64,000 nt of DNA from Isotricha intestinalis. Its lineage: Eukaryota; Ciliophora; Litostomatea; Vestibuliferida; Isotrichidae. Below the pieces are notes generated by a model, which saw nothing but the letters and a program-made list of their open reading frames with translations, was not told where the DNA came from and did no database searches. The position numbers and the translations under genes are program-made. Where the stretch lies: the NCBI GenBank assembly GCA_023807065.1, contig JAJJLU010000336.1, forward strand, positions 39,177 to 103,176. The letters are read 5' to 3'. Positions 1 to 64,000 of the stretch are shown one piece after another. Each line of letters starts with the position of its first letter. Positions within the stretch are counted from its first letter, which is position 1.

Positions 1-285
1 TTATAAATAATAAAAGTATATATATTTATTTATCTTTTGATATCAAAAATATTTCTCTCTTTTATATTCTTTTAATAATTATTTTTTTTATTTCAAGATT
101 TACAACCATTAAACTTTTTTTTATCAAAAATATTAAGATTTTAATTAAATGTTTTTAACATTATCACAGATTTAGATTAATTATAAGAATTCAATTTACT
201 TAAAAAAGATTTTATTAATATATATTTATATTATTTATTTTTTATTTTATTTATTTACTGATGTAATGTAATTTTTTAGAATTTT
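1..285. other. AT-rich flank, no gene seen
   Basis: This is the left edge of the window. It consists almost wholly of A/T runs, with no frame of useful length and no telomere repeat, so the chromosome continues to the left. It lies downstream (3') of the minus-strand EF-hand gene and probably holds that gene's 3' untranslated region. Confidence 0.6.
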
Positions 286-1767
286 TTATTTTTTGGGTTT
301 TTTATCCATGGAATATTTAAAAAAGTTATGAGAATAAATTTTGTTGTCTACTGATAGGATTTTTTTCATTGAATTTGACTTTTTATATATTAGATTTTCT
401 ATTTGATTTAAATTATATTTTTCACGTTCATCTACAAATTTTTTTTTAATAGAAATTTTATTTATTTCATCATGTATATCATCTAAAGATTTTAATATAA
501 AAGAACAACTATTTATATTTTTAATATTTTTATTTCTCTTTTCTAAAGAAGGTAAATTAATTTTTGGTCTTTTGGTTAAAGATATTAATTTACAAGGAGG
601 AAATTTTAAAGTTCTAAATTTCTCATAATCTGCTTTTTCATATTTCATATTTATATTTTGATTAATATCATTCAATTTTTTTCTCATTGAAACAACAGTT
701 TCATTAGTGGAATTTTCAATGTTTGATTCAGAAGCATTAATTGATAAATGGTTCTTATATAATAAATTGTTTGAACTTAATTTATTTCTTCCAATTTTTT
801 GATTTTCAAATTGAAAATTAGTCAATATATTTTTTGATGATGAAGATTTGTTTTTTTTTTTTGATTTTTTTCTTAATTCAACTTTAAAAATTGAGTAATA
901 TTTATTTTTCTTTGGTAAAATTTGTATATCAAAGAAATTTCTTAATTTATTATTATCAATGTTAAAATTATAATTTTTATCTTCTCCCATTTTTTGAATA
1001 AAAGAATTAGTAATATTAACATAATCGGGAATAACATTATCAGGAAGAGAATATTCAATTTCTATTTTAGGTTTATTTAAATAATCTTTTAAACTAACTT
1101 GAAAAGGAAATAAATTAAATTTATAATCTTTAATTTTAGAAATTGAATTATAAAAAATATCAAAATTGATAAATTTTTCTTTTGAAATTATTCTAGATAA
1201 ACCCCCTGGTGTATACATAATAGAAAAATAAACTTTATTGGCTTTTGAATTTGCTATAGAACGATGAATTAAATTAGAATTTGTTTTAAATTGACTTTCA
1301 TATTGAGAAAATAATAGAATATATGAAAATACCATTTTTTTTATTTCTCTTTCATTAATATAACCATCATCATCAAAATCACTTAAATTAAAAAGAATTT
1401 TTATTTTTGTATCAAAGTCTGATTTATAAAAAGATAATAAAGCTAATGATATATTATATATATCTATTTCTTCCATTGATATTATTTCTTTTAATGAATA
1501 TAAATCTTCTTTTATTTCTTTTTTGAAAAGTAATTTTTGACATTTAAATTTTTCAAAGAATAATTCATATAATAAAGTAAAAGAAGGCATTGGAGAGAAT
1601 AATTGTTGAAATATATTTATAAATACACTTTTTGGAATTCTAGATTTATTTTTTTGATTATTATATTCAAAATATTTTATACATTCTTTCTGAAAATTAT
1701 ATATTTTATCAGATGAAATTAAATTTATAAATTCATCATATGTTGAATTTGATAATTCTAATGACAT
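286..1767 (-). CDS. EF-hand calcium-binding protein, Asn/Lys/Ser-rich C-terminus
   Basis: The 493-residue product has one textbook EF-hand loop at about residues 130-141. It reads D130-F-D-D-D-G135-Y-I137-N-E-R-E141, with all calcium ligands plus the central Gly and Ile in place. The helical segment around it (about 50-165) resembles the paired-EF layout of calcineurin-B/NCS-like or ciliary EF-hand proteins, with the partner hand degenerate. The C-terminal half is low-complexity, basic and Ser-rich (a KKKNKSSSSK run near 305), and probably disordered. The start is the ATG at 1767. A role as a calcium-responsive structural or regulatory protein is inference; no specific family was recognised. 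Confidence 0.75.
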   Translation of the reverse strand: MSLELSNSTYDEFINLISSDKIYNFQKECIKYFEYNNQKNKSRIPKSVFINIFQQLFSPMPSFTLLYELFFEKFKCQKLLFKKEIKEDLYSLKEIISMEEIDIYNISLALLSFYKSDFDTKIKILFNLSDFDDDGYINEREIKKMVFSYILLFSQYESQFKTNSNLIHRSIANSKANKVYFSIMYTPGGLSRIISKEKFINFDIFYNSISKIKDYKFNLFPFQVSLKDYLNKPKIEIEYSLPDNVIPDYVNITNSFIQKMGEDKNYNFNIDNNKLRNFFDIQILPKKNKYYSIFKVELRKKSKKKNKSSSSKNILTNFQFENQKIGRNKLSSNNLLYKNHLSINASESNIENSTNETVVSMRKKLNDINQNINMKYEKADYEKFRTLKFPPCKLISLTKRPKINLPSLEKRNKNIKNINSCSFILKSLDDIHDEINKISIKKKFVDEREKYNLNQIENLIYKKSNSMKKILSVDNKIYSHNFFKYSMDKKPKK

Positions 1768-2370
1768 TTATTTAATTCAAAAAAAATTATTTTGAAAATT
1801 TAAATATTTATTATGTACTTCCAAAAATTATTCAAAAAAAAAATAAACTAAATAAAAAATGCTAAATATATTAATGAATGAATATGATAATATTGGAAAT
1901 AAAATTATTTATATAATCATTTAAAAGAAGTTTTCAGATAACTTAATATCAAAATATATAATGAATATAAATTTAAAAAATTAAAAACATCAATAGAAAT
2001 AGCAATTATATTTAAAAGTCAGATATTCGAGTTTAAACATTCTCCCTTCTAATGAGGGGTGTTGGTATTCACCATTTAGATAGTTATATTCATAATAAAT
2101 AATTTCTTTAAATCTATCGATCGATTAATAATTTCAATGTTTATAAAAATCAAAAAAATTACTTTTTTTAATTTAATATATGCATTCTATTTTTCTAAAT
2201 GTTTTATTTTATTTATTCATTCTTTGAAATTAATAATTAATTAATTAAAGTTTTTTATATTTTCTTTTTTATAGAATTAAAATTCAAATTTTATTCTAAA
2301 TTTTTTTTTGAGATTATTTATATGAATTTTTAAAATATTAATTATTTCAATTTAAATTAAAGTTATATTT
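1768..2370. other. Intergenic, with a GC-elevated patch at 2019-2080
   Basis: This stretch is gene-free between two minus-strand genes. Most of it is nearly pure A/T. Positions 2019-2075 stand out, with about 22 G/C of 57 bases. Read on the minus strand the patch carries GGTGAATACC, a CCCT..AGGG inverted repeat, the palindrome GTTTAAAC and a CTGA. No tRNA fold could be drawn. A small structured RNA is possible but unproven. Confidence 0.4.
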
Positions 2371-2931
2371 CTATTTTAATTTATTTCTTAAACTATAAAA
2401 TTCAGGATTTTTCATATTTCCTTTTAAAAATGTTTGTCCTTTATTTAATTTATTATTATTTGAATATTCTGGAAAAATAGAATGTAATTTTTCAATAAAA
2501 GCATTATTTCCATTTGAAATATAATTATTTTTATTATTTGAATATTTTATATCATTTTGTTTTAAATAATGTCTAAAATTAATTAAATTTTCTTGTTTTT
2601 CATTTCTACTTTTTAAACCAGTATTTTCTACAGAATAGTTATTTGATTTTGAATAGCTTTTATTATTTTTATAATTATTATTATCTTTAAAATTAACTTG
2701 TTGGAATTTATTTCCTGTTAATATTTGATATCTAGTTGAAAATAAAGAATTTTGTTTAGGAAACATATTATTATGATTTATTAAGAAGTTATCTCTTGTA
2801 GATTTACCTTTATTAAAATCATTATCATAAAAGTTATCTTCTAATAAGTCTTTAAAAATTTTTTGATATTTTAATAAGTATTTTGGTTTTGAATTATAAT
2901 CAGTAAGAATTGGATTTTTTTGAGATTGCAT
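2371..2931 (-). CDS. Small Asn-rich protein of unknown function
   Basis: An open frame of 186 codons starts at the ATG at 2931 and ends in TAA. The product is rich in Asn, Lys, Tyr and Ser, and the only non-repetitive parts are the first 40 residues and the last 45. No domain, signal peptide or membrane segment is visible. The ATG start, codon bias and amino-acid make-up match neighbouring real genes, so it is probably expressed. It is flanked by minus-strand genes with long AT-rich gaps. No function can be assigned. Confidence 0.55.
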   Translation of the reverse strand: MQSQKNPILTDYNSKPKYLLKYQKIFKDLLEDNFYDNDFNKGKSTRDNFLINHNNMFPKQNSLFSTRYQILTGNKFQQVNFKDNNNYKNNKSYSKSNNYSVENTGLKSRNEKQENLINFRHYLKQNDIKYSNNKNNYISNGNNAFIEKLHSIFPEYSNNNKLNKGQTFLKGNMKNPEFYSLRNKLK

Positions 2932-3207
2932 TTTTAATTAGTTTTTTAGATATAATTTTTATTAATTATAAAAAATAAATAAAATTTAATATAAATAGAA
3001 TTAAGGACTGAAAAAAATAATTAAGTTACTATGAAGGGTTATTCTTTTTATTTAATTGTTTTATTTTTGAATAAATTTAAAAAAGTCAAACCTTTTTATT
3101 TTTCTTTTTTCTTTGTTATTGTTTTGAAGGGAAATTAAAAGAGTTTATTTGATTTTAGAATTCTTCAAAATTCAATTTTTATTTATTACAAAAAATTTAT
3201 AAAGTTT

Positions 3208-3474
3208 TTAAAATATATTTTTATAATTATCTTTTTTTTTAATTACTTTTACTTTTTGATGAAAAGATAGATTTATATTTTCACTTAATTTTAACATTTG
3301 ATATGGTAAATTATTAATTATATAAACTTTATTTTTTGCTTTTGTATTTTCAAATAATGTCAAGTAAGTTCTATTTTTATATTTTTTCAAGTGATTTTTA
3401 TTAGGATAAATTAAAGAATTTTTATGTTTTACTTGGTCAATATTATTATTAATATCAATAGAATGAGCTAAATT
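3208..3474 (-). other. Open frame of about 89 codons without an ATG; possible exon or gene remnant
   Basis: This minus-strand frame runs from just after a TGA at 3475-3477 to a TAA at 3208. It has no ATG in its first half. The translation (for example NNLPYQMLKLSENINLSFH) looks protein-like and uses the local codon bias. A TTTAG directly after the TGA, near 3468, could be a 3' splice site, but no convincing upstream exon or GT donor was found nearby. It may be the last exon of a spliced gene, a pseudogene fragment or chance. No similarity was recognised. Confidence 0.25.
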
Positions 3475-4218
3475 TCAAAAATGTGTTATTTTTAAATAAA
3501 TTTTTGATTGTTGTTTTTTTTTATTATATTATGATTTAATTAAAGTAGCAATAATATTTGATACTTGAATTATAATATTACTATCATTTTTTAGAATGAA
3601 TATATAGTTATATAATATTTTATTAGTATTGTATATTATCTTTATAAAATAAATTATCTTTAATATTGAAACTAATTTTTTTTATTTATTAAAAATAAAT
3701 CATTTATCTTATATATATTATATTTTCCATGAATTGTATTTAAGAAGATTACATTTTATAAATAGAAAACTAGTTTCATCAAATCATATTTGTTTATTAT
3801 ATTTTATTATTTAAAAAAGAGGCTTAAAATATGGTTTTAATTCGATTAAAATAATATATAATATCCATAAATATTCTTAAAACTTAATATATTTAACATA
3901 AAAATATTAAATAACCTCAATTTAAAATGTGTTTGAGAAAATTAAAAATAAAAATTAAAAGAAAAAAAAATAACTTTTTATGAATATTTTAAAAAATATT
4001 AGTTGAATTTATGAAATTTCTTTTATAATAAAATATCAAAATAAATAAAAAAATATTATTGAATAAACATTGAATTTATACTATCATACAAGAAAAACAC
4101 ATATTTTTTAAATTTTTTAATATTAATATATACAATATAATTAAATAATTTGACAATTGAATAAATAATTTAGGAGATTAAATCTAAGATATGACAGTAA
4201 AAATATTTTAATATAAAT
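3475..4218. other. AT-rich intergenic region, nothing recognised
   Basis: About 740 bp of A/T-dominated sequence lie between the ATG-less frame and the CCT-motif gene. No frame, tRNA, structured repeat or GC-elevated patch was seen. Part of it should hold the 3' untranslated region and terminator of the CCT-motif gene, but no defined signal could be read. Confidence 0.5.
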
Positions 4219-4659
4219 TTAAATATTTTTTACAAATCTTCCTTTAAATCTTGGTTTCATAGAAGCAACTTTAGATCTTCCAGGAAATTTTTTTATAATA
4301 GGAATTCTTTTCATACGATTGATTAATTTTAATTTATATTTTAAAATTTTAATAGTTCTTATTTTCCAATGATATTTTTCAATATTATTTTTATAAATAT
4401 CTTTAAACATATTTATAATTTCTTCACTCTTATCTTCAGTTGGTTCAGTATTTAAATCACAAGAGTTTTCTATTTTATTTTCTTTTATATTTTTTGTAAA
4501 AGAATCTAATAAATTTATAGATTGTTCTAATGAACTATTAATTACATTAAAAGTATCCATTAAAAAATAAGATATTAGGCTTATTTTATATTTGCAATAA
4601 GAAATATTCGAATTTTTTAAATTTTCTTTTAAAAGATATTCATTTATTTCTTGCAACAT
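4219..4659 (-). CDS. CCT-motif protein (CONSTANS/CO-like/TOC1 type C-terminal motif)
   Basis: The 146-residue product ends in a basic block, about residues 101-144, that fits the second half of the CCT motif known from plant CONSTANS, COL and TOC1 proteins. The core reads R-S-K-V-A-x-x-K-P-R-F-K-G-R-F-V-K at 128-144, matching the family's R-K-x-x-A-x-x-R-P-R-x-K-G-R-F-x-K. Basic residues upstream (R101, K104, K107, K109) continue the motif, though that half is divergent. Plant CCT motifs act in nuclear import and NF-Y/DNA interaction; a transcription-regulator role here is inference. No B-box or receiver domain is present; the N-terminus (1-95) is helical and unrecognised. The start is the ATG at 4659. 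Confidence 0.7.
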   Translation of the reverse strand: MLQEINEYLLKENLKNSNISYCKYKISLISYFLMDTFNVINSSLEQSINLLDSFTKNIKENKIENSCDLNTEPTEDKSEEIINMFKDIYKNNIEKYHWKIRTIKILKYKLKLINRMKRIPIIKKFPGRSKVASMKPRFKGRFVKNI

Positions 4660-5076
4660 TTTTTTTCTTTGTTTTATTATACATTATTTAAACAAACTAA
4701 AAATGAATTTTAATGACATCAAATTTTTCCCTTTTTTTTTTTCTTTAATTCTTTAATGTTTTTTTTTAAATTTCTTATATAAATAAATTCTTTAAGAAAG
4801 AAAATTTTATGACATTCTTCTCAAACAAATACATTTAGTTTTCGTGTGGATAAAGAAAAAAATAATTATTTATAAAAATTTATTTAATTAAAAATATGTG
4901 AAGAAATTTGAAAAATAAAAATCAATGGGTAAATAAAGAAAAAATATTGTGGTTAAAATGAAATTTTTGTTTTTAAAGAAAATTTCATTTTTTTTAGAAA
5001 GTTATATTAAAAAAATATTCAATTATTTATTTTCTAAATATATTAATATAAATTAAATAAAAATTAAATATATGAT
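4660..5076. other. AT-rich intergenic region, nothing recognised
   Basis: About 417 bp lie between two minus-strand genes. They hold the promoter side of the CCT-motif gene and the 3' side of the LRR gene. Only homopolymer-rich A/T sequence is visible. Confidence 0.5.
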
Positions 5077-7428
5077 TTAATTATTATTATTCTTTTTTTT
5101 TCTTATTTTTTTCTTAACAAACTTAACAAAATTATAATCAAAATTATTAATTCCTTTAATATAATCACAAATTAAAATAGAATTATTTATTCTAAAATTT
5201 TGAAAAGTTAATAAAGTTTCTTTTGTAATTTGATTATTATTTTTTCTACTTTTTAATATTAAAACTTCAAAATTTTCTTTTTCACATAATTTTGATAAAA
5301 TATTACTATCAATTATATCATCATCCTTTAAATCATTATATGATAAATTTAAAATCGAAGGAGTAAATTTATCTAAGTTATTAAATAAAGCTTCTAAAGT
5401 TTTTTTATTAACATTAGTATTTTCTAATTCTAGAGTAAATTTTTTAGGAAAAGATTCTCCATTTACATTAAACATTATTCCAAAATCATCGCCTTCATTA
5501 TATTTATTTAAATAAATATTATTGTTTAAATTTAAGGAATAATTTCCATCAATTATATTTTTTTTCAGTTTTCCCATTGTCTTTTCTTGTCTTACTTTTA
5601 TTAAATCAATCATTGAATTAAATAAATTTTTAATATTTTTTTGACTTTCAGTAGTTAAATTATTATTTGAAACATCTAAATTTTTTATTAAAATATCTTT
5701 TTCTTTAAATAAATTAATTAATTCTTTAAAACATTTATCATCAATATTACAATTAGATATTATTAGGGTTTCTAAATTTCCAAATTGAGAAATGAAATCA
5801 ATTAATATTTTAATACAATTAATATCACTTAAATCCATTCCACTTATATCAAAAACTTTAATTATAGGAGAGAAGTTAACACTCTCATTAGAATTAAAAA
5901 AAATAGATTTTAAAAAACTTATTATTACAGTTTTATTATCTTTTTGAAAATTTGCAATATTTGATAATTTTAAATTATTTAAATTCTTTAACCTACAAAT
6001 TTGACCTAAAAAAGATAAATCATTTTTAAAATAATTATCTTTTATAAATTTATTGTTAGATAAGTCTAAAAATTGAATAATATTATTTTCATTATCAATT
6101 AATGCTGTTACAATTGATAATAAAGAACTAAAATGACAATTAATATTTCTTAACGTCAATTCCTTTAAAGTACAATTTTTATATAAAAAATAAGAAATAT
6201 GATTCCAAATTTCTTTATTTAATTTAACTGAACTTAAATTTAAACTCCTTAAATTATTATCAAAATATAAATATGAAAAAATAGTATTTATATCAATTTC
6301 CTTTAATTTTTTATTTATTAAGTTAAACTTTTCTAATTCAATATTTTGAAAATTTTCATTTAAAATTTTTCTCATAATAATATCAGTATCTAAACCAATT
6401 AAAGATAATGTGCTATCTTTTTGAACAATATTATATACTCCTGAAGAAAGTAATAGTTCAGCATATTCTTTACTTGGTTCCCTATTTTTAAAAATAAATG
6501 TTTCTAAATCTTTATAATCAGTATAAGAATAATTATTAGTTTCTAAACCTAATATATATTCTAAAGACTTTTTTGTTTCATCAAATTCTTTTGAATCAAT
6601 TTCTTTAAATTCATTTATTAAAAATGCAGTTTTAAAGTTAATTTCTTTATCATTCAAAAAATTTCCTTTTAAATCAAATTCATTTTTATTAAAAATCGTA
6701 GGTTCTAAATTATTAATAAATGTTCCTATAATTGTAAAATTATTTGTAATAATAAAGCCTTCTCCATTTTGATCTATTGTTTCATTAGTAAATAAATAAA
6801 TATTATTAGTATCTTCTTCTATAAAACATTGGTTGATTAAATCAATTAAATAAATACATTTTTTATAATTATCATTTTTATATTCAAATAAAATATTTCC
6901 TTTAATATTTTTAGATTTATTACATAGAAAAAGTAACTTTATTTTAGTGTTAATTTGGTTTTTTTCATCTATAATACTTGAAAAAGGAGAAAGTTTTAAA
7001 TATGCATTAACACAATTATTTGAATCTATTAAAACTTCTCCTAAAGAATTTGATAAAATACAAAATCCAAAATTAGTTTCATTAATTTGATAAGCTTCTA
7101 TTTTTTCATCTAAGACTTTAAACCTTATAAATAAAGGATAATTTTTATTTTGAAAAATATTACTTGTTAATTCTTTATTTTTAATAGGAAAAAATTTAAA
7201 AAAAGTTGTATCATTTGCAATAATATCTTCTTGTAAATTATTTGGAGTTGTTAGAAATAAATAAGGAGAAATTAATATACCTAATTTATCTATTTCACAA
7301 TATTTTCTTCTTTCTATATCTAAATAAGAAAAATTGACAAAACCAATTGTATGAAGAAAAGGATTTTTTTTTTCATCTGAAAAAGTTGTTAATTCAGGTT
7401 CTACTTTAATTTCAGCATTTGATTCCAT
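5077..7428 (-). CDS. Leucine-rich-repeat protein with unrecognised N-terminal domain
   Basis: The 783-residue product has a C-terminal ribonuclease-inhibitor-type LRR array from about residue 390 to 730. The repeats are irregular, of the form L-x-x-L-x-L-S-x-x-x-L; examples are SLNLSSVKL, FLDLSNNKF, LKLSNIANF, VFDISGMDL, TLIISNCNI, NLDVSNNNL and ILNLSYNDL. The first 300 residues look beta-rich and match nothing recognised. The tail is a Lys/Asn run. RNI-type LRRs are protein-interaction scaffolds, common in ciliary and cytoskeletal proteins of ciliates, but no partner can be named. It sits head-to-head with the tuberin-like gene across only 54 bp. Confidence 0.8.
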   Translation of the reverse strand: MESNAEIKVEPELTTFSDEKKNPFLHTIGFVNFSYLDIERRKYCEIDKLGILISPYLFLTTPNNLQEDIIANDTTFFKFFPIKNKELTSNIFQNKNYPLFIRFKVLDEKIEAYQINETNFGFCILSNSLGEVLIDSNNCVNAYLKLSPFSSIIDEKNQINTKIKLLFLCNKSKNIKGNILFEYKNDNYKKCIYLIDLINQCFIEEDTNNIYLFTNETIDQNGEGFIITNNFTIIGTFINNLEPTIFNKNEFDLKGNFLNDKEINFKTAFLINEFKEIDSKEFDETKKSLEYILGLETNNYSYTDYKDLETFIFKNREPSKEYAELLLSSGVYNIVQKDSTLSLIGLDTDIIMRKILNENFQNIELEKFNLINKKLKEIDINTIFSYLYFDNNLRSLNLSSVKLNKEIWNHISYFLYKNCTLKELTLRNINCHFSSLLSIVTALIDNENNIIQFLDLSNNKFIKDNYFKNDLSFLGQICRLKNLNNLKLSNIANFQKDNKTVIISFLKSIFFNSNESVNFSPIIKVFDISGMDLSDINCIKILIDFISQFGNLETLIISNCNIDDKCFKELINLFKEKDILIKNLDVSNNNLTTESQKNIKNLFNSMIDLIKVRQEKTMGKLKKNIIDGNYSLNLNNNIYLNKYNEGDDFGIMFNVNGESFPKKFTLELENTNVNKKTLEALFNNLDKFTPSILNLSYNDLKDDDIIDSNILSKLCEKENFEVLILKSRKNNNQITKETLLTFQNFRINNSILICDYIKGINNFDYNFVKFVKKKIRKKKNNNN

Positions 7429-7482
7429 TAATTTATTATATAAATTATTTATAAATTTTATTCAAAATTTGAAATTATATAA
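7429..7482. promoter_or_regulatory. 54-bp bidirectional promoter region
   Basis: This gap separates the start codons of two divergent genes, the LRR protein (minus) and the tuberin-like protein (plus). Both 5' untranslated regions and both core promoters must overlap here or extend into the coding regions. The sequence is A/T only apart from single bases, and no named element is seen. Confidence 0.45.
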
Positions 7483-10400
7483 ATGGAAAATTTTTCAAAT
7501 CAAGATGAGAAATCATGGAAAAAAAATTCTGGGAATATTGATGAGAAAATAATAAATTATATAGATTCTTTAAAAATTGATAATAAATTTGATAAAGTTA
7601 ATCATGAAAAATACTTAGAATCAATATCAAAGTCAAATAATAAAGATTTATATTTCAAATTAACTTTATTATATATAGAATATATAAGAAAATCAAATGA
7701 AATTTTAAAAAAAGAGTTTTTTACATATATTTATCATAATATTAAATATATTAATGAATTTGATTTTGAAAAAGATAAATATAAAGATTTACTTAAAGAT
7801 TGTGAAAGTTTTGTTTTAAATTCAGTAATTTTATTTGAAAAATATGAATTTGATGATAATAAAGATAAAGATTTAAAAGAATTGCATATTTTAATATCAA
7901 TTGTAATATATTTTTTACCGAGTATTTTTTGTAAAGAAATTAAAGAAAAGAAAAAATATTCTTTATTACTAATTATTAAAGGATTATTAAAAATAAATGA
8001 ATTTTATTCTTTGAAAAATATATATTTATTAAATTGTATAAATGAATTTACTTTTATTAGTTTTTATAAAATGTTTGAATTAGATAAAATTAAAAATAAA
8101 AACTTAAAAAATTTTATGGGAATTTATGAACAATTGATAATTCAATCTATAAATAAAGATTATAAATTTATAAAAATGAATTTATCATTTTTATTTCTTA
8201 TTTATAGAATATCTCTTATAGAACAATTAGAAAGTACAAAAAGAAATATTAATCCTAAGGAAGAAATTAATAAAAATAATTTAGAAGAAGAAAAGAAAAA
8301 AAAAAAAATTCAAATAATATCTTCTGATAAATTTAAAACAAGAATTGTTGAATTATTTAATAATTATTCTCTAAATATAAATTTATTAACTTCTTTTTTG
8401 TTGGATATTCTAATTGGAAATTTTTTTCAAAATATTAATTTAGAAAAAAATCAAAACCACTTTAAGAATTATTTCACCCTTAAAAATTTTATTATTTGTT
8501 CTCCAGAAAATATAAATAAATTTTTTATTGAAAAAAATATTGAAAATGAAGAATATATAAAGAATTCTGAAAAAAAATGTTATCAATTTTTATTAAATGA
8601 AAATGAAAAAGTAAAATATGATATTAAAGAAACAATTATTTTAGGAATTTTAGATATTTTAAGTACTGATTTTTATAAAAATTTTTTTACTGGTAATTTG
8701 GGTATTTCTTTAGAAATAATAATTTCTAAATTTAAAGATTTAATATTAGATGAAAATAGTTATTTTAAAGAAAATTCATATAAATATTTTATAAGGTTTT
8801 TTTATAATTCTTTTCTATATAATATTAATAGAATGAAAAAATCTCTTAATAATATTATTGATATTTTACTTTTTATGGGGAAAAATTATAAGTTAAAAGA
8901 AACTCAAGATGAATTAGTTTTAATTGAAACATTAATTTTCGATTTATTTTATCATAATTTAAATTTGGAAAGGGATAAATTTGTTAAATTATTTGAGTTA
9001 ATTCCTATTAATTCATTGATAATGTTTGGTTATTGTTTGGATTTTAAAATATTAAACAATGATGAACGTGACATTGAAATTTTTATAAATTTATTTTTAA
9101 ATATAAATAATAATCAATTACAAAATTCTTTTATTTTAATTATTTTTGAAAAGCTAAAAAACCAAATTAAACAAGAGAAAAAAGAAAGAAAAACTAAATT
9201 AGAATATGTGACTTTAAATATTTTAGAAAAAACTTTAGATATAATGATTAAAGAAAGTGAAATTAATAAACAATTTATATATTATATAATTGAAATCATT
9301 ATTTTTATCAATTTTGATAATTTTTCAAAAATTATTAATATTTTTTTTCTGAATAAATATCATTTAAAGAATAACTTAAAGATAATAGAAATTTTATATG
9401 AAATTTTTTGGGCGTTAAATTATAGCTTTCAAAAAGATAAAATGAAACAATTATTAAATTTTTTTTTAGAAGAAGGAAAATTTGATTTAATTATTCCTCA
9501 TATTTTAAATTATATTACTTTTACTCATGATGATTTAATTCATTTAAAAAATAATAATAAATTAGTAAACAAATTTAAATTTAATCCAATTCCTTTATTA
9601 ATAATAAAACAAAAAGAAAATAGTAATTTTATTTTCTTTGATTTAAAAAATATTTTAAATAAATATTTAGAAAAGAATTTAAATAGCCTTAATGAAAATA
9701 TATTAAAAATAATATCAAAGTATATTAAAAGTATTAATTTTTTAAATGAAAATTCTATGAAAAAAATACATTATTTATTTTCAAATTTAAATTTAGAAAA
9801 AACTGACTATTATACTTTAGAAATTTATTATAATTTAAATTATTTTTTTTCTTGGTTAAAAATAGAATCATTTTCTTTTTTTAATATAGAAGAAAAAAAA
9901 GATTCTCTTTTTGATAATTTATTGAAAAACATTGAAAAAATACCAAATAATTTAAATCAATTAATAATTATTTATTGTTTTTATATTAATACTTTATTTG
10001 AAAATAATTTTGAAATAAATATATATATTGAAAAATTATGTGATTTATTAATTTCTATTTATCAAATGAATAAAACAGAAAATTGTATTTTATTAAATCT
10101 TTTATTCATTTTTTCATTTTTAAAGGAAATCATAAAAAATTTTGATAATATTTACCATAAAATTGTATTAATAATATCTTTAATTTCTTTTCCAGAAAAT
10201 GAATTTTATCTAACAGAATCATTTTACAATAATTTTCAAATAAAACTTCCTGAGAAAAATGAAAAATATATTCTTAAAGATTTAAACGAAGAAAAAAAAT
10301 GCTTAGACAAAGAATTATATATAAAAAATTTTGCTGTATCTTTATTGCTTATTTATTATTCTTATTCAAGCAAAAAAACAATATTTATTCAAATTTATCA

Positions 10401-11607
10401 AAATATTGAAAATAATTTTATAAAAGAAAGCAATTTTTGTGGATTATTGGTTTTAGAAAATAATTTAAAAATATTAAAAAAAGAAAATATTTCAATAAGA
10501 ACCATAGAACAAAATTTATCAGGAAATGAAAAACAAAAAGGCTTTTATGTTTTATTTAATAACAATATTTTAATTTCATTTTCAGAAAAAGAAAACCAAA
10601 CAACTTTACTAATAATAAATAAATTTTATTCTTTTCAATATATAATTGACTTATCAAACTCTCTTTTTAATAATTTAACAGAAGAAAAACAAATTGAAGA
10701 ATTAACAATAATATTAAATAATAATAAAAAAGAAAATATAATTTATTATAATTCTAATTATCAAATAAGTAAAGAAAATATTTCTAAATATATATTAGAA
10801 TATATAATTAATTTAGGAGAAAATAAAAATATATTAAGTGAAATTAAAGAAATTTCAAAAGATAAAATTGATTCTTTATATTATTTAATTCAAAAAATTC
10901 CATTTCCAATGTTTAATATTTATATTATTTATCAACCTTTTTCTTTAAACCAAAATTTAAATGAAGAAGTATCAGAAAAGAAAAAAGAAAATTATTCTAA
11001 GGAATTTATAAATTGTATAAGTAAATTGGGAAATTTAGAAATTGATAAAAAAACAAATATAACAAAAATTTTTTTTGAAGATAATAATAAAATGATTAAT
11101 TTATTCTTATATGATACTTTAAAAAAAAGTCACAAAGATAAAATTAATACTTTAATAAAATTAAAAATTATATGGATTGAAAATACATATAAATCATTAA
11201 AAGATTATTTAGAAAATTGTGAACAAAATAAATTTTATATTTTTATTTTTCCTAAAGATGATAATTTATATGAAATAAAATTAAGATATAAAAATCTAAA
11301 ATTAACTCATAAAAATAATAAAGATAGTTTAGTAAATAGTGAAAAAAAAGAATTAAAGAATTATAAACAAGAATTACTATCAAAATATATTTTTTGTGAA
11401 GAAATCTTAAAAGAATTTTTGGATGAATATTTTTTTAAAGATATAATAATAAATTTAAATTCTGAAAGTGGAATTAGATATTTTAAAAATTTACTTGTTT
11501 TACTTTCATCAATAATTCATTATTGTACATCAATTATAGAAAAAAATAAATTTTATTCAATTGAAGATGAAAGAATGAATATAATAAAAAGTATTATTGA
11601 AAATTGA
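7483..11607 (+). CDS. Very large helical protein with divergent C-terminal Rap/Ran-GAP (tuberin/RalGAP-like) domain
   Basis: The 1374-residue product ends in TGA. Residues 1-1100 are alpha-helical, HEAT/ARM-like and rich in Asn, Lys and Ile. From about 1127 to 1270 the layout follows the tuberin/RalGAP GTPase-activating domain: a short 'P-x-x-x-x-x-I-x-x-x-Y' strand (IPFPMFNIYIIYQPFS), then EFINCISKLGNL where the family has 'x-FL-x-x-LG-x-x', then IFFEDNNKMINLFLYDTL, a strand IKLKIIWIENTY, and FYIFIFPKDDNLYEI where the family has 'F-I-V-x-P-x-x-x-x-LY'. The 'IGND' Asn-thumb loop, whose Asn drives GTP hydrolysis, is not conserved (LIKLKII), so GAP activity is doubtful. If the match is right, it would act on Rheb/Ral/Rap-type GTPases or as a scaffold. 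This is read by eye. Confidence 0.55.
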   Translation: MENFSNQDEKSWKKNSGNIDEKIINYIDSLKIDNKFDKVNHEKYLESISKSNNKDLYFKLTLLYIEYIRKSNEILKKEFFTYIYHNIKYINEFDFEKDKYKDLLKDCESFVLNSVILFEKYEFDDNKDKDLKELHILISIVIYFLPSIFCKEIKEKKKYSLLLIIKGLLKINEFYSLKNIYLLNCINEFTFISFYKMFELDKIKNKNLKNFMGIYEQLIIQSINKDYKFIKMNLSFLFLIYRISLIEQLESTKRNINPKEEINKNNLEEEKKKKKIQIISSDKFKTRIVELFNNYSLNINLLTSFLLDILIGNFFQNINLEKNQNHFKNYFTLKNFIICSPENINKFFIEKNIENEEYIKNSEKKCYQFLLNENEKVKYDIKETIILGILDILSTDFYKNFFTGNLGISLEIIISKFKDLILDENSYFKENSYKYFIRFFYNSFLYNINRMKKSLNNIIDILLFMGKNYKLKETQDELVLIETLIFDLFYHNLNLERDKFVKLFELIPINSLIMFGYCLDFKILNNDERDIEIFINLFLNINNNQLQNSFILIIFEKLKNQIKQEKKERKTKLEYVTLNILEKTLDIMIKESEINKQFIYYIIEIIIFINFDNFSKIINIFFLNKYHLKNNLKIIEILYEIFWALNYSFQKDKMKQLLNFFLEEGKFDLIIPHILNYITFTHDDLIHLKNNNKLVNKFKFNPIPLLIIKQKENSNFIFFDLKNILNKYLEKNLNSLNENILKIISKYIKSINFLNENSMKKIHYLFSNLNLEKTDYYTLEIYYNLNYFFSWLKIESFSFFNIEEKKDSLFDNLLKNIEKIPNNLNQLIIIYCFYINTLFENNFEINIYIEKLCDLLISIYQMNKTENCILLNLLFIFSFLKEIIKNFDNIYHKIVLIISLISFPENEFYLTESFYNNFQIKLPEKNEKYILKDLNEEKKCLDKELYIKNFAVSLLLIYYSYSSKKTIFIQIYQNIENNFIKESNFCGLLVLENNLKILKKENISIRTIEQNLSGNEKQKGFYVLFNNNILISFSEKENQTTLLIINKFYSFQYIIDLSNSLFNNLTEEKQIEELTIILNNNKKENIIYYNSNYQISKENISKYILEYIINLGENKNILSEIKEISKDKIDSLYYLIQKIPFPMFNIYIIYQPFSLNQNLNEEVSEKKKENYSKEFINCISKLGNLEIDKKTNITKIFFEDNNKMINLFLYDTLKKSHKDKINTLIKLKIIWIENTYKSLKDYLENCEQNKFYIFIFPKDDNLYEIKLRYKNLKLTHKNNKDSLVNSEKKELKNYKQELLSKYIFCEEILKEFLDEYFFKDIIINLNSESGIRYFKNLLVLLSSIIHYCTSIIEKNKFYSIEDERMNIIKSIIEN

Positions 11608-11861
11608 TAATTTAATTATAAAAAAAATAAAATTATAAATAAAAGTTATTACATTTTATAACAAAAATTTAATGATTTTATTAAGAATGTTTTTAATTTA
11701 TGTTTAAATTATAGAATTTTTTAAATCATTTTTTTAAAAAAAGCCCAGAATTAAAATTATATAACTTCTTAACACTAATAACTCCAATCATCATAATACA
11801 ATAGAAAAAAATTTTTTCAAAAAACTACTTTAAAACAAATAAAAAAAAAAAAATAAAAAAA

Positions 11862-12905
11862 ATGAATTATTTTTTAATAATCCTAATCAATATATTAAAA
11901 TTAACATCTCTTCGTTCAACAGTGTATTTATGTGCTGATTCATCATATGCAGACGAACAATGTTTAACCCATGAAAAAAAAGGTGATGTAGATTTTATGT
12001 GGGTTCGTAAATGTAAAGGTGCAAAAGTATGTCTTCTTCTTCCCTATTACAATCAGATTATAGGAGCATGTAATATAAAAGTAAGAACACATTACGACAG
12101 AGAACCATGTTTCAATAACAATAAATGTACATCTGGAATATGTGATGGAACTAAATGTAAAGGATTTACAGAAAATCAGGATTGTATTCTTGGACTTGCT
12201 CAATGTGAAAAAGGATTAGTTTGTAGATATAATGAAAATTCAAATTTTCCTTCTTGTCTTCCTCCTGTTAATGCTGGTGAAAAATGCATTATGCCAAGTT
12301 ATAATGAAATGAGTATTAAAGATGATAAATTTTCTATTTATGGTTCTTATAATTCATATTTTGTTCCTTGGTATAATCCATGTCAAAAAAATCAAGTTTG
12401 TAATACCACTAAAAATTCTTCATCAGATAAAAAACAACGTTTGAATGGGACATGTCTAGGAATAAATAGCTTTGATGTAGGACAATATGCTTCAAATCCA
12501 TTGCTTTGTAGCACTGGAGTTATTGATAAAGAAAATAAATGTATTAAACCAGGTGATAATAATACTCAATGTCAAATATATGATGAAGAAAATAAGAGTG
12601 GTGATTTTGGTTGTGTGTATACTTCAAAAGGTTCTCCTTGGAAAATAAGTGATGAAGTTACAAGTGCTTTTACAGCATGGTGGGAAGAATGTGATAAAGA
12701 TAAAAAAGATAATGAAGATTTAATTTTAGAAGCTTATAGATATACTAAGAATAAAAAAAAAATAAATGAAAAATTTTTTAGATATACTCATTATGGATGG
12801 ATGGGTGATGCTGATGAATGTGCTTATGATTATATGTGGAAAAATAATAAAGATGAGTGGATTAAAATTTCTTATTTTATTTTTATTTTTGTTTTATTAA
12901 TTTAA
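11862..12905 (+). CDS. Secreted or surface Cys-rich protein with signal peptide and hydrophobic C-terminus
   Basis: The 347-residue product begins with a hydrophobic signal peptide (MNYFLIILINILKLTSLRS). About two dozen cysteines follow over residues 24-315, in pairs such as CNNNKCTSGICDGTKC, a Dickkopf/EB-module-like disulfide style often seen in ciliate secreted proteins. The last 15 residues (ISYFIFIFVLLI to the stop) are hydrophobic with no cytoplasmic tail, as expected of a GPI-attachment signal. The product is therefore probably an extracellular, membrane-tethered protein. Codon use is less AT-biased at the start than in its neighbours. The ligand and role are unknown. An open frame on the opposite strand at 11964-12203 is a shadow of this gene. 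Confidence 0.7.
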   Translation: MNYFLIILINILKLTSLRSTVYLCADSSYADEQCLTHEKKGDVDFMWVRKCKGAKVCLLLPYYNQIIGACNIKVRTHYDREPCFNNNKCTSGICDGTKCKGFTENQDCILGLAQCEKGLVCRYNENSNFPSCLPPVNAGEKCIMPSYNEMSIKDDKFSIYGSYNSYFVPWYNPCQKNQVCNTTKNSSSDKKQRLNGTCLGINSFDVGQYASNPLLCSTGVIDKENKCIKPGDNNTQCQIYDEENKSGDFGCVYTSKGSPWKISDEVTSAFTAWWEECDKDKKDNEDLILEAYRYTKNKKKINEKFFRYTHYGWMGDADECAYDYMWKNNKDEWIKISYFIFIFVLLI

Positions 12906-13898
12906 GGGAAGTTTTTTAAATTGGGATTTAAAAAGTTTTTTAATAATGGAATAAATAATTATTTTTAATTTTTTTTATTTTTATTTTTTTTGAAAAATAA
13001 TTATTTAATTTTTGTTGTTAATTGTCAAAAATTGAAGAATAAATTTTTACTCATTTATAAAAGATTATTTTTAATTAATTTTTACTAATAGTATTATGAT
13101 TAAATAAGCATTTAGAAGTTTAAAAATGGAATAAATGAAAATTATTGATATATCTACTTATTATTAGTATTTTTTAAAATTAATGAATGAAATTTTTTGA
13201 TGACAAAGATTTTATTAAATATAATTTAATAATTCTTTTTAGTTTTCTTCAAATTAAAGGAGTATTTTAAAATATTTATAAATTTAAGTGTTCTTATTTA
13301 GATACTTTTAATTTGATATTTATATGCTTTGATATTTGTATTTTTTTAGTATATTAATGATTTATATTCAATTTATAAATCATAAGTTTTATATGAGAGA
13401 ATAAAATATAATAATAATGATATATATCTCAAAGTTAAATGATAAAAAAAAATATTTTAATGAATTAAAAATATGATTTATTAAGAGAAACAAGATTATC
13501 AAAAGGTTTTATATTTTTTTATAAAGGAAAAAACTATTATATTTCTTCTATAAAAAAAATATTAAAAAATCCACAGATTTCTATTTGAATAAAAACTCTC
13601 AACTAATATATATTATATATATAATTCTTTTAAAACAAAAAAATCAAAACAACAAAAGATAATTTTTAAATATAAGAATAAGATAGTTTGAACACAAAAA
13701 GAAAAATAAAATTCACAAAAAGGATTACTTATAGTATAAATGTATTTTCTTTTTTAAAATAATATGAAAAGTTTTTAATATAATTTCTATATAATTAAAT
13801 GCCTTATTTTTTTAACGCTCTTTAACAAACAATATAACTTTTATTTATTATTTAACTAATTTAAAATCTAAATTTATTTATATTTTTAATTTATTTCT
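12906..13898. other. 993-bp intergenic region between convergent genes
   Basis: Two genes end here facing each other, the Cys-rich gene (plus) and the PB1-ZZ gene (minus). The sequence is A/T-rich with short runs of mixed sequence around 13000-13160 but no frame longer than a few dozen codons, no tRNA fold and no tandem repeat. Both 3' untranslated regions and poly(A) signals must lie here, but A/T runs make a specific signal impossible to pick. Confidence 0.5.
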
Positions 13899-15350
13899 TT
13901 ATCTATCTTTTATGCCTTTTGAACAAATTACAATTTTTATATTTTCCCAATTTTCTTTATCTCCATTTAAATTAAGCTCATCTATTTTTTCTAAATCACA
14001 TATTAAATTATTATTAAAATATTCATCAAATAATTGAATTTTATTATCTTTTTTCCATTTTTTAATATTTTTATATTTATCAAAAATTTTTATATTTAAT
14101 TCATCTACTTTTCTTTTATCAGTAACATTTATTTTTAATTCAATTGGATTATATTCAATTTTTATATTATTTGAGTAAATATGAATTATCGGATTATATT
14201 CAAAAGGCCTATTGTTAGTTTTAATTTCAATATTTATATAACATATACCATTCTCTTTTAATTGACTTATAGTATCAGTTTTAATTTCTAAATTTTGAGA
14301 ATCTTTTAATATAACATAAAATTGAAAATCTATATTCAATCCTTTATTTTGAATATATAAGTCAATTTTATAAGTTGATAATAAAGGCATATTAAACTTT
14401 TTTTGATGTTCAGGAACTATTAAATCAATAATGTAATTTTTTTTTTTTGTAAATATACTAGATAATAAATTTTGAGAAGACTTTTTAAAAAAATGTTTCA
14501 TCAAAAATCCTACATCATCTCTTTTATCAATAAAAATTTTATTTGAACCTTCAGAGACAACAATCATAGGATGTTGATTTGAATGAAAAGGAAAGCATTT
14601 TAAACATAAGAAATAATCATCACATATTAAACATGTAAATTTATGTCCTATAATTTTTTCACCACATTTATCACATTGTATTGGAAAACCTTTTTCTGGA
14701 TTTTGCATATCCACATCAAATTTACTCTTTTTATATAAAGACTTACTTATTTTAAAATCATTATTTAATTCATATTCTTTTAATTTATTATTTGGAATCA
14801 CTTCAGACATTTTTGATTTATCAAATTTAATACTATTTGTCATAGGAATTTCATTAAATACATTTTTTTTTGTATATTCTTCTTTATTTTTTTGAATTTT
14901 TTCATATTTTATATTTAAATTTTTCAATTTTGAAGAATTTAAATTTTCTTCATTAGATGTAAGAATTTCATCTAAATTACCTTTTGAATTTATTAAATTA
15001 TTATCTTCATTATTATCATTATCATTATCATTGTCATTATCATTATCTATTGTATTTAAAGAATCTCTTGGTAATATTAATACTTCTAAGGGAATATTAT
15101 TATTTTGGGGAAAATGTAAATTATGAAAATTAAAGATTTGATTTAAATCTTCATCATTTGAAATTTCTATTTTATCTTCTTTATTTTTTTCATCAATATA
15201 ATTAAAAGTTATTTCTTCATCTTTTGGTATAGTTAAATTTAAATGTTTAATTATTGAATTTTTTAAATTATTAAAATCTAATTCATTTGATAATTCATAA
15301 ACAAAAGAAAATTGTAATCCATTATAAAGAAGTGTAAATTCCTTATTCAT
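13899..15350 (-). CDS. PB1 - ZZ zinc finger protein, NBR1/p62-like selective-autophagy receptor candidate
   Basis: The 483-residue product has a domain order like NBR1/p62. Residues 1-95 look like a PB1 domain, with a hydrophobic start, 'FNYIDEKNKEDKIEISNDEDL' acidic cluster (here shortened) and IPLEVLIL end strand. A ZZ zinc finger spans about 222-270, with Cys pairs CDKC, CLIC and CLKC followed by the HSNQH histidines. A beta-rich domain at about 300-420 may be the NBR1-type FW/Ig-like domain, though that is weak. A Trp in an acidic setting near the C-terminus (D464-K-E-N-W468-E-N-I471) fits an LC3-interacting W-x-x-I motif. No UBA domain is seen. In this family PB1 drives self-assembly, ZZ binds N-degrons, and the LIR docks on Atg8. 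The linker holds an Asp-Asn repeat near 107. Confidence 0.65.
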   Translation of the reverse strand: MNKEFTLLYNGLQFSFVYELSNELDFNNLKNSIIKHLNLTIPKDEEITFNYIDEKNKEDKIEISNDEDLNQIFNFHNLHFPQNNNIPLEVLILPRDSLNTIDNDNDNDNDNDNNEDNNLINSKGNLDEILTSNEENLNSSKLKNLNIKYEKIQKNKEEYTKKNVFNEIPMTNSIKFDKSKMSEVIPNNKLKEYELNNDFKISKSLYKKSKFDVDMQNPEKGFPIQCDKCGEKIIGHKFTCLICDDYFLCLKCFPFHSNQHPMIVVSEGSNKIFIDKRDDVGFLMKHFFKKSSQNLLSSIFTKKKNYIIDLIVPEHQKKFNMPLLSTYKIDLYIQNKGLNIDFQFYVILKDSQNLEIKTDTISQLKENGICYINIEIKTNNRPFEYNPIIHIYSNNIKIEYNPIELKINVTDKRKVDELNIKIFDKYKNIKKWKKDNKIQLFDEYFNNNLICDLEKIDELNLNGDKENWENIKIVICSKGIKDR

Positions 15351-15419
15351 TTATTATAAAAAATAATGATTATTATATTAAAATGATTAAAATGAATTAT
15401 TTAAATAAAAAAATATATA

Positions 15420-16218
15420 ATGGATGATTTAAAGAAAGAAAATGATTCTTTTAATAAAATAATAAAATTACAAAATTTAATCATTAAAGAATCATCATTA
15501 AGAAGATTATGTAATAATATATTTAATCATTTATAGCTAAAAATTCCAGGTTTAATGGTAGGAATGGAACAAAAAGAGCAATATGTAGGAGATAAAGCAA
15601 TATCAAAATTAGAAATAATAAATTTCATCTCTCCAATTCAAAGAGGAGAAATAACAGATTGGGATAAATTTGATACATTATTAAATTATTTATTTTATAA
15701 CGAAATGAAAATAGTTCCAGAAAAAATATCTATATTAATAACAGAAAGTTCTTTATCATCAAAAGAAAATAGGCAAATATTAACTGAAGTTCTTTTTGAA
15801 ACATTTTATGTTGAAAAAAATCATATTGCTAATAATTCAATGTTAGGTTTATATTCATATGGAAAAACAAGTGGACTTGTTGTTGATAGTGGTTTTAATG
15901 TTACTAGTATTGTTCCTGTTTAAGAAGGTTATCCTTTAATACATAAAAGTTTAAGAATGAATGTTGGTGGGGAAGATTTAAGTAAAAATTGTTACAAATG
16001 ATTAAAGATAATATTGATCCTAATTATAAACTTTTAAAAGGTAGAATTTTAGTTGATGATATTAAAGAAAAATTAGCCTATGTTTTATTAAATAAAGATG
16101 ATGCTGGGAATGATAATGAAGAATATACTTACATTTTACTTGATGAAAAAACTATAATTTAAGTAATGAATTGTTTAAATGTTGTGATTGTTTATTTAAT
16201 CCTGATTGTCCTGTGTAA
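15420..16218 (+). pseudogene. Decayed actin or actin-related gene
   Basis: Residues encoded at 15537-15920 align by eye to actin: PGLMVGMEQKEQYVGDKA (actin '..GVMVGMGQK-SYVGDEA'), then TDWDKF, LFYNEMKIVPE, ILITES, LFETFYV, and GLVVDSGFNVTSIVPV. The frame starts at an ATG at 15420 but meets TAG at 15534 and TAA at 15921-15923, where actin has the Tyr of 'VP-I-Y-EGY'. It then continues EGYPLIHKSLRM..GGEDLS. Near 15990 a -1 shift gives LLQMIKDNI...VDDIKEKLAYVLL ('DIKEKLCYVAL' in actin), and near 16157 another -1 shift gives SNELFKCCDCLFNPD ('NERFRCPEALFQP'). The nucleotide-binding N-terminal segment and the last third are missing. It is non-functional as read. Confidence 0.85.
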
Positions 16219-16324
16219 ATGAAGCTTAAAATGTTAATAATAATAATGAAAATGCATGCAGCTTTTATTATTTAAATAAATTATCATTAATTAAATATCA
16301 AAACAAAAAACAAACATATAAAAA

Positions 16325-17272
16325 CCTAAACCTAATCCAATATGGAAAAACCAAAAGATCCAAAAAAGAAAGATGCGTCCTGATTTCGAGAAGAATCAAC
16401 CTCATTAGGTTATTCTAAATCCCAATGTAAATGCGGTCATTATTACTGGCTCTCTAGGGAAAAATCTTCAACATACGGTGATTACTCATATGTAGGTAAA
16501 TATGAATTTATAGGTAACAGGAATAGGAAGAGAAGATAAAAAGAAAATAACATATGTAGATTCATGGAAAGGTTTCGAAAGGAGTTTAACTATATCCTGG
16601 AATCTTCTACTTCCATTGAAAAGTATCCAGTAGTTGATAGATGGAGAAGTGATTTTGATTACGCAGCTTCAGGCATCCACTGTTTCTAACCGTACTGCAT
16701 GACAAGGGAACTTGATCCTCCTGCTAATCCTTTAATATGTACCTCAATTCTCAGTTCGTTTTAATGACTTGGATAATATTGGTTTAACTGGGAGACATTA
16801 ATCAAGTTTCATAATGCTTGGAATTCAAGTTTTTAATCATCCTGGAAAATATAATTTTCTTAAAGAAGAATAGTGTTGAATTTAATCAAAGACGGTTATG
16901 ATCAAGTTATTTTCTTGCTTTGATGTTGAAACTTCAATAAAAGATTTAGTAGAAGCTTTAAGTTTAAAAAAAAGAAAGTGAAGATGAAATAAAAAAATAT
17001 ACTGATAGATTAGAATCCACAACAAAACCTGAATTAGATGATGAATCAAAAAAAAAGTAAAAAGAATTGATATTTTAAAAAAATATATTTCATCTTTAGA
17101 AGTGGAATTTATCAACTAATGAACAAGTAAGATTATATTATAATTTTTATTTAAAATTTTATATATAGATGGACTATATGAATGCTATGGTTTAAAAGAT
17201 GATGAAAATGGAAATATTCCTTTAATTATTAATAATTTAAATAAAATTTCTGAACTTTCAGGTTCTTCTTAA
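16325..17272 (+). pseudogene. Stop-riddled, GC-elevated remnant of unknown gene(s)
   Basis: GC content rises sharply here (25 of 60 bases at 16621-16680, against roughly 20% outside). Frame 16325 reads protein-like from 16325 to about 16970 but contains TAG at 16406, 16493, 16511, 16631 and 16871, TAA at 16733, 16799 and 16883, and TGA at 16700 and 16877. If TAA/TAG were Gln, only the two TGAs would interrupt it. Another frame is also locally open (for example KCGHYYWLSREKSSTYGDYSYV) but is broken by TAA at 16538 and 16687. From 16905 the translation looks native: FDVETSIKDLVEALSLKK, then a shift to ESEDEIKKYTDRLESTTKPE. It ends with DGLYECYGLKDDENGN..ISELSGSS and a TAA at 17270. No family was recognised. 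It is either a decayed transferred or duplicated segment, or several remnants. Confidence 0.5.
17127..17168 (+). other. Candidate 42-nt spliceosomal intron inside the remnant
   Basis: The sequence GTAAGATTATATT...TTTTATATATAG has a strong GTAAG donor and a TATAG acceptor 42 nt apart. A coding-looking segment follows at once (DGLYECYGLKDD). The frames on the two sides do not join perfectly, but the surrounding gene already carries shifts. The short AT-rich size matches the 32-nt intron found at 34244-34275. Confidence 0.4.
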
Positions 17273-17280
17273 ATTATTTA

Positions 17281-17728
17281 AATTTTATTTTTTATTTAAA
17301 AAATTTTATTATAATATTTTTTTAGATTGAAAAATTTTTTTCATTTTTTAATTTGTTTTATTTTATTGAAAATAATTTCAGAAATCAAAAATAGAAAAAA
17401 TATTTTTATCTCATTGAGAATTAAATATTGATAATAATGACAGTTAGTGTTAATATTAATTTAGAAAAAGAAACTATTATTCTTACTGAAAAAGTACTTA
17501 AAATGTTTGATAAACTATAAATTTTTTTTGATGAAAATTTTTTTAAAAAATAAAAAATAAATAATGTTTTTATTCCTTATAATATCTTAATCCTTGATTC
17601 TTATCCAAAATTCATTATATTTTCATTTTTCTCTCCAATCCATAAAAAGTTTTATTATATAAAGAAATAATTTATTATTTGTAAGATATAAATATTTAAT
17701 TTTCACTATTTCCTATTAAATATAATAT
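17281..17728. other. AT-rich intergenic region
   Basis: This is about 450 bp between the gene remnant and the ENN-repeat gene. It contains a 27-codon ATG frame at 17437-17520 (MTVSVNINLEKETIIL...), too short and isolated to call a gene. It might be one more piece of the decayed zone. The promoter of the ENN-repeat gene lies at the right end. Confidence 0.4.
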
Positions 17729-19138
17729 ATGAGTAAAGAACAAGATGCTCAAATTGTAAATGTAAATATTGAAAAAAGTGATTCATCTGAGAAAGAATTA
17801 AAACAGGAAAATAATGAAGAATTAAATACAAACAATGAAGTTAAAAAAAACAATGAAATTGAAGAAAACAACGAAAACAATAAAAACAACGAAAACAATG
17901 AAAACAACGAAAACAACGAAAACAACGAAAACAACGAAAACAATGAAAACAATGAAAACAATGAAAAAAATGAAAACAATGAAAACAATGAAAACAATAA
18001 AAACAATGAAAAAAATGAAAAAAATGAAAACAATGAAAACAATGAAAACAATGAAAAAAATGAAAACAATGAAAACAATAAAAACAATGAAAAAAATGAA
18101 AAAAATGAAAACAATGAAAAAAATGAAAACAATGAAAACAATAAAAACAATGAAAAAAATGAAAACAATGAAAACAATGAAAAAAATGAAAACAATGAAA
18201 ACAATAAAAACAATGAAAAAAATGAAAACAATGAAAACAATAAAAACAATAAAAACAATGAAAACAATGTGGTTCTAAATTTAGAAAATATAAAATTACA
18301 ATTAAATGAAAAAAATATATTCCTTCCTTCGGAAACAATTAAAAAATTAAATCTTTCACCATGTCTAAAATGTCAATCAAAAAATTATTCTGTGTATTTC
18401 CCAGAAGCTAAAGTTTCTCTTGATACACAACCTCAAAATACAGAACAACAACAAACAAATAATAATATTGAACTTCAGACTATAAATAATACTGAAAAGC
18501 AAATTTATTCTTTTCCAGTTTTAATATGTGAAGAAAAACATCAATTTTGCTTATTTTGTAATAAATTTTTTCATCAAGATTCCCCTTGTGAAAAAGAGTA
18601 TTTGAATCAAGATAATATTAATTCAAAGTTAGAAATTATTAAAGATGCCCTACCAGAAGAAAAGAAAAATGCTTTAGATTCTATAAACAATTATAATTCA
18701 ATCCAATCAACAAATAGAAGTTGTTCAGGCCCTTGTTCCTGTTATACAATTTTGTTTTTATTTTTATTATTTTTATGGACTATAGCTTCAATTGCTCTTT
18801 TTGCTTTGGGTCTTGCTTTATTATTTATAGCTTTTGCTCTAGAAATTTTTTGTTGTTTATTTAAAATTTGTTGTTGTTTTTGTTGTTTTAAATCTGAAGA
18901 AGAAAATAAAGGAAATTATGTTGTAAGCACTACCACTATAGATTTAGGTTTTGTTGTGGAAGGAAAAGAAAATTTGGAATGCAAACAAAAAGAAATTGAG
19001 AGAGTTCCAGAAAAAGAAGCTGATTGCTTACTAAGTTGTGCACCTTCATTCTTATGTTTTTCTATTAAGTTAATACCAAAAGGATATAAAAAAATTTGCA
19101 ATCTTTATGGGGATTGGCTGAAAGAAATAGAAAATTAA
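17729..19138 (+). CDS. Membrane protein with ENN-repeat tract, Cys/His cluster and Cys-flanked hydrophobic hairpin
   Basis: The 469-residue product has four parts. Residues 46-180 are 45 tandem tripeptides, mostly Glu-Asn-Asn, Lys-Asn-Asn and Glu-Lys-Asn, encoded by a 9-nt minisatellite. A Cys/His cluster follows: CLKC at about 212-215, then, in the 270s and 280s, CEEKHQFCLFCNKFFH and DSPC, which suggests a zinc-binding fold. A long hydrophobic stretch at about 340-375 (CSCYTILFLFLLFLWTIASI and on) could form one long or two short membrane spans. A Cys-rich cytoplasmic turn (CCCFCC) probably becomes palmitoylated. The tail is a Cys-containing 90-residue domain. It ends in TAA. The overall design resembles membrane-anchored RING-like proteins, but the Cys spacing was not matched to a named family. 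Confidence 0.6.
   Translation: MSKEQDAQIVNVNIEKSDSSEKELKQENNEELNTNNEVKKNNEIEENNENNKNNENNENNENNENNENNENNENNENNEKNENNENNENNKNNEKNEKNENNENNENNEKNENNENNKNNEKNEKNENNEKNENNENNKNNEKNENNENNEKNENNENNKNNEKNENNENNKNNKNNENNVVLNLENIKLQLNEKNIFLPSETIKKLNLSPCLKCQSKNYSVYFPEAKVSLDTQPQNTEQQQTNNNIELQTINNTEKQIYSFPVLICEEKHQFCLFCNKFFHQDSPCEKEYLNQDNINSKLEIIKDALPEEKKNALDSINNYNSIQSTNRSCSGPCSCYTILFLFLLFLWTIASIALFALGLALLFIAFALEIFCCLFKICCCFCCFKSEEENKGNYVVSTTTIDLGFVVEGKENLECKQKEIERVPEKEADCLLSCAPSFLCFSIKLIPKGYKKICNLYGDWLKEIEN
17864..18268 (+). repeat. 9-nt coding minisatellite, 45 units
   Basis: There are exactly 405 bp of GAAAACAAT-type units (variants GAAAAAAAT, AAAAACAAT, and GAAAACAAC early in the tract), in frame with the membrane-protein gene and coding ENN/EKN/KNN. 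The higher-order pattern repeats in blocks of a few units, which suggests unequal exchange or slippage. Because the unit is a multiple of three with no stop on most frames, it leaves long open shadows in two other frames; those are not genes. Confidence 0.95.
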
Positions 19139-19235
19139 AAATACAAAAATTATTCTTTGAAAAAGGAAAAATATAAAAGAAAATAGTTAATTAAAAAAAA
19201 AATTTGGAAAAAATGGAAGACAATACTTAAATTAA

Positions 19236-22198
19236 TCATGTAATATTCTTTCTAATTTTTTATTTATATTAATAAATGAACCAGAAATAATTTTTAAAAT
19301 AATTTCTAAATCTTTTTTTTTTGACTTAAAGTCTCAAAATTCTGATGATTCATCTTTTTTTGAATTTTTAGTAGATAATTTTTATGAAAATATTTTATCT
19401 CTAAATTCAATTGAGGAAGAATTACTTTCTTTAATTTATAGAATATTAAAACATGATATAAATAAAATTGATAAAATATCAGATTTATATGATTTATTAG
19501 AAAAATCTACTTTAGGAAAAATTTTTGATGTTTAATTATTAAAAATGATATAAAAGAATTTTTCAATATGATTTTAATAGATATTATTGAATATATGGAA
19601 AGAAATAATAATATTCAATTAACTTTTGATTTGGATAAATTAAAACCTCAAGGTTCTTTTGATGAAAAAAAAATTTCAAATGACTTTTTAATTAATTATA
19701 TTCCGGATTTAGATGATAAAATTATTTTAGAAAAAATGAAATCAACAAATGATAAAAATATAAAGGATTATCTTGGAAGACAATATAATAAAATAAAAGA
19801 TAATAATAATATTTTTTCAAATGATACAATTGTATTAAAATTATATACTGATAAAGAAGGACAAAAATTATTTCATGTTTTTAGTGAAAATTTTTATATA
19901 GTTAAAAATGTAATTAAAAAAATATTTAAAAAAATAATAGAAAATATTCATTTAATTCCTTTATCTATTAAATATATTTCTAAAATGATGCTTATAATTT
20001 CTAAAAAGAAGTTTCCTAACATTGAAACAATTGATTTAAATATATTCTTAGGAACCTTTTTCTTTAATAAAATTTTTTTTCCAATATTTTCATCCCCTGA
20101 TTTATTAGGATTAATTAATTCTTTTTTTATTTCAAATGTTACTTTAGAAAATATTAATATTATTTCTATTGTATTTAAACAATTAATAAAATTTGAATTA
20201 TTTACAAATACAGGATATACTATATTTAATTGGTTTTTTATAAAAGATATAATTCCTGTTTTATTTGATTTTTTTGAAAAATTAACTGAAATTGATTTTC
20301 CTCAATATGTTAATAAATTAGTTAATGGAGAAATAGATGAAAATGATTTTATTTATGATTATTTCAATGAATATCCTAAAAAAAATATTTATCATCAATC
20401 TATTTTTTTCTGTATTAAAGATTGTTTTAATATTATTTCCCTAATAAATATTAAACCAATTACTTTTCCACTTGATATAAAAAATATAGAGTGTAAAAAT
20501 GAAAAAAAAAAAAAAGAAATTATTGCTAAAAGAAATAAATTGAATTTATTATATGAAAAATTAATGAGTCAACCCTATTTTAATAATTTAAATGATTTAT
20601 ATAATTCTAAACAAAAAGATTACTTTTTAATAACTCAAACTTTATTTAGTGAATCCTTAGAAAAAATAAAAAAAATAAAACAAAATCCTTGTTTTATAAA
20701 AGAAGAATTAAAAGGTGATGATGACAATATTAATGAAACAAATAAAATAATAAAAATACAAAATTTTTTAAGTAATTTATTATATTATTGTAGGACTTTT
20801 AACACAATTAAATTTTCTGAAGAAATTAAAACAAATACAATAAGTATTTTAAGAGAATTGGTTAAATTTATTGGTACAGGAAGTTTTGTTTCAAGTTCTT
20901 CAATTCCTTCAGAATGGTATGCTCAAACATTAATTCAATTATTAAGTAGTTTACCTGAAGAATATAAAGAAAATGACTTTTATAAAATTTATTCTCAATT
21001 AACAGACAACTTAAATTTATCTATTAAATCATTAAATTCTGAATTTATTAGTCAAATATATAGTGATTTAGATTTTACTGAAAGAACTAAATCTAATTTA
21101 AAATATGTTAAAAAGTGCCTTTTAGAAAATGATTTAAATATTATTGCAAAGGAAATTATTGATAATTCAAAATATATTATATTATTAGAATATGATAAAA
21201 ATATGACTTTTATAAAAATTCATAAAAAAGAACAAGTCAAAACACCTAAAAAAATTAAAAAAAATGACGAAAAAGAAGGTATAAAAAAAATAGAATGTAG
21301 AAGCATTAAAGAATTTATAGATAATTTTCCAAATTTTAGTGAATATCAACAGAAAACAGATATTGATTTATTTAATTTATACAATGAGAATAAATTATGT
21401 GAAAATTTTACAGATTTATTTGAAGATATAAAAACTCAAATGATAACATTAAAAATAAATCAAATATTTAATGAACTTGAAACATATAATAAATATATTA
21501 ATAGTCAAGAAGAAGAGAATAAAAAACAAAAAAAAAAAATAATTAAAGAAGAAATAGATTATGATGAATTAATAGTAAAAATAGATGAAATAATAGAAAA
21601 ATATTCAGATTTCTTAAGTGTAGAAGTATCAAATGATAGAGGAAAAGTATTAGAAGAAATTGTAAATAAATTTAGTGATAAATTATTTTATAAAATTTTT
21701 GGATATATTATGTATAAATTATATGATAAAATATTTCCTGATTCTCCTGATGAAGAAGATATTAATATATATCAAAAATGTGTTAAATTAAGTTGGATTC
21801 AACCTAAAGATTTATTAAAAGAAAATAAATATATGTTCTATGATAATTTTATTACAGATACTTCTAAATTAATCAAAAAATTCACATCAGATAAATCATT
21901 AATTAATAAAATTAATTGTCTTCAAAAAATATTTCAAATAATTAATCAATGTATAAATTTTAATTCTTCAAACTCAAAAAATGAAACAGGAGTTGATGAT
22001 TTACTTCCTATATTTCAATATGTTTTAATTAAAGCTCAACCTGAAAAATTAAATTCAAATATAACATATTTAGAAAATTTTATGTATAGAGATTTAGCAA
22101 ATGGAGCTGCAGGACAAAACTTAGTATTATTAAGAGTTATTACAGAAGCATTAAAAAATTTTAATAATTCATTTAATGGGACTCCTGGAAATATATAA
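19236..22198 (+). CDS. RasGAP-VPS9 domain protein (GAPVD1/RME-6-like), with a -1 frameshift
   Basis: Two domains frame this protein. At the N-terminus, text such as EEELLSLIYRILKHDI, LEKSTLGKIFDV, then IKEFFNMILIDIIEYME, and IHLIPLSIKYISKMMLIISK, KFPNIE, FNKIFFPIFSSPDLLGLI follows the Ras-GAP/IQGAP GRD pattern. The C-terminus has a VPS9 Rab5-GEF pattern: KIFGYIMYKLYDKIFP near 710, then DDLLPIFQYVLIKAQPEKLN at about 810 and an end helix. This pairing is known from GAPVD1/RME-6, which links endocytic Rab5 activation to Ras-type GTPases. The intact frame is 19568-22198 (876 codons). The upstream RasGAP part lies in another frame, ends at TAA 19533, and rejoins by a 1-nt (-1) shift near 19531. 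The true start is unclear; an ATG at 19213 is not in frame. Confidence 0.75.
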
Positions 22199-22855
22199 AA
22201 ATGAAAAAAACTAAACAATTTATTAAGTAAATTGTAAATACTATTTATATTTAAATTATTTATTTAATAAACTTCAAATAAAAAAGTATATTTAAATATA
22301 AACATTTTCAATTTTATTATTTTAAAAACATAAATTAATTTTAAAAAATGTTAGATAAATAATATGATTTTTTCCATATTATTATTATTTAGTCATTTAA
22401 AGATAAACAAGTTGATGATAATAATTTAGCAAACCTCAATGATATAAAAATTGGTTAAAATGATAAGAATAAAAGGAAAACTATTTCAATAATTAATTCA
22501 CTTTCAAAACAATTAAAATAAAGATATTTTTTTCATTTATTCTTTACTCATATTAAGATTAAATTTTTACATCGACATAAAAAAAATCTAAACTTAAATT
22601 TTTTAATATATTATGCTAAATTCTAAGTTATTTAAAATTTTATATATATAATTATGTTCTAATTATCAAACATTCAATTTAAATTAAAATTATCATATAT
22701 TATATAAATAGTGAGAGTCTTCCCAATAAGAAATCATATGATCTAGTGAATTATTAGAATAACTAAACGTTTTATTATTCTTTTAGTTTGAATTCATTTT
22801 TAATATTAAATTAAAAAGATTAAGTTTTAAAAACAAAGATTATTTTCATTTAAAC
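22199..22855. other. 657-bp intergenic region between convergent genes
   Basis: This is A/T-rich sequence between the RasGAP-VPS9 gene (plus) and the kelch gene (minus). A short coding-looking piece (SFKDKQVDDNNLANLNDIKIG) lies near 22391-22455, preceded by a TTATTATTTAG that could be a splice acceptor. No start or partner exon is seen. A slightly less AT-rich stretch at 22710-22770 shows no tRNA fold. Confidence 0.4.
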
Positions 22856-23869
22856 TTAAATATTATTAATTATATCTTTTAAAGAAACTTTATTAATATA
22901 ACTCCATTCTTTATCAGAAGCACTACCTCCATATAAAATAATATTTTCATTAATTTCATCAACAGTCATAATAGCACTAATTCTTCCTAAAAAAACCCCA
23001 AAATTAGGATCATTATTAACCAATTCTTTATTAATAATAAGTTTACTTTTTTTAATAGTATTATCATTTAAATTATATACAACAAAAACATTAAAGAAAT
23101 TATTTCCATCTGTTCCTCCATATAATATAATATAATCTATATTATTATATTTAACTTGAGTATAAGCAAATGCACATAATGGACATGGAAGTTTTGGTCC
23201 TTCTTTAATCTTTTTTTCATTTAAATTTATTATATAAGATTTATTATCAATACTAGACATTAATCTTCCTCCTATTATTATTAAATTATTATTATAATAT
23301 CCCATTCCAAATAATTCTCTTGGTTCAATTATATTATTTAAATTGTCTATTTGAATTAATTCAAATTTATTTTCATGTATATCATAAGACCAAAGATCAT
23401 TTAATAAGCTTTCTTTAGTTCCTCCTCCAAAAATATAAATCAATTTATCATTATCAAAAGTCAAAGCATGACTATTTCTTTCACAAGGATTTTTTTCAAT
23501 ATTAATAGGAAAAACAATTAAATTTGAAACAGTAGACTGTAATATATCATTACAATTAATATTAATTTTAAAAAAATCAGCATAAAATTTTTGGGAGAAA
23601 AAATCTAATCCACCATGTAAATATATAGTTAAATTATTTAAAGTTTTTTCAGTGACAACAGAAGAAAAACCAGAACGAGGCGTAAAAACATTTGAAATTG
23701 GATTATTATTTGGAATACTTTCCCATTTTTTATCTTCAGGTAATAATAACCAAACATCATTATATGCTTTATTTCTATCACTTCCTCCTATTAATATATA
23801 TGATTTATCTGATAATGGATATAAAAATGAACTTGCCCTTGCTTCTGGCATTAATTTTTTTTCATCCAT
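22856..23869 (-). CDS. Kelch-repeat beta-propeller protein
   Basis: The 337-residue product consists almost only of kelch repeats. Six hydrophobic-GG motifs are spaced about 45-60 residues apart: YILIGGSD, IYLHGGLD, IYIFGGGT, LIIIGGRL, IILYGGTD and IILYGGSA. Each is followed by a Trp/Tyr strand such as NDVWLL or NDLWSYD. Six blades would close a propeller, used as a protein-interaction platform. There is no BTB, F-box or membrane segment. The start is the ATG at 23869, only 35 bp from the divergent CaaX gene. A more distant kelch protein lies about 5.6 kb to the right. The binding partner is unknown. Confidence 0.85.
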   Translation of the reverse strand: MDEKKLMPEARASSFLYPLSDKSYILIGGSDRNKAYNDVWLLLPEDKKWESIPNNNPISNVFTPRSGFSSVVTEKTLNNLTIYLHGGLDFFSQKFYADFFKININCNDILQSTVSNLIVFPINIEKNPCERNSHALTFDNDKLIYIFGGGTKESLLNDLWSYDIHENKFELIQIDNLNNIIEPRELFGMGYYNNNLIIIGGRLMSSIDNKSYIINLNEKKIKEGPKLPCPLCAFAYTQVKYNNIDYIILYGGTDGNNFFNVFVVYNLNDNTIKKSKLIINKELVNNDPNFGVFLGRISAIMTVDEINENIILYGGSASDKEWSYINKVSLKDIINNI

Positions 23870-23904
23870 TAATTTTTTAAAGATGATTTTTTAATAATTT
23901 CTTA
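23870..23904. promoter_or_regulatory. 35-bp bidirectional promoter region
   Basis: Only 35 bases separate the start codons of the kelch gene (minus) and the CaaX gene (plus). This is the shortest divergent spacing in the window. It contains only A/T runs and single G/C bases. Transcription of both genes must start within or next to it, so untranslated leaders must be very short. Confidence 0.45.
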
Positions 23905-24843
23905 ATGAAAAAATGCAATAAAAATATTGACTCAAATAATAATCAAATGGTTTTTAAATCTAAAATATCTTTTAATAATAATATTACAAATATAGAAAAG
24001 AATAAAGAAAATAATGATTATAATCATTTTAGATATAAAACTGAACCTCTCAAAAAGAAACTATCTAATTTATATCTTAAAACAATTTCAAAATATTTTG
24101 AAGAATCTTTAAATATCCTACAAACAATTCAACAAAACTTAACAATAAGTGTTGACAATAATAATAAACCTTTATTAAAGAAAAAAATGAAATTAAATAA
24201 TCAAAAGAAAAACAATCATTACATAAAATTATCTTCAATGGAAAAATTTGATATGGCAAAAACTATAATAGACAATTCAAATAATAGAAAAGAACAATAT
24301 TTAGAAATGTTTCTCCTTATAAATTCTTCTATAGATGAAGTGAGAAATTTATTGATGAATGATTTAGAAGATTTAAGAAAAAAAGAAAAAGTAAAAGATA
24401 AATATCCTTTTCTAGATGATATAAGTAGTATAACTTTATACAATTTCTCAGAAAGTGAAATTAATGAATCAAAAAATATAACTGAAATTTTTAAAAAAGA
24501 TCAAATTAACAATACAAGTTTAGTAAATAAAACAGATGAATCATCAACAATATATAATGATGATTCATATAATGAAATTCAAATTAAATCAATTCCAATT
24601 CAAACAAATGATAATTTATTAAATAGTAATTTATATTCTGCAGTAACTACTTCAAATACAAATCCAAATGTCATTTTAATATCTCAAGAAAAAATAAGAA
24701 ATAAAATACTTTATACTGAAGGTAATAATAATTATGATAACATTAAAGAAAATAAATTAGGTAAAATAGATGAATCAAAAAAATATAGTAAAGATGATTG
24801 TATCCAAAATAATAATGGTAAAAGAGACTGTATAATATTTTAA
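23905..24843 (+). CDS. Asn-rich protein with C-terminal CaaX prenylation motif
   Basis: The 312-residue product ends ...KRDC-I-I-F, a textbook CaaX box. Phe in the last position favours geranylgeranyl transferase I, and basic residues before the Cys would help membrane binding. Residues 40-60 and 110-170 are helical (for example MFLLINSSIDEVRNLLMNDL); the rest is Asn/Ser/Lys-rich and probably disordered. No GTPase motifs are present, so it is not a small G protein. It is likely a prenylated peripheral membrane protein, and shares its promoter gap with the kelch gene. The family is unknown. Confidence 0.65.
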   Translation: MKKCNKNIDSNNNQMVFKSKISFNNNITNIEKNKENNDYNHFRYKTEPLKKKLSNLYLKTISKYFEESLNILQTIQQNLTISVDNNNKPLLKKKMKLNNQKKNNHYIKLSSMEKFDMAKTIIDNSNNRKEQYLEMFLLINSSIDEVRNLLMNDLEDLRKKEKVKDKYPFLDDISSITLYNFSESEINESKNITEIFKKDQINNTSLVNKTDESSTIYNDDSYNEIQIKSIPIQTNDNLLNSNLYSAVTTSNTNPNVILISQEKIRNKILYTEGNNNYDNIKENKLGKIDESKKYSKDDCIQNNNGKRDCIIF

Positions 24844-24976
24844 TTAGGATAATATAATAATTATATATATAAATATATTCATTAAATTAATATTTAAAAA
24901 AAAGAAATAATAATCTAAATAAGAATAAAATAAAAAAATGTAGATAAAATAAATAAAAATAATATAATAAAAAATA

Positions 24977-27900
24977 ATGGAAAATAAACCAAATAATCAA
25001 ATAAATAAAGGAAGAAGAAAATCAGTGACATATATTTCAAATCTTTCATTAAATGCAACAGTTCAAAATCAAAAAATTGGAAGTCCATCACCGAAAAGAA
25101 AAAAGAGACAATCTGTAATAAATGTAAAAGATTCACCAAATCTTGTAAATTCAGGGAAAAATAATAAATCAAAAAAAATTATAATTAATACAGATAATTT
25201 AAATGTAGAAAAAATAAAAGGAAAAACAACATTTCAAAATCAAAAAAGAAGAGGTTCATATTCTGATTTATTTAAGTTAAAACAAAGTTATGTTTCAAAT
25301 GATATTAATCTTACTCAAAAACAACAAGGTAAATATTCAGAATTATATAAAAATGGAATAAGAGTTTTTGATGATTTAGAAAAAGAAGAAAAAAAAAATA
25401 GTAATAACAATAGTTTAAGAAGTTCATTTGCTTTATCAATAACTAAATCAAGAAATGCTTTAAAAGACACAAAAATAGGAGGAAGAAGAGCATCTTTACA
25501 ACCAAGTATTTTTAGAAATAAGAATTTTAATTTATTAGAAGGATTAGGAATTAAAATAGAAAAGAATGGAACTGAAGAATATGTTAGAACTTTATCAAAT
25601 AATAAAATAAATAAAGATAAAAATAATAATAGTGAAAGTAATAGTGATAGTGATAGTGATTCAAGTGATAGTTCTTCAAGTAGTTCTTCTAGTTCAAATA
25701 GTCAAAAAAATTCTGTTTCATCATCTAAAGGAAATAAAAATAATTTAAGTAATAATAGTTCTGAGCAAAAAATTAAAAAAAAAAATTCTTTAAAAAAAAG
25801 CTTTCAATCTAATAATAGTTCTAATAAATCTCAAAAAAGTTCTAAGAAAAAAATTTCTGATGAAGAAAAAGCTAAATATTTAAAAGGAAATGGTGTTGTT
25901 ATTGAAATGGAAAATAAAGAAGAAGAAAATACTATTAAAGAAGTTGAAGAAGAAGATGAAGAAGGGAGATTTAGTAATAAGAAATTTAATAGAGGATTAA
26001 GAAAAAGTAATTTAAAAAAAGATTATAAAAATAAAAAGATAGAAGAATTTATAGATGAAATTAATAATTTAGATGAAGATATTAAAAGACAAGTATTAAA
26101 AAGAAATAAATCTTTTGACAAAAATAATAGTAAAGTAAGTGAAGAATTTAAGTTAAGTGAAAAAGATATTGAAAAATATTTAATAAGAAGTAGATCTTTA
26201 GGAAATTTAATTACAAAGAATAAAAAATACAATATGAAAAATGTTAATAGAATATTAGAAGATAATAAAATATTAAATTCAGGATGTTTTACAGCAAAAG
26301 ATATATTTAAAGCTCAACTAAATGATAAAATTAATAATTTAGATGAGGACATTAAAAGACAAGTTTTAAAAAGAAATAAATCTTTTGATAAAAATGATAG
26401 TAAAGTAAGTGAAGAGTTTAAATTAGATAAAAAAGATATAGAAAAATATTTAATAAAAAGCAGATCTTTAGGAAACTTACTAATTAAAAGTAAAAAATAT
26501 AATATGAAAAATATAGAAAAGTTAATATTAAAGAATAAATTTATTAATGCTGGTAAAATTAATGGATATTTTACTCCTAAAGATATATTTAAAGCAGAAT
26601 TATTAAAGAAATTAAATAATTTAGATGAAGATATTAAAAAACAAGTATTAAAAAGAAATAAATCTTTTGACAAAAATAAAAGTAAAGTAAATGAAGAGTT
26701 TAAGTTAAGTGAAAAAGATATTGAAAAATTTATAATAAAAAGTAGATCTTTAGGAAACTTATTGATTAAAATTAAAAAATATAATATGAAAAATATAAAT
26801 AGAATATTAGAAGATAATAAGTTAATTAATTCAGGATGTTTTACAGCAAAAGATATATTTAAAGCTCAACTAAATGATAAAATTAATAATTTAGATGAAG
26901 ATATTAAAAGACAAGTTTTAAAAAGAAATAAATCTTTTGATAAAATTAATAGTGAAGTAATTGAAGATTTTAAATTAGATAAAAAGGATATAGAAAAATA
27001 TTTAATAAAAAGTAGATCTTTAGGTAATTTAATTACAAAAAATAAAAATTATAATATGAAAAATATAGAAAAGTTAATTTTAAAGAATAAATTAAATTTA
27101 CATAATAAAATTCCAAATACAAACCAATTAAAATTTGATGGTTTGACTGTTGAAACTAAAATAAATCAAACTACAAACGACACAATAACAAATACTCGTT
27201 TTGATATATCAGATAATAAACCATCTATATTAAGAGGTAAAAATATATCAGATAAACATAAATCAAATTTAAAGTCAAATTATAATACTCCAAATAGTTT
27301 AAAAAAAGTGACATATGATAATATAGCAACTTTAAGTCCTAAAAATAGTAGAAATATGAATGAAAAAAATATTAGTCCTTCTTTATTAAAATATAATTCA
27401 GATGAATTAAATTCATCAGAAATAAAAAAAAGAAATGCTGAATCATTTTTAACAAGAGGAGGAAAAATAAGTTTCTTTGATATTGATAATGAAAACAATA
27501 GAAATGATTATTCACATTCTTTCAAAAAAAGTAAAATGATAAATAATAATTCAAATAAAAAAGATGAAAGAAATATTATTGATGAAGAAATAAATAAATT
27601 AATTAATAAAATAAGAGAAAAAAATTTAGGAGAAACACAAATATTATCTTTATATAAAAAAGATCAAGAAAAAAAAATAGAACAATTAAAACAAGAAAAA
27701 ATAGAAATGGTTGAGAAAAAAATAAAATTTCTTAAAGAAAAAAAAGAAAAAGAAAATCAAAAAATGCAAAATTTTAGAATATCAAGAAGTAGAAATTTAG
27801 GAACTCAAACTTTGAAAACAAATTCAAGACAAATATCAATAGCATTACCTATTTCACCAACTTATAATGAAAATATTTATTCTTCTTCAAACAACAATAT

Positions 27901-28387
27901 AAATAAGTTAACTGAACCAATTATAACTGGAAAAGAAACAAAAATAAAATCACTTAAACATTTATTAAAAGATAAAGATTCATCTAATATTTTAGATAAA
28001 GAAGATAATGATAAACAAAATCTTACTCAAACTAATATAAAACATAATAAAACGGTAAATAAATTTAGAAGTGCTAATCGTATTGTTAAAAAAGGGAGTA
28101 TAAATAAATTAAAATTAAAAGACGTTCAAGAAAATATTAGAAATAAATCAAGAAATAATAAAACAACTCATTTTAAAACTGAAAGAAGTCATTTAGATAA
28201 AGTAAAAGATGATGTTAATGAATTAAATCAAAGAAAAAAAAATTATTTTATTTCTTATAGTTCATTTAAAAAAAATAATAAAGATTATATTATGCCTGTT
28301 AATGATATGGATGATGTTATTCAGTTAAATAATGTTTATACAAGTTTAAATGAAAATTTAAGTTCGATAAATAAAACTAACAATTGA
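24977..28387 (+). CDS. Large basic phosphoprotein-like protein with four 90-residue internal repeats
   Basis: The 1136-residue product ends in TGA. It begins with a basic, Ser-rich region (GRRKSVTY, GRRASLQP). A Ser/Asp run lies near 215-245. Four tandem copies of a 90-94-residue unit follow at about 363-711. Each copy holds NNLDEDIKRQVLKRNKSFDK, EFKL..KDIEK, and RSRSLGNL, two Ser sites in Arg/Lys contexts typical of AGC or CaM kinase targets. A coiled-coil helix (KKDQEKKIEQLKQEKIEMVE) sits near 895-935. No enzyme domain is seen. The repeats suggest a multivalent scaffold controlled by phosphorylation or 14-3-3-type binding; that is inference. Long open frames on the opposite strand in the repeats are shadows. 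Confidence 0.65.
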   Translation: MENKPNNQINKGRRKSVTYISNLSLNATVQNQKIGSPSPKRKKRQSVINVKDSPNLVNSGKNNKSKKIIINTDNLNVEKIKGKTTFQNQKRRGSYSDLFKLKQSYVSNDINLTQKQQGKYSELYKNGIRVFDDLEKEEKKNSNNNSLRSSFALSITKSRNALKDTKIGGRRASLQPSIFRNKNFNLLEGLGIKIEKNGTEEYVRTLSNNKINKDKNNNSESNSDSDSDSSDSSSSSSSSSNSQKNSVSSSKGNKNNLSNNSSEQKIKKKNSLKKSFQSNNSSNKSQKSSKKKISDEEKAKYLKGNGVVIEMENKEEENTIKEVEEEDEEGRFSNKKFNRGLRKSNLKKDYKNKKIEEFIDEINNLDEDIKRQVLKRNKSFDKNNSKVSEEFKLSEKDIEKYLIRSRSLGNLITKNKKYNMKNVNRILEDNKILNSGCFTAKDIFKAQLNDKINNLDEDIKRQVLKRNKSFDKNDSKVSEEFKLDKKDIEKYLIKSRSLGNLLIKSKKYNMKNIEKLILKNKFINAGKINGYFTPKDIFKAELLKKLNNLDEDIKKQVLKRNKSFDKNKSKVNEEFKLSEKDIEKFIIKSRSLGNLLIKIKKYNMKNINRILEDNKLINSGCFTAKDIFKAQLNDKINNLDEDIKRQVLKRNKSFDKINSEVIEDFKLDKKDIEKYLIKSRSLGNLITKNKNYNMKNIEKLILKNKLNLHNKIPNTNQLKFDGLTVETKINQTTNDTITNTRFDISDNKPSILRGKNISDKHKSNLKSNYNTPNSLKKVTYDNIATLSPKNSRNMNEKNISPSLLKYNSDELNSSEIKKRNAESFLTRGGKISFFDIDNENNRNDYSHSFKKSKMINNNSNKKDERNIIDEEINKLINKIREKNLGETQILSLYKKDQEKKIEQLKQEKIEMVEKKIKFLKEKKEKENQKMQNFRISRSRNLGTQTLKTNSRQISIALPISPTYNENIYSSSNNNINKLTEPIITGKETKIKSLKHLLKDKDSSNILDKEDNDKQNLTQTNIKHNKTVNKFRSANRIVKKGSINKLKLKDVQENIRNKSRNNKTTHFKTERSHLDKVKDDVNELNQRKKNYFISYSSFKKNNKDYIMPVNDMDDVIQLNNVYTSLNENLSSINKTNN
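26063..27110 (+). repeat. Four tandem coding repeats, 270-282 bp each
   Basis: The repeat units begin at 26063, 26333, 26615 and 26885, giving spacings of 270, 282 and 270 bp. They are in frame and highly similar at DNA level. Copies 1 and 3 share the ending with ILEDNK...SGCFTAKDIFKAQLNDKI, whereas copies 2 and 4 share MKNIEKLILKNK. This suggests the array arose by duplication of a two-unit block. Confidence 0.9.
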
Positions 28388-29461
28388 ATGTTTTTGGATA
28401 AAGATTATAATTCTATCTTTATAAATTATTTTTTAAAGTATATCTAATATAAATAGGTAACTTGATTTCAATTTAAAAATATTAATCCAAATAAAAATAA
28501 AAAAAGCTTTTTCAAAGAATATGAGTAAAATAAAAATTTAGAAAACTCTTTATTTAATTATTTAATTTATATATCCTTATTATCCATTTTAAATTTATTA
28601 ATTAATTTATTATTTAAGAATTTTTTAGTTTATTTTAATGAACAAAATTATAAAAAATTAAAAATTATAAAAAAGAAATTCAATAAAAGAAACAAAATTT
28701 TTAATATGTATGTATATCTTGTTTTCTTTTTATAAATTTAATATATTTAAATTTATATTTAATTAACATCTGTTTCCTAACTTTTTAGAATATTAATAAG
28801 AAATAAAATTATAATATGAAATTATTCCTTTAATACTTAAACCTATAGCAATTATAAAGATTGAATAATATTCTTTCAAAAATTTCATAGTAAAAGAAAG
28901 AGATATTTATCTTTATAAATTTAAGATACACCAAAGAAAATAAAGACAAAATTAATACAAGAATTTTAAATTATTATAACGTTCCTAAAGTAATAATGGA
29001 AGAATGATATTGATTTGAAGTAAGTTATTTCTATGAACTTTTTTGAATGTATTATTGGTATTCCATTTTATTTGAGATAAAGAAGAACTTAATCCAAATC
29101 TTTTGAATTTTTATATATACCTTTAAAAAGAACAACAAAAAATTGAAGTTTTAATGATATTATATATATATTTATCTAGCGAAGATGTAAGTTTGAAGTA
29201 ATAATATCATTTAATCAAAATTCAATTGAATATATAATAATTAATAGATTAATAATAATCTAAATCAGCTTTTCTAAAAATCTTCTAAGTTTAATTTGAA
29301 AAATAATTTATTTTATTTTTTTTCTTTTTTTTGTAACAAATTTTTATGTATTACATTCATATATATTAGGAAAAATAAAAATTAATGTTATTTATTGTAT
29401 CGATTTTAATTATTTTTTACTCTATTTTTTTTTAATATTTTTTTTCTATTTTCTTATCAAT
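28388..29461. other. 1.07-kb intergenic region, nothing recognised
   Basis: This sequence follows the repeat phosphoprotein gene and holds the promoter of the downstream kelch gene at its right end (a T-run to 29458, then the ATG). It is mixed AT-rich with no frame over a few dozen codons, no tandem repeat and no foldable tRNA. It is among the longest gene-free stretches away from the telomere. Confidence 0.5.
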
Positions 29462-31084
29462 ATGACAGATAAAATTAACGTTATTATACCTTTAGAAGGA
29501 GGAAAAAAATGGGAAAGAGAATTTAACATTGAAGATAAAATTCAAAAAGTTGCAGATGAATTTAGAAAAGATAATAATATGGATATTCCAGAACAATATA
29601 TTATCAGTTTGCAAAATCAAAACAAACCAGTAAATTACAATGACCCTGTTAAAACTTTAATTCCAAATAATAATGTATCAAATTTAATTTTTGATATCAA
29701 TTTAAATCAAGCTCTTGACTTTAAAATAATTAAAACCAATAATTATAAATTTTTGGGAAAACCATTATTTAATCCTTTTAGAATTTTAGTTTACGATAAA
29801 AATAAAAATATAATTAAAACACTTGAATTTTATAAAAATGAATTAAAGAAAAGTCAAATTGAAAATTATTTAATTGATTATGCTTGTTGTAATGTAAACG
29901 ATCATTTATATATTTCAGGAGGAGAAAATAAACAAAATATTATTTTAAATAATTTATGGGATATAGATTTAGAAAATAAAACAATAGAAAAAATTTCAGA
30001 TAATTTTGAACCTAAAAAAAACCATAGTATGATTAATATATCAAATAAATATATTTTTATTGTTGGTGGAAATAGTAAGAAAGTTTTTTATTATGATATT
30101 GACAATAAAGTAATATATAATTGGGGTAATTTAAATTTTGAAAGAACTGTACCTGCTTTAATTCAAATAGATAAAGAATTATATTGTTTTGATAATTTAA
30201 AAAAAGGAGATAATGATATTACTTTTGAAAAAACAAATTTAAAAGAAAATCCAAAATGGGAACTTATAAAACCAAAATATAATGATAATTTTAATCAAAA
30301 ATTTTTTGGAGTGTCAAAATTAGATAATGATAATATATTATTTGTTGGTGGTTATATGGCGTTAAATAAAGCGAAAAAAAAATTAAAAAATTTTAAATAT
30401 AATATTACTAATAATCAAGTTTCTGAATCTGATATAAATTTTAAACAAATATCTTTAACTGATAAAAATCATTATAAGTTAGATTATAAAAATGAAATTT
30501 TCATTCCTGATTTTAATATAAGAGAACCAACATTAATAATTTTAAATAAAGAGAAAAAAAAAATTTATGAAATACAATATGAATTAATTAATAATAAAGA
30601 AGAAAAGAAATCAACTTTATTAAAAAATTCAAGAAAAAAGTTAATAAATAACCTTAATTTTAATATGCCTAAATTTAACAAAGAAGGAATAGAAACGTTA
30701 ACAAAATTAACAAAATATAAAATATATGAAGATAATGATATTTATAAAATCAATAAATATCACGGAAGAAATAAATCAGGATTTAATTCAAATATTTTTT
30801 CAGAAGATTATAGAAGTGATAATCTTATATCAACATCACAAAAATCACATATAAGAAGTAGAAATTCTGATATTAAAAGTACTTTTAGTGGAAGTTTATT
30901 TAGAAATTCTGTTATTAAAAATAATGCTGAAGGAAGCATTAAATTTTCTAAAATTCCTAAAATTAAAAATAAGAAGAAATTAGGTAAACTTAAAATTGTT
31001 GAAAATATTGGAGATTTTAATAAAGATAATATATTAAGTTTAAAACAATCTGTTAATATGGGTATTGGAGGTAAAAAACAATAA
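29462..31084 (+). CDS. Kelch-type propeller protein with ubiquitin-like N-terminus
   Basis: The 540-residue product starts with an about 80-residue module (VIIPLEGGKKWEREFNIEDK ... PVNYNDPVKTLIPN) that reads as a beta-grasp/ubiquitin-like or RBD-like fold. Degenerate kelch repeats follow over about 95-330, with motifs LYISGGEN, IFIVGGNS and ILFVGGYM. The last 160 residues are basic, with repeated Arg/Ser sites such as KYHGRNKSGF and HIRSRNSD, and are probably disordered and phosphorylated. It is convergent with the AGC kinase gene 181 bp away. An adaptor role is inferred from the propeller. Confidence 0.7.
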   Translation: MTDKINVIIPLEGGKKWEREFNIEDKIQKVADEFRKDNNMDIPEQYIISLQNQNKPVNYNDPVKTLIPNNNVSNLIFDINLNQALDFKIIKTNNYKFLGKPLFNPFRILVYDKNKNIIKTLEFYKNELKKSQIENYLIDYACCNVNDHLYISGGENKQNIILNNLWDIDLENKTIEKISDNFEPKKNHSMINISNKYIFIVGGNSKKVFYYDIDNKVIYNWGNLNFERTVPALIQIDKELYCFDNLKKGDNDITFEKTNLKENPKWELIKPKYNDNFNQKFFGVSKLDNDNILFVGGYMALNKAKKKLKNFKYNITNNQVSESDINFKQISLTDKNHYKLDYKNEIFIPDFNIREPTLIILNKEKKKIYEIQYELINNKEEKKSTLLKNSRKKLINNLNFNMPKFNKEGIETLTKLTKYKIYEDNDIYKINKYHGRNKSGFNSNIFSEDYRSDNLISTSQKSHIRSRNSDIKSTFSGSLFRNSVIKNNAEGSIKFSKIPKIKNKKKLGKLKIVENIGDFNKDNILSLKQSVNMGIGGKKQ

Positions 31085-31265
31085 AGAATTAATTAAATAA
31101 TTGATTGATTGTTATTATTTTTTTTTATTATACTTTTTATCGAATTATTCATTTAAAATGAATAAAATTCAATTAATGAAAAAAATTTGTTATTCAATTA
31201 AACTTTATATATATTTAATTATTAAAAATAGATTTTTCTTTTTTATTCACATAATTTTGAAAAAT

Positions 31266-32856
31266 TTATTTGTTAGTATTATTTTTAGTAGAATCATTTG
31301 AGATATTTCTTTGAATAAATTTATTTTTTTGATAATAAGAAATTAAAATATCAAGTTCATTTGTCATAATATTATTATTTGTATTTTTTCTATTGTGGGT
31401 ATAATAATTATTATTTTTTTTATCATTAATATAAATTTTATTATTTAAACAATTATCAATATTAAATTTACTTTCAAAATTAAAACTTTTTTTGTTAAAC
31501 AATTCACTTTTATCTTTTTTTGTTATAATTTCAGTTTTATTTCTTTTCAACTTACTAATAATATTATCACTATTATTATTATTAAAAATCAAATGATCAT
31601 CATTAACATTAAATCCAAATTCATCTAATCTATTTATTTTACTTTTTTTTTCCATTTCCATATCATATTCAATTTCATAAATTAAATGTGGATTTTTAAA
31701 TTTAATCAAATCATTAATACCATTTCCTAAATTTTCTCTTAAATTTCTATTAAAATAATAATCAACAAAAGCACTTTTGAATTCTTCACTAGACACAATT
31801 TTTTCATATCTTTCTTTAGTTTTCATTTTAACAAGATCAACACTTAAACAATATTTTTTATCATAATTATCTTCATTTTTAGGAATAAAAGGTGAATTTA
31901 ATTTTCCCATATAAAGTTCTTTCCAATTATATTTTTTAAACCAAGGATGTTCTTTAATTTCTTTAAATCCATTATATCCTAATCTTTTCTTAGGCTTTCT
32001 GATTAATAATTTATTAATAAAATCAACAGCATAAAAAGACCAATCTTTAGGGCATTCATTAAATTTAATTCTTACTTGTTTAGCCATAATTTTTTCTTTA
32101 ATTTCTTTTCTTGAATTTCCCTCATAAGGTCTTTTTCCAAACATAAATTCATAAGCAATTACTCCTAAAGCAAAATAATCAACAGTTATTGAATGTTTTA
32201 AACCACACATTACTTCAGGTGAAGTATAACCTGGAGTTCCACTTATATCTTTAATATTATTCATTTGTTCTAAACGTGCTATTCCAAAATCTGTTATTTT
32301 TATTTTTCCTTTATTATCTAATACTAAATTTTCCGGCTTTAAATCTCTATGAATTATTCTATTTGAATGTAAATATTCTAAACCTAATAATATACAACTT
32401 ATAAAATATTTTGATGTTTCTTCATTAAATGCTTTATTTTTATATAATTGATAACGTAAATCTCCTCCTGTTAATAAATCTGTTACTAAATATAAATTTG
32501 TATTATCTTGAAATGCAAAATGCATATTTACTATAAAAGGATGATTAATTTTGCTTAGAAAATAAAGTTCAGATTTTATTGAATTTATACTTTTTTTATC
32601 TATTATTTTTGTTTTTGACATTTCTTTCATTGCATATAATTTATTTGTTTTTTTTAATAATACTTTCCATACTTTACCAAAACCTCCTTTTCCTATTATG
32701 TTTTGAAATTCAAATGAACTACGATTAATTACTAATTTACTTTTTTAATAGTTGTAAAATTACTTTCGATTTCTGTTTGAAGTTTTTTTTCATTGAAATT
32801 TTGAGATGTTATATTTAATGATTTTGGATATGTATGAGATTGAGGTTTATTTCCCA
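31266..32856 (-). CDS. AGC-type Ser/Thr protein kinase with 1-nt frameshift near its start
   Basis: The kinase core is complete apart from one frameshift. Glycine loop IIGKGGFGKVWKV and ATP-binding Lys in LYAMKEM are encoded at about 32610-32700. Then come the hinge VTDLLTGGDL, HRDLKPENLVLD, DFGIARLE, SGTPGYTSPEV and the Arg-containing end lobe. This is the ciliate-expanded YPK/PKA-related type. The C-terminal 150 residues are Asn-rich, with no clear hydrophobic-motif Phe. The natural start is the ATG at 32856 (MGNKPQSH..., Gly-2 possible myristoylation site), but that frame hits TAG at 32732-32734. Adding one base to the A6 run (T6 at 32741-32746 on the plus strand) joins it to VINRSSFEFQNIIGKG. 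Either a real frameshift or a sequence error. Confidence 0.85.
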
Positions 32857-33056
32857 TTTTAATATTTTTTTATTGATTTTTTATTTTATTTTTTATGATT
32901 CTTAAAATGAATGTTTGGATTAAAATATATTTAGATTATACTTTTATTTTTTTTATAGTTTTACATATAATAATTATTTATTTTTAATCTTTTTTTTTGT
33001 AATAGATAAAATAGTATTTTTTTGAAAAAATTATTTATAGAAATCAATTGTTATAT

Positions 33057-34423
33057 TTATTGTTTATTTTGTTCTTTTTTTTCATTTAAATACATTATCA
33101 TATTTTTACCATTTGTAAATTTCTTTTTGGAATATATATATATTTCTTTGATAAACAAACAAATTGTAAAACTTATTTTATCTTTTTCTAAGGATTTATA
33201 ATATTGATTATCTATAATTTTAGGAATATTTTTAAATATCATATTTAAAGTATTTAATTGAATTTCAGAAAGAGAAAAATTATTACAAATAATATCTAAA
33301 ACACATGTTTTTAAATTATCTATTTTTAATTCTTTAAAAATTTTTTCAAAAAAATCTTTTATCAAATCATTATCATCAGAGGATATTTCTTTATTTAAAA
33401 GAATATATAAAATTTTAAACATATTAAATAAAATTACATCATTTTCATTAGTAAAATTATATTTCATATGATTATTAATAAATTCATTTTCTTGTTCTTT
33501 ATTTATAAATCCCAAAAAGCATTGTATTGTTTTAGAAGGTTTAAAAGGTTTAAATTGTTTTTCTAATTCAACAATATTAAGTTTTTTATTTAATATACAA
33601 TTTTTATAATCACTTAATATTTCTTCTTTAGAATAAAGTTTAGATTTAACAGCAAACATTAATCTTAATTTTAAAGGAAGAATATTAGATTTAGCTAAAA
33701 TCATACAGAAATTATTTATTTTATAATTTTCTAAATTTTTTTTTAAATTCTTAGAATGAATACTTGGTATATCTACAATTGATAATTTTCTATTATCAAT
33801 TATATATTCTTTTGATTTTTGTACATTTAATTTTTTCAAAGAATTTTTTCTTAAGTTTTCTATTGTTTTATTTATCTTTTCATTCACAAATTTTTTCCCA
33901 ATCAATGGAATTTTATTTGATTTTGATGATGGATTTATTAAATTTTGGTTAGAATATGTATTAAAAGAATTATTATTATTATTAAATATTTTTCTATTTA
34001 ATTTTCTTTGATTTGAATGAATTAAAGGAGATGATGGTTTTGTTAATGAAGTTTCATCAATTTTTAATTTTGAAAAATTTTTTCCTATTTGTATTTTTTT
34101 ATTAATATATAAATTATGAATATTTATTTTTGAAGGAGTTTTACATCTTGTTTGAATTGTTTTATAATTTGAATTTGATGTTTCTGTTAGAATAGATTCA
34201 TTAAAATTATCATTCACTTCAAAATTATTCAAAATTTGTTTAACTAAATTTTTTAAAATTAAATATTTTAATTACATTTATTTGTTAATGAATCATGTTC
34301 TTTCTTAATATCTAATAATTCTTTTGTTATTGTTACCATTTTTTTATCTAAAGCAGTTCTTGAAATTTCCAAATATTGAAGCATTTGTTTTTTTATTTCA
34401 GTTAATTCATAATTTCTTTCCAT
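33057..34423 (-). CDS. Unknown helical protein, two exons with a 32-nt intron
   Basis: Exon 1 (34423-34276) encodes MERNYELTEIKKQMLQYLEI and a coiled coil. Exon 2 (34243-33057) continues ...TNKFKQILNNFEVND. Splicing the 32-nt GT-AG intron gives one frame of 445 codons; without it exon 2 has only a TTG to start from. The middle (residues 60-180) is Asn/Ser/Lys-rich. The C-terminal 220 residues (for example SEIQLNTLNMIFKNIPKIID) look like an all-helical, armadillo-like domain. No family was recognised. It is divergent from the coiled-coil gene 34502-35665 across 78 bp, which may mean shared regulation. Confidence 0.75.
34244..34275 (-). other. 32-nt spliceosomal intron
   Basis: On the minus strand the intron begins GTAATTAAAATATT and ends AAAAAATTTAG. 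Removing it changes '..AAT AAA T' + 'TT AAA CAA' into an uninterrupted reading frame. Leaving it in gives an immediate TAA. This is the clearest intron in the window and shows that introns here are extremely short and AT-only. Confidence 0.85.
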
Positions 34424-34501
34424 TAATTTTTAAATAGGATTAAAAATTTAAAAAAAATAAAAAAAAATTTATAATATAATATAATAAAATTTTATAAAAA
34501 A
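34424..34501. promoter_or_regulatory. 78-bp bidirectional promoter region
   Basis: This is the gap between the divergent starts of the two-exon helical-protein gene (minus) and the coiled-coil gene (plus). It consists of A-runs and TATAATATAATA-like sequence. No specific factor site can be named. Confidence 0.4.
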
Positions 34502-35665
34502 ATGGAATATCAAAACCAATATAACTTAAGAAATCAAGAATTAAAAAAATCGCCTTTAAATTCAAATAGATATATTATTACATCAACAAATTTTTCCACA
34601 AAATTTTCTTCTACTGAAGAAAATAATAATAACAATTTTAATCTAAAGAATTTAAATAATAGAGAATTTCAATTGTCAGATAATTTAATTAAAAATATTG
34701 ATAAAAATTCAAGAAATAATATTAATGAAATATACGATAATAGTGATTCAATTGGAAATCCAACAGAAAATTATATTAATTATTTAAAAGCAAAATTTGA
34801 AATTCAAAAACAAATATTAATGGATGAATTTAATGAATATAAAAGACAAAATGAAAATGAAAAAAATAAAATGAATGTAAAACTAAAATATTTAGAAAAT
34901 AGAATAAAGGAAATTCAAGATAAAAATAATTTAGATAATCAAATAATCATAGGACAATATAATGATAATGTTCAAAAATTAACAGAAGATAAAGATGAAA
35001 AAATAAAAATGTTAACTAATAAAAATAATGAATTAAATCAAATGAATAATCAATTATTAATTCAATTAAATTCAAATTTAGATTTATTAAATAATGCAAA
35101 TATTAATTTAGGAATAAAAGTAAAAAATCTAGAATATGAAAATAATAGATTAAAAAAAGAAAAAGCAAATTTAAAAGGTTATTACAGTCAAAAACTTGAA
35201 AATCATAAAAAAAATTTAGAAGATGATAAAAATAAATTAATAAATGATTATGAAAATCAACTTAAAAGTATAAATGATAATTATGAAAATTCAAAACAAT
35301 CATTAAATAAATTAATAGATGAAAGAAATAATGATATTAAAAGATTAACAGATAATAGTAAATCTGATATTGAAAGATTATCAAATTTAAATACAAATTA
35401 TAAGAATGAAATCGATAAATTAAATAAAGAAAAAATTAATTTATTAAAACAAAATGAAGAATTTAAAATAACAATAGAACATTTAAATAATGATTTAAAT
35501 AAAAAAACAAATGAATCAAATTTACTTTTAAGAGAAAAAACTATTACTGATGAAAAAGTTAATAAATTACAAAGACAAAATACTAATTTAATAGATAATA
35601 ATGAAAAACTTAATAGAATGAGTTATGGAAGATTTAAAAAAGCAAAAAAAATTTTAAATAAATAA
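34502..35665 (+). CDS. Coiled-coil protein
   Basis: The 387-residue product has 90 disordered Asn-rich residues. A nearly continuous coiled coil runs from about 93 to 380, with heptad-type hydrophobic spacing (for example KAKFEIQKQILMDEFNEYKR, NELNQMNNQLLIQLNSNLDL, EIDKLNKEKINLLKQNEEFK). It ends in a short basic segment (RFKKAKKILNK). There is no motor, GTPase or membrane domain. Such proteins in ciliates are often basal-body, cortical or striated-fibre components, but nothing here decides which. The start is the ATG at 34502. Confidence 0.7.
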   Translation: MEYQNQYNLRNQELKKSPLNSNRYIITSTNFSTKFSSTEENNNNNFNLKNLNNREFQLSDNLIKNIDKNSRNNINEIYDNSDSIGNPTENYINYLKAKFEIQKQILMDEFNEYKRQNENEKNKMNVKLKYLENRIKEIQDKNNLDNQIIIGQYNDNVQKLTEDKDEKIKMLTNKNNELNQMNNQLLIQLNSNLDLLNNANINLGIKVKNLEYENNRLKKEKANLKGYYSQKLENHKKNLEDDKNKLINDYENQLKSINDNYENSKQSLNKLIDERNNDIKRLTDNSKSDIERLSNLNTNYKNEIDKLNKEKINLLKQNEEFKITIEHLNNDLNKKTNESNLLLREKTITDEKVNKLQRQNTNLIDNNEKLNRMSYGRFKKAKKILNK

Positions 35666-35865
35666 ATATTTTTTATTTAATTACTTGTATTTAAATTTTT
35701 TAAATTTTTTTGAAGAAAAAATTAATATATAATAATAATTTCAACTATTTAATAAATAATAATAAAATTATATTAAATAAGAATAATTCATTTATATTTA
35801 TTAGAAAAAAACTTTTATTTTACACTTTACAGTCTCACTGAAACATTGAATTTTTTATTTATATT
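35666..35865. other. 200-bp convergent gap
   Basis: The coiled-coil gene (plus) and the CC-tailed protein gene (minus) end facing each other. The gap is A/T-rich with no feature besides the two 3' ends. Confidence 0.4.
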
Positions 35866-36999
35866 TCATCCAATTGGAATACAACACAAAAATAATTTTT
35901 TTTTTTTTCCTAAAGTAGATATATTCTTATTAGTATCATTTACATTTGATATAAAATTGTTATTATATGTTTGTTCTTTTGAAGTGTCAATTTTATCATT
36001 ATTATTTTTAACACTAACTTCAGTTCTTTTTAATTTAATAGTTTTCTTTTTTTTAAATTGATTAATATCTAAAATATGTTCATCGTTATTATTATTATTA
36101 TTATTTATATTATTATTATCATTATTATTACTACTATTCTTAGTTTTAAAATTATTTCTATTATGAATATTATTACTACTATGATGTTGAGGAATATTAT
36201 AATTTAAATGTTGATTATCTTCATGAGCAAGAAATATACTTCTTGTTCTTTTTTTATCTGATTTTTCTTTTTTTTGTTCATCATCAACTAAAAAAGTTGA
36301 ATGTCTTGGAGCTTTTTTTTGTTTAGGATAATTAAAAAATTTTTTATTTGATTTTGGTGTTCCTACTGAAGCTCCTTTTATTAAATTTACATCATTTACA
36401 TATTTACTTACTTCATTAATTAAAAATTTCTGTTGTTTTTTTTCTTTTTGAAAATCCTCAAAAAAAAATTTATTTTTATCTAAATTTTTAACAGAAGAAT
36501 TTGATTTAAATTTAATAAAATTATTTTGTTCATATATGTTTGAATTTGAATTTGAATTAAATTGATAAGAATCTTCATAATTTGAATTAGAATGAACAAC
36601 TACTGGATTATTATTTTGTAAACTTAAACAATTTTCTTTATTAGGATTATTAATATTTTCTTCATTATTTGATTTTCTTTTTATATCTTTTTGATTTATA
36701 ATTTTCTTTTTTGGACTTCCAGAATGTTTTTTAGGTAAATTAGAAGGACTTGAATGTTTAGATTTAGGAAGATTAAGTTCATTTGATTCTTTCTTAATTG
36801 ATTCAAGAAAATTTTCATAATAATTCATATTATTATCATCGTCTGAAATATCTGAAGAATCTATAAATACTTTATCAATATCTTTGTTTTTTTTTATTCC
36901 TTGGATTTTATCTTCTAATTTTTTTCCTAAATCTTCTTGTAAACCATAAGAAATATTAAATATATTTATATTATAATTGTTATCATTTATTTCTTTCAT
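35866..36999 (-). CDS. Asn-rich basic protein with C-terminal Lys/Cys-Cys membrane-anchor motif
   Basis: The 377-residue product is mostly low-complexity (Asn, Lys, Ser). Short basic-Ser sites such as KRTRSIFLAHEDN and PRHSTFLVDDEQ read like kinase targets. The C-terminus is KKKKLFLCCIPIG: four lysines, hydrophobic residues and a Cys pair, as in palmitoylated peripheral membrane proteins; it is not a standard CaaX. No domain was recognised. It lies 70 bp downstream of the MORN gene on the same strand, whose own N-terminus carries a lipid-anchor motif, so both products may go to the same membrane. That link is inference. Confidence 0.55.
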   Translation of the reverse strand: MKEINDNNYNINIFNISYGLQEDLGKKLEDKIQGIKKNKDIDKVFIDSSDISDDDNNMNYYENFLESIKKESNELNLPKSKHSSPSNLPKKHSGSPKKKIINQKDIKRKSNNEENINNPNKENCLSLQNNNPVVVHSNSNYEDSYQFNSNSNSNIYEQNNFIKFKSNSSVKNLDKNKFFFEDFQKEKKQQKFLINEVSKYVNDVNLIKGASVGTPKSNKKFFNYPKQKKAPRHSTFLVDDEQKKEKSDKKRTRSIFLAHEDNQHLNYNIPQHHSSNNIHNRNNFKTKNSSNNNDNNNINNNNNNNDEHILDINQFKKKKTIKLKRTEVSVKNNNDKIDTSKEQTYNNNFISNVNDTNKNISTLGKKKKLFLCCIPIG

Positions 37000-37069
37000 T
37001 GTTTTTTTATTTATTTGAGTTTCTAACTATTGAAAAAAATTACAATTATTTAAAAAATGAAAAAAATAT

Positions 37070-38380
37070 TTATAAATTAAAGTCAATGTTTTTTAAATAA
37101 TGAGAAAGTTTTTCTATTTTATTACCATAACAAGTATATATAATTCCATTATTTTTATAGAAATAACCTAAACCAAAATAATTCAAAAAATTATTAGTGA
37201 ACATTTTATATGAATTTATAATATTAAAATTTTCCTTTAATACTTTTTCATTTTCTTCACTTTTATCACTAATACTTCCTTCAATATAATTACCATTTTT
37301 AAATTCACATAAATTTTCATTTCCATCTTTATCAATGAAAGTTATATGTCCTTCAATTTTACCATTATTAAATTTAGCATTTAAAAAAGATTTATCAGGA
37401 AAAGTAAATATTCCACTTATCATATTTCCATCTCTGAAATTACCTTCAAATATAATATTATTTGAGTAATGTATTTGTCCATTTCCATTATATAAATTAT
37501 TATAAAAATTCCCAGTGTATTTACCAAAATTATCAGATGATAAAGTACCAAAACCATTTAAAATATTTTCTTTAACTCCTCCTTTATATTCAAATTTATA
37601 TTCTTTATCTATACTAATAAAATTTACTTCAATATTATGTCCTGTTATATTTTCATTTGAATCAAAAATACCATTAATACTTAATATTGAATTTGGAAAT
37701 TTAATTAATCCTTCTCCAGTCATTTTATTATCAATAAAATTAGCAAAATAATTAATTTCTTTTGAATCAATAAATCTTCCAATACCATTCGCTTTATTAT
37801 TAATTATTGGTCCTTCATATATTTGTCCAGTTATAAAGTGTATTCTTCCAAATATTAATTTATTATCATTCCATATTCCATCAAGTAAATAGTTTTCTGT
37901 TAATGAGTAATAAATTCCTTTACCTGAAAATGAATATAAATTTAATGAATTTTTCACCCAATCTCCTTTATAAATTGAACTTCTTTTTTTCAATAAAAAA
38001 CATTTTATTTTTTTTTCATTTTGATTATAATAATATTTATTAAAAAAAGGATTATCTTGTATGTATAAATCATTATCATCATTTGCTTTAATTGTTTCTT
38101 TTATTTTTTCAGGAATATAATTTTCAAAATCTAATGTTGAAATCTCATCTATTGAATTTGATTTAAGAAAATTAAAAAAATCCTTATCAAAATATTGATT
38201 TATAAAATATTGATTATTACTTCTCATTGTATTTAATATATTTTGTGTATTTTCAGTATTTAAATTTTCATAATTAATATTATTTAAGTTTTGATTTTCT
38301 TCAATTTTTTTTATTTCATTTTGAATATTTAAAGTTGAATTATTATCATTTTTTCCTTGACAACAATTTAAATCTCCCAT
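37070..38380 (-). CDS. MORN-repeat protein with N-terminal myristoylation/palmitoylation signal
   Basis: The 436-residue product starts MGDLNCCQG. Gly-2 with Cys-6/Cys-7 fits dual acylation. From about 130 to 380 it carries MORN repeats, each about 23 residues with the pattern YxGxFxNGxxxGxG; examples are YKGDWVKNSL, YEGPIINNKANGIGRFID, FANFIDNKMTGEGLI, YKGGVKENILNGFGTL, YTGNFYNNLYNGNGQI and FEGNFRDGN. MORN arrays bind membranes or act as scaffolds at junctions, flagella and cortex in alveolates. There is no PIPK or MORN-kinase domain. The start is the ATG at 38380. Confident on the fold; the location in the cell is inferred from the motif. Confidence 0.85.
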   Translation of the reverse strand: MGDLNCCQGKNDNNSTLNIQNEIKKIEENQNLNNINYENLNTENTQNILNTMRSNNQYFINQYFDKDFFNFLKSNSIDEISTLDFENYIPEKIKETIKANDDNDLYIQDNPFFNKYYYNQNEKKIKCFLLKKRSSIYKGDWVKNSLNLYSFSGKGIYYSLTENYLLDGIWNDNKLIFGRIHFITGQIYEGPIINNKANGIGRFIDSKEINYFANFIDNKMTGEGLIKFPNSILSINGIFDSNENITGHNIEVNFISIDKEYKFEYKGGVKENILNGFGTLSSDNFGKYTGNFYNNLYNGNGQIHYSNNIIFEGNFRDGNMISGIFTFPDKSFLNAKFNNGKIEGHITFIDKDGNENLCEFKNGNYIEGSISDKSEENEKVLKENFNIINSYKMFTNNFLNYFGLGYFYKNNGIIYTCYGNKIEKLSHYLKNIDFNL

Positions 38381-38549
38381 TAACTAATTAATATTTTTTT
38401 AATAAATTTATTAAATAAATTGTTTTTCTTTTTACCTTACATCAAATAATAGAAAATAAAAAACAGATATTAAATTTTATTTATAAAATATGGTATTTAC
38501 ATATTAATATTTAAAAAGGAATTAACTCTACTTAAATTTTATTTTTCAA

Positions 38550-41500
38550 TTAATTAATTATATCAGTTTGATTTAAAAGTAAAAAATAAGTAGCAGAAGC
38601 ATAATTTAATTCATTATTATTTAAAGTTTTTTGAATATAATCTTTTTTATAACCTAAACTTTCCATATTTTTTATAATACTTTCATCAATAATTAAAGTA
38701 CTAGAATCAGTTAAATTGGAATCATTTTTTTTTGAATTTTTAGAAGAGAATTCATTATTATTATTATTATTAGGACTTTGTTTTTTATTATTTTCTTCGA
38801 TTAAATCATCATCTAATTCATTATTATTAATATCATTCATATTTACTTCTTTTTCATTTTTTTCACTATTTTGATTAATTAAAACTCCATGATCAATTTC
38901 ACCATTATTATTAAGTTCATATAATCTATTTAAAACTTTTGTATTTTCATTAAATTGAATAACATCATTACAAATTTCTAAAGACTTTTCTAATTTATTA
39001 TCATAATTATTAACATTATTTTTATTATCTCCAATAAATGAAGAATTAAAAGGTGCTAAAATATCACTTTTAGTTGCAATATTTTTATTTTCCTTATCAT
39101 TAATAGTATATAAATTTTTTAAAGTAAAATTTTCAATCATTTCATTTTTTCCACAAAATCTATAATCAACATTTTCTTTACTTAATAAAACAATTTCAGC
39201 TTTAGTAAACAAGCTATTTTTATTCCCTGAATTAATATTATTATCCCCATAATCAACATTAGAAATCATCCAAGGATGATTTAAAATACCTTCAATATTA
39301 ATTCTTTTAGAAGGTTCAACTTCTAAAATTTTTTTAATTAAATTTCTAGCATCATTACTAATATCCTTAATATTATAGTATTGCCGTTAATAATTAATTG
39401 ATGTAAATTTTTAAGATTATTAGCTTTAAAAGGAACATTTCCATTTCACATTGCATATAAAACATTCTTCATTATTTAATATTTCAAATGCAATATATGC
39501 TGGTGTTCCACATTGATCTTTTAATTTTTCATTTTTTTTATAATTTTTCCCTACTCCAAAATCACATAACTTTATTGAATTATTTAAATCTATTAATATA
39601 TTATCTAATTTAATATCTCTATGTATTATTCTTTTTGAATGAATAAATTTTAATGAATTTATTAATTGCTTAAATATTGTTCTTGATGTTTTTTCATTTA
39701 GTTTTGTTCTTTTTCTAACAAAGGATAATAAATCTCCTCCACTAATATTTTCCATTATAATTAATATGTAATTTTCTGTTTCTAATGTTTCTAATATTTT
39801 CACAATTGAATTATGAAGAAGGTTTTTCATTAAATTTATTTCATGATAAATTTTATTTATTGATTCTTTGTTTTTTAATTTTTTTTTATTAAATGATTTT
39901 ATTGCTACTATTCTTCCTGTTAAAATATGAAGTCCTAAATTTACTTTTCCAAAAGCTCCTCTTCCTATTAATCTACCAAATTTATAAAAGGATAATTTTG
40001 TTTTTGGATAATCATGATATTTATTATAATATTTTTTTAAATATAATGATAATTTTTCTGATTGTTTTAAATAATATATTCCTTCTTTTATAAGAGCATT
40101 TTTGATTTTTATTTTACTTTCATTTAAATCATCATCTTTAAAGGTTGATATTGAAGTATTATTTAAATTTTCATTTATATTTATATTAATATTTAGATTA
40201 TTATTATGTGTACTTAAAGTTAATTTATTTCCTTCAATTGGATGTATTTTATTTATTTTTTCTTTTAATATTTTTTTCGTTCTATTAGGAATTAAATTAT
40301 TTGAATTTGTTATTTTTTTAATCACTACATTATGGTTTTTAATAATATTATTATTAATATTATTATTTTTTCCACTTCTTGGTATTGTTCCAGTATTTTT
40401 TTTCGTGGCATTTAAAGTTAAATTAGTTCTATTATTTTTATTAATTTTACTAACTGAAGATTTATGACTTATTGTTTTAGATAAAGAATGAGTTGAAGTT
40501 TTAGAAGAAATATTTTTTTTTCCTAAATTATTTCTTAATGTTTCTTTAGAAGTTGAAGTTGTATGATTTCCTTTTTTAAAGTTTAAAGTAGAAGGTTTTA
40601 AATTATAATTATGAAATATAATATTTTTATTTTTAATTGAATTCTTATTAGAAACTAAATTTTTTTTATAAAAAGAAGGTGAACTTTCTGTAGTTAAATG
40701 ACTTTTATAATTACTTGAAGAAGATAAGATATTTTTTGAATGATATTTTTCATTACTATTAGTTTTTAAATTATTTATTGTTGAATTGGTAAAAAATTCA
40801 TCAGTATTATTTGATTTAAAATAATTATGTTTATTATGAGTTAAATTAGTTAAAATTGAATTTTTTTTATTTTGATTAAAATTATGATTAGATAATTTTT
40901 TTTCATTTGAAGTTTTTCTTGAATTTGTATTGGTTACTGGAGTTGTTTGACTTATTTTTTGTTTAGAAGATAATGTAAAATCATTTACAATTGTTTTTGA
41001 TTTTTCATTATTTATTAAGTTTCTATTTATTTTTTTTGCTGATATTTTTTTAGATTTTTTTCTTTTATTTTCATTTTCATTATTATTAATTTTTTCTTTA
41101 TTATTATTTATATTATTATTTGAATTAATTATTTGATTATTAAAATTTTTATTCATATTATTACTTTTTTTACTTATTTTATTTTGAGGATTTATATTAT
41201 TTAAATTTGATTTATGTTTATTTATTTTTTGCCTTGGAGAAGTAATTGAACTATTAATAAAAATTCCTTTTTTATAATTTAAATCAGTTGTTAATAAATT
41301 AATATGATGTTTCTTAAAATCATTAGAATTACTATTATTATTAATATTTGTTTTATTATTTGAATCCGATTTTTTAGAAGGATTAGAAAAATTTTTTCTT
41401 TTTAAAGTAGATAATTCCTTTTTCCTTATTAATTGTTGTTTTAAAAATTCATCGGTTTGTTTTTGAGAAATACAAGCTTTTTGTAAAATTTTTTTTTCTT

Positions 41501-41687
41501 CATTAATTAAATTATTTTTATCAGGAGAATTTTTTGTTGTTTGAAATTTTAATCCATTTATCATTCTAAAAGAATTTTGATTTGTATTATTCTCACTTAC
41601 TCCTAAAGAAAAAGAAATTATTTTTCTTTTTGAATTTGCATTTTTCGATGTTATTAAAACATCTGATTTAATTACCTCCTTTTTCAT
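38550..41687 (-). pseudogene. AMPK/SNF1-related kinase with UBA-like tail, several disabling lesions
   Basis: The first frame (41687-39426) has a 560-residue Asn/Ser/Lys-rich leader, then a kinase N-lobe (LIGRGAFGKVNLG, IVAIKSF), HRDIKLDNILID, CDFGVGKN and CGTPAYIAFEIL, where APE has become AFE. About 13 residues normally following are missing near 39464 and the frame is lost. The next piece, VLYAM, then a TGA (39446-39448), NGNVPFKANNLKNLHQLI, continues the C-lobe; a -1 shift near 39380 leads to KDISNDARNLIKKILEVEP and HPWMISNVDYG. The tail (39269-38550) ends in a UBA-like helix set (MESLGYKKDYIQKTLNNNEL) as in SNF1/MARK kinases. With four lesions in 100 bp it should be inactive unless the sequence is wrong there. 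Confidence 0.8.
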
Positions 41688-41933
41688 TTTTATGAAAACA
41701 ATAATTCAATTAAATTTTATTTTTAAATAATATAAATTTATTAATTTAATATTAAAATTTCAGAGTCACATAATTAATACAAAACATTTTTTTGTCAAAG
41801 AAATAAATGAATAAAATATAAAAAAGTAAAGATAAAATGATTAAAATAAATTTAAAATATTTTATAAACTCATTAAAAAAAATAAAAAAAATTAAATAAA
41901 AAACTAAAACAATTGATATTTAAAAATAATATA

Positions 41934-43499
41934 ATGGGAGCTGAAATATGTATTTGTTGTAAAACAAATAATTCAATATCAACAAAAGTCTTTACATTAC
42001 CAGATAAACAATATACAAAAACAATAAGTATATCAAATTCTCAAGAACAAATATCCAAATATTCAACATATAATGGTAGTACAATAGGAAAAAATAAAAC
42101 TTTAAAATTTGATAAGAGTACTTTTGTTAGAATGAAATCAAAAAATTTATTTGATGAATATGAATTAAAAGAAAAATTAGGTGAAGGAGCTTTTGGTTTT
42201 GTTTATAAAATTGAACAAAAAAAAACTCAATTTTTAAGAGCTGTTAAAGCTATTAAAAGAAAACATGTTGATTCTAATTTTATTAATGAAATTAAAATAT
42301 TAAAAACTGTTGATCATCCTAATATAATTAAATTATTTGATTGTTATTATGATAATAATTATTATTATATGATTGAAGAATATTGTTCAGGAGGAGATTT
42401 ATTTGATTATTTACATAGACAAAAATATTTTTCTGAAAAAAAGGCTTCAATAATATTAAAACAATTATTATCAGCAGTTAATCATTTACATAAAAAAAAA
42501 ATAGTTCATAGAGATTTAAAACCTGAAAATATTGTTTTTATTAAAACACAATTTGATTCAGATGATTTATTTATTAAATTAATAGACTTTGGAACTTCAA
42601 CTTCAACAAAAAATGGTAATTTAACTCAAGAAATAGGAACAATATATTATATTGCTCCTGAAGTGTTTAAAAATAATTATAATGAAAAAGCAGATATATG
42701 GTCAATTGGAATAATTTTTTATACTTTAATATGTGGTCATCCTCCTTTTAGAGGAAGAAGAGAAGATATAATAAAGATTAAAATATTAAATTATAATATA
42801 TCTTTTCCTTCAAATAATTTTAGAAATATGTCTCAAAGTGGAATAAATTTATTGAAAAAATTACTTGAACCTGATTATAATAAAAGAATAAGTGCTGAAG
42901 AAGCTTTAAATGATGAATGGTTTGTAAAAATGGAAAATAAAGTAGATGATGAAATAGAAATTAATAATTTAGGTAATTCAATATGTAAGAACTTAGAACA
43001 ATTTAAAAATACTGTTTGTCTTCAAAAATTAATTTTATCATTTTTAACTAATCAAACAACTTTTCATGATGAAATAAAAAGATTAAAAGAAGAATTTGAT
43101 AGAATTGATGAAAATAAAGATGGTGAAATATCAAAAGATGAATTAATAAAATGTTTAGAAACAATTTATCCTAATGGTGAAGCAAAAATAAAAGCAAATG
43201 AAATATTTAATGAAATAGATTTTAATCATGATGGTACTATAAATTTTTCAGAATATTTAACTTTAACTATGGAAAAAGAGAAATTAATTAATGAAGATAT
43301 GTTAAAAAAAACTTTTAAATTATTTGATATTGATGGTAATGGTTATATTACTATTGATGAATTAAAAGAAATTATGCCACTTGATTTAATTAATAATTCA
43401 GGTTGGTTAGATTTAGTTAAAGAAGTAGATCAAGATGGTGATTGTCAAATTTCTTATAATGAATTTAAACAAATGATGCTTAAAGTTGCTTTAATTTAA
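41934..43499 (+). CDS. Calcium-dependent protein kinase (CDPK)
   Basis: The 521-residue product has the classic CDPK order. The ATG at 41934 gives MGAEICICCK, a myristoylation Gly-2 with three nearby Cys for palmitoylation, and is preferred over an upstream TTG. The kinase domain (about 75-330) has GEGAFGFV, AVKAIKRK, HRDLKPENIVF, IDFGTST, YYIAPEV and DIWSIGII. A junction helix follows, then four EF-hands with loops DENKDGEISKDE, DFNHDGTINFSE, DIDGNGYITIDE and DQDGDCQISYNE. The fourth loop has Cys where the central Gly is usual. CDPKs couple calcium to secretion and motility in plants and alveolates. Intact and likely active. Confidence 0.95.
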   Translation: MGAEICICCKTNNSISTKVFTLPDKQYTKTISISNSQEQISKYSTYNGSTIGKNKTLKFDKSTFVRMKSKNLFDEYELKEKLGEGAFGFVYKIEQKKTQFLRAVKAIKRKHVDSNFINEIKILKTVDHPNIIKLFDCYYDNNYYYMIEEYCSGGDLFDYLHRQKYFSEKKASIILKQLLSAVNHLHKKKIVHRDLKPENIVFIKTQFDSDDLFIKLIDFGTSTSTKNGNLTQEIGTIYYIAPEVFKNNYNEKADIWSIGIIFYTLICGHPPFRGRREDIIKIKILNYNISFPSNNFRNMSQSGINLLKKLLEPDYNKRISAEEALNDEWFVKMENKVDDEIEINNLGNSICKNLEQFKNTVCLQKLILSFLTNQTTFHDEIKRLKEEFDRIDENKDGEISKDELIKCLETIYPNGEAKIKANEIFNEIDFNHDGTINFSEYLTLTMEKEKLINEDMLKKTFKLFDIDGNGYITIDELKEIMPLDLINNSGWLDLVKEVDQDGDCQISYNEFKQMMLKVALI

Positions 43500-43660
43500 T
43501 ATTTTTTATTTTTTTAATTGATTGTATATTATTTTTCGTTAGTTTTTCATTTATATTTTAATATTTATATATAAAGAATTTTAGAAGAATTTTTAGTTCG
43601 TTTAAAAAATTAAACAAATTAATATAAATATGTGTATAATATATTTTATTTTTTTAAGCT
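43500..43660. other. 161-bp convergent gap
   Basis: The CDPK gene (plus) and the acylated unknown gene (minus) converge here. Only A/T-rich 3' sequence is seen. Confidence 0.4.
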
Positions 43661-44824
43661 TTAAATATCAAAGGGAATTCCATATTTATTTAAAATGTCA
43701 GTAAAGTTTGAAAGATTTTCTTCAATTTTTAATTTAAAATCATTTATAAAAATAATTTTTACATTTAAATAATTTATAATTTGAGAAATTTTAACTGGAA
43801 CTCCCATTACAATAAATAATAAAATTAATAATATCCAGTTATTATTTCTTTCATTATAATTTTGAATATTGAAAATTATTGATTTTCCCATTTTTATATC
43901 TTTTTTAATCCAATTACCAATAACTTCAGTATTGATTTTATTATTTTCATATTCATAATATCCTATCTCAATTTCTCTATATATATCATCTTTTTCTTGA
44001 AATTGCTTAAAATTATATTTATTTTTTTCTTCGTTATCAATATTTATTATTGTGAAGATATTAAATGCATTTATAAAATCATCTAAAAATTGATTAGAAT
44101 TATTTTCATTTTTAATTTTTTCAAAAGATAAATTTGAATTAAATTGGATAAAAATATAACCTTCTTTTTTCTGATTTAAAATATGAGAATAAGTCAATAA
44201 AACATAAGGTAATAAATCATAATTTGTGTTTTCTAAGAAATAATATAATTTTTTTGTAAATGGAGAAAGTGAATCTTCTTTTAAATTAGTATTTAAAATA
44301 TTAATTGAAATTTCAATCTTTAAATTAAGAAAATTAGAAATTATTTCTTTTGATTCTTCATTATTTTCTTTTTCAAAAAACTCAGGGGAAAATATTATTA
44401 TTATATTTTCTTTATTTAAAAAATTTTTGAAATTATTTTTTCTATTATTAGACATTACTTTAATTTCTTCATTATGATAATTAATTCTTTTCATTTTTTT
44501 TAAAAAATTTTCCCTTTGTTCAGAATTAGTTCTTAAATCATAAAGTAAATATTTAGTATTTGTATAATTATCTTGATGGAATACATTTATATTATAAATT
44601 TCTACAAAAGTAAATTTTTTAACTTTTACATTTAAAGATTTTTCAAAATAAAGAATTAAAGAATTTATATTATCATTAAATATATTTGTATCAAATTCTT
44701 TTGACTCCAAATTTAATTTAATTTCTTCAATTTTACTTTTTTCATCAATATTCTTAAAAAAAACCGAAGTAAAATCTAACATTGATTCATTAGATATATT
44801 TTGTCTTGTGCAACATTGACCCAT
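43661..44824 (-). CDS. N-terminally acylated protein, possible rhodanese-like fold, function unknown
   Basis: The 387-residue product starts MGQCCTRQN: Gly-2 for myristoylation and Cys-4/Cys-5 for palmitoylation. The segment around 75-90 (TKYLLYDLRTNSEQR) resembles the start of a rhodanese domain ('YLLIDVR'), but the active-site loop Cys is not evident, so any enzyme role is unsupported. Around 310-345 a hydrophobic strand-helix (NNWILLILLFIVMGVPVKIS) could be buried core or a membrane span. It is transcribed in the same direction as UTP10, 106 bp downstream of it. No better match was found. Confidence 0.6.
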   Translation of the reverse strand: MGQCCTRQNISNESMLDFTSVFFKNIDEKSKIEEIKLNLESKEFDTNIFNDNINSLILYFEKSLNVKVKKFTFVEIYNINVFHQDNYTNTKYLLYDLRTNSEQRENFLKKMKRINYHNEEIKVMSNNRKNNFKNFLNKENIIIIFSPEFFEKENNEESKEIISNFLNLKIEISINILNTNLKEDSLSPFTKKLYYFLENTNYDLLPYVLLTYSHILNQKKEGYIFIQFNSNLSFEKIKNENNSNQFLDDFINAFNIFTIINIDNEEKNKYNFKQFQEKDDIYREIEIGYYEYENNKINTEVIGNWIKKDIKMGKSIIFNIQNYNERNNNWILLILLFIVMGVPVKISQIINYLNVKIIFINDFKLKIEENLSNFTDILNKYGIPFDI

Positions 44825-44930
44825 AAATTTTAATTTAAACCTTAAAAAAAAATTTAAAAAAAATTAAATATAATTTAAAAGAAAATATATATTATAATTT
44901 TATTAAAAAAAATTTATTTATTTTTTTATT

Positions 44931-47900
44931 TTATTCTAAGTAAGTTTGATAATTATCACCTGTTATTTTTTCTATAACATTAATTAATTGCACAGTTTCT
45001 TTTTGAACATTTTCATTTGAATCTTCAAGTAAATCTGCAATTGCAGGGACTATATCACTTACTAAAGTTAAATATCTTTCTTTTAAATTTTCAAATAAAT
45101 ATAAAATGATTTTTATAAGTAATAATCTTGATATATAATTTTCTTCTCTTGTTAAATTTAATAATTCATCATTAAATTCTTTAAATTGATTATCTGATTT
45201 TATATTTTTAAACATTTCTAAAACACAATCTTTAATTGAATCTTCGTAATAATCATTCATTTCTTTTTCATTTCCATTTAATTTAAATTGTTCTATTATT
45301 GGTTCATATAATTCTTCAATTATTTCTGATATTAATTCACCTTTTGAATATTTAAAATTTAATTTAATATTTTCAATAAGTAAATTTGATAATTTTAAAT
45401 ATGAAAAATTTTCATTAATATCTGATTCATCTTCTGTTCTTTTATGCTTTTTATTTAGTTTTTTTGGAGTATTATTCTTTTTGAAAAGTGAAGCATTTGA
45501 AAAAGCTATTAATTCAATTTCAGTTTTTTTATATTTTGGATAATAATTATTTATAAATATATCTCTTATAACATTTAATAATGTATTAAATAGTTGAAAA
45601 ACAATAATACTATTTGTAACTTTATATTCTCTATTATCATTTCTTTCATTTAAAAATTCTAAAAGATATTCAAATATTTTTTTTAATTGTTTTTCATTCA
45701 TTTTTAAAATTAAAGTTTTAAGACAAATTTGAATATCATTTAAATAATTTTGAGATGATTTTAAAATTTCAATAAAAAATTTTATTAAATCCATATATAC
45801 ATCTACAATAACAATTTTATCTGCATTTAATATTATAGAATTGAAAAAATATAAAATTAAAGAATTAATATTTGTTTGATTGTATTTAATTGATTCAAAA
45901 GAAGAATCAAATTCATTTTGTTTAGCAATTTGACTTAATAAATTTTTAATAATTTCATTATTGTTTTCTTCAAAAGGAAGATTTGTAATTACTTTAATAA
46001 AGTCATTTAAAAAAGGTGCAATATAACCACATAAATTTGCTTTTGTTAAATCATTTAAATTTTCAAGAATTAAATCTTTAATTTCTTTTGTTAAATTATT
46101 TATATTTTCTTCATTTATTTTTAATCCATCTATAAATATTGGAATAAAATCATTGAAAAAGGAAATGAAATTTACATCGAAAATATTAAAGACATGAATT
46201 AAGTATTTAAAAATTGAAAATTGATATAAATAAAATATAGAATCATAATTTTTTGGTTTTTGTTTTAAATCTGTTTTTATTATTTCTTTTAAACCTTTTT
46301 TGATTAATTCAGAATTACTTTCACTATTTGTTAATTTTGTAATTAGTTTATATATGTAAACTAAATTCTCATTTTTTGTTTCTTTTTTATTTAATATAAT
46401 TTCATTTATAATATATTCATTTAACAATTGAGTTGATGATGGAATTAATGGTGTAATTTCTTTTAAAATAAAATTTTTAGATTTTGAATATTTGGTTTTA
46501 TCTTTTATATTATATAAAGTTTGGAATAAATAAGAAAATAAATTTTGTTTTTTTGAAAATTGAATAATTTTTTCTGTAATTTCTTTATTTTTATTAAATA
46601 TATTAGTTATAATATTTAATATAATTTCAGAAATCTCTTCAATTGAATTATCATTCATTGAATCTTCAAAAAAATGATTTTTCAATTTTAACAAATTTGA
46701 AATGATATTATCTTCTAAGTCTAATACAATTTTATCTTTTGTATCTTTGAAAATAAGTAAATTTTCCATTAATTTAGTCCATTCATATAAATTATTATAA
46801 AAACTATTATTCTCATTAATAATAAATTTATTTAATACCTCATTTTTTTCATATTGAAACTTTTCATAAATTTTATAATAAAAAAAGGCCAAACAAATTC
46901 CTTTCATAATACTAGTCTTTGATAATTTTAAAAGTATATTAGAGTTAATATCTATTTCAGAATGTTTAACAATTAAATCTATATATTTATAATACATAAT
47001 AATATTTTTTTCATCAAATTTTACATTTTCAATAAACTCAATTAATAATGTAAATATTATATTTATTATTTCTGATTTTATCATAATTGCCAATTGATTA
47101 TTTTCCATAATAATATTATAAGATTTTATAATTAAAGTATTATCATATCCTTTAATTAATAATGATAAATTATTTGAAGTTCCTAAAATTAATTGAATCT
47201 TTTTTTCTTGTTCATAATTTAATTCATTTTCAATGTCAAGGGATTCTATTAATTTTTTGAAAATTTCATCCAATTGATTCATTAATTCTATATAATCTTC
47301 TTTTGAAATACTTTTTAAAGATTTACTAAGAGTAAAAATAGAATAACAAATGCTAATAATAATATCTTTTGTTAATTTTAATATTTGGAAAGTTTTTTTT
47401 AATATTTCAACATTTTCATAATTTGGATGAATAATTATACATTTAAAGAAATATATGATTTGTTTTTCATCAATTTTATTTTTTTTAATTGAATTAATTA
47501 TATAAGTTAAATATTTATCTAATTCATTTTCATTAAATTGTAAATCAAATTGAAATGGATTTATATTATTTTTCACACAAAAACTAATTACAATAAACAA
47601 TTCTTCTGGTTTTTTAAGAGAATTTAATGAAAAACCATCTTTAAATAAAATATCTATTATATCTTGTGATAAATTTTGATGATTTTTATCTTTTAAAAAG
47701 AAAATAATTTCTTTTTCAGTATGAGGAAAATATGTTAAAAAATTTTTAAGAAGTAAATTACATAATTTATTATTATTAATTGATTTTTCAATATGATTAA
47801 GTAATTGACTTTTATTATTATTATCAAATACAATTTTTTTGGTAAATAAAGACAAAAGTTTAATTGTAATATTTTCAAAATTTTCATCATAAACAGGAAT

Positions 47901-50351
47901 TAATAAATTACATAAAATAATATATAAATTTTGAACATCAATTAAACTAGATTCAAATAATCTATAAATATAATTTTTATTAATTTTTAATTCATTTTTA
48001 TCATTATAAACAGTTTCTTTTAATTTATTAAAACATTCTTGAGATTCACTTGAAAATTTTAATTTAGATTCATTATTATTTATTAAAGATATTAAAGAAG
48101 AAAAAATACATTTTCTTTTTGTCCCAAAAAATATAGATAAATTATCATAGGACATATCTGAAAGATGCATTAAAAGTGATATTGTTAAAAGTAGTTCTTC
48201 ATTTGATGAATCTCTCATAAAATTTGAAATAAAGTTTAAAAGAGTTTTATTTGTTTTATTTTTTAATAAAGAATATGCCAAATAAATTTGTTTATTTTTT
48301 GGAAAATGAGTATCTAATACTATTGTAAAATATGTTTGAAATTCATCATAATTTTTTAATAATATTTTAGTTAATGTATCTATATGATTAAGTTTATTAT
48401 TTACATTTGAAACATATGTTATGTATCCTCTTAAAATTGAATAATATAATTTTTCATAATATTTATATGTATTTATTTCATCTAATAAATTTTCTATTGA
48501 ATTTAATTCTTCTTCATTTTCTATATCATTTGGTTTTTTATAAATATTTTCAAACATTGTTATTATACATTTTATATTTAATCCTTTATTTGTTTCTTTA
48601 GAAGAATTAATTATTTCATTTAAGTAATTTATAAAATCTATTTTTTTATATGAAAAATTAATATCTTTTAAACTTTGATTTTTGGTAAAATAAATATTTT
48701 TATATAAATCAAATTTAACATTTGAATCTTTATATATTGAAGATAAAAATTTTTCAATATTATATTTAAACCCTTCACTATATTTATTACTATTATATTT
48801 TTGTAAGCTTTCAAAATAAAAATTTAATATTTCATTTGAAATTAATTTTAAATCTATATTTTTCATATTTAAAATAGAATTCAAAATAATTTCATCATCA
48901 AACATAATAAATTTAGAAGATAAAGCAGATAAAATATTTTCTTGATTAGCTTCATTTTTATTTATATTTAACTCTCTAATTGCATTCATAACTTGAGGAA
49001 CACTAGAACTAATTAAATTTAAATATAATGAAAGATTATCATTTACAATTGGAAGATTATTTAATTTATTTTCTTTATATAATTGAATAAAAGCAACATT
49101 TACATTTTTTAAATTTAAATCTTCTATATTATTCCAATTATTAAATGTTTTATTTTTACATAATAATAACATTATTTTCTTTACTAAATCTATATTTTCA
49201 AAAAAAGGAGTTATTATATTTTGGTTAATTTTGGATAAAATAAATTCTAAAATTAAATATTCTAAATTTTCAAAATTATTTAACATTTCTTTTGATATAT
49301 TTGATATTCCTTTAACTTTTTCATCGAAATTATTTAATACTTCCTTTTTAAATAAAGGTAAATTTTTATCAGTTAAACTTTCATAATAATTTTTAGAAAT
49401 TAATTTACTGATTGATAAAAGACTAAATATTTCATTTTGATTTTCATTATCAAGTTTACTAAATATTTTAATTATAATATCATTTTCTAAAGCTTTTAAA
49501 ATTTCGTTATTAAAATTTAAATGTGTTAAAAAAGAATTAAGAAGAGAATGATAAGTTGATATATAATTTATAATATTATTTTCTGATTCAAGAATTTCTC
49601 CTATTTTATTATTAAAAAAATTTATAAATTTCATACATAATAAAAAGAAATTTTTATCTCTATCTTTATTTACAGAATTCATATTACTAACTTTATATTT
49701 AAGAATATCACTTAAAAAAATAAAATAATCATAATTTCTTAAACTTATATTATCAATATAATAATATATTACTTTTGATAAAAAATTAAAATTAGGAGAA
49801 TCAGATAAATATTTAATTAAACTATCTTTTGAAATGATTATTCCATTTTTTGCATAATTTTCTAAAAATTGATAATTTTCACTTTCTTTAAAATTAATAT
49901 TTTGTAATAATTTAATAAATATATTATCATAATAATAACATAAATAAGGTAATAAATAATCATCAACTAAAAATAAATTAACTTTATAAACTCTTATTAA
50001 ATATTCTATTACCATATGGGAATTTTTATTATGAAAATAAAAGCTTAAATCAATTAATAATTCTTTTAATTTATTATCATATTCTTTTAATTCTGAATTT
50101 GGAATCATTTCTCTATTAAAATATTTAGAAGTTGATGAAAAAAATTGTTTAAGATATTTCATAAATTTATCATTTATTTCTGCTAAATTTTTAAGACCTT
50201 CATATCCTATTTCATATATTGAATCTACTTCTATAAAATTGGCATATCTAAAATCAAATAATAAAGAACTTTGTCCCTTATATGGAAGTTGTGGACTTGT
50301 TTTTTGGTTTTGTTTTAATCTTTCTAATTGACTTTTTAAACTTTCTTGCAT
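44931..50351 (-). CDS. UTP10: UTP10/HEATR1, small-subunit processome HEAT-repeat protein
   Basis: The 1806-residue length suits the family (yeast about 1770, human about 2140). The N-terminus matches UTP10/HEATR1: SLLFDFRYANFIEVDSIY, then YEGLKNL, FFSSTSKYFNREM where the family has SLLFD, D-TIY-I-A-YEGL, LFS-SK-DRE. The middle is HEAT-like helices throughout. The C-terminus (about 1560-1806) has the BP28CT region, ending VPAIADLLEDSNENVQKETV. In the t-UTP/UtpA complex it supports rDNA transcription and early 18S pre-rRNA processing in the nucleolus. Identification rests on the N- and C-terminal patterns; the middle is too divergent to help. Confidence 0.85.
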   Translation of the reverse strand: MQESLKSQLERLKQNQKTSPQLPYKGQSSLLFDFRYANFIEVDSIYEIGYEGLKNLAEINDKFMKYLKQFFSSTSKYFNREMIPNSELKEYDNKLKELLIDLSFYFHNKNSHMVIEYLIRVYKVNLFLVDDYLLPYLCYYYDNIFIKLLQNINFKESENYQFLENYAKNGIIISKDSLIKYLSDSPNFNFLSKVIYYYIDNISLRNYDYFIFLSDILKYKVSNMNSVNKDRDKNFFLLCMKFINFFNNKIGEILESENNIINYISTYHSLLNSFLTHLNFNNEILKALENDIIIKIFSKLDNENQNEIFSLLSISKLISKNYYESLTDKNLPLFKKEVLNNFDEKVKGISNISKEMLNNFENLEYLILEFILSKINQNIITPFFENIDLVKKIMLLLCKNKTFNNWNNIEDLNLKNVNVAFIQLYKENKLNNLPIVNDNLSLYLNLISSSVPQVMNAIRELNINKNEANQENILSALSSKFIMFDDEIILNSILNMKNIDLKLISNEILNFYFESLQKYNSNKYSEGFKYNIEKFLSSIYKDSNVKFDLYKNIYFTKNQSLKDINFSYKKIDFINYLNEIINSSKETNKGLNIKCIITMFENIYKKPNDIENEEELNSIENLLDEINTYKYYEKLYYSILRGYITYVSNVNNKLNHIDTLTKILLKNYDEFQTYFTIVLDTHFPKNKQIYLAYSLLKNKTNKTLLNFISNFMRDSSNEELLLTISLLMHLSDMSYDNLSIFFGTKRKCIFSSLISLINNNESKLKFSSESQECFNKLKETVYNDKNELKINKNYIYRLFESSLIDVQNLYIILCNLLIPVYDENFENITIKLLSLFTKKIVFDNNNKSQLLNHIEKSINNNKLCNLLLKNFLTYFPHTEKEIIFFLKDKNHQNLSQDIIDILFKDGFSLNSLKKPEELFIVISFCVKNNINPFQFDLQFNENELDKYLTYIINSIKKNKIDEKQIIYFFKCIIIHPNYENVEILKKTFQILKLTKDIIISICYSIFTLSKSLKSISKEDYIELMNQLDEIFKKLIESLDIENELNYEQEKKIQLILGTSNNLSLLIKGYDNTLIIKSYNIIMENNQLAIMIKSEIINIIFTLLIEFIENVKFDEKNIIMYYKYIDLIVKHSEIDINSNILLKLSKTSIMKGICLAFFYYKIYEKFQYEKNEVLNKFIINENNSFYNNLYEWTKLMENLLIFKDTKDKIVLDLEDNIISNLLKLKNHFFEDSMNDNSIEEISEIILNIITNIFNKNKEITEKIIQFSKKQNLFSYLFQTLYNIKDKTKYSKSKNFILKEITPLIPSSTQLLNEYIINEIILNKKETKNENLVYIYKLITKLTNSESNSELIKKGLKEIIKTDLKQKPKNYDSIFYLYQFSIFKYLIHVFNIFDVNFISFFNDFIPIFIDGLKINEENINNLTKEIKDLILENLNDLTKANLCGYIAPFLNDFIKVITNLPFEENNNEIIKNLLSQIAKQNEFDSSFESIKYNQTNINSLILYFFNSIILNADKIVIVDVYMDLIKFFIEILKSSQNYLNDIQICLKTLILKMNEKQLKKIFEYLLEFLNERNDNREYKVTNSIIVFQLFNTLLNVIRDIFINNYYPKYKKTEIELIAFSNASLFKKNNTPKKLNKKHKRTEDESDINENFSYLKLSNLLIENIKLNFKYSKGELISEIIEELYEPIIEQFKLNGNEKEMNDYYEDSIKDCVLEMFKNIKSDNQFKEFNDELLNLTREENYISRLLLIKIILYLFENLKERYLTLVSDIVPAIADLLEDSNENVQKETVQLINVIEKITGDNYQTYLE

Positions 50352-50660
50352 CTTTTAGAATAAAAAAATTTAATTTTAAATGATAAATAATAATTTATTT
50401 TTTTTATCATTTTCAAAAAATTATTAATAAAATAATAATTATTGAAAAATTTAATATAAAATAACCAAGTTATTTCTTAAAAAATAAAATAGAATCTATA
50501 ACATTAATTATTTTAATAAATCTTAATTATACTTCAATTCCTAATAATCTTTCAGAAAAAATTTTTAGATAATAATGATTTAATTAAATAATACTTATTT
50601 TATTTAACTTCTAAATATGATACAAAAGTTAAAAAACTAAAATAAATTAAAAAAAAAAAA
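50352..50660. other. 309-bp intergenic region
   Basis: This gap lies between UTP10 and AnmK, both on the minus strand, and is A/T-rich. It would contain the UTP10 promoter and the AnmK 3' region. No other signal is seen. Confidence 0.4.
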
Positions 50661-51797
50661 TCAATAAGAAATTTTTCCCATAATAACAGGACAATCAGCT
50701 CCAGTACATTCAGGAACATTATTAAATTTTTTTTCCAAAGCAAAATATCCTAAATAACCAAAAGCAATAGGTTCTTTTAATTTATTGGGAATACCATAAT
50801 CTTCATGTGTATGAATAATAACATTAGGCATATAAAATTTCATATATTTAATTAAAGTTTTATTATAAGCTCCTCCTCCTCCTAAAATAATTTCATCAAT
50901 ATTAGTTTTGTCTAAAATAAACTTATTATATGAATCAATTATTCCTTTCGCAGTCATTGCAGTTAAAGTAGCAATAATATCATATTTATTTTCAGGAGCT
51001 TTTAAATATATTTTTTCAGCATATTCATTATTAAACAATTCTCTTCCTGTTGTTTTAGGTGGTTTTAAATTATAATATGGTTCACTTAATAATTCTTTTA
51101 ACCATTTATCATTAATTTTCCCTTGCGATGCTATTATTCCATTTTCATCATAATTTTTATTAAAAAGTTTCTTAACAAAATAATCAATTAAAATATTACC
51201 AACTCCATTATCAAAAGCAAATATATTACATTTATTCGAAATTACAGTAACATTAGATATACCTCCTATATTTTGAATACATTTATTATTATTATTTTTT
51301 GAAGAAAAATACATTTTATCAAAAAAAGGAACTAAAGGTGCTCCTTGTCCATTAGCAGCAATATCTTTCGTTCTAAAATCTCCTATTGTCATTATTTTAG
51401 TTTTATAAGAAATAACTGATATATCTCCTATTTGAAGTGTACTTTTAGTTTTTATTCCTCCTAATTCAACTTCTTTTGGTTTATGATATATTGTTTGTCC
51501 ATGTGATGAAACAAAATCAATTTGATTTGGAGAATAGTTTACTTTTTCTAATAAATTATTTACTGCTTTTGCAAATAAATCTCCTATTATAAAATTCATT
51601 GTACATAAATCACTTATATTTCCTTTATTATTACATAATTCTAATATTTTTTCTTTTATTTCTTTTGGATATTCTAATGAATATGAATCTATTATTTCAA
51701 ATGATAAATCTTTTGTGTTTAATTTAAATAGACATGCATCTATTGAATCGATTGAAGTTCCTGACATAAGAGAAATTATTGTTTTGTACTTTTTCAT
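50661..51797 (-). CDS. anmK: Anhydro-N-acetylmuramic acid kinase (AnmK)
   Basis: This enzyme phosphorylates 1,6-anhydro-N-acetylmuramic acid, a peptidoglycan breakdown product, with ring opening to MurNAc-6-phosphate. The 378 residues fit the bacterial family length, with all motifs in order: LMSGTSIDSID (10-20), SHGQT (98-102), GDFRTKDIAANGQGAPLVP (139-157), NIGGISN (176-182), FDNGVGN (195-201; the family has DTGPGN, and the catalytic Asp is D196), KPPKTTGRE (245-253), LGGGGAYN (305-312), KEPIAFGYLG (341-350). Base composition and neighbours are those of the host, so this is not contamination. A peptidoglycan-recycling enzyme in a eukaryote suggests transfer from bacteria and use on ingested cells; that role is inference. 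Confidence 0.95.
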   Translation of the reverse strand: MKKYKTIISLMSGTSIDSIDACLFKLNTKDLSFEIIDSYSLEYPKEIKEKILELCNNKGNISDLCTMNFIIGDLFAKAVNNLLEKVNYSPNQIDFVSSHGQTIYHKPKEVELGGIKTKSTLQIGDISVISYKTKIMTIGDFRTKDIAANGQGAPLVPFFDKMYFSSKNNNNKCIQNIGGISNVTVISNKCNIFAFDNGVGNILIDYFVKKLFNKNYDENGIIASQGKINDKWLKELLSEPYYNLKPPKTTGRELFNNEYAEKIYLKAPENKYDIIATLTAMTAKGIIDSYNKFILDKTNIDEIILGGGGAYNKTLIKYMKFYMPNVIIHTHEDYGIPNKLKEPIAFGYLGYFALEKKFNNVPECTGADCPVIMGKISY

Positions 51798-51918
51798 TAT
51801 ATTAAAATTTAGTTAAAATGAAATTTTAATATTAATATATTATGGAAATATTTTAAATATACTACTTTATTTAATTCTATTATATAATTTTTTAAAAAAT
51901 GAATTTTTTAATTTTTTT

Positions 51919-53997
51919 TTACTCATTTTTTTCCTCTTCTTCTTCTTCTTTAGGAATAAAAACTCGTAAAGGAACAATTTCTTTTTGGTAATTTTGTGCT
52001 AAATTATTTCCTAATTCAATAACAAAAGAATCATAATTATCATTAATTTGTTTTATTAAATTATCTTTTTCTCCTTCTTCAAATTTAAAAGTAAAATCAA
52101 TACAATCAATAAAATTTTTTCTCCAAACTTTATCAAAATTTTGATTAATACAAATAATTTTTAATTTCTCAGAAACAAAAGGCATAGTATATATTTTTTC
52201 AGAGAAAAAATGAGGATAATAATTTTTAGCACCTTTCTTATTTTTTTTCATAGTAGCTAATTTACTTTTAGGCTTATCATCAATTTTTTCATTTGGATTT
52301 TCAAGAGGAATAATTTCAGGTTGAAGTAAACAAATACATTCTAAAGGAATTTCATCGATAGATAAATCTCTTTTAGCAAATTTAACAACTCCAAAGTCAT
52401 TTCCATTTCTAAACTTATCTAAAATTAATTTAAATGTTTTAAAATAAGTTTCTTCTATATTTTCTAACCCAATCGAATTTTTAGCAGTATCAAAAAAAAA
52501 GTGTAATATATCATCATTAATTAAAGTATTTTCATAAAATTTTTGAATTACTAGATTAAATTTATCATCATTAGATTTAGATATATCTTCAATGGTTTCA
52601 ATATTTTCATCAATTAATTTATATGATTCAATATCTTCATTTTTATAAATGAAAATAAAAGAATGTGATTTTTCCATATAAATATTTAATATTTTATTTA
52701 TTTTTTCATCATCTAAAAATTCAGGATTAATCTTATTTATTAATTCAATTAATAAAGAAATTTGTCCTATAACTCCTCCACAAAGAGTAAATCCTTTATC
52801 TTTTTGATAAAAACCATTTATATCAAATATATTATCTGGTGAATTATCTTCTATAAATTCAGCTTCTTTTAATAAATTTTCTCTTAAAATTTGTCTTATT
52901 CCATCTAATATTTTTTCATGTTTTCTTCTTGCTCTTTCTTCTTTTTTTCTTTTAATTTCTTCAGCTTCTCTTATTTTCAATATTTCTCTTATTCTAACAT
53001 TTTCTTCTAATCTTTTTTTCTCATTTATAATAGATTTAACATGTTCTTCATTTGTTTCTTTTATGTATTTATATTTTAACATTTTTTGAATATTGTCTAA
53101 ATTAGAATAATCATATTTAAATTCTGTATCTGCAATATTTTCTAAATCTGGTAATAAATCTGTATAAAAATCTTTTGAGTCAGGAGTTTTATATAATCCT
53201 CTTTCTTTCATATATTCATGTGTTTGATTATATATTTTATTAATATATTGTTTAGCTTTAATTCTACTATATAATTTTTTCTGAAAAAATTTAGTCATTT
53301 CTAATCTTTTAATTTTATCATTTTTTTTCAATTTCATTTCCTCATATTTCTCCTTTTCTATATTTTCAATATTTTTAATTCTTTCTTTTTCTTGATTTTC
53401 TAAATCTTTATATTTATTTTGTTGTTCTTGGATCATTTTTAATTCTTCTTCTTCTAAAACTTCTCTTCTAGAATCTTCTAAAGTTTTACTAACAATAATA
53501 GAAACAAGAGGTTTAACTTCTAAAGTAAAATTAAATAAATCACCATCATTAACTTGAGTTTCAACATCAATTCCTTTTTTTTGAGGCCAAATTAATATTG
53601 GAACGGGTTTTTCTGGTAAAGGATCAGTTTGAATTATTTCATCAAAAGAAATTGGTTTTGGCATTAAAGTTGAATTAACTTTTTCAGTAAAAATACCAAA
53701 ACCATCATTATTATATTTATTCTTCTTTTCTTCTTCTGTTTTTTTCTCTGCATCTATTGAGTATTTATTCTTAAAATTAAAAATTCTTTTTTGATTATTT
53801 TGATTTTGATTTTTTTTATTCTCTGAATTCGGAATTGTGTTATCGTATGATGATGATGTTACATATACTACTCCAAAATTGTGACCACGACGAAGACGAG
53901 GATCTGTTACAAAGTTGTATGTTAGTTTTGAAGATGAGGGATTAAAGGAACTTTTGTTTTCTATCACTTGGGGATTTATGTTTAAGGAATTTTGCAT
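51919..53997 (-). CDS. RSP3: Radial spoke protein 3 homologue (RSP3), with long extra C-terminus
   Basis: RSP3 anchors the radial spoke to the axoneme doublet and is an A-kinase anchoring protein. The 692-residue product matches the family core. It has PRLRRGHNFGVVYVTSS near 33-49 (family 'DRRVVRGNTY'), then GIDVETQVNDGDLFNF near 136 (family 'G-DV-TQI--GELFDFD'), EVKPLVSIIVSKTLE, and a long Glu/Arg coiled coil with REVLEEEEL. The segment KAKQYINKIYNQT to about 290 (PDLENI) completes the core. The remaining about 400 residues are outside the usual length (400-560 aa family) and unrecognised. It ends in acidic Glu runs. Its presence implies motile cilia. Confidence 0.85.
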   Translation of the reverse strand: MQNSLNINPQVIENKSSFNPSSSKLTYNFVTDPRLRRGHNFGVVYVTSSSYDNTIPNSENKKNQNQNNQKRIFNFKNKYSIDAEKKTEEEKKNKYNNDGFGIFTEKVNSTLMPKPISFDEIIQTDPLPEKPVPILIWPQKKGIDVETQVNDGDLFNFTLEVKPLVSIIVSKTLEDSRREVLEEEELKMIQEQQNKYKDLENQEKERIKNIENIEKEKYEEMKLKKNDKIKRLEMTKFFQKKLYSRIKAKQYINKIYNQTHEYMKERGLYKTPDSKDFYTDLLPDLENIADTEFKYDYSNLDNIQKMLKYKYIKETNEEHVKSIINEKKRLEENVRIREILKIREAEEIKRKKEERARRKHEKILDGIRQILRENLLKEAEFIEDNSPDNIFDINGFYQKDKGFTLCGGVIGQISLLIELINKINPEFLDDEKINKILNIYMEKSHSFIFIYKNEDIESYKLIDENIETIEDISKSNDDKFNLVIQKFYENTLINDDILHFFFDTAKNSIGLENIEETYFKTFKLILDKFRNGNDFGVVKFAKRDLSIDEIPLECICLLQPEIIPLENPNEKIDDKPKSKLATMKKNKKGAKNYYPHFFSEKIYTMPFVSEKLKIICINQNFDKVWRKNFIDCIDFTFKFEEGEKDNLIKQINDNYDSFVIELGNNLAQNYQKEIVPLRVFIPKEEEEEEKNE

Positions 53998-54302
53998 TTT
54001 TTTTTTTCTTTCTTTTTTTTTATTTTTTTTTTGAATTGTTTTTTATTTTACTATTTTATGGTGGTTATATATTTTTTATATTATTTTTTAAAATTTTTTA
54101 AATTTTTTTTAAATTTATTTTTATTTTTATTTTTAAAACTCTAGAAAATATATTGTTTAAATAAAAAAATTCTTTAAATAATTATGAATTTAAAAAAGAA
54201 AAAGAAGAAGGATATTAAAAATTAAATTTAAATATTTAAATAATGTTTTTATTTAAAAATTCTTAAATTCTTTTTTATTTATTTTTATATTATTATTATT
54301 TG
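53998..54302. other. 305-bp divergent intergenic region
   Basis: This gap lies between the starts of RSP3 (minus) and the Alba protein (plus). The left part is T-runs interrupted by a TGGTGGTTATAT; the right part is A/T-rich. Both promoters lie here. No specific site can be named. Confidence 0.4.
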
Positions 54303-54749
54303 ATGGAAGGTGATTTTAATCAAAATGCGATTATTATTAATTCAGGCAATAATAATAAATCTATTGGAAGTTACATTGATATTATTTGTAATAAAATTAT
54401 TAGTGATAATAAAATTAGTATTAAAGCCTATGGAAATAATATGAATAAATTAATTACTATTGTTGAAATATTAAAAAGAGGAACTAATAATAAAATACAA
54501 ATAAAATATTCTATTGGGAAAGAAGATAAAGTAGAATATATACAATCTGAAATAATATGTGATTATAATAATATAAATGAAATTAAAAACTTAATCGGAA
54601 AAAAAAAAGAAAATAAAAGAAATTTAAACATTCAAAACATAAATAAAACTATAATAAAGGAAAAAGATAATAATATAGAGGAAAAAAAAATAGATGAAAT
54701 TTGTATAAATAACATAAATAATTTATTTAATTTAAACAAAAAAGAATAA
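54303..54749 (+). CDS. Alba-domain nucleic-acid-binding protein
   Basis: The 148-residue product (ATG at 54303; the frame also has a TTG just before it) carries one Alba domain at about 20-95: YIDIICNKIISDNKISIKAY, then G-NNMNKLITIVEILKR, where the family has 'I-I-A-G-A--KAI-VAEILKR'. The C-terminal 50 residues are Lys/Asn/Glu-rich. Alba/Rpp20-25 proteins bind RNA, being subunits of RNase P/MRP or translational regulators in alveolates. Three co-oriented genes follow each other (Alba, PH, eIF4E) with 32- and 101-bp gaps. Confidence 0.75.
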   Translation: MEGDFNQNAIIINSGNNNKSIGSYIDIICNKIISDNKISIKAYGNNMNKLITIVEILKRGTNNKIQIKYSIGKEDKVEYIQSEIICDYNNINEIKNLIGKKKENKRNLNIQNINKTIIKEKDNNIEEKKIDEICINNINNLFNLNKKE

Positions 54750-54781
54750 ATGATATTAAAAAATAAAAAAATAAAAAATAA

Positions 54782-55120
54782 ATGGAAAATACAATACCTG
54801 AAGGAAAAGTAATATGTTCAGGATTTTTAAAAAAAAGAAGTAAATATTTAGGATTATGGAAAACTCGTTTTATAATATTATCTACTAATTATATATTTGC
54901 TTTTACAGGAGTAGAAAAAGATGCTGATTGTACTATGGCTTTGAAATTAAATTTAATAGAATCAGTAAAAAATGCAGATATTGAAATAGGAAAAGAAAAT
55001 ACTTTTGTATTATTAGTTAATAATAAAAAATATTATTTCCATTGTTTTTCAGAAAATCCAAATATAGAAAGAGAAAAATGGATAAATCATATTGAAAATC
55101 AAATAAATAATATTATATAG
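54782..55120 (+). CDS. Single pleckstrin-homology (PH) domain protein
   Basis: The 112-residue product is almost entirely one PH domain: a first strand CSGFLKKRSKYLGLWKTRFI with the basic WKxR pattern, alternating strands, and the C-terminal helix EREKWINHIENQINNII with its invariant Trp. The basic strand 1-2 loop fits phosphoinositide binding, but lipid specificity cannot be told. It ends in TAG, direct evidence that TAG is a stop in this genome. It lies 32 bp after the Alba gene and 101 bp before eIF4E. Confidence 0.85.
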   Translation: MENTIPEGKVICSGFLKKRSKYLGLWKTRFIILSTNYIFAFTGVEKDADCTMALKLNLIESVKNADIEIGKENTFVLLVNNKKYYFHCFSENPNIEREKWINHIENQINNII

Positions 55121-55221
55121 AAAAAATAATATAATAAACATTAAATAAAAATAATATAAATTAAAAAAATTAAAAAAAATAAATAAATTCGAATTTTTGA
55201 AAAAAAAAAATATAGTAAAAT

Positions 55222-55857
55222 ATGGACAATGAAAACTTAATAAATTTAGATGAAGCAACAACAGTAGAAGAAAAGAAAGTAAGATTAAATAGAGAATGGT
55301 CATTTTGGGAAAATTATGAACCAAAAGATAAAACTCAACAACAAGATTATTCAAAGTTATTAAAATTAATATATTCATTTCAAGATTTAATATCATTTTG
55401 GCAATTTTGGAATAAATATCCAGGAGCAACGCCTTCAAATATATTTTTTAATGGAGAATATATAAAATATTTTTTTCCTGAAAAATATAGAATAATTGCA
55501 ATGAATTTATTTCAAGCTGGAATAAGACCTGAATGGGAAGATGAAAGAAATAAAAAAGGAAAGATATTAACTTTAGAATATATTATTGATAATGATTTAG
55601 ATAAATTTTTAGGTCTTGTTAAAGACTCTTGGACTAAATTATTATGTAGTTTAATGGGAGAAAATATTATTAATAGTCAATTTATTAATGGAGTTAGATT
55701 TATTGATAAAACTAAAATTGGAGGTGGAAAAAAAATTATTTTTAGATTTGAAGTTTGGGTTAATAAGTCTATTGATGAAGAACAGTTAAGTAAAATTACT
55801 GAGTATTTTAAAAAAAATTATGGATGTGAAGGAATTACTGTTAAGGAAATTAAATAA
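55222..55857 (+). CDS. EIF4E: Translation initiation factor eIF4E family, cap-binding protein
   Basis: The 211-residue product is about the usual eIF4E size. It shows REWSFWENYEPKD near 30, FQDLISFWQFWNKYP with the Trp that stacks on the cap, and GIRPEWEDERNKKGKI, equal to human 'GIEPMWEDEKNKRG' with the second cap Trp and the Glu. VRFIDKTKIGGGKKIIFRFE and a helix before the C-terminus follow. It recruits capped mRNA to the ribosome through eIF4G or 4E-BP. It could be a class-2 (4EHP-like) member, which the sequence does not decide. It ends in TAA. Confidence 0.9.
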   Translation: MDNENLINLDEATTVEEKKVRLNREWSFWENYEPKDKTQQQDYSKLLKLIYSFQDLISFWQFWNKYPGATPSNIFFNGEYIKYFFPEKYRIIAMNLFQAGIRPEWEDERNKKGKILTLEYIIDNDLDKFLGLVKDSWTKLLCSLMGENIINSQFINGVRFIDKTKIGGGKKIIFRFEVWVNKSIDEEQLSKITEYFKKNYGCEGITVKEIK

Positions 55858-56569
55858 GTTTTTTTATTTTTATAAAATATTTTTTACACATATAATATTT
55901 AAATTCATTTTAATTTTGATTTAAATTCTTTTTATGTTTTTTATTTATTTTCTATAATAATAAGAAATAATTTATTTATTTAAATTTCATATTAATATTT
56001 ATCAAAAAAATATGTTAGAAAATTATATAATTTTTCAAAAATTTTATTAAGGTTCATAATGATAAATAAATTAACTTATATTTTTAATATTTCATGTAAA
56101 TTAATCTCAATTATGTTTTTTTATGATAACTTTTATTATGAATTCAATAATTTATGGTTGTATTGAAATTTATTTATAATTAATTATTTTTGGATAATAA
56201 TTATAATAAAAGTGTTTCTTTTTATTATAATAACTTTTTTAATATTAAAGCTTTTGATATTGATATTCCTCTTGATAATCCAATATATAGAATACTTGAA
56301 AAAGGTTTAAAAAGAAATCCAAGAAATATTTTAATATTTATTTTTAACTAGTGTAATAATTTTTATAACAAAATAAACTTATTTTATTTGATAACAAAAA
56401 AATAATTAATTTTAATTCAATAAAAATAAGAACAATTAAATGAAATAAAATAAAACAACTAAAAATATCCTATTTTTATTAAAATTCACATATATAAAAA
56501 TATATGAACAAAAAAAATAAGAATTTAACAAATAAAAAAATTGAATGAAAAACTTAAAATCAAAAAGCT
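55858..56569. other. 712-bp convergent region with a short coding-looking relic
   Basis: This region lies between eIF4E (plus) and the La-motif gene (minus). A 55-codon open frame at 56184-56351 (plus) lacks an ATG but reads ...FNIKAFDIDIPLDNPIYRI and so on. It looks like a piece of a lost gene. The rest is A/T-rich with nothing recognised. Confidence 0.4.
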
Positions 56570-58063
56570 TTATTCTTTATCATTTTTTTTTTCAAGATTT
56601 CTCATTTGATTAATTTGATTATTAAAATTAATTTGTTGAGGCCAAATTAAAGGACCATAATACATTCCCATATTCATAGGATGCATCATAGAATTCATAA
56701 AATTCATTTGCATTTGAGATTGCATAAATAGTTGTTGTTGAGCAATAAATTGTTGTTGCATTTTAATTTGTTCATCATTTTTTTTCATTTCTTCAATAGA
56801 TAATAATGAATCTTTTATATCATTATAATTTTTTGGATATAAAAATATTTTATTTTCTAATATCTTCTTACCTACTATATCACTTCCTATTTTTTCTATT
56901 ATTTCACATATTTTTTCTTCAGTTTTTTTATAACCTTTTATTTTGATTAAATTTAATATATAATCTATTGGAACTAAACCTTCATCATTTAACATTTTTA
57001 ATCTTAATTCTAAGTTTTTATTAAGGTTTTTTTTAGAAAAGACATTTTCAATTAAATTTAAAATATCTTCATCTCTATTTAAAAAAGTATAATTTGGAAT
57101 ATATGGATTAACATTTAATTGAGAATTTAAATAATTTATATTAAACATTTGATAATTATTCATCATAGGATTTCCTAATAAAGGATTTGGATATAATGGT
57201 TTTGGATTTGAATTATCAAATTTATTATTACCAAAAGGAATCATTATTTTAGGATTTGATACTTGAATGTTTTTATTTTGTATATTTTGATTTATATTAT
57301 TTTGATTGTTATAATTTAAGGAATTATCTTTATTTTTATTATTATTTGAATTTGAAGTATTTTCATTATTTTTTTTTTCAGTTGGATCAGGTAATTCTAT
57401 TGCAATGTTATTATTTCTTTTATTTTCATAATTATAATTTTTATTTCTATTATCATATCCATAATTATTATAGTAATTATTTCTATAAGAATTATTTTTA
57501 TAATCATTATCATATTCATAATTATCATAATAACTATTAAATCCTCTTCTATAATTTTTATTGTAATTATCGTCATAATTATCATAATCTTTATAATTGA
57601 AATTATTGAAAAATCTTCTATTATTATTATTGTAATAATCATTTGATTTATTATATGAATTATCATAAAAATCATAATCTTGATTATAATTATCTTTTCT
57701 TTCTTTATAATAATCATCTTTAAATTCATTATCTTTTTTTTCTTCAATTTTATTTTCCTTTTTTTCTTTTAATTTATCAATTGATGGCTTTTTCTTTTGA
57801 TTATTTTCATATTTTTGTTTTTCAAAATCCTTTTTATAATTGCTTTGTGGTTTGGGCATTTCTAATTGTTTAGGTTCTTCATATTGTAAATTTATTTCTA
57901 TTCCTTTATCTTTTGCATAATCCATAAAATCAATTCCTTTATTTTTCTTTAATTTGCCTTTTTTTTTCTTTGAATTTGAAGGTTCTGTATTAAAAATATT
58001 TTCATCAAAATTAAAATTAGATATTTTCTTCAAATCAGAATTATCATTTGAATCATCTGTCAT
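56570..58063 (-). CDS. La-motif (LARP-type) RNA-binding protein
   Basis: The 497-residue product has a Lys/Glu-rich N-terminus, a Tyr/Asn/Asp/Arg tract at about 115-225 (repeated YDN/NYY/NNYRN), and a La motif at about 328-420. The motif runs DEDILNLIENVFSKKNLNKN, then LELRLKMLNDEGLVPIDYIL and a C-terminal wing (KIFLYPKNY), as in 'I--IEYYFS-ENL--D--L---M---G-VP---I'. It ends in a Gln/Met-rich tail (QQQFIAQQQLFMQSQMQMNF). LARP proteins bind mRNA 3' ends or 5' TOP tracts to control translation and stability. No RRM is seen, so it is LARP1/4-like rather than genuine La. The eIF4E and Alba genes lie nearby. Confidence 0.75.
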   Translation of the reverse strand: MTDDSNDNSDLKKISNFNFDENIFNTEPSNSKKKKGKLKKNKGIDFMDYAKDKGIEINLQYEEPKQLEMPKPQSNYKKDFEKQKYENNQKKKPSIDKLKEKKENKIEEKKDNEFKDDYYKERKDNYNQDYDFYDNSYNKSNDYYNNNNRRFFNNFNYKDYDNYDDNYNKNYRRGFNSYYDNYEYDNDYKNNSYRNNYYNNYGYDNRNKNYNYENKRNNNIAIELPDPTEKKNNENTSNSNNNKNKDNSLNYNNQNNINQNIQNKNIQVSNPKIMIPFGNNKFDNSNPKPLYPNPLLGNPMMNNYQMFNINYLNSQLNVNPYIPNYTFLNRDEDILNLIENVFSKKNLNKNLELRLKMLNDEGLVPIDYILNLIKIKGYKKTEEKICEIIEKIGSDIVGKKILENKIFLYPKNYNDIKDSLLSIEEMKKNDEQIKMQQQFIAQQQLFMQSQMQMNFMNSMMHPMNMGMYYGPLIWPQQINFNNQINQMRNLEKKNDKE

Positions 58064-58576
58064 TTTATATATAAATAGATTTAATTAAATTTTTAAAAAT
58101 AAATAAATAAAAAAATAAAATAATAAAATTAAAAAAAGGTCAATATGAATTATAATCATTTTTTTTTAATAATGTTGAATGAGTTTTATTTTTAATAGAT
58201 AAAAATAAATATAAAAAAAGAATAGATTTTTCTAAATGTTAATTATAATTGATAAAAGATTTAATGAAATATTCAAAGGAAAAATGTGTTTCATTTCTTA
58301 TTGAAAATTGAAATGTTAAATTATATTATTAAATCATTTAAAAAGAAAAAAAAAATTTAAATACTCATATCTGAAAAATAGTGCTTTAATTTATGTATTA
58401 AAAAATAGGGAAAAATTATTCGAAATTACAATCAATGAAAAACAAGAATGATAAATTTTAAAACCTTTATAAAACAAAAATTTTTAATTTTATGATTAAT
58501 TTGTATTTATTGTAATATAAACAATAAATCATTAGAGAAACAAAATATCTTTAATAATAAAAAGAAATAATTATTA
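58064..58576. other. 513-bp intergenic region
   Basis: This region lies between two minus-strand genes and holds the La-motif gene promoter and the zinc-finger gene 3' end. It is A/T-rich with a few G/C bases, with no frame or repeat recognised. Confidence 0.4.
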
Positions 58577-59629
58577 TTAAATGTCTTTATACATAAACAA
58601 ATTTTTATTTAAAGCTTCACAAGCAGAACAATTTTTTGGATACCAACATTTATTAGGAGTATTAATTTTTTCATAATATGACGATACTTCTGAAATAAAA
58701 TTTATACCACAATAATAACGATCACCATATTTTACAGCAATTCTATTATCTTTATTAAATAATTGATTTTTTTGAATTTTATTTAATTTATTTTTTTTCA
58801 TACAATTTGGACAAAAACAATTCCCATTTCTACATTTACGATCTTGACAACATGAACATTCTAAAACTTTTTTTCCACAATGAATTAAATCATCAACTTG
58901 AATTGGATTTCCCATATCAATTTTTGAATTCCATAAATTTAATTGATTTAAATTTATTCTTTTTATTAATGTAGCTTCTGAACTCACATCTCTTATTCTA
59001 CTTCTTTCTGAGTAAATATCTTTATTCATAATAGAATCATTTCCCAAAATGGTAGCTGATAAAACCGTTGTATTGGGTTGTATAGTTAAACGAAATTGAG
59101 CTTTATTATAATAATAATCATTATCAATAACTGAATCATTGTTGTTATATGGATTATTATCAGTATTTAATATAGTTTCTTTTTCGTTTTCCGAATTTAA
59201 TTCTGAATATTTATTATTAATTAAACTTTTTAAAACATTTTCATTCATATTAAATAAACTATTTTGATTAAAGATTTCTATTATTATTTTGGAATGAGCT
59301 TTATTTATATGATCTTTGAATTGATTTTCTAAATTAAAAGTGTCTTGACATTTTAAACATTTAAATAATTCTTTATGAACTGAATTAATATGGGAATTTA
59401 ATTCATTTATATTTTTATATTCTTTCCCACAATCAACACATGTTCTATTTCTTTTGTCTAGCAACCCTTGAATTGCCAAACTTACTTTAATATCCTTATT
59501 ATCACAATTCAAACATTTAACAAAACAATTTGAGCAATATAAAGTACTACATTTCGTACATTCAAATGGTTTTTGTAGAAATTTTTTACATATTGTACAA
59601 ATTATTAGATCTTGAATTTCAGGAAACAT
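58577..59629 (-). CDS. Multi-zinc-finger protein (RING-like, C2H2, C-terminal Cys cluster)
   Basis: The 350-residue product starts with Cys pairs in a RING/TRAF-like order: CTICKKF, FECTKCSTLYCSNC, CLNC (residues 11-47). Two C2H2-style units follow, CVDCGKEYKNINELNSHINS-VH and CLKCQDTFNLENQFKDHINKAH. An Asn-rich linker leads to a second Cys block (HCGKKVLECSCCQDRKCRNG and CFCPNCMKK) and CWYPKNCSAC near the end. The mixture suggests a ubiquitin-ligase-type or RNA/DNA-binding protein; neither is proven, because the RING Cys/His pattern is incomplete by eye. The start is the ATG at 59629. Confidence 0.65.
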   Translation of the reverse strand: MFPEIQDLIICTICKKFLQKPFECTKCSTLYCSNCFVKCLNCDNKDIKVSLAIQGLLDKRNRTCVDCGKEYKNINELNSHINSVHKELFKCLKCQDTFNLENQFKDHINKAHSKIIIEIFNQNSLFNMNENVLKSLINNKYSELNSENEKETILNTDNNPYNNNDSVIDNDYYYNKAQFRLTIQPNTTVLSATILGNDSIMNKDIYSERSRIRDVSSEATLIKRINLNQLNLWNSKIDMGNPIQVDDLIHCGKKVLECSCCQDRKCRNGNCFCPNCMKKNKLNKIQKNQLFNKDNRIAVKYGDRYYCGINFISEVSSYYEKINTPNKCWYPKNCSACEALNKNLFMYKDI

Positions 59630-59749
59630 TTTTATATATTATTTTTTAATTAATAAATATATTATTTATTCCATTAAATATATAAAATAAATTTAATGAA
59701 TAAAAAAATTGTAAATTAAATAAAATAAAAAAAGAATATAATACTTAAA

Positions 59750-61729
59750 ATGAATTTTAAAGAACCAAGTCCTAATGATTTGATTATTAATTTATTTGAT
59801 AAGTTTAATTCTTATACAGATAGATTTAAAGAAAGAATTAAAATTGATTCTATATTTTCAGAATTTGATGAAAATTCAAGAAAAAATTTAAATAAATTTA
59901 TTGAATTAAGTCAATTAAGATATAAAAGAATAAAAAGTGGAAATAGTTTAGATTATTTATTATTAAAACAAAAACCAAAATATAATCAATTATCAAATAA
60001 AATTTTAAATGACCAATATTTCCTAAGTAAAGAAATTGATAATGAAAATAAAAAATTATTAAAAAAATTCAATAAAAAAGAAAATAATGAAATTATTAAA
60101 ATTAGAAAAGAAATTATTGAAAAAACAAAAGATTTAACAAATAATGAAAAAAAATTAAGAGATGAATTACAGGAAAAATTAAGAAAAAAAATGAATTTTA
60201 ACAAAACATATCAAGAAAAATTTTATAGACCATTTTCCCAAGTAAAAAAAAAAAAAAACAATAATGAAAATCTTGAAAATGATAATTTAAGTGAAAATAA
60301 GGAATTATCTCCACAAAATTTATTAGATAATATAATGGATGAAGATTCAAAACTATTTAATAACACAATTGATGATTATAAAAAAGTATTAGAAAAAATA
60401 AATGAGAATAAAACAATGAATCAAAAACTTTTAAAAGAAATAAATTCTATTTCAAAATATAATTTAAATTTATTATCCTTTAGTGAAAAAAAAATTAAAA
60501 ATATTCACCCAATAAAAAAAGAAGAAAAAGGAATTGATATTAAATTATTAATGAAATATACTAAAAGAGGAAAAAGTGCTTGTAAATTTTATAATAAATA
60601 TTTTAATCAAACAAATAAATCTTTTAATAATAATCAATTTGAAACAAAAAAACAATTATTTAAAACTAAAGATTCTTATTTTAAAGTAAAAAATTATTTA
60701 ACTCCTTCTTTATCAACATCGAGTTTATTTTTTGAAAATAATAATAATGATAACTTAACAATAAATAATAATTCAAATTCAAAAATAGATTTATTAATTG
60801 ATAATAATACTAAAAATTTAGTTAAAAATGAAGCAGAAAAAATTAAATTTATAGAAGAAAATATTGATAAAAAAACTAATAATATTGAATTATTATTTAA
60901 TAAATTAAATTGTCCAAATTTTAAAAAAAAAAAAGCAAAATCAGCTTTAAATATAAAAAAAGAAAAAAAAATAGAAAAAAATATTTTAAATGTTCCAAAT
61001 AAAAAAGATAAATTTAGTCTTTTATTAGAATTTAATAAAGTATATGAAAAAAAGAAAAAAGAATGGGAACTTGAAGATGAAAGAATAAAATTAGAAAAAA
61101 AAAAAGAAAATGAAATAATTAAAAATACAAAAAATTATTTAATGGAAATTCAAAGTCTTAAAAGAAAACCTCAATTATATATAGATTTATATTCAAAAAG
61201 AGATGGAATAACAAATAAAAGAATTGAAGAATTTAATAAAACTTTAAATAGAACTTTTTTCAATAAAAAACATTTAAGAAAAAAATTAAATGATTTTAAT
61301 GAAAAAATTGAATTAGAAGAAATAGAAAAAAAAATATATGAAAGTCAATTAGAAAAAGATTATTTTGAAAAGAAAAAAACAAAAGAAAATGATTTAGAAA
61401 AAAAAATGATAGAAAAATTAAGAAATAATTTAAAATATACAATTGAAAATAATGATATTGATTTTAGTTATAGAGTTATAGGACAAAAAATTAAAGTCGA
61501 AAATAAAAATGATCCTTATCAAGAATATCTTAATTTTTTTAAGGATGTAATAAATAAAAAAGAATTAAATTATATTGAATATAAAAAACCAATTAATATT
61601 CAAACTTTAAATAAAAGTCATAGTCAATTAAACATTAAAAAAAATTATCAATTTGGAAAAGACTTGTTTAAAAATAAAAAAGAAAAAAATGAAAATACAA
61701 AAATAATTATAATGGAAAATATTGATTAA
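59750..61729 (+). CDS. Lys/Asn-rich coiled-coil protein of unknown function
   Basis: The 659-residue product is highly basic and helix-forming, with coiled-coil-like stretches at about 95-155 (KKLLKKFNKKENNEIIKIRK) and 430-590 (KKKKEWELEDERIKLEKKKE). There are few motifs: an early SPNDLIINLF and a YTKRGKSACKFYNKYF near 270. Open frames on the opposite strand are shadows. Such proteins are common among ciliary and basal-body components of ciliates, which is suggestion only. No domain was recognised. It is divergent from the zinc-finger gene, 120 bp away. Confidence 0.6.
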   Translation: MNFKEPSPNDLIINLFDKFNSYTDRFKERIKIDSIFSEFDENSRKNLNKFIELSQLRYKRIKSGNSLDYLLLKQKPKYNQLSNKILNDQYFLSKEIDNENKKLLKKFNKKENNEIIKIRKEIIEKTKDLTNNEKKLRDELQEKLRKKMNFNKTYQEKFYRPFSQVKKKKNNNENLENDNLSENKELSPQNLLDNIMDEDSKLFNNTIDDYKKVLEKINENKTMNQKLLKEINSISKYNLNLLSFSEKKIKNIHPIKKEEKGIDIKLLMKYTKRGKSACKFYNKYFNQTNKSFNNNQFETKKQLFKTKDSYFKVKNYLTPSLSTSSLFFENNNNDNLTINNNSNSKIDLLIDNNTKNLVKNEAEKIKFIEENIDKKTNNIELLFNKLNCPNFKKKKAKSALNIKKEKKIEKNILNVPNKKDKFSLLLEFNKVYEKKKKEWELEDERIKLEKKKENEIIKNTKNYLMEIQSLKRKPQLYIDLYSKRDGITNKRIEEFNKTLNRTFFNKKHLRKKLNDFNEKIELEEIEKKIYESQLEKDYFEKKKTKENDLEKKMIEKLRNNLKYTIENNDIDFSYRVIGQKIKVENKNDPYQEYLNFFKDVINKKELNYIEYKKPINIQTLNKSHSQLNIKKNYQFGKDLFKNKKEKNENTKIIIMENID

Positions 61730-61870
61730 TTATATTTTTATAAATTAAAAATATATAATTGAATATATTCTTTTTTTTATTAACTTTTTTTTAATTGAAA
61801 TTAATTAATGTGATTGATTGAAACAAAAATTATTTTATAAACTTTTTATTTGAAATTTGTTAAAATAATG

Positions 61871-62953
61871 TCATTTTTTTTTTTGTGGTTTCCTAAAAAT
61901 AAACTTATTTCTTTTTCTTTTTTTATATTTTTTCTCATTAAATTTCTGAAATTCAAATAACAATTTAATTTCTTCACTTTCATTAATATTTTTAATCTTA
62001 TTCATAATATCTAAATCTTTATTTACCCATTTATTAGTCAATAATTCTTCAATATTTGGTCTATCAGAAATTTCAGGTTCTATCATTGAAATTAATAATT
62101 GTTTAAAATTTGTATCATTTAAATTATCATTATTAATTTTTTCTTGTGCTTCTTTATCTTTTTGAACAATCAAATTTTTTTTTTGTTCATCTATATCTTT
62201 TGTATGAAAAAAAACTTCATAACTTTTATCTATAATATTTTGATTATATCTTAAATTATAAATTACTAATCCTGCTGTATAAATATCTACTTTATATGCA
62301 TTTTTATAATTAACTTTTTTATAATTTTCAAAATATTCTTTTGCTTTGATAATCCAAGTTGTTGAAGTCAATTCTAAATCTTGATTTTTTTTTAAAACCT
62401 TTAACAAAGAGAAATCTGATAATTTTAAAGAAAAATTAGAACCAAAAAGAAAATTTTCTGGTTTAATATCACAATGAACTAAATAATGTTCTTTTAATAC
62501 TAATAAAGCATATAAAATTTGAATAGTAAAATATTTAATTAACAATAAATTCATAGATTTTTTTATACACTCTATATGATTTAATTTAAAAATATTATTT
62601 TGATAAAATGAAAATAATAGGTATTTTAAATCAGAAAATCTTGAAATATCCATCACACTCGAATAAATTAATAGATTTTCAGTTTCATCTTTAAATATAT
62701 TTTTTGTTTTAATAAAATAAACACTGTTTAAATATTTTGATCTTATTAATTCATCTTCAACTAATTTTTTTGTTTTATTTAAAGCTTCTTTATCTTTAAC
62801 TTTATTCAATGAAATAAATTTCATTGCATAATAATTATTCCCTCTTTTTATTTTATAAACAATTCCAAAACCACCTTTTCCAATTATATTTTCTTTTTCG
62901 AAATTATATTTTTTGATTATTTTACTAAATATTTTGTCTAAATGGCTATTCAA
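61871..62953 (-). CDS. Divergent protein kinase with DFS in place of DFG
   Basis: The 360-residue product is one kinase domain. It has IGKGGFGIVYKI (19-30), ATP Lys in YYAMKFIS, catalytic loop LVHCDIKPENFLF (Asp present, HRD becomes HCD), metal loop SDFSLLK (DFG becomes DFS) and a poor activation segment, with AKEYFE where APE belongs. The Asp of the metal loop is kept, so activity is possible but uncertain. The basic tail (KKRKRNKFIFRKPQKKK) could be a nuclear or membrane signal. It is the last gene before the telomere, about 1 kb away. The family was not identified. Confidence 0.8.
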   Translation of the reverse strand: MNSHLDKIFSKIIKKYNFEKENIIGKGGFGIVYKIKRGNNYYAMKFISLNKVKDKEALNKTKKLVEDELIRSKYLNSVYFIKTKNIFKDETENLLIYSSVMDISRFSDLKYLLFSFYQNNIFKLNHIECIKKSMNLLLIKYFTIQILYALLVLKEHYLVHCDIKPENFLFGSNFSLKLSDFSLLKVLKKNQDLELTSTTWIIKAKEYFENYKKVNYKNAYKVDIYTAGLVIYNLRYNQNIIDKSYEVFFHTKDIDEQKKNLIVQKDKEAQEKINNDNLNDTNFKQLLISMIEPEISDRPNIEELLTNKWVNKDLDIMNKIKNINESEEIKLLFEFQKFNEKKYKKRKRNKFIFRKPQKKK

Positions 62954-63947
62954 TTCTACTTTGATTTAAAAATAATATAAAATCTTATAAATAATATAAA
63001 AAAGTTAAAATATTAATTTTACTTCATTTTTCAAATAAAATGAAAAATACTTTCATTCAATATATCTAAAAATTGATTTTAAATCAATTTATCAAAATAA
63101 TCTTTTTTTACAAATTTATTCTAAGATTCAAAGAACAATCATTAATAATTATATTCAAAAAAATAGAAAATAATAATGATAAGAAAAAAATTATTAATAA
63201 CAATAATAGTAATAATAATTAAAGAATTTAATAAACAAAAAAATATTGCATATATATTACAAAATCCAATTTAAACAAAAGAACACCTTAATTTATTAAA
63301 TATTGTTTATTATAGTATAAATAATATTTTCCTTTAATAGAAGTTAAACAACAATAAATAAAAATAAATGAATATAAAAAATATATTTCAAAAATGAAAT
63401 ATATTATTCAAAAAGAGTTAAATAAGCAAATATTAAAAAAAACAATAAATCCTTTATCAATTTGTATTTGAATATAAAAAAATTACCTTCCAAATTAACT
63501 TTACTTTTTGAGAAAAAATAAATATTCCATCTTTAAATTTCTCCTCTCCCATTTTTTTATCAAATAAATGAACAATTTTTTTTTACTCGTTATTTTTTTT
63601 AAATTTTATTTGTTGTTATTAGTTTTTTGTTTTTTTATATCAATAAATATTTTTGGATAACTTAAATATCAAATTTTAAGGAAAATTCAAAGTTTTCTAA
63701 GAGTTAAATAAAAAAACCAAAATAAAAAAATAACTAAAATTATGTTAAATATATAAATTATATAATCAAAAAAAATAGATTATCAATATACAATATAAAA
63801 TATTAAAATATTTATTTTAACGCTTTTTTCAAATATTTAAGATTTCTCAATTTAAATTTGTGTCAGGGGGATATTTTTTTTTTTATTTAAAAAGTTTAAA
63901 AAAATTTAAAATTTCTGTTGAAACTATTTATTTCATTGTAAATTAAT
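62954..63947. other. Gene-free subtelomeric kilobase
   Basis: This is about 1 kb between the last gene (minus strand, pointing away from the telomere) and the telomere repeats. It is A/T-rich, with some short interspersed patterns (for example AATAATAGTAATAATAATT near 63200) and a GTCAGGGGG at 63861-63869. No tandem subtelomeric repeat or gene was found. The promoter of the divergent kinase gene is at its left edge. Confidence 0.5.
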
Positions 63948-64000
63948 GGGGATTGGGGATTGGGGATTGGGGATTGGGGATTGGGGATTGGGGATTGGGG
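63948..64000 (+). repeat. Telomere, (GGGGATT)n
   Basis: Seven exact GGGGATT units plus a final GGGG run to the window end, 53 bp in total. The G-rich strand points 5'->3' to the right edge, the required orientation for a chromosome end. The junction AATTAAT-GGGG is abrupt, with no degenerate transition repeats, as in de novo telomere addition. The unit is unlike Tetrahymena G4T2 or hypotrich G4T4. Confidence 0.95.

Follow-up and report, generated by a model that had tools for sequence, protein, structure and literature searches.

The anmK locus and its chromosomal setting

The window, that is, the whole stretch of 64,000 nucleotides analysed here, carries a gene for a bacterial-type anhydro-MurNAc kinase (AnmK) between two genes of eukaryotic type and ends in a telomere. 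The features discussed in this section are as follows.

44931..50354, minus strand: UTP10/HEATR1-like gene, downstream of anmK with a gap of 306 bases; PDB match 3e-23 (HEATR1 chain)
50661..51797, minus strand: anmK CDS, 378 aa, without intron and, by eye, without signal peptide
51210..51212, minus strand: codon of D196, in the motif FDNGVGN; aligns with Asp212 of levoglucosan kinase
51919..54042, minus strand: RSP3 (radial spoke protein 3), upstream of anmK with a gap of 121 bases; Pfam match 1e-39, PDB match 2e-27
63947..64000, no strand assigned: telomere repeat that closes the contig, (TGGGGAT)n as read here and (CCCCAAT)n on the complementary strand

The open frame of anmK extends from 50661 to 51812 on the minus strand, with an ATG at 51797 and a TGA stop at 50661. 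Its product matches the Pfam family AnmK (PF03702) at 7.8e-98 with 328 bits (cut-off 24), covering profile positions 3–365 of 367, and the NCBIfam equivalog NF007148 with 420 bits (cut-off 387); 13 further AnmK sub-models of NCBIfam also match, each below its own cut-off. The Asp of the FDxGxGN motif in two AnmK structures is kept as D196, which in the alignment occupies the column of D212 of levoglucosan kinase, D189 of 3cqy, and D187 of 8bre (8bre numbering), a residue that we take to be the catalytic base. A preliminary description of this DNA had called the gene intact, including its catalytic Asp, and had placed it between UTP10 and RSP3; the full-length product passing both the Pfam and NCBIfam cut-offs, the presence of D196 in FDNGVGN, and the Pfam and PDB matches of both neighbours bear out these claims. 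The ciliate protein shares its family, full length, and Asp motif with the bacterial enzymes of Pseudomonas aeruginosa (PDB 8bre) and Shewanella oneidensis (PDB 3cqy), to which it is 34 and 38% identical, respectively, over aligned columns, but, unlike theirs, its gene sits among eukaryotic genes. It is the single AnmK match in the 57.3-Mb assembly (2153 contigs). Both the identity of the gene, as a real, resident bacterial-type AnmK, and its chromosomal place are confirmed.

The contig is 103 kb long with a telomere at one end, which coincides with the window end (position 64000) and consists of 7.7 exact copies of TGGGGAT; no telomere was found in the first 120 bases of the opposite contig end. 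The available parts of two reports give CCCCAAT as the telomere repeat of Muniziella cunhai (PMC11316547) and Balantidium ctenopharyngodoni (PMC10978948). Among the 28 non-overlapping window ORFs of at least 200 aa, 23 stop with TAA and 5 with TGA, and the MurQ gene of the same genome stops with TAG; because all three triplets serve as stops, the code is the standard one, which the accessible text on Muniziella also reports (PMC11316547). The telomere repeat and the standard code point to a litostome (trichostome) gut ciliate as the likely host, and the anmK contig is likely a macronuclear chromosome. Neither N letters nor internal tandem telomere repeats were found in the window, so that no chimera is visible there. 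The window is very gene-dense, with the 28 ORFs spanning 77% of positions 1–64000, and long open frames (150–470 aa) overlap on both strands at 17726–19138, which suggests a repetitive coding stretch. The 103-kb contig with one telomere contrasts with Entodinium and Balantidium, for which chromosomes of a few kb have been reported.

Pathway partners in the same genome

Partner genes were sought by a six-frame profile search of the assembly, in which genes cut by introns may be missed. A MurQ etherase and lysozymes, which the preliminary description had proposed to look for elsewhere in the genome, were both found. MurQ is encoded by a full-length gene on contig C938 (frame 180–1118; 404.6 bits, cut-off 302), and GH25 (lysozyme family) occurs at six places, four of which have a hydrophobic N-terminus by eye. 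Amidase_2 domains (MurNAc-L-Ala amidase type) are predicted at four places in three genes, two of which were rescanned. GH3 was detected at nine places, eight of them above the cut-off. Four are single-domain NagZ-like genes that score 108–139 bits against a cut-off of 207 for NF003740 and contain by eye a motif of the type KHFPG..D[TS]H, presumably that of NagZ-type hexosaminidases; a hydrophobic N-terminus was seen by eye in three of these but not in the fourth. NagB is also encoded (TIGR00502, 269 bits; cut-off 236.9) in an intact frame whose sole TAA is its own stop.

No match was obtained in the assembly for the SLT lytic transglycosylase (PF01464), NagA (TIGR00221), Amidohydro_1 (PF01979, present in 14 of 14 control genomes), or ROK kinase families, and none that was convincing for BadF/NAGK-type kinases (PF01869), for which two weak partial matches were found on contig C153. 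As both of the latter look HSP70/HSPA12-like by eye and not like sugar kinases, a NAGK-type kinase was discarded as a candidate. The two HSP70/HSPA12-like genes (by eye), near 13.7 and 65.8 kb of C153, are very similar to one another and lie 52 kb apart; the open-frame list shows the one near 13.7 kb divided over two frames. The 'complete salvage path' envisaged in the preliminary description was therefore not recovered, and of the GlcNAc-6-P enzymes that it had named for a search, NagB was found and NagA was not. Of the kinase families searched, AnmK alone is likely to provide the MurNAc-6-P on which MurQ depends.

The MurQ gene lies at the edge, without telomere, of a 67.7-kb contig on which the adjoining genes are AT-rich and eukaryotic-looking by eye. 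Its own GC3 (0.235) is not host-like. In a quick tree of 121 rows (the best 120 of 7,998 database matches and the host copy), it falls within a group of 85 rows. The 84 database members of this group come from contigs of no more than 2,974 bases (median, 1,150) and the other 36 rows from contigs with a median of 7,210; N, K, and I are also frequent in the group, at a median fraction of 0.277 compared with 0.145 in the other 36 rows. We infer that this group represents ciliate MurQ, with many of the genes residing on gene-sized chromosomes like those described for Entodinium and Balantidium in the available part of PMC10978948. A nearby MurQ was detected at 4 of 80 bacterial AnmK loci (flanks of up to 4 kb, some shorter; the loci are described in the next section), but these four are only 44–46% identical to the ciliate MurQ, below the 63–71% of the listed MurQ matches from rank four onwards. 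A single bacterium as the donor of both AnmK and MurQ was rejected for this reason, and separate sources of the two genes are more likely.

With MurQ, lysozyme-family genes, and NagB encoded in the genome, the likeliest role of AnmK appears to be in helping a cell that feeds on bacteria to use their muropeptides, as first suggested in the preliminary description. An enzyme serving the detoxification or signalling control of muropeptides, and not nutrition, would be consistent with the failure to find NagA, which leaves a known catabolic route to fructose-6-P incomplete. It would fit less well with the presence of MurQ and NagB or with the food-related reading proposed from transcripts for Entodinium caudatum in the accessible text of PMC6925433, and such a role is considered unlikely compared with nutritional salvage.

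Substrate and origin of the kinase

Recycling of anhydro-MurNAc had been called the only known job of AnmK in the preliminary description. This is incorrect, because a yeast levoglucosan kinase belongs to the same family and is the top PDB sequence match of the window protein (221.8 bits vs 214.7 for AnmK), and because, in the available part of PMC9476349, an AnmK-annotated protein of Rhodotorula toruloides has levoglucosan kinase activity (10.65 U/mg vs 1.25 for the empty vector). Five other fungal enzymes have levoglucosan kinase activities of 1.67–2.98 in the same text (PMC9476349). The enzyme could accordingly be a kinase of bacterial descent whose present substrate is another anhydro-sugar, e.g. 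levoglucosan as in fungi, and the levoglucosan kinase also ranked first by E-value in a Foldseek search with the fold model of the window protein. The levoglucosan kinase of Lipomyces starkeyi (PDB 4yh5 and 4zlu) has the family, the fold, and a eukaryotic host in common with the ciliate AnmK, but the two are 36% identical over aligned columns, whereas the listed non-ciliate relatives are 63–71% identical to the ciliate protein.

Two AnmK structures have a common letter that differs from that of the levoglucosan kinase, represented by one sequence, at 90 columns; of these, the ciliate protein has the AnmK letter in 33, the levoglucosan-kinase letter in 12, and neither in 45. The fold model, built from 12 sequences, is only moderate (mean pLDDT 72, with low confidence in stretches within 102–153 and 359–378); it predicts the sugar-kinase fold of AnmK, with TM-scores of 0.78/0.80 to 3cqy_B and 0.77/0.80 to 3qbx_B, higher than the 0.75/0.67 to levoglucosan kinase 4yh5_B. 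The column count lowers the standing of levoglucosan kinase as the identity of the protein, a candidate raised by the top PDB match, and the protein leans towards AnmK, short of proof. MurQ of the same genome, furthermore, requires MurNAc-6-P. Levoglucosan derives from burnt biomass and is not expected in the gut. A change of substrate to another anhydro-sugar is thus regarded as slightly less probable even than detoxification or signalling, and anhydro-MurNAc is preferred as the substrate.

The best 120 of 7,999 protein-database matches scoring under 1e-20 were examined. The two best are clusters of 42 and 51 member sequences that are 96 and 86% identical to the window AnmK, respectively, and the remaining 118 are 63–71% identical. 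Few of the listed matches carry a name, and two of those that do are Candidatus Gastranaerophilales. The two clusters and the window protein have common short insertions that nine bacterial sequences aligned alongside lack, and the clusters are presumably ciliate.

In a scan of genome_contigs, 236 AnmK loci were confirmed and 80 were kept, titled Gastranaerophilales (55), Avigastranaerophilus (1), Melainabacteria (2), Cyanobacteria (2), Planctomycetia (1), or 'bacterium' only (19). This sample is biased to Gastranaerophilales because the scan required exact matches to two peptides, and members of that group abound in the alignment that supplied them; among the 80 loci, the highest identity of the window AnmK to one titled Gastranaerophilales is 70%. 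The AnmK of the locus titled Planctomycetia (L045) is 59% identical to that of the window and groups with Gastranaerophilales-type rows, pointing to mis-binning or transfer.

In a 94-row tree, the window protein and the two clusters form a trio (support 100/100) within a 73-row clade (96/98) whose other rows are 32 loci, of which 28 bear the title Gastranaerophilales, and 38 database proteins without a title. AU tests did not reject placement of the trio outside the other 70 rows held together (p 0.368), outside all 86 bacterial rows (p 0.249), or outside when a set of 50 rows that included two outgroups was used (p 0.408), where the bootstrap was unsettled. The outgroups have long branches, and in both the 94-row and the 50-row trees they drew warnings of odd composition as well; fungal and Naegleria AnmK were left out of the trees. 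The trio thus appears to group with Gastranaerophilales, with the three AU tests leaving its position as nested or sister unsettled. The donor was likely a Gastranaerophilales gut bacterium or a close unsampled relative, and the bacterial origin put forward in the preliminary description is upheld by the 63–71% identical bacterial kin and by the clade shared with Gastranaerophilales.

AnmK was present in 5 of 14 control genomes. Among 72,556 plasmid records, 132 contain AnmK, all less than 60% identical (43% being the best among 30 matches listed), and 3 of 50,697 phage records do so at 31–32% identity; an IMG/VR pattern scan for AnmK relatives gave 9 pattern matches, none related. A phage or plasmid source was rejected, as no close mobile carrier was found in these records. 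AnmK may alternatively be old in eukaryotes, with bacteria having acquired it from ciliates, or both may have obtained it from an unsampled source. The unsettled position of the trio beside the bacterial rows would permit this, and the enzyme is also named in Naegleria (PMC9928731) and in fungi (PMC9476349), as far as the available parts of these sources go. Against it stand the breadth of the family in bacteria, seen in the control genomes and plasmid records, and plasmid-borne relatives that, at 43% at best among the matches listed, are far below 71%. This history is very unlikely compared with transfer from bacteria to the ciliate.

The GC3 of anmK (0.069) lies inside the range of 11 other window genes (0.046–0.099), which were chosen by the authors and were also used to build the host codon table, and below that of all 80 bacterial anmK sequences (0.100–0.382). 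Its codon likelihood is 0.162 per codon towards the host, with values of 0.106 to 0.204 for the 11 host genes and −0.570 to 0.060 for the bacterial anmK genes. The earlier claim of host-like, AT-rich codons therefore holds, and the gene has been resident long enough to adopt the codon use of its host. The transfer was also said to be ancient; this stands in a relative sense only, since GC3 is fully adapted and the clade includes an 86% identical relative, but identity to bacterial proteins still reaches 71%. If the 86% cluster is also ciliate, the transfer predates the split of that cluster. The fusion of bacterial DNA to a ciliate contig during assembly, suggested by the high identity of the window protein to bacterial proteins, is extremely improbable given the host-range GC3 and host-favouring codon likelihood of anmK, its distances of only 306 and 121 bases from UTP10 and RSP3, the short insertions shared with the 96 and 86% clusters and missing in the nine bacterial rows, and the eukaryotic nature of those window genes that have a Pfam or PDB match (many have none).

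Proposed role and relation to earlier work

The favoured reading, to which we assign a probability of roughly 0.78, is that the window gene encodes a bacterial-type anhydro-MurNAc kinase, likely acquired from Gastranaerophilales, that likely salvages wall sugar of engulfed bacteria and supplies MurNAc-6-P to the cell's own MurQ. In this scheme, prey peptidoglycan would be dismantled in the food vacuole by Amidase_2 enzymes and GH25 muramidases, several of which have an N-terminus that looks secretion-like, and NagZ-like GH3 enzymes would remove GlcNAc. The 1,6-anhydro-MurNAc would then be carried to the cytosol by a putative transporter, where AnmK, judging from the activity of its family, would hydrolyse the anhydro bond and phosphorylate C6 with ATP. 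MurQ would split off lactate to yield GlcNAc-6-P, likewise as predicted from family activity. With NagA not found, GlcNAc-6-P would enter either the ciliate's own UDP-GlcNAc route or a putative, unrecognised deacetylase step followed by NagB.

Glycan chains cut by the lytic transglycosylases of bacteria end in a 1,6-anhydro-MurNAc cap, whereas GH25 muramidases yield reducing MurNAc ends and not anhydro ends. AnmK would therefore be fed by prey-made chain ends only. It is possible, and is put forward tentatively, that the whole constitutes a patchwork salvage line assembled from at least two donors (Gastranaerophilales for AnmK and another lineage for MurQ), which would depend on prey-made anhydro ends and direct GlcNAc-6-P to UDP-GlcNAc without NagA.

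The use of MurNAc from prey walls by a ciliate is not a new idea. In the available part of a 2019 transcriptome study, use of MurNAc and GlcNAc was proposed for Entodinium caudatum on the basis of a GlcNAc kinase, a MurNAc-6-P etherase, and an 'anhydro-GlcNAc kinase' (PMC6925433), and the Entodinium proposal thus came first. This rumen ciliate resembles the present case in its transcripts for the etherase, anhydro-sugar kinase, GlcNAc kinase, and lysozyme and in the nutritional idea. The proposal was, however, made from transcripts alone, and the accessible text remarks that some transcripts matched non-ciliate genes and gives no chromosomal locus or donor (PMC6925433). New here are the chromosomal locus, the donor group, the host-like composition, and the list of pathway gaps.

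Three other systems are related. In Camponotini ants, a bacterial MurQ with Spiroplasma as the donor was given an immune reading, and the authors called murQ transfer unreported before; in the available part of that article, 'anhydro' appears a single time, among the cited references, and AnmK is not discussed (PMC13320244). Naegleria, a protist that also feeds on bacteria, has lysozymes and an annotated AnmK; the accessible text names AnmK in a list, without analysis of origin or partners (PMC9928731). Diet-tied bacterial gene transfer into rumen ciliates, including lysozyme and hexosaminidase genes, has been described in a paper whose main text, as available, contains neither 'muram' nor 'peptidoglycan' (PMC1413528). 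No report of AnmK transfer into ciliates was found among the open-licence papers listed, judged by their titles and abstract openings. The present finding extends known kinds and does not establish a new one.

In animal guts, ciliates that feed on bacteria contribute to the turnover of microbial protein. Should they retain bacterial enzymes for the use of MurNAc, the prey wall would be a defined nutrient for a eukaryote, with a pathway testable gene by gene. If the reading proposed here is true, these ciliates would be a second eukaryotic lineage, beside the ants, with a transferred murQ, here paired with its upstream kinase.
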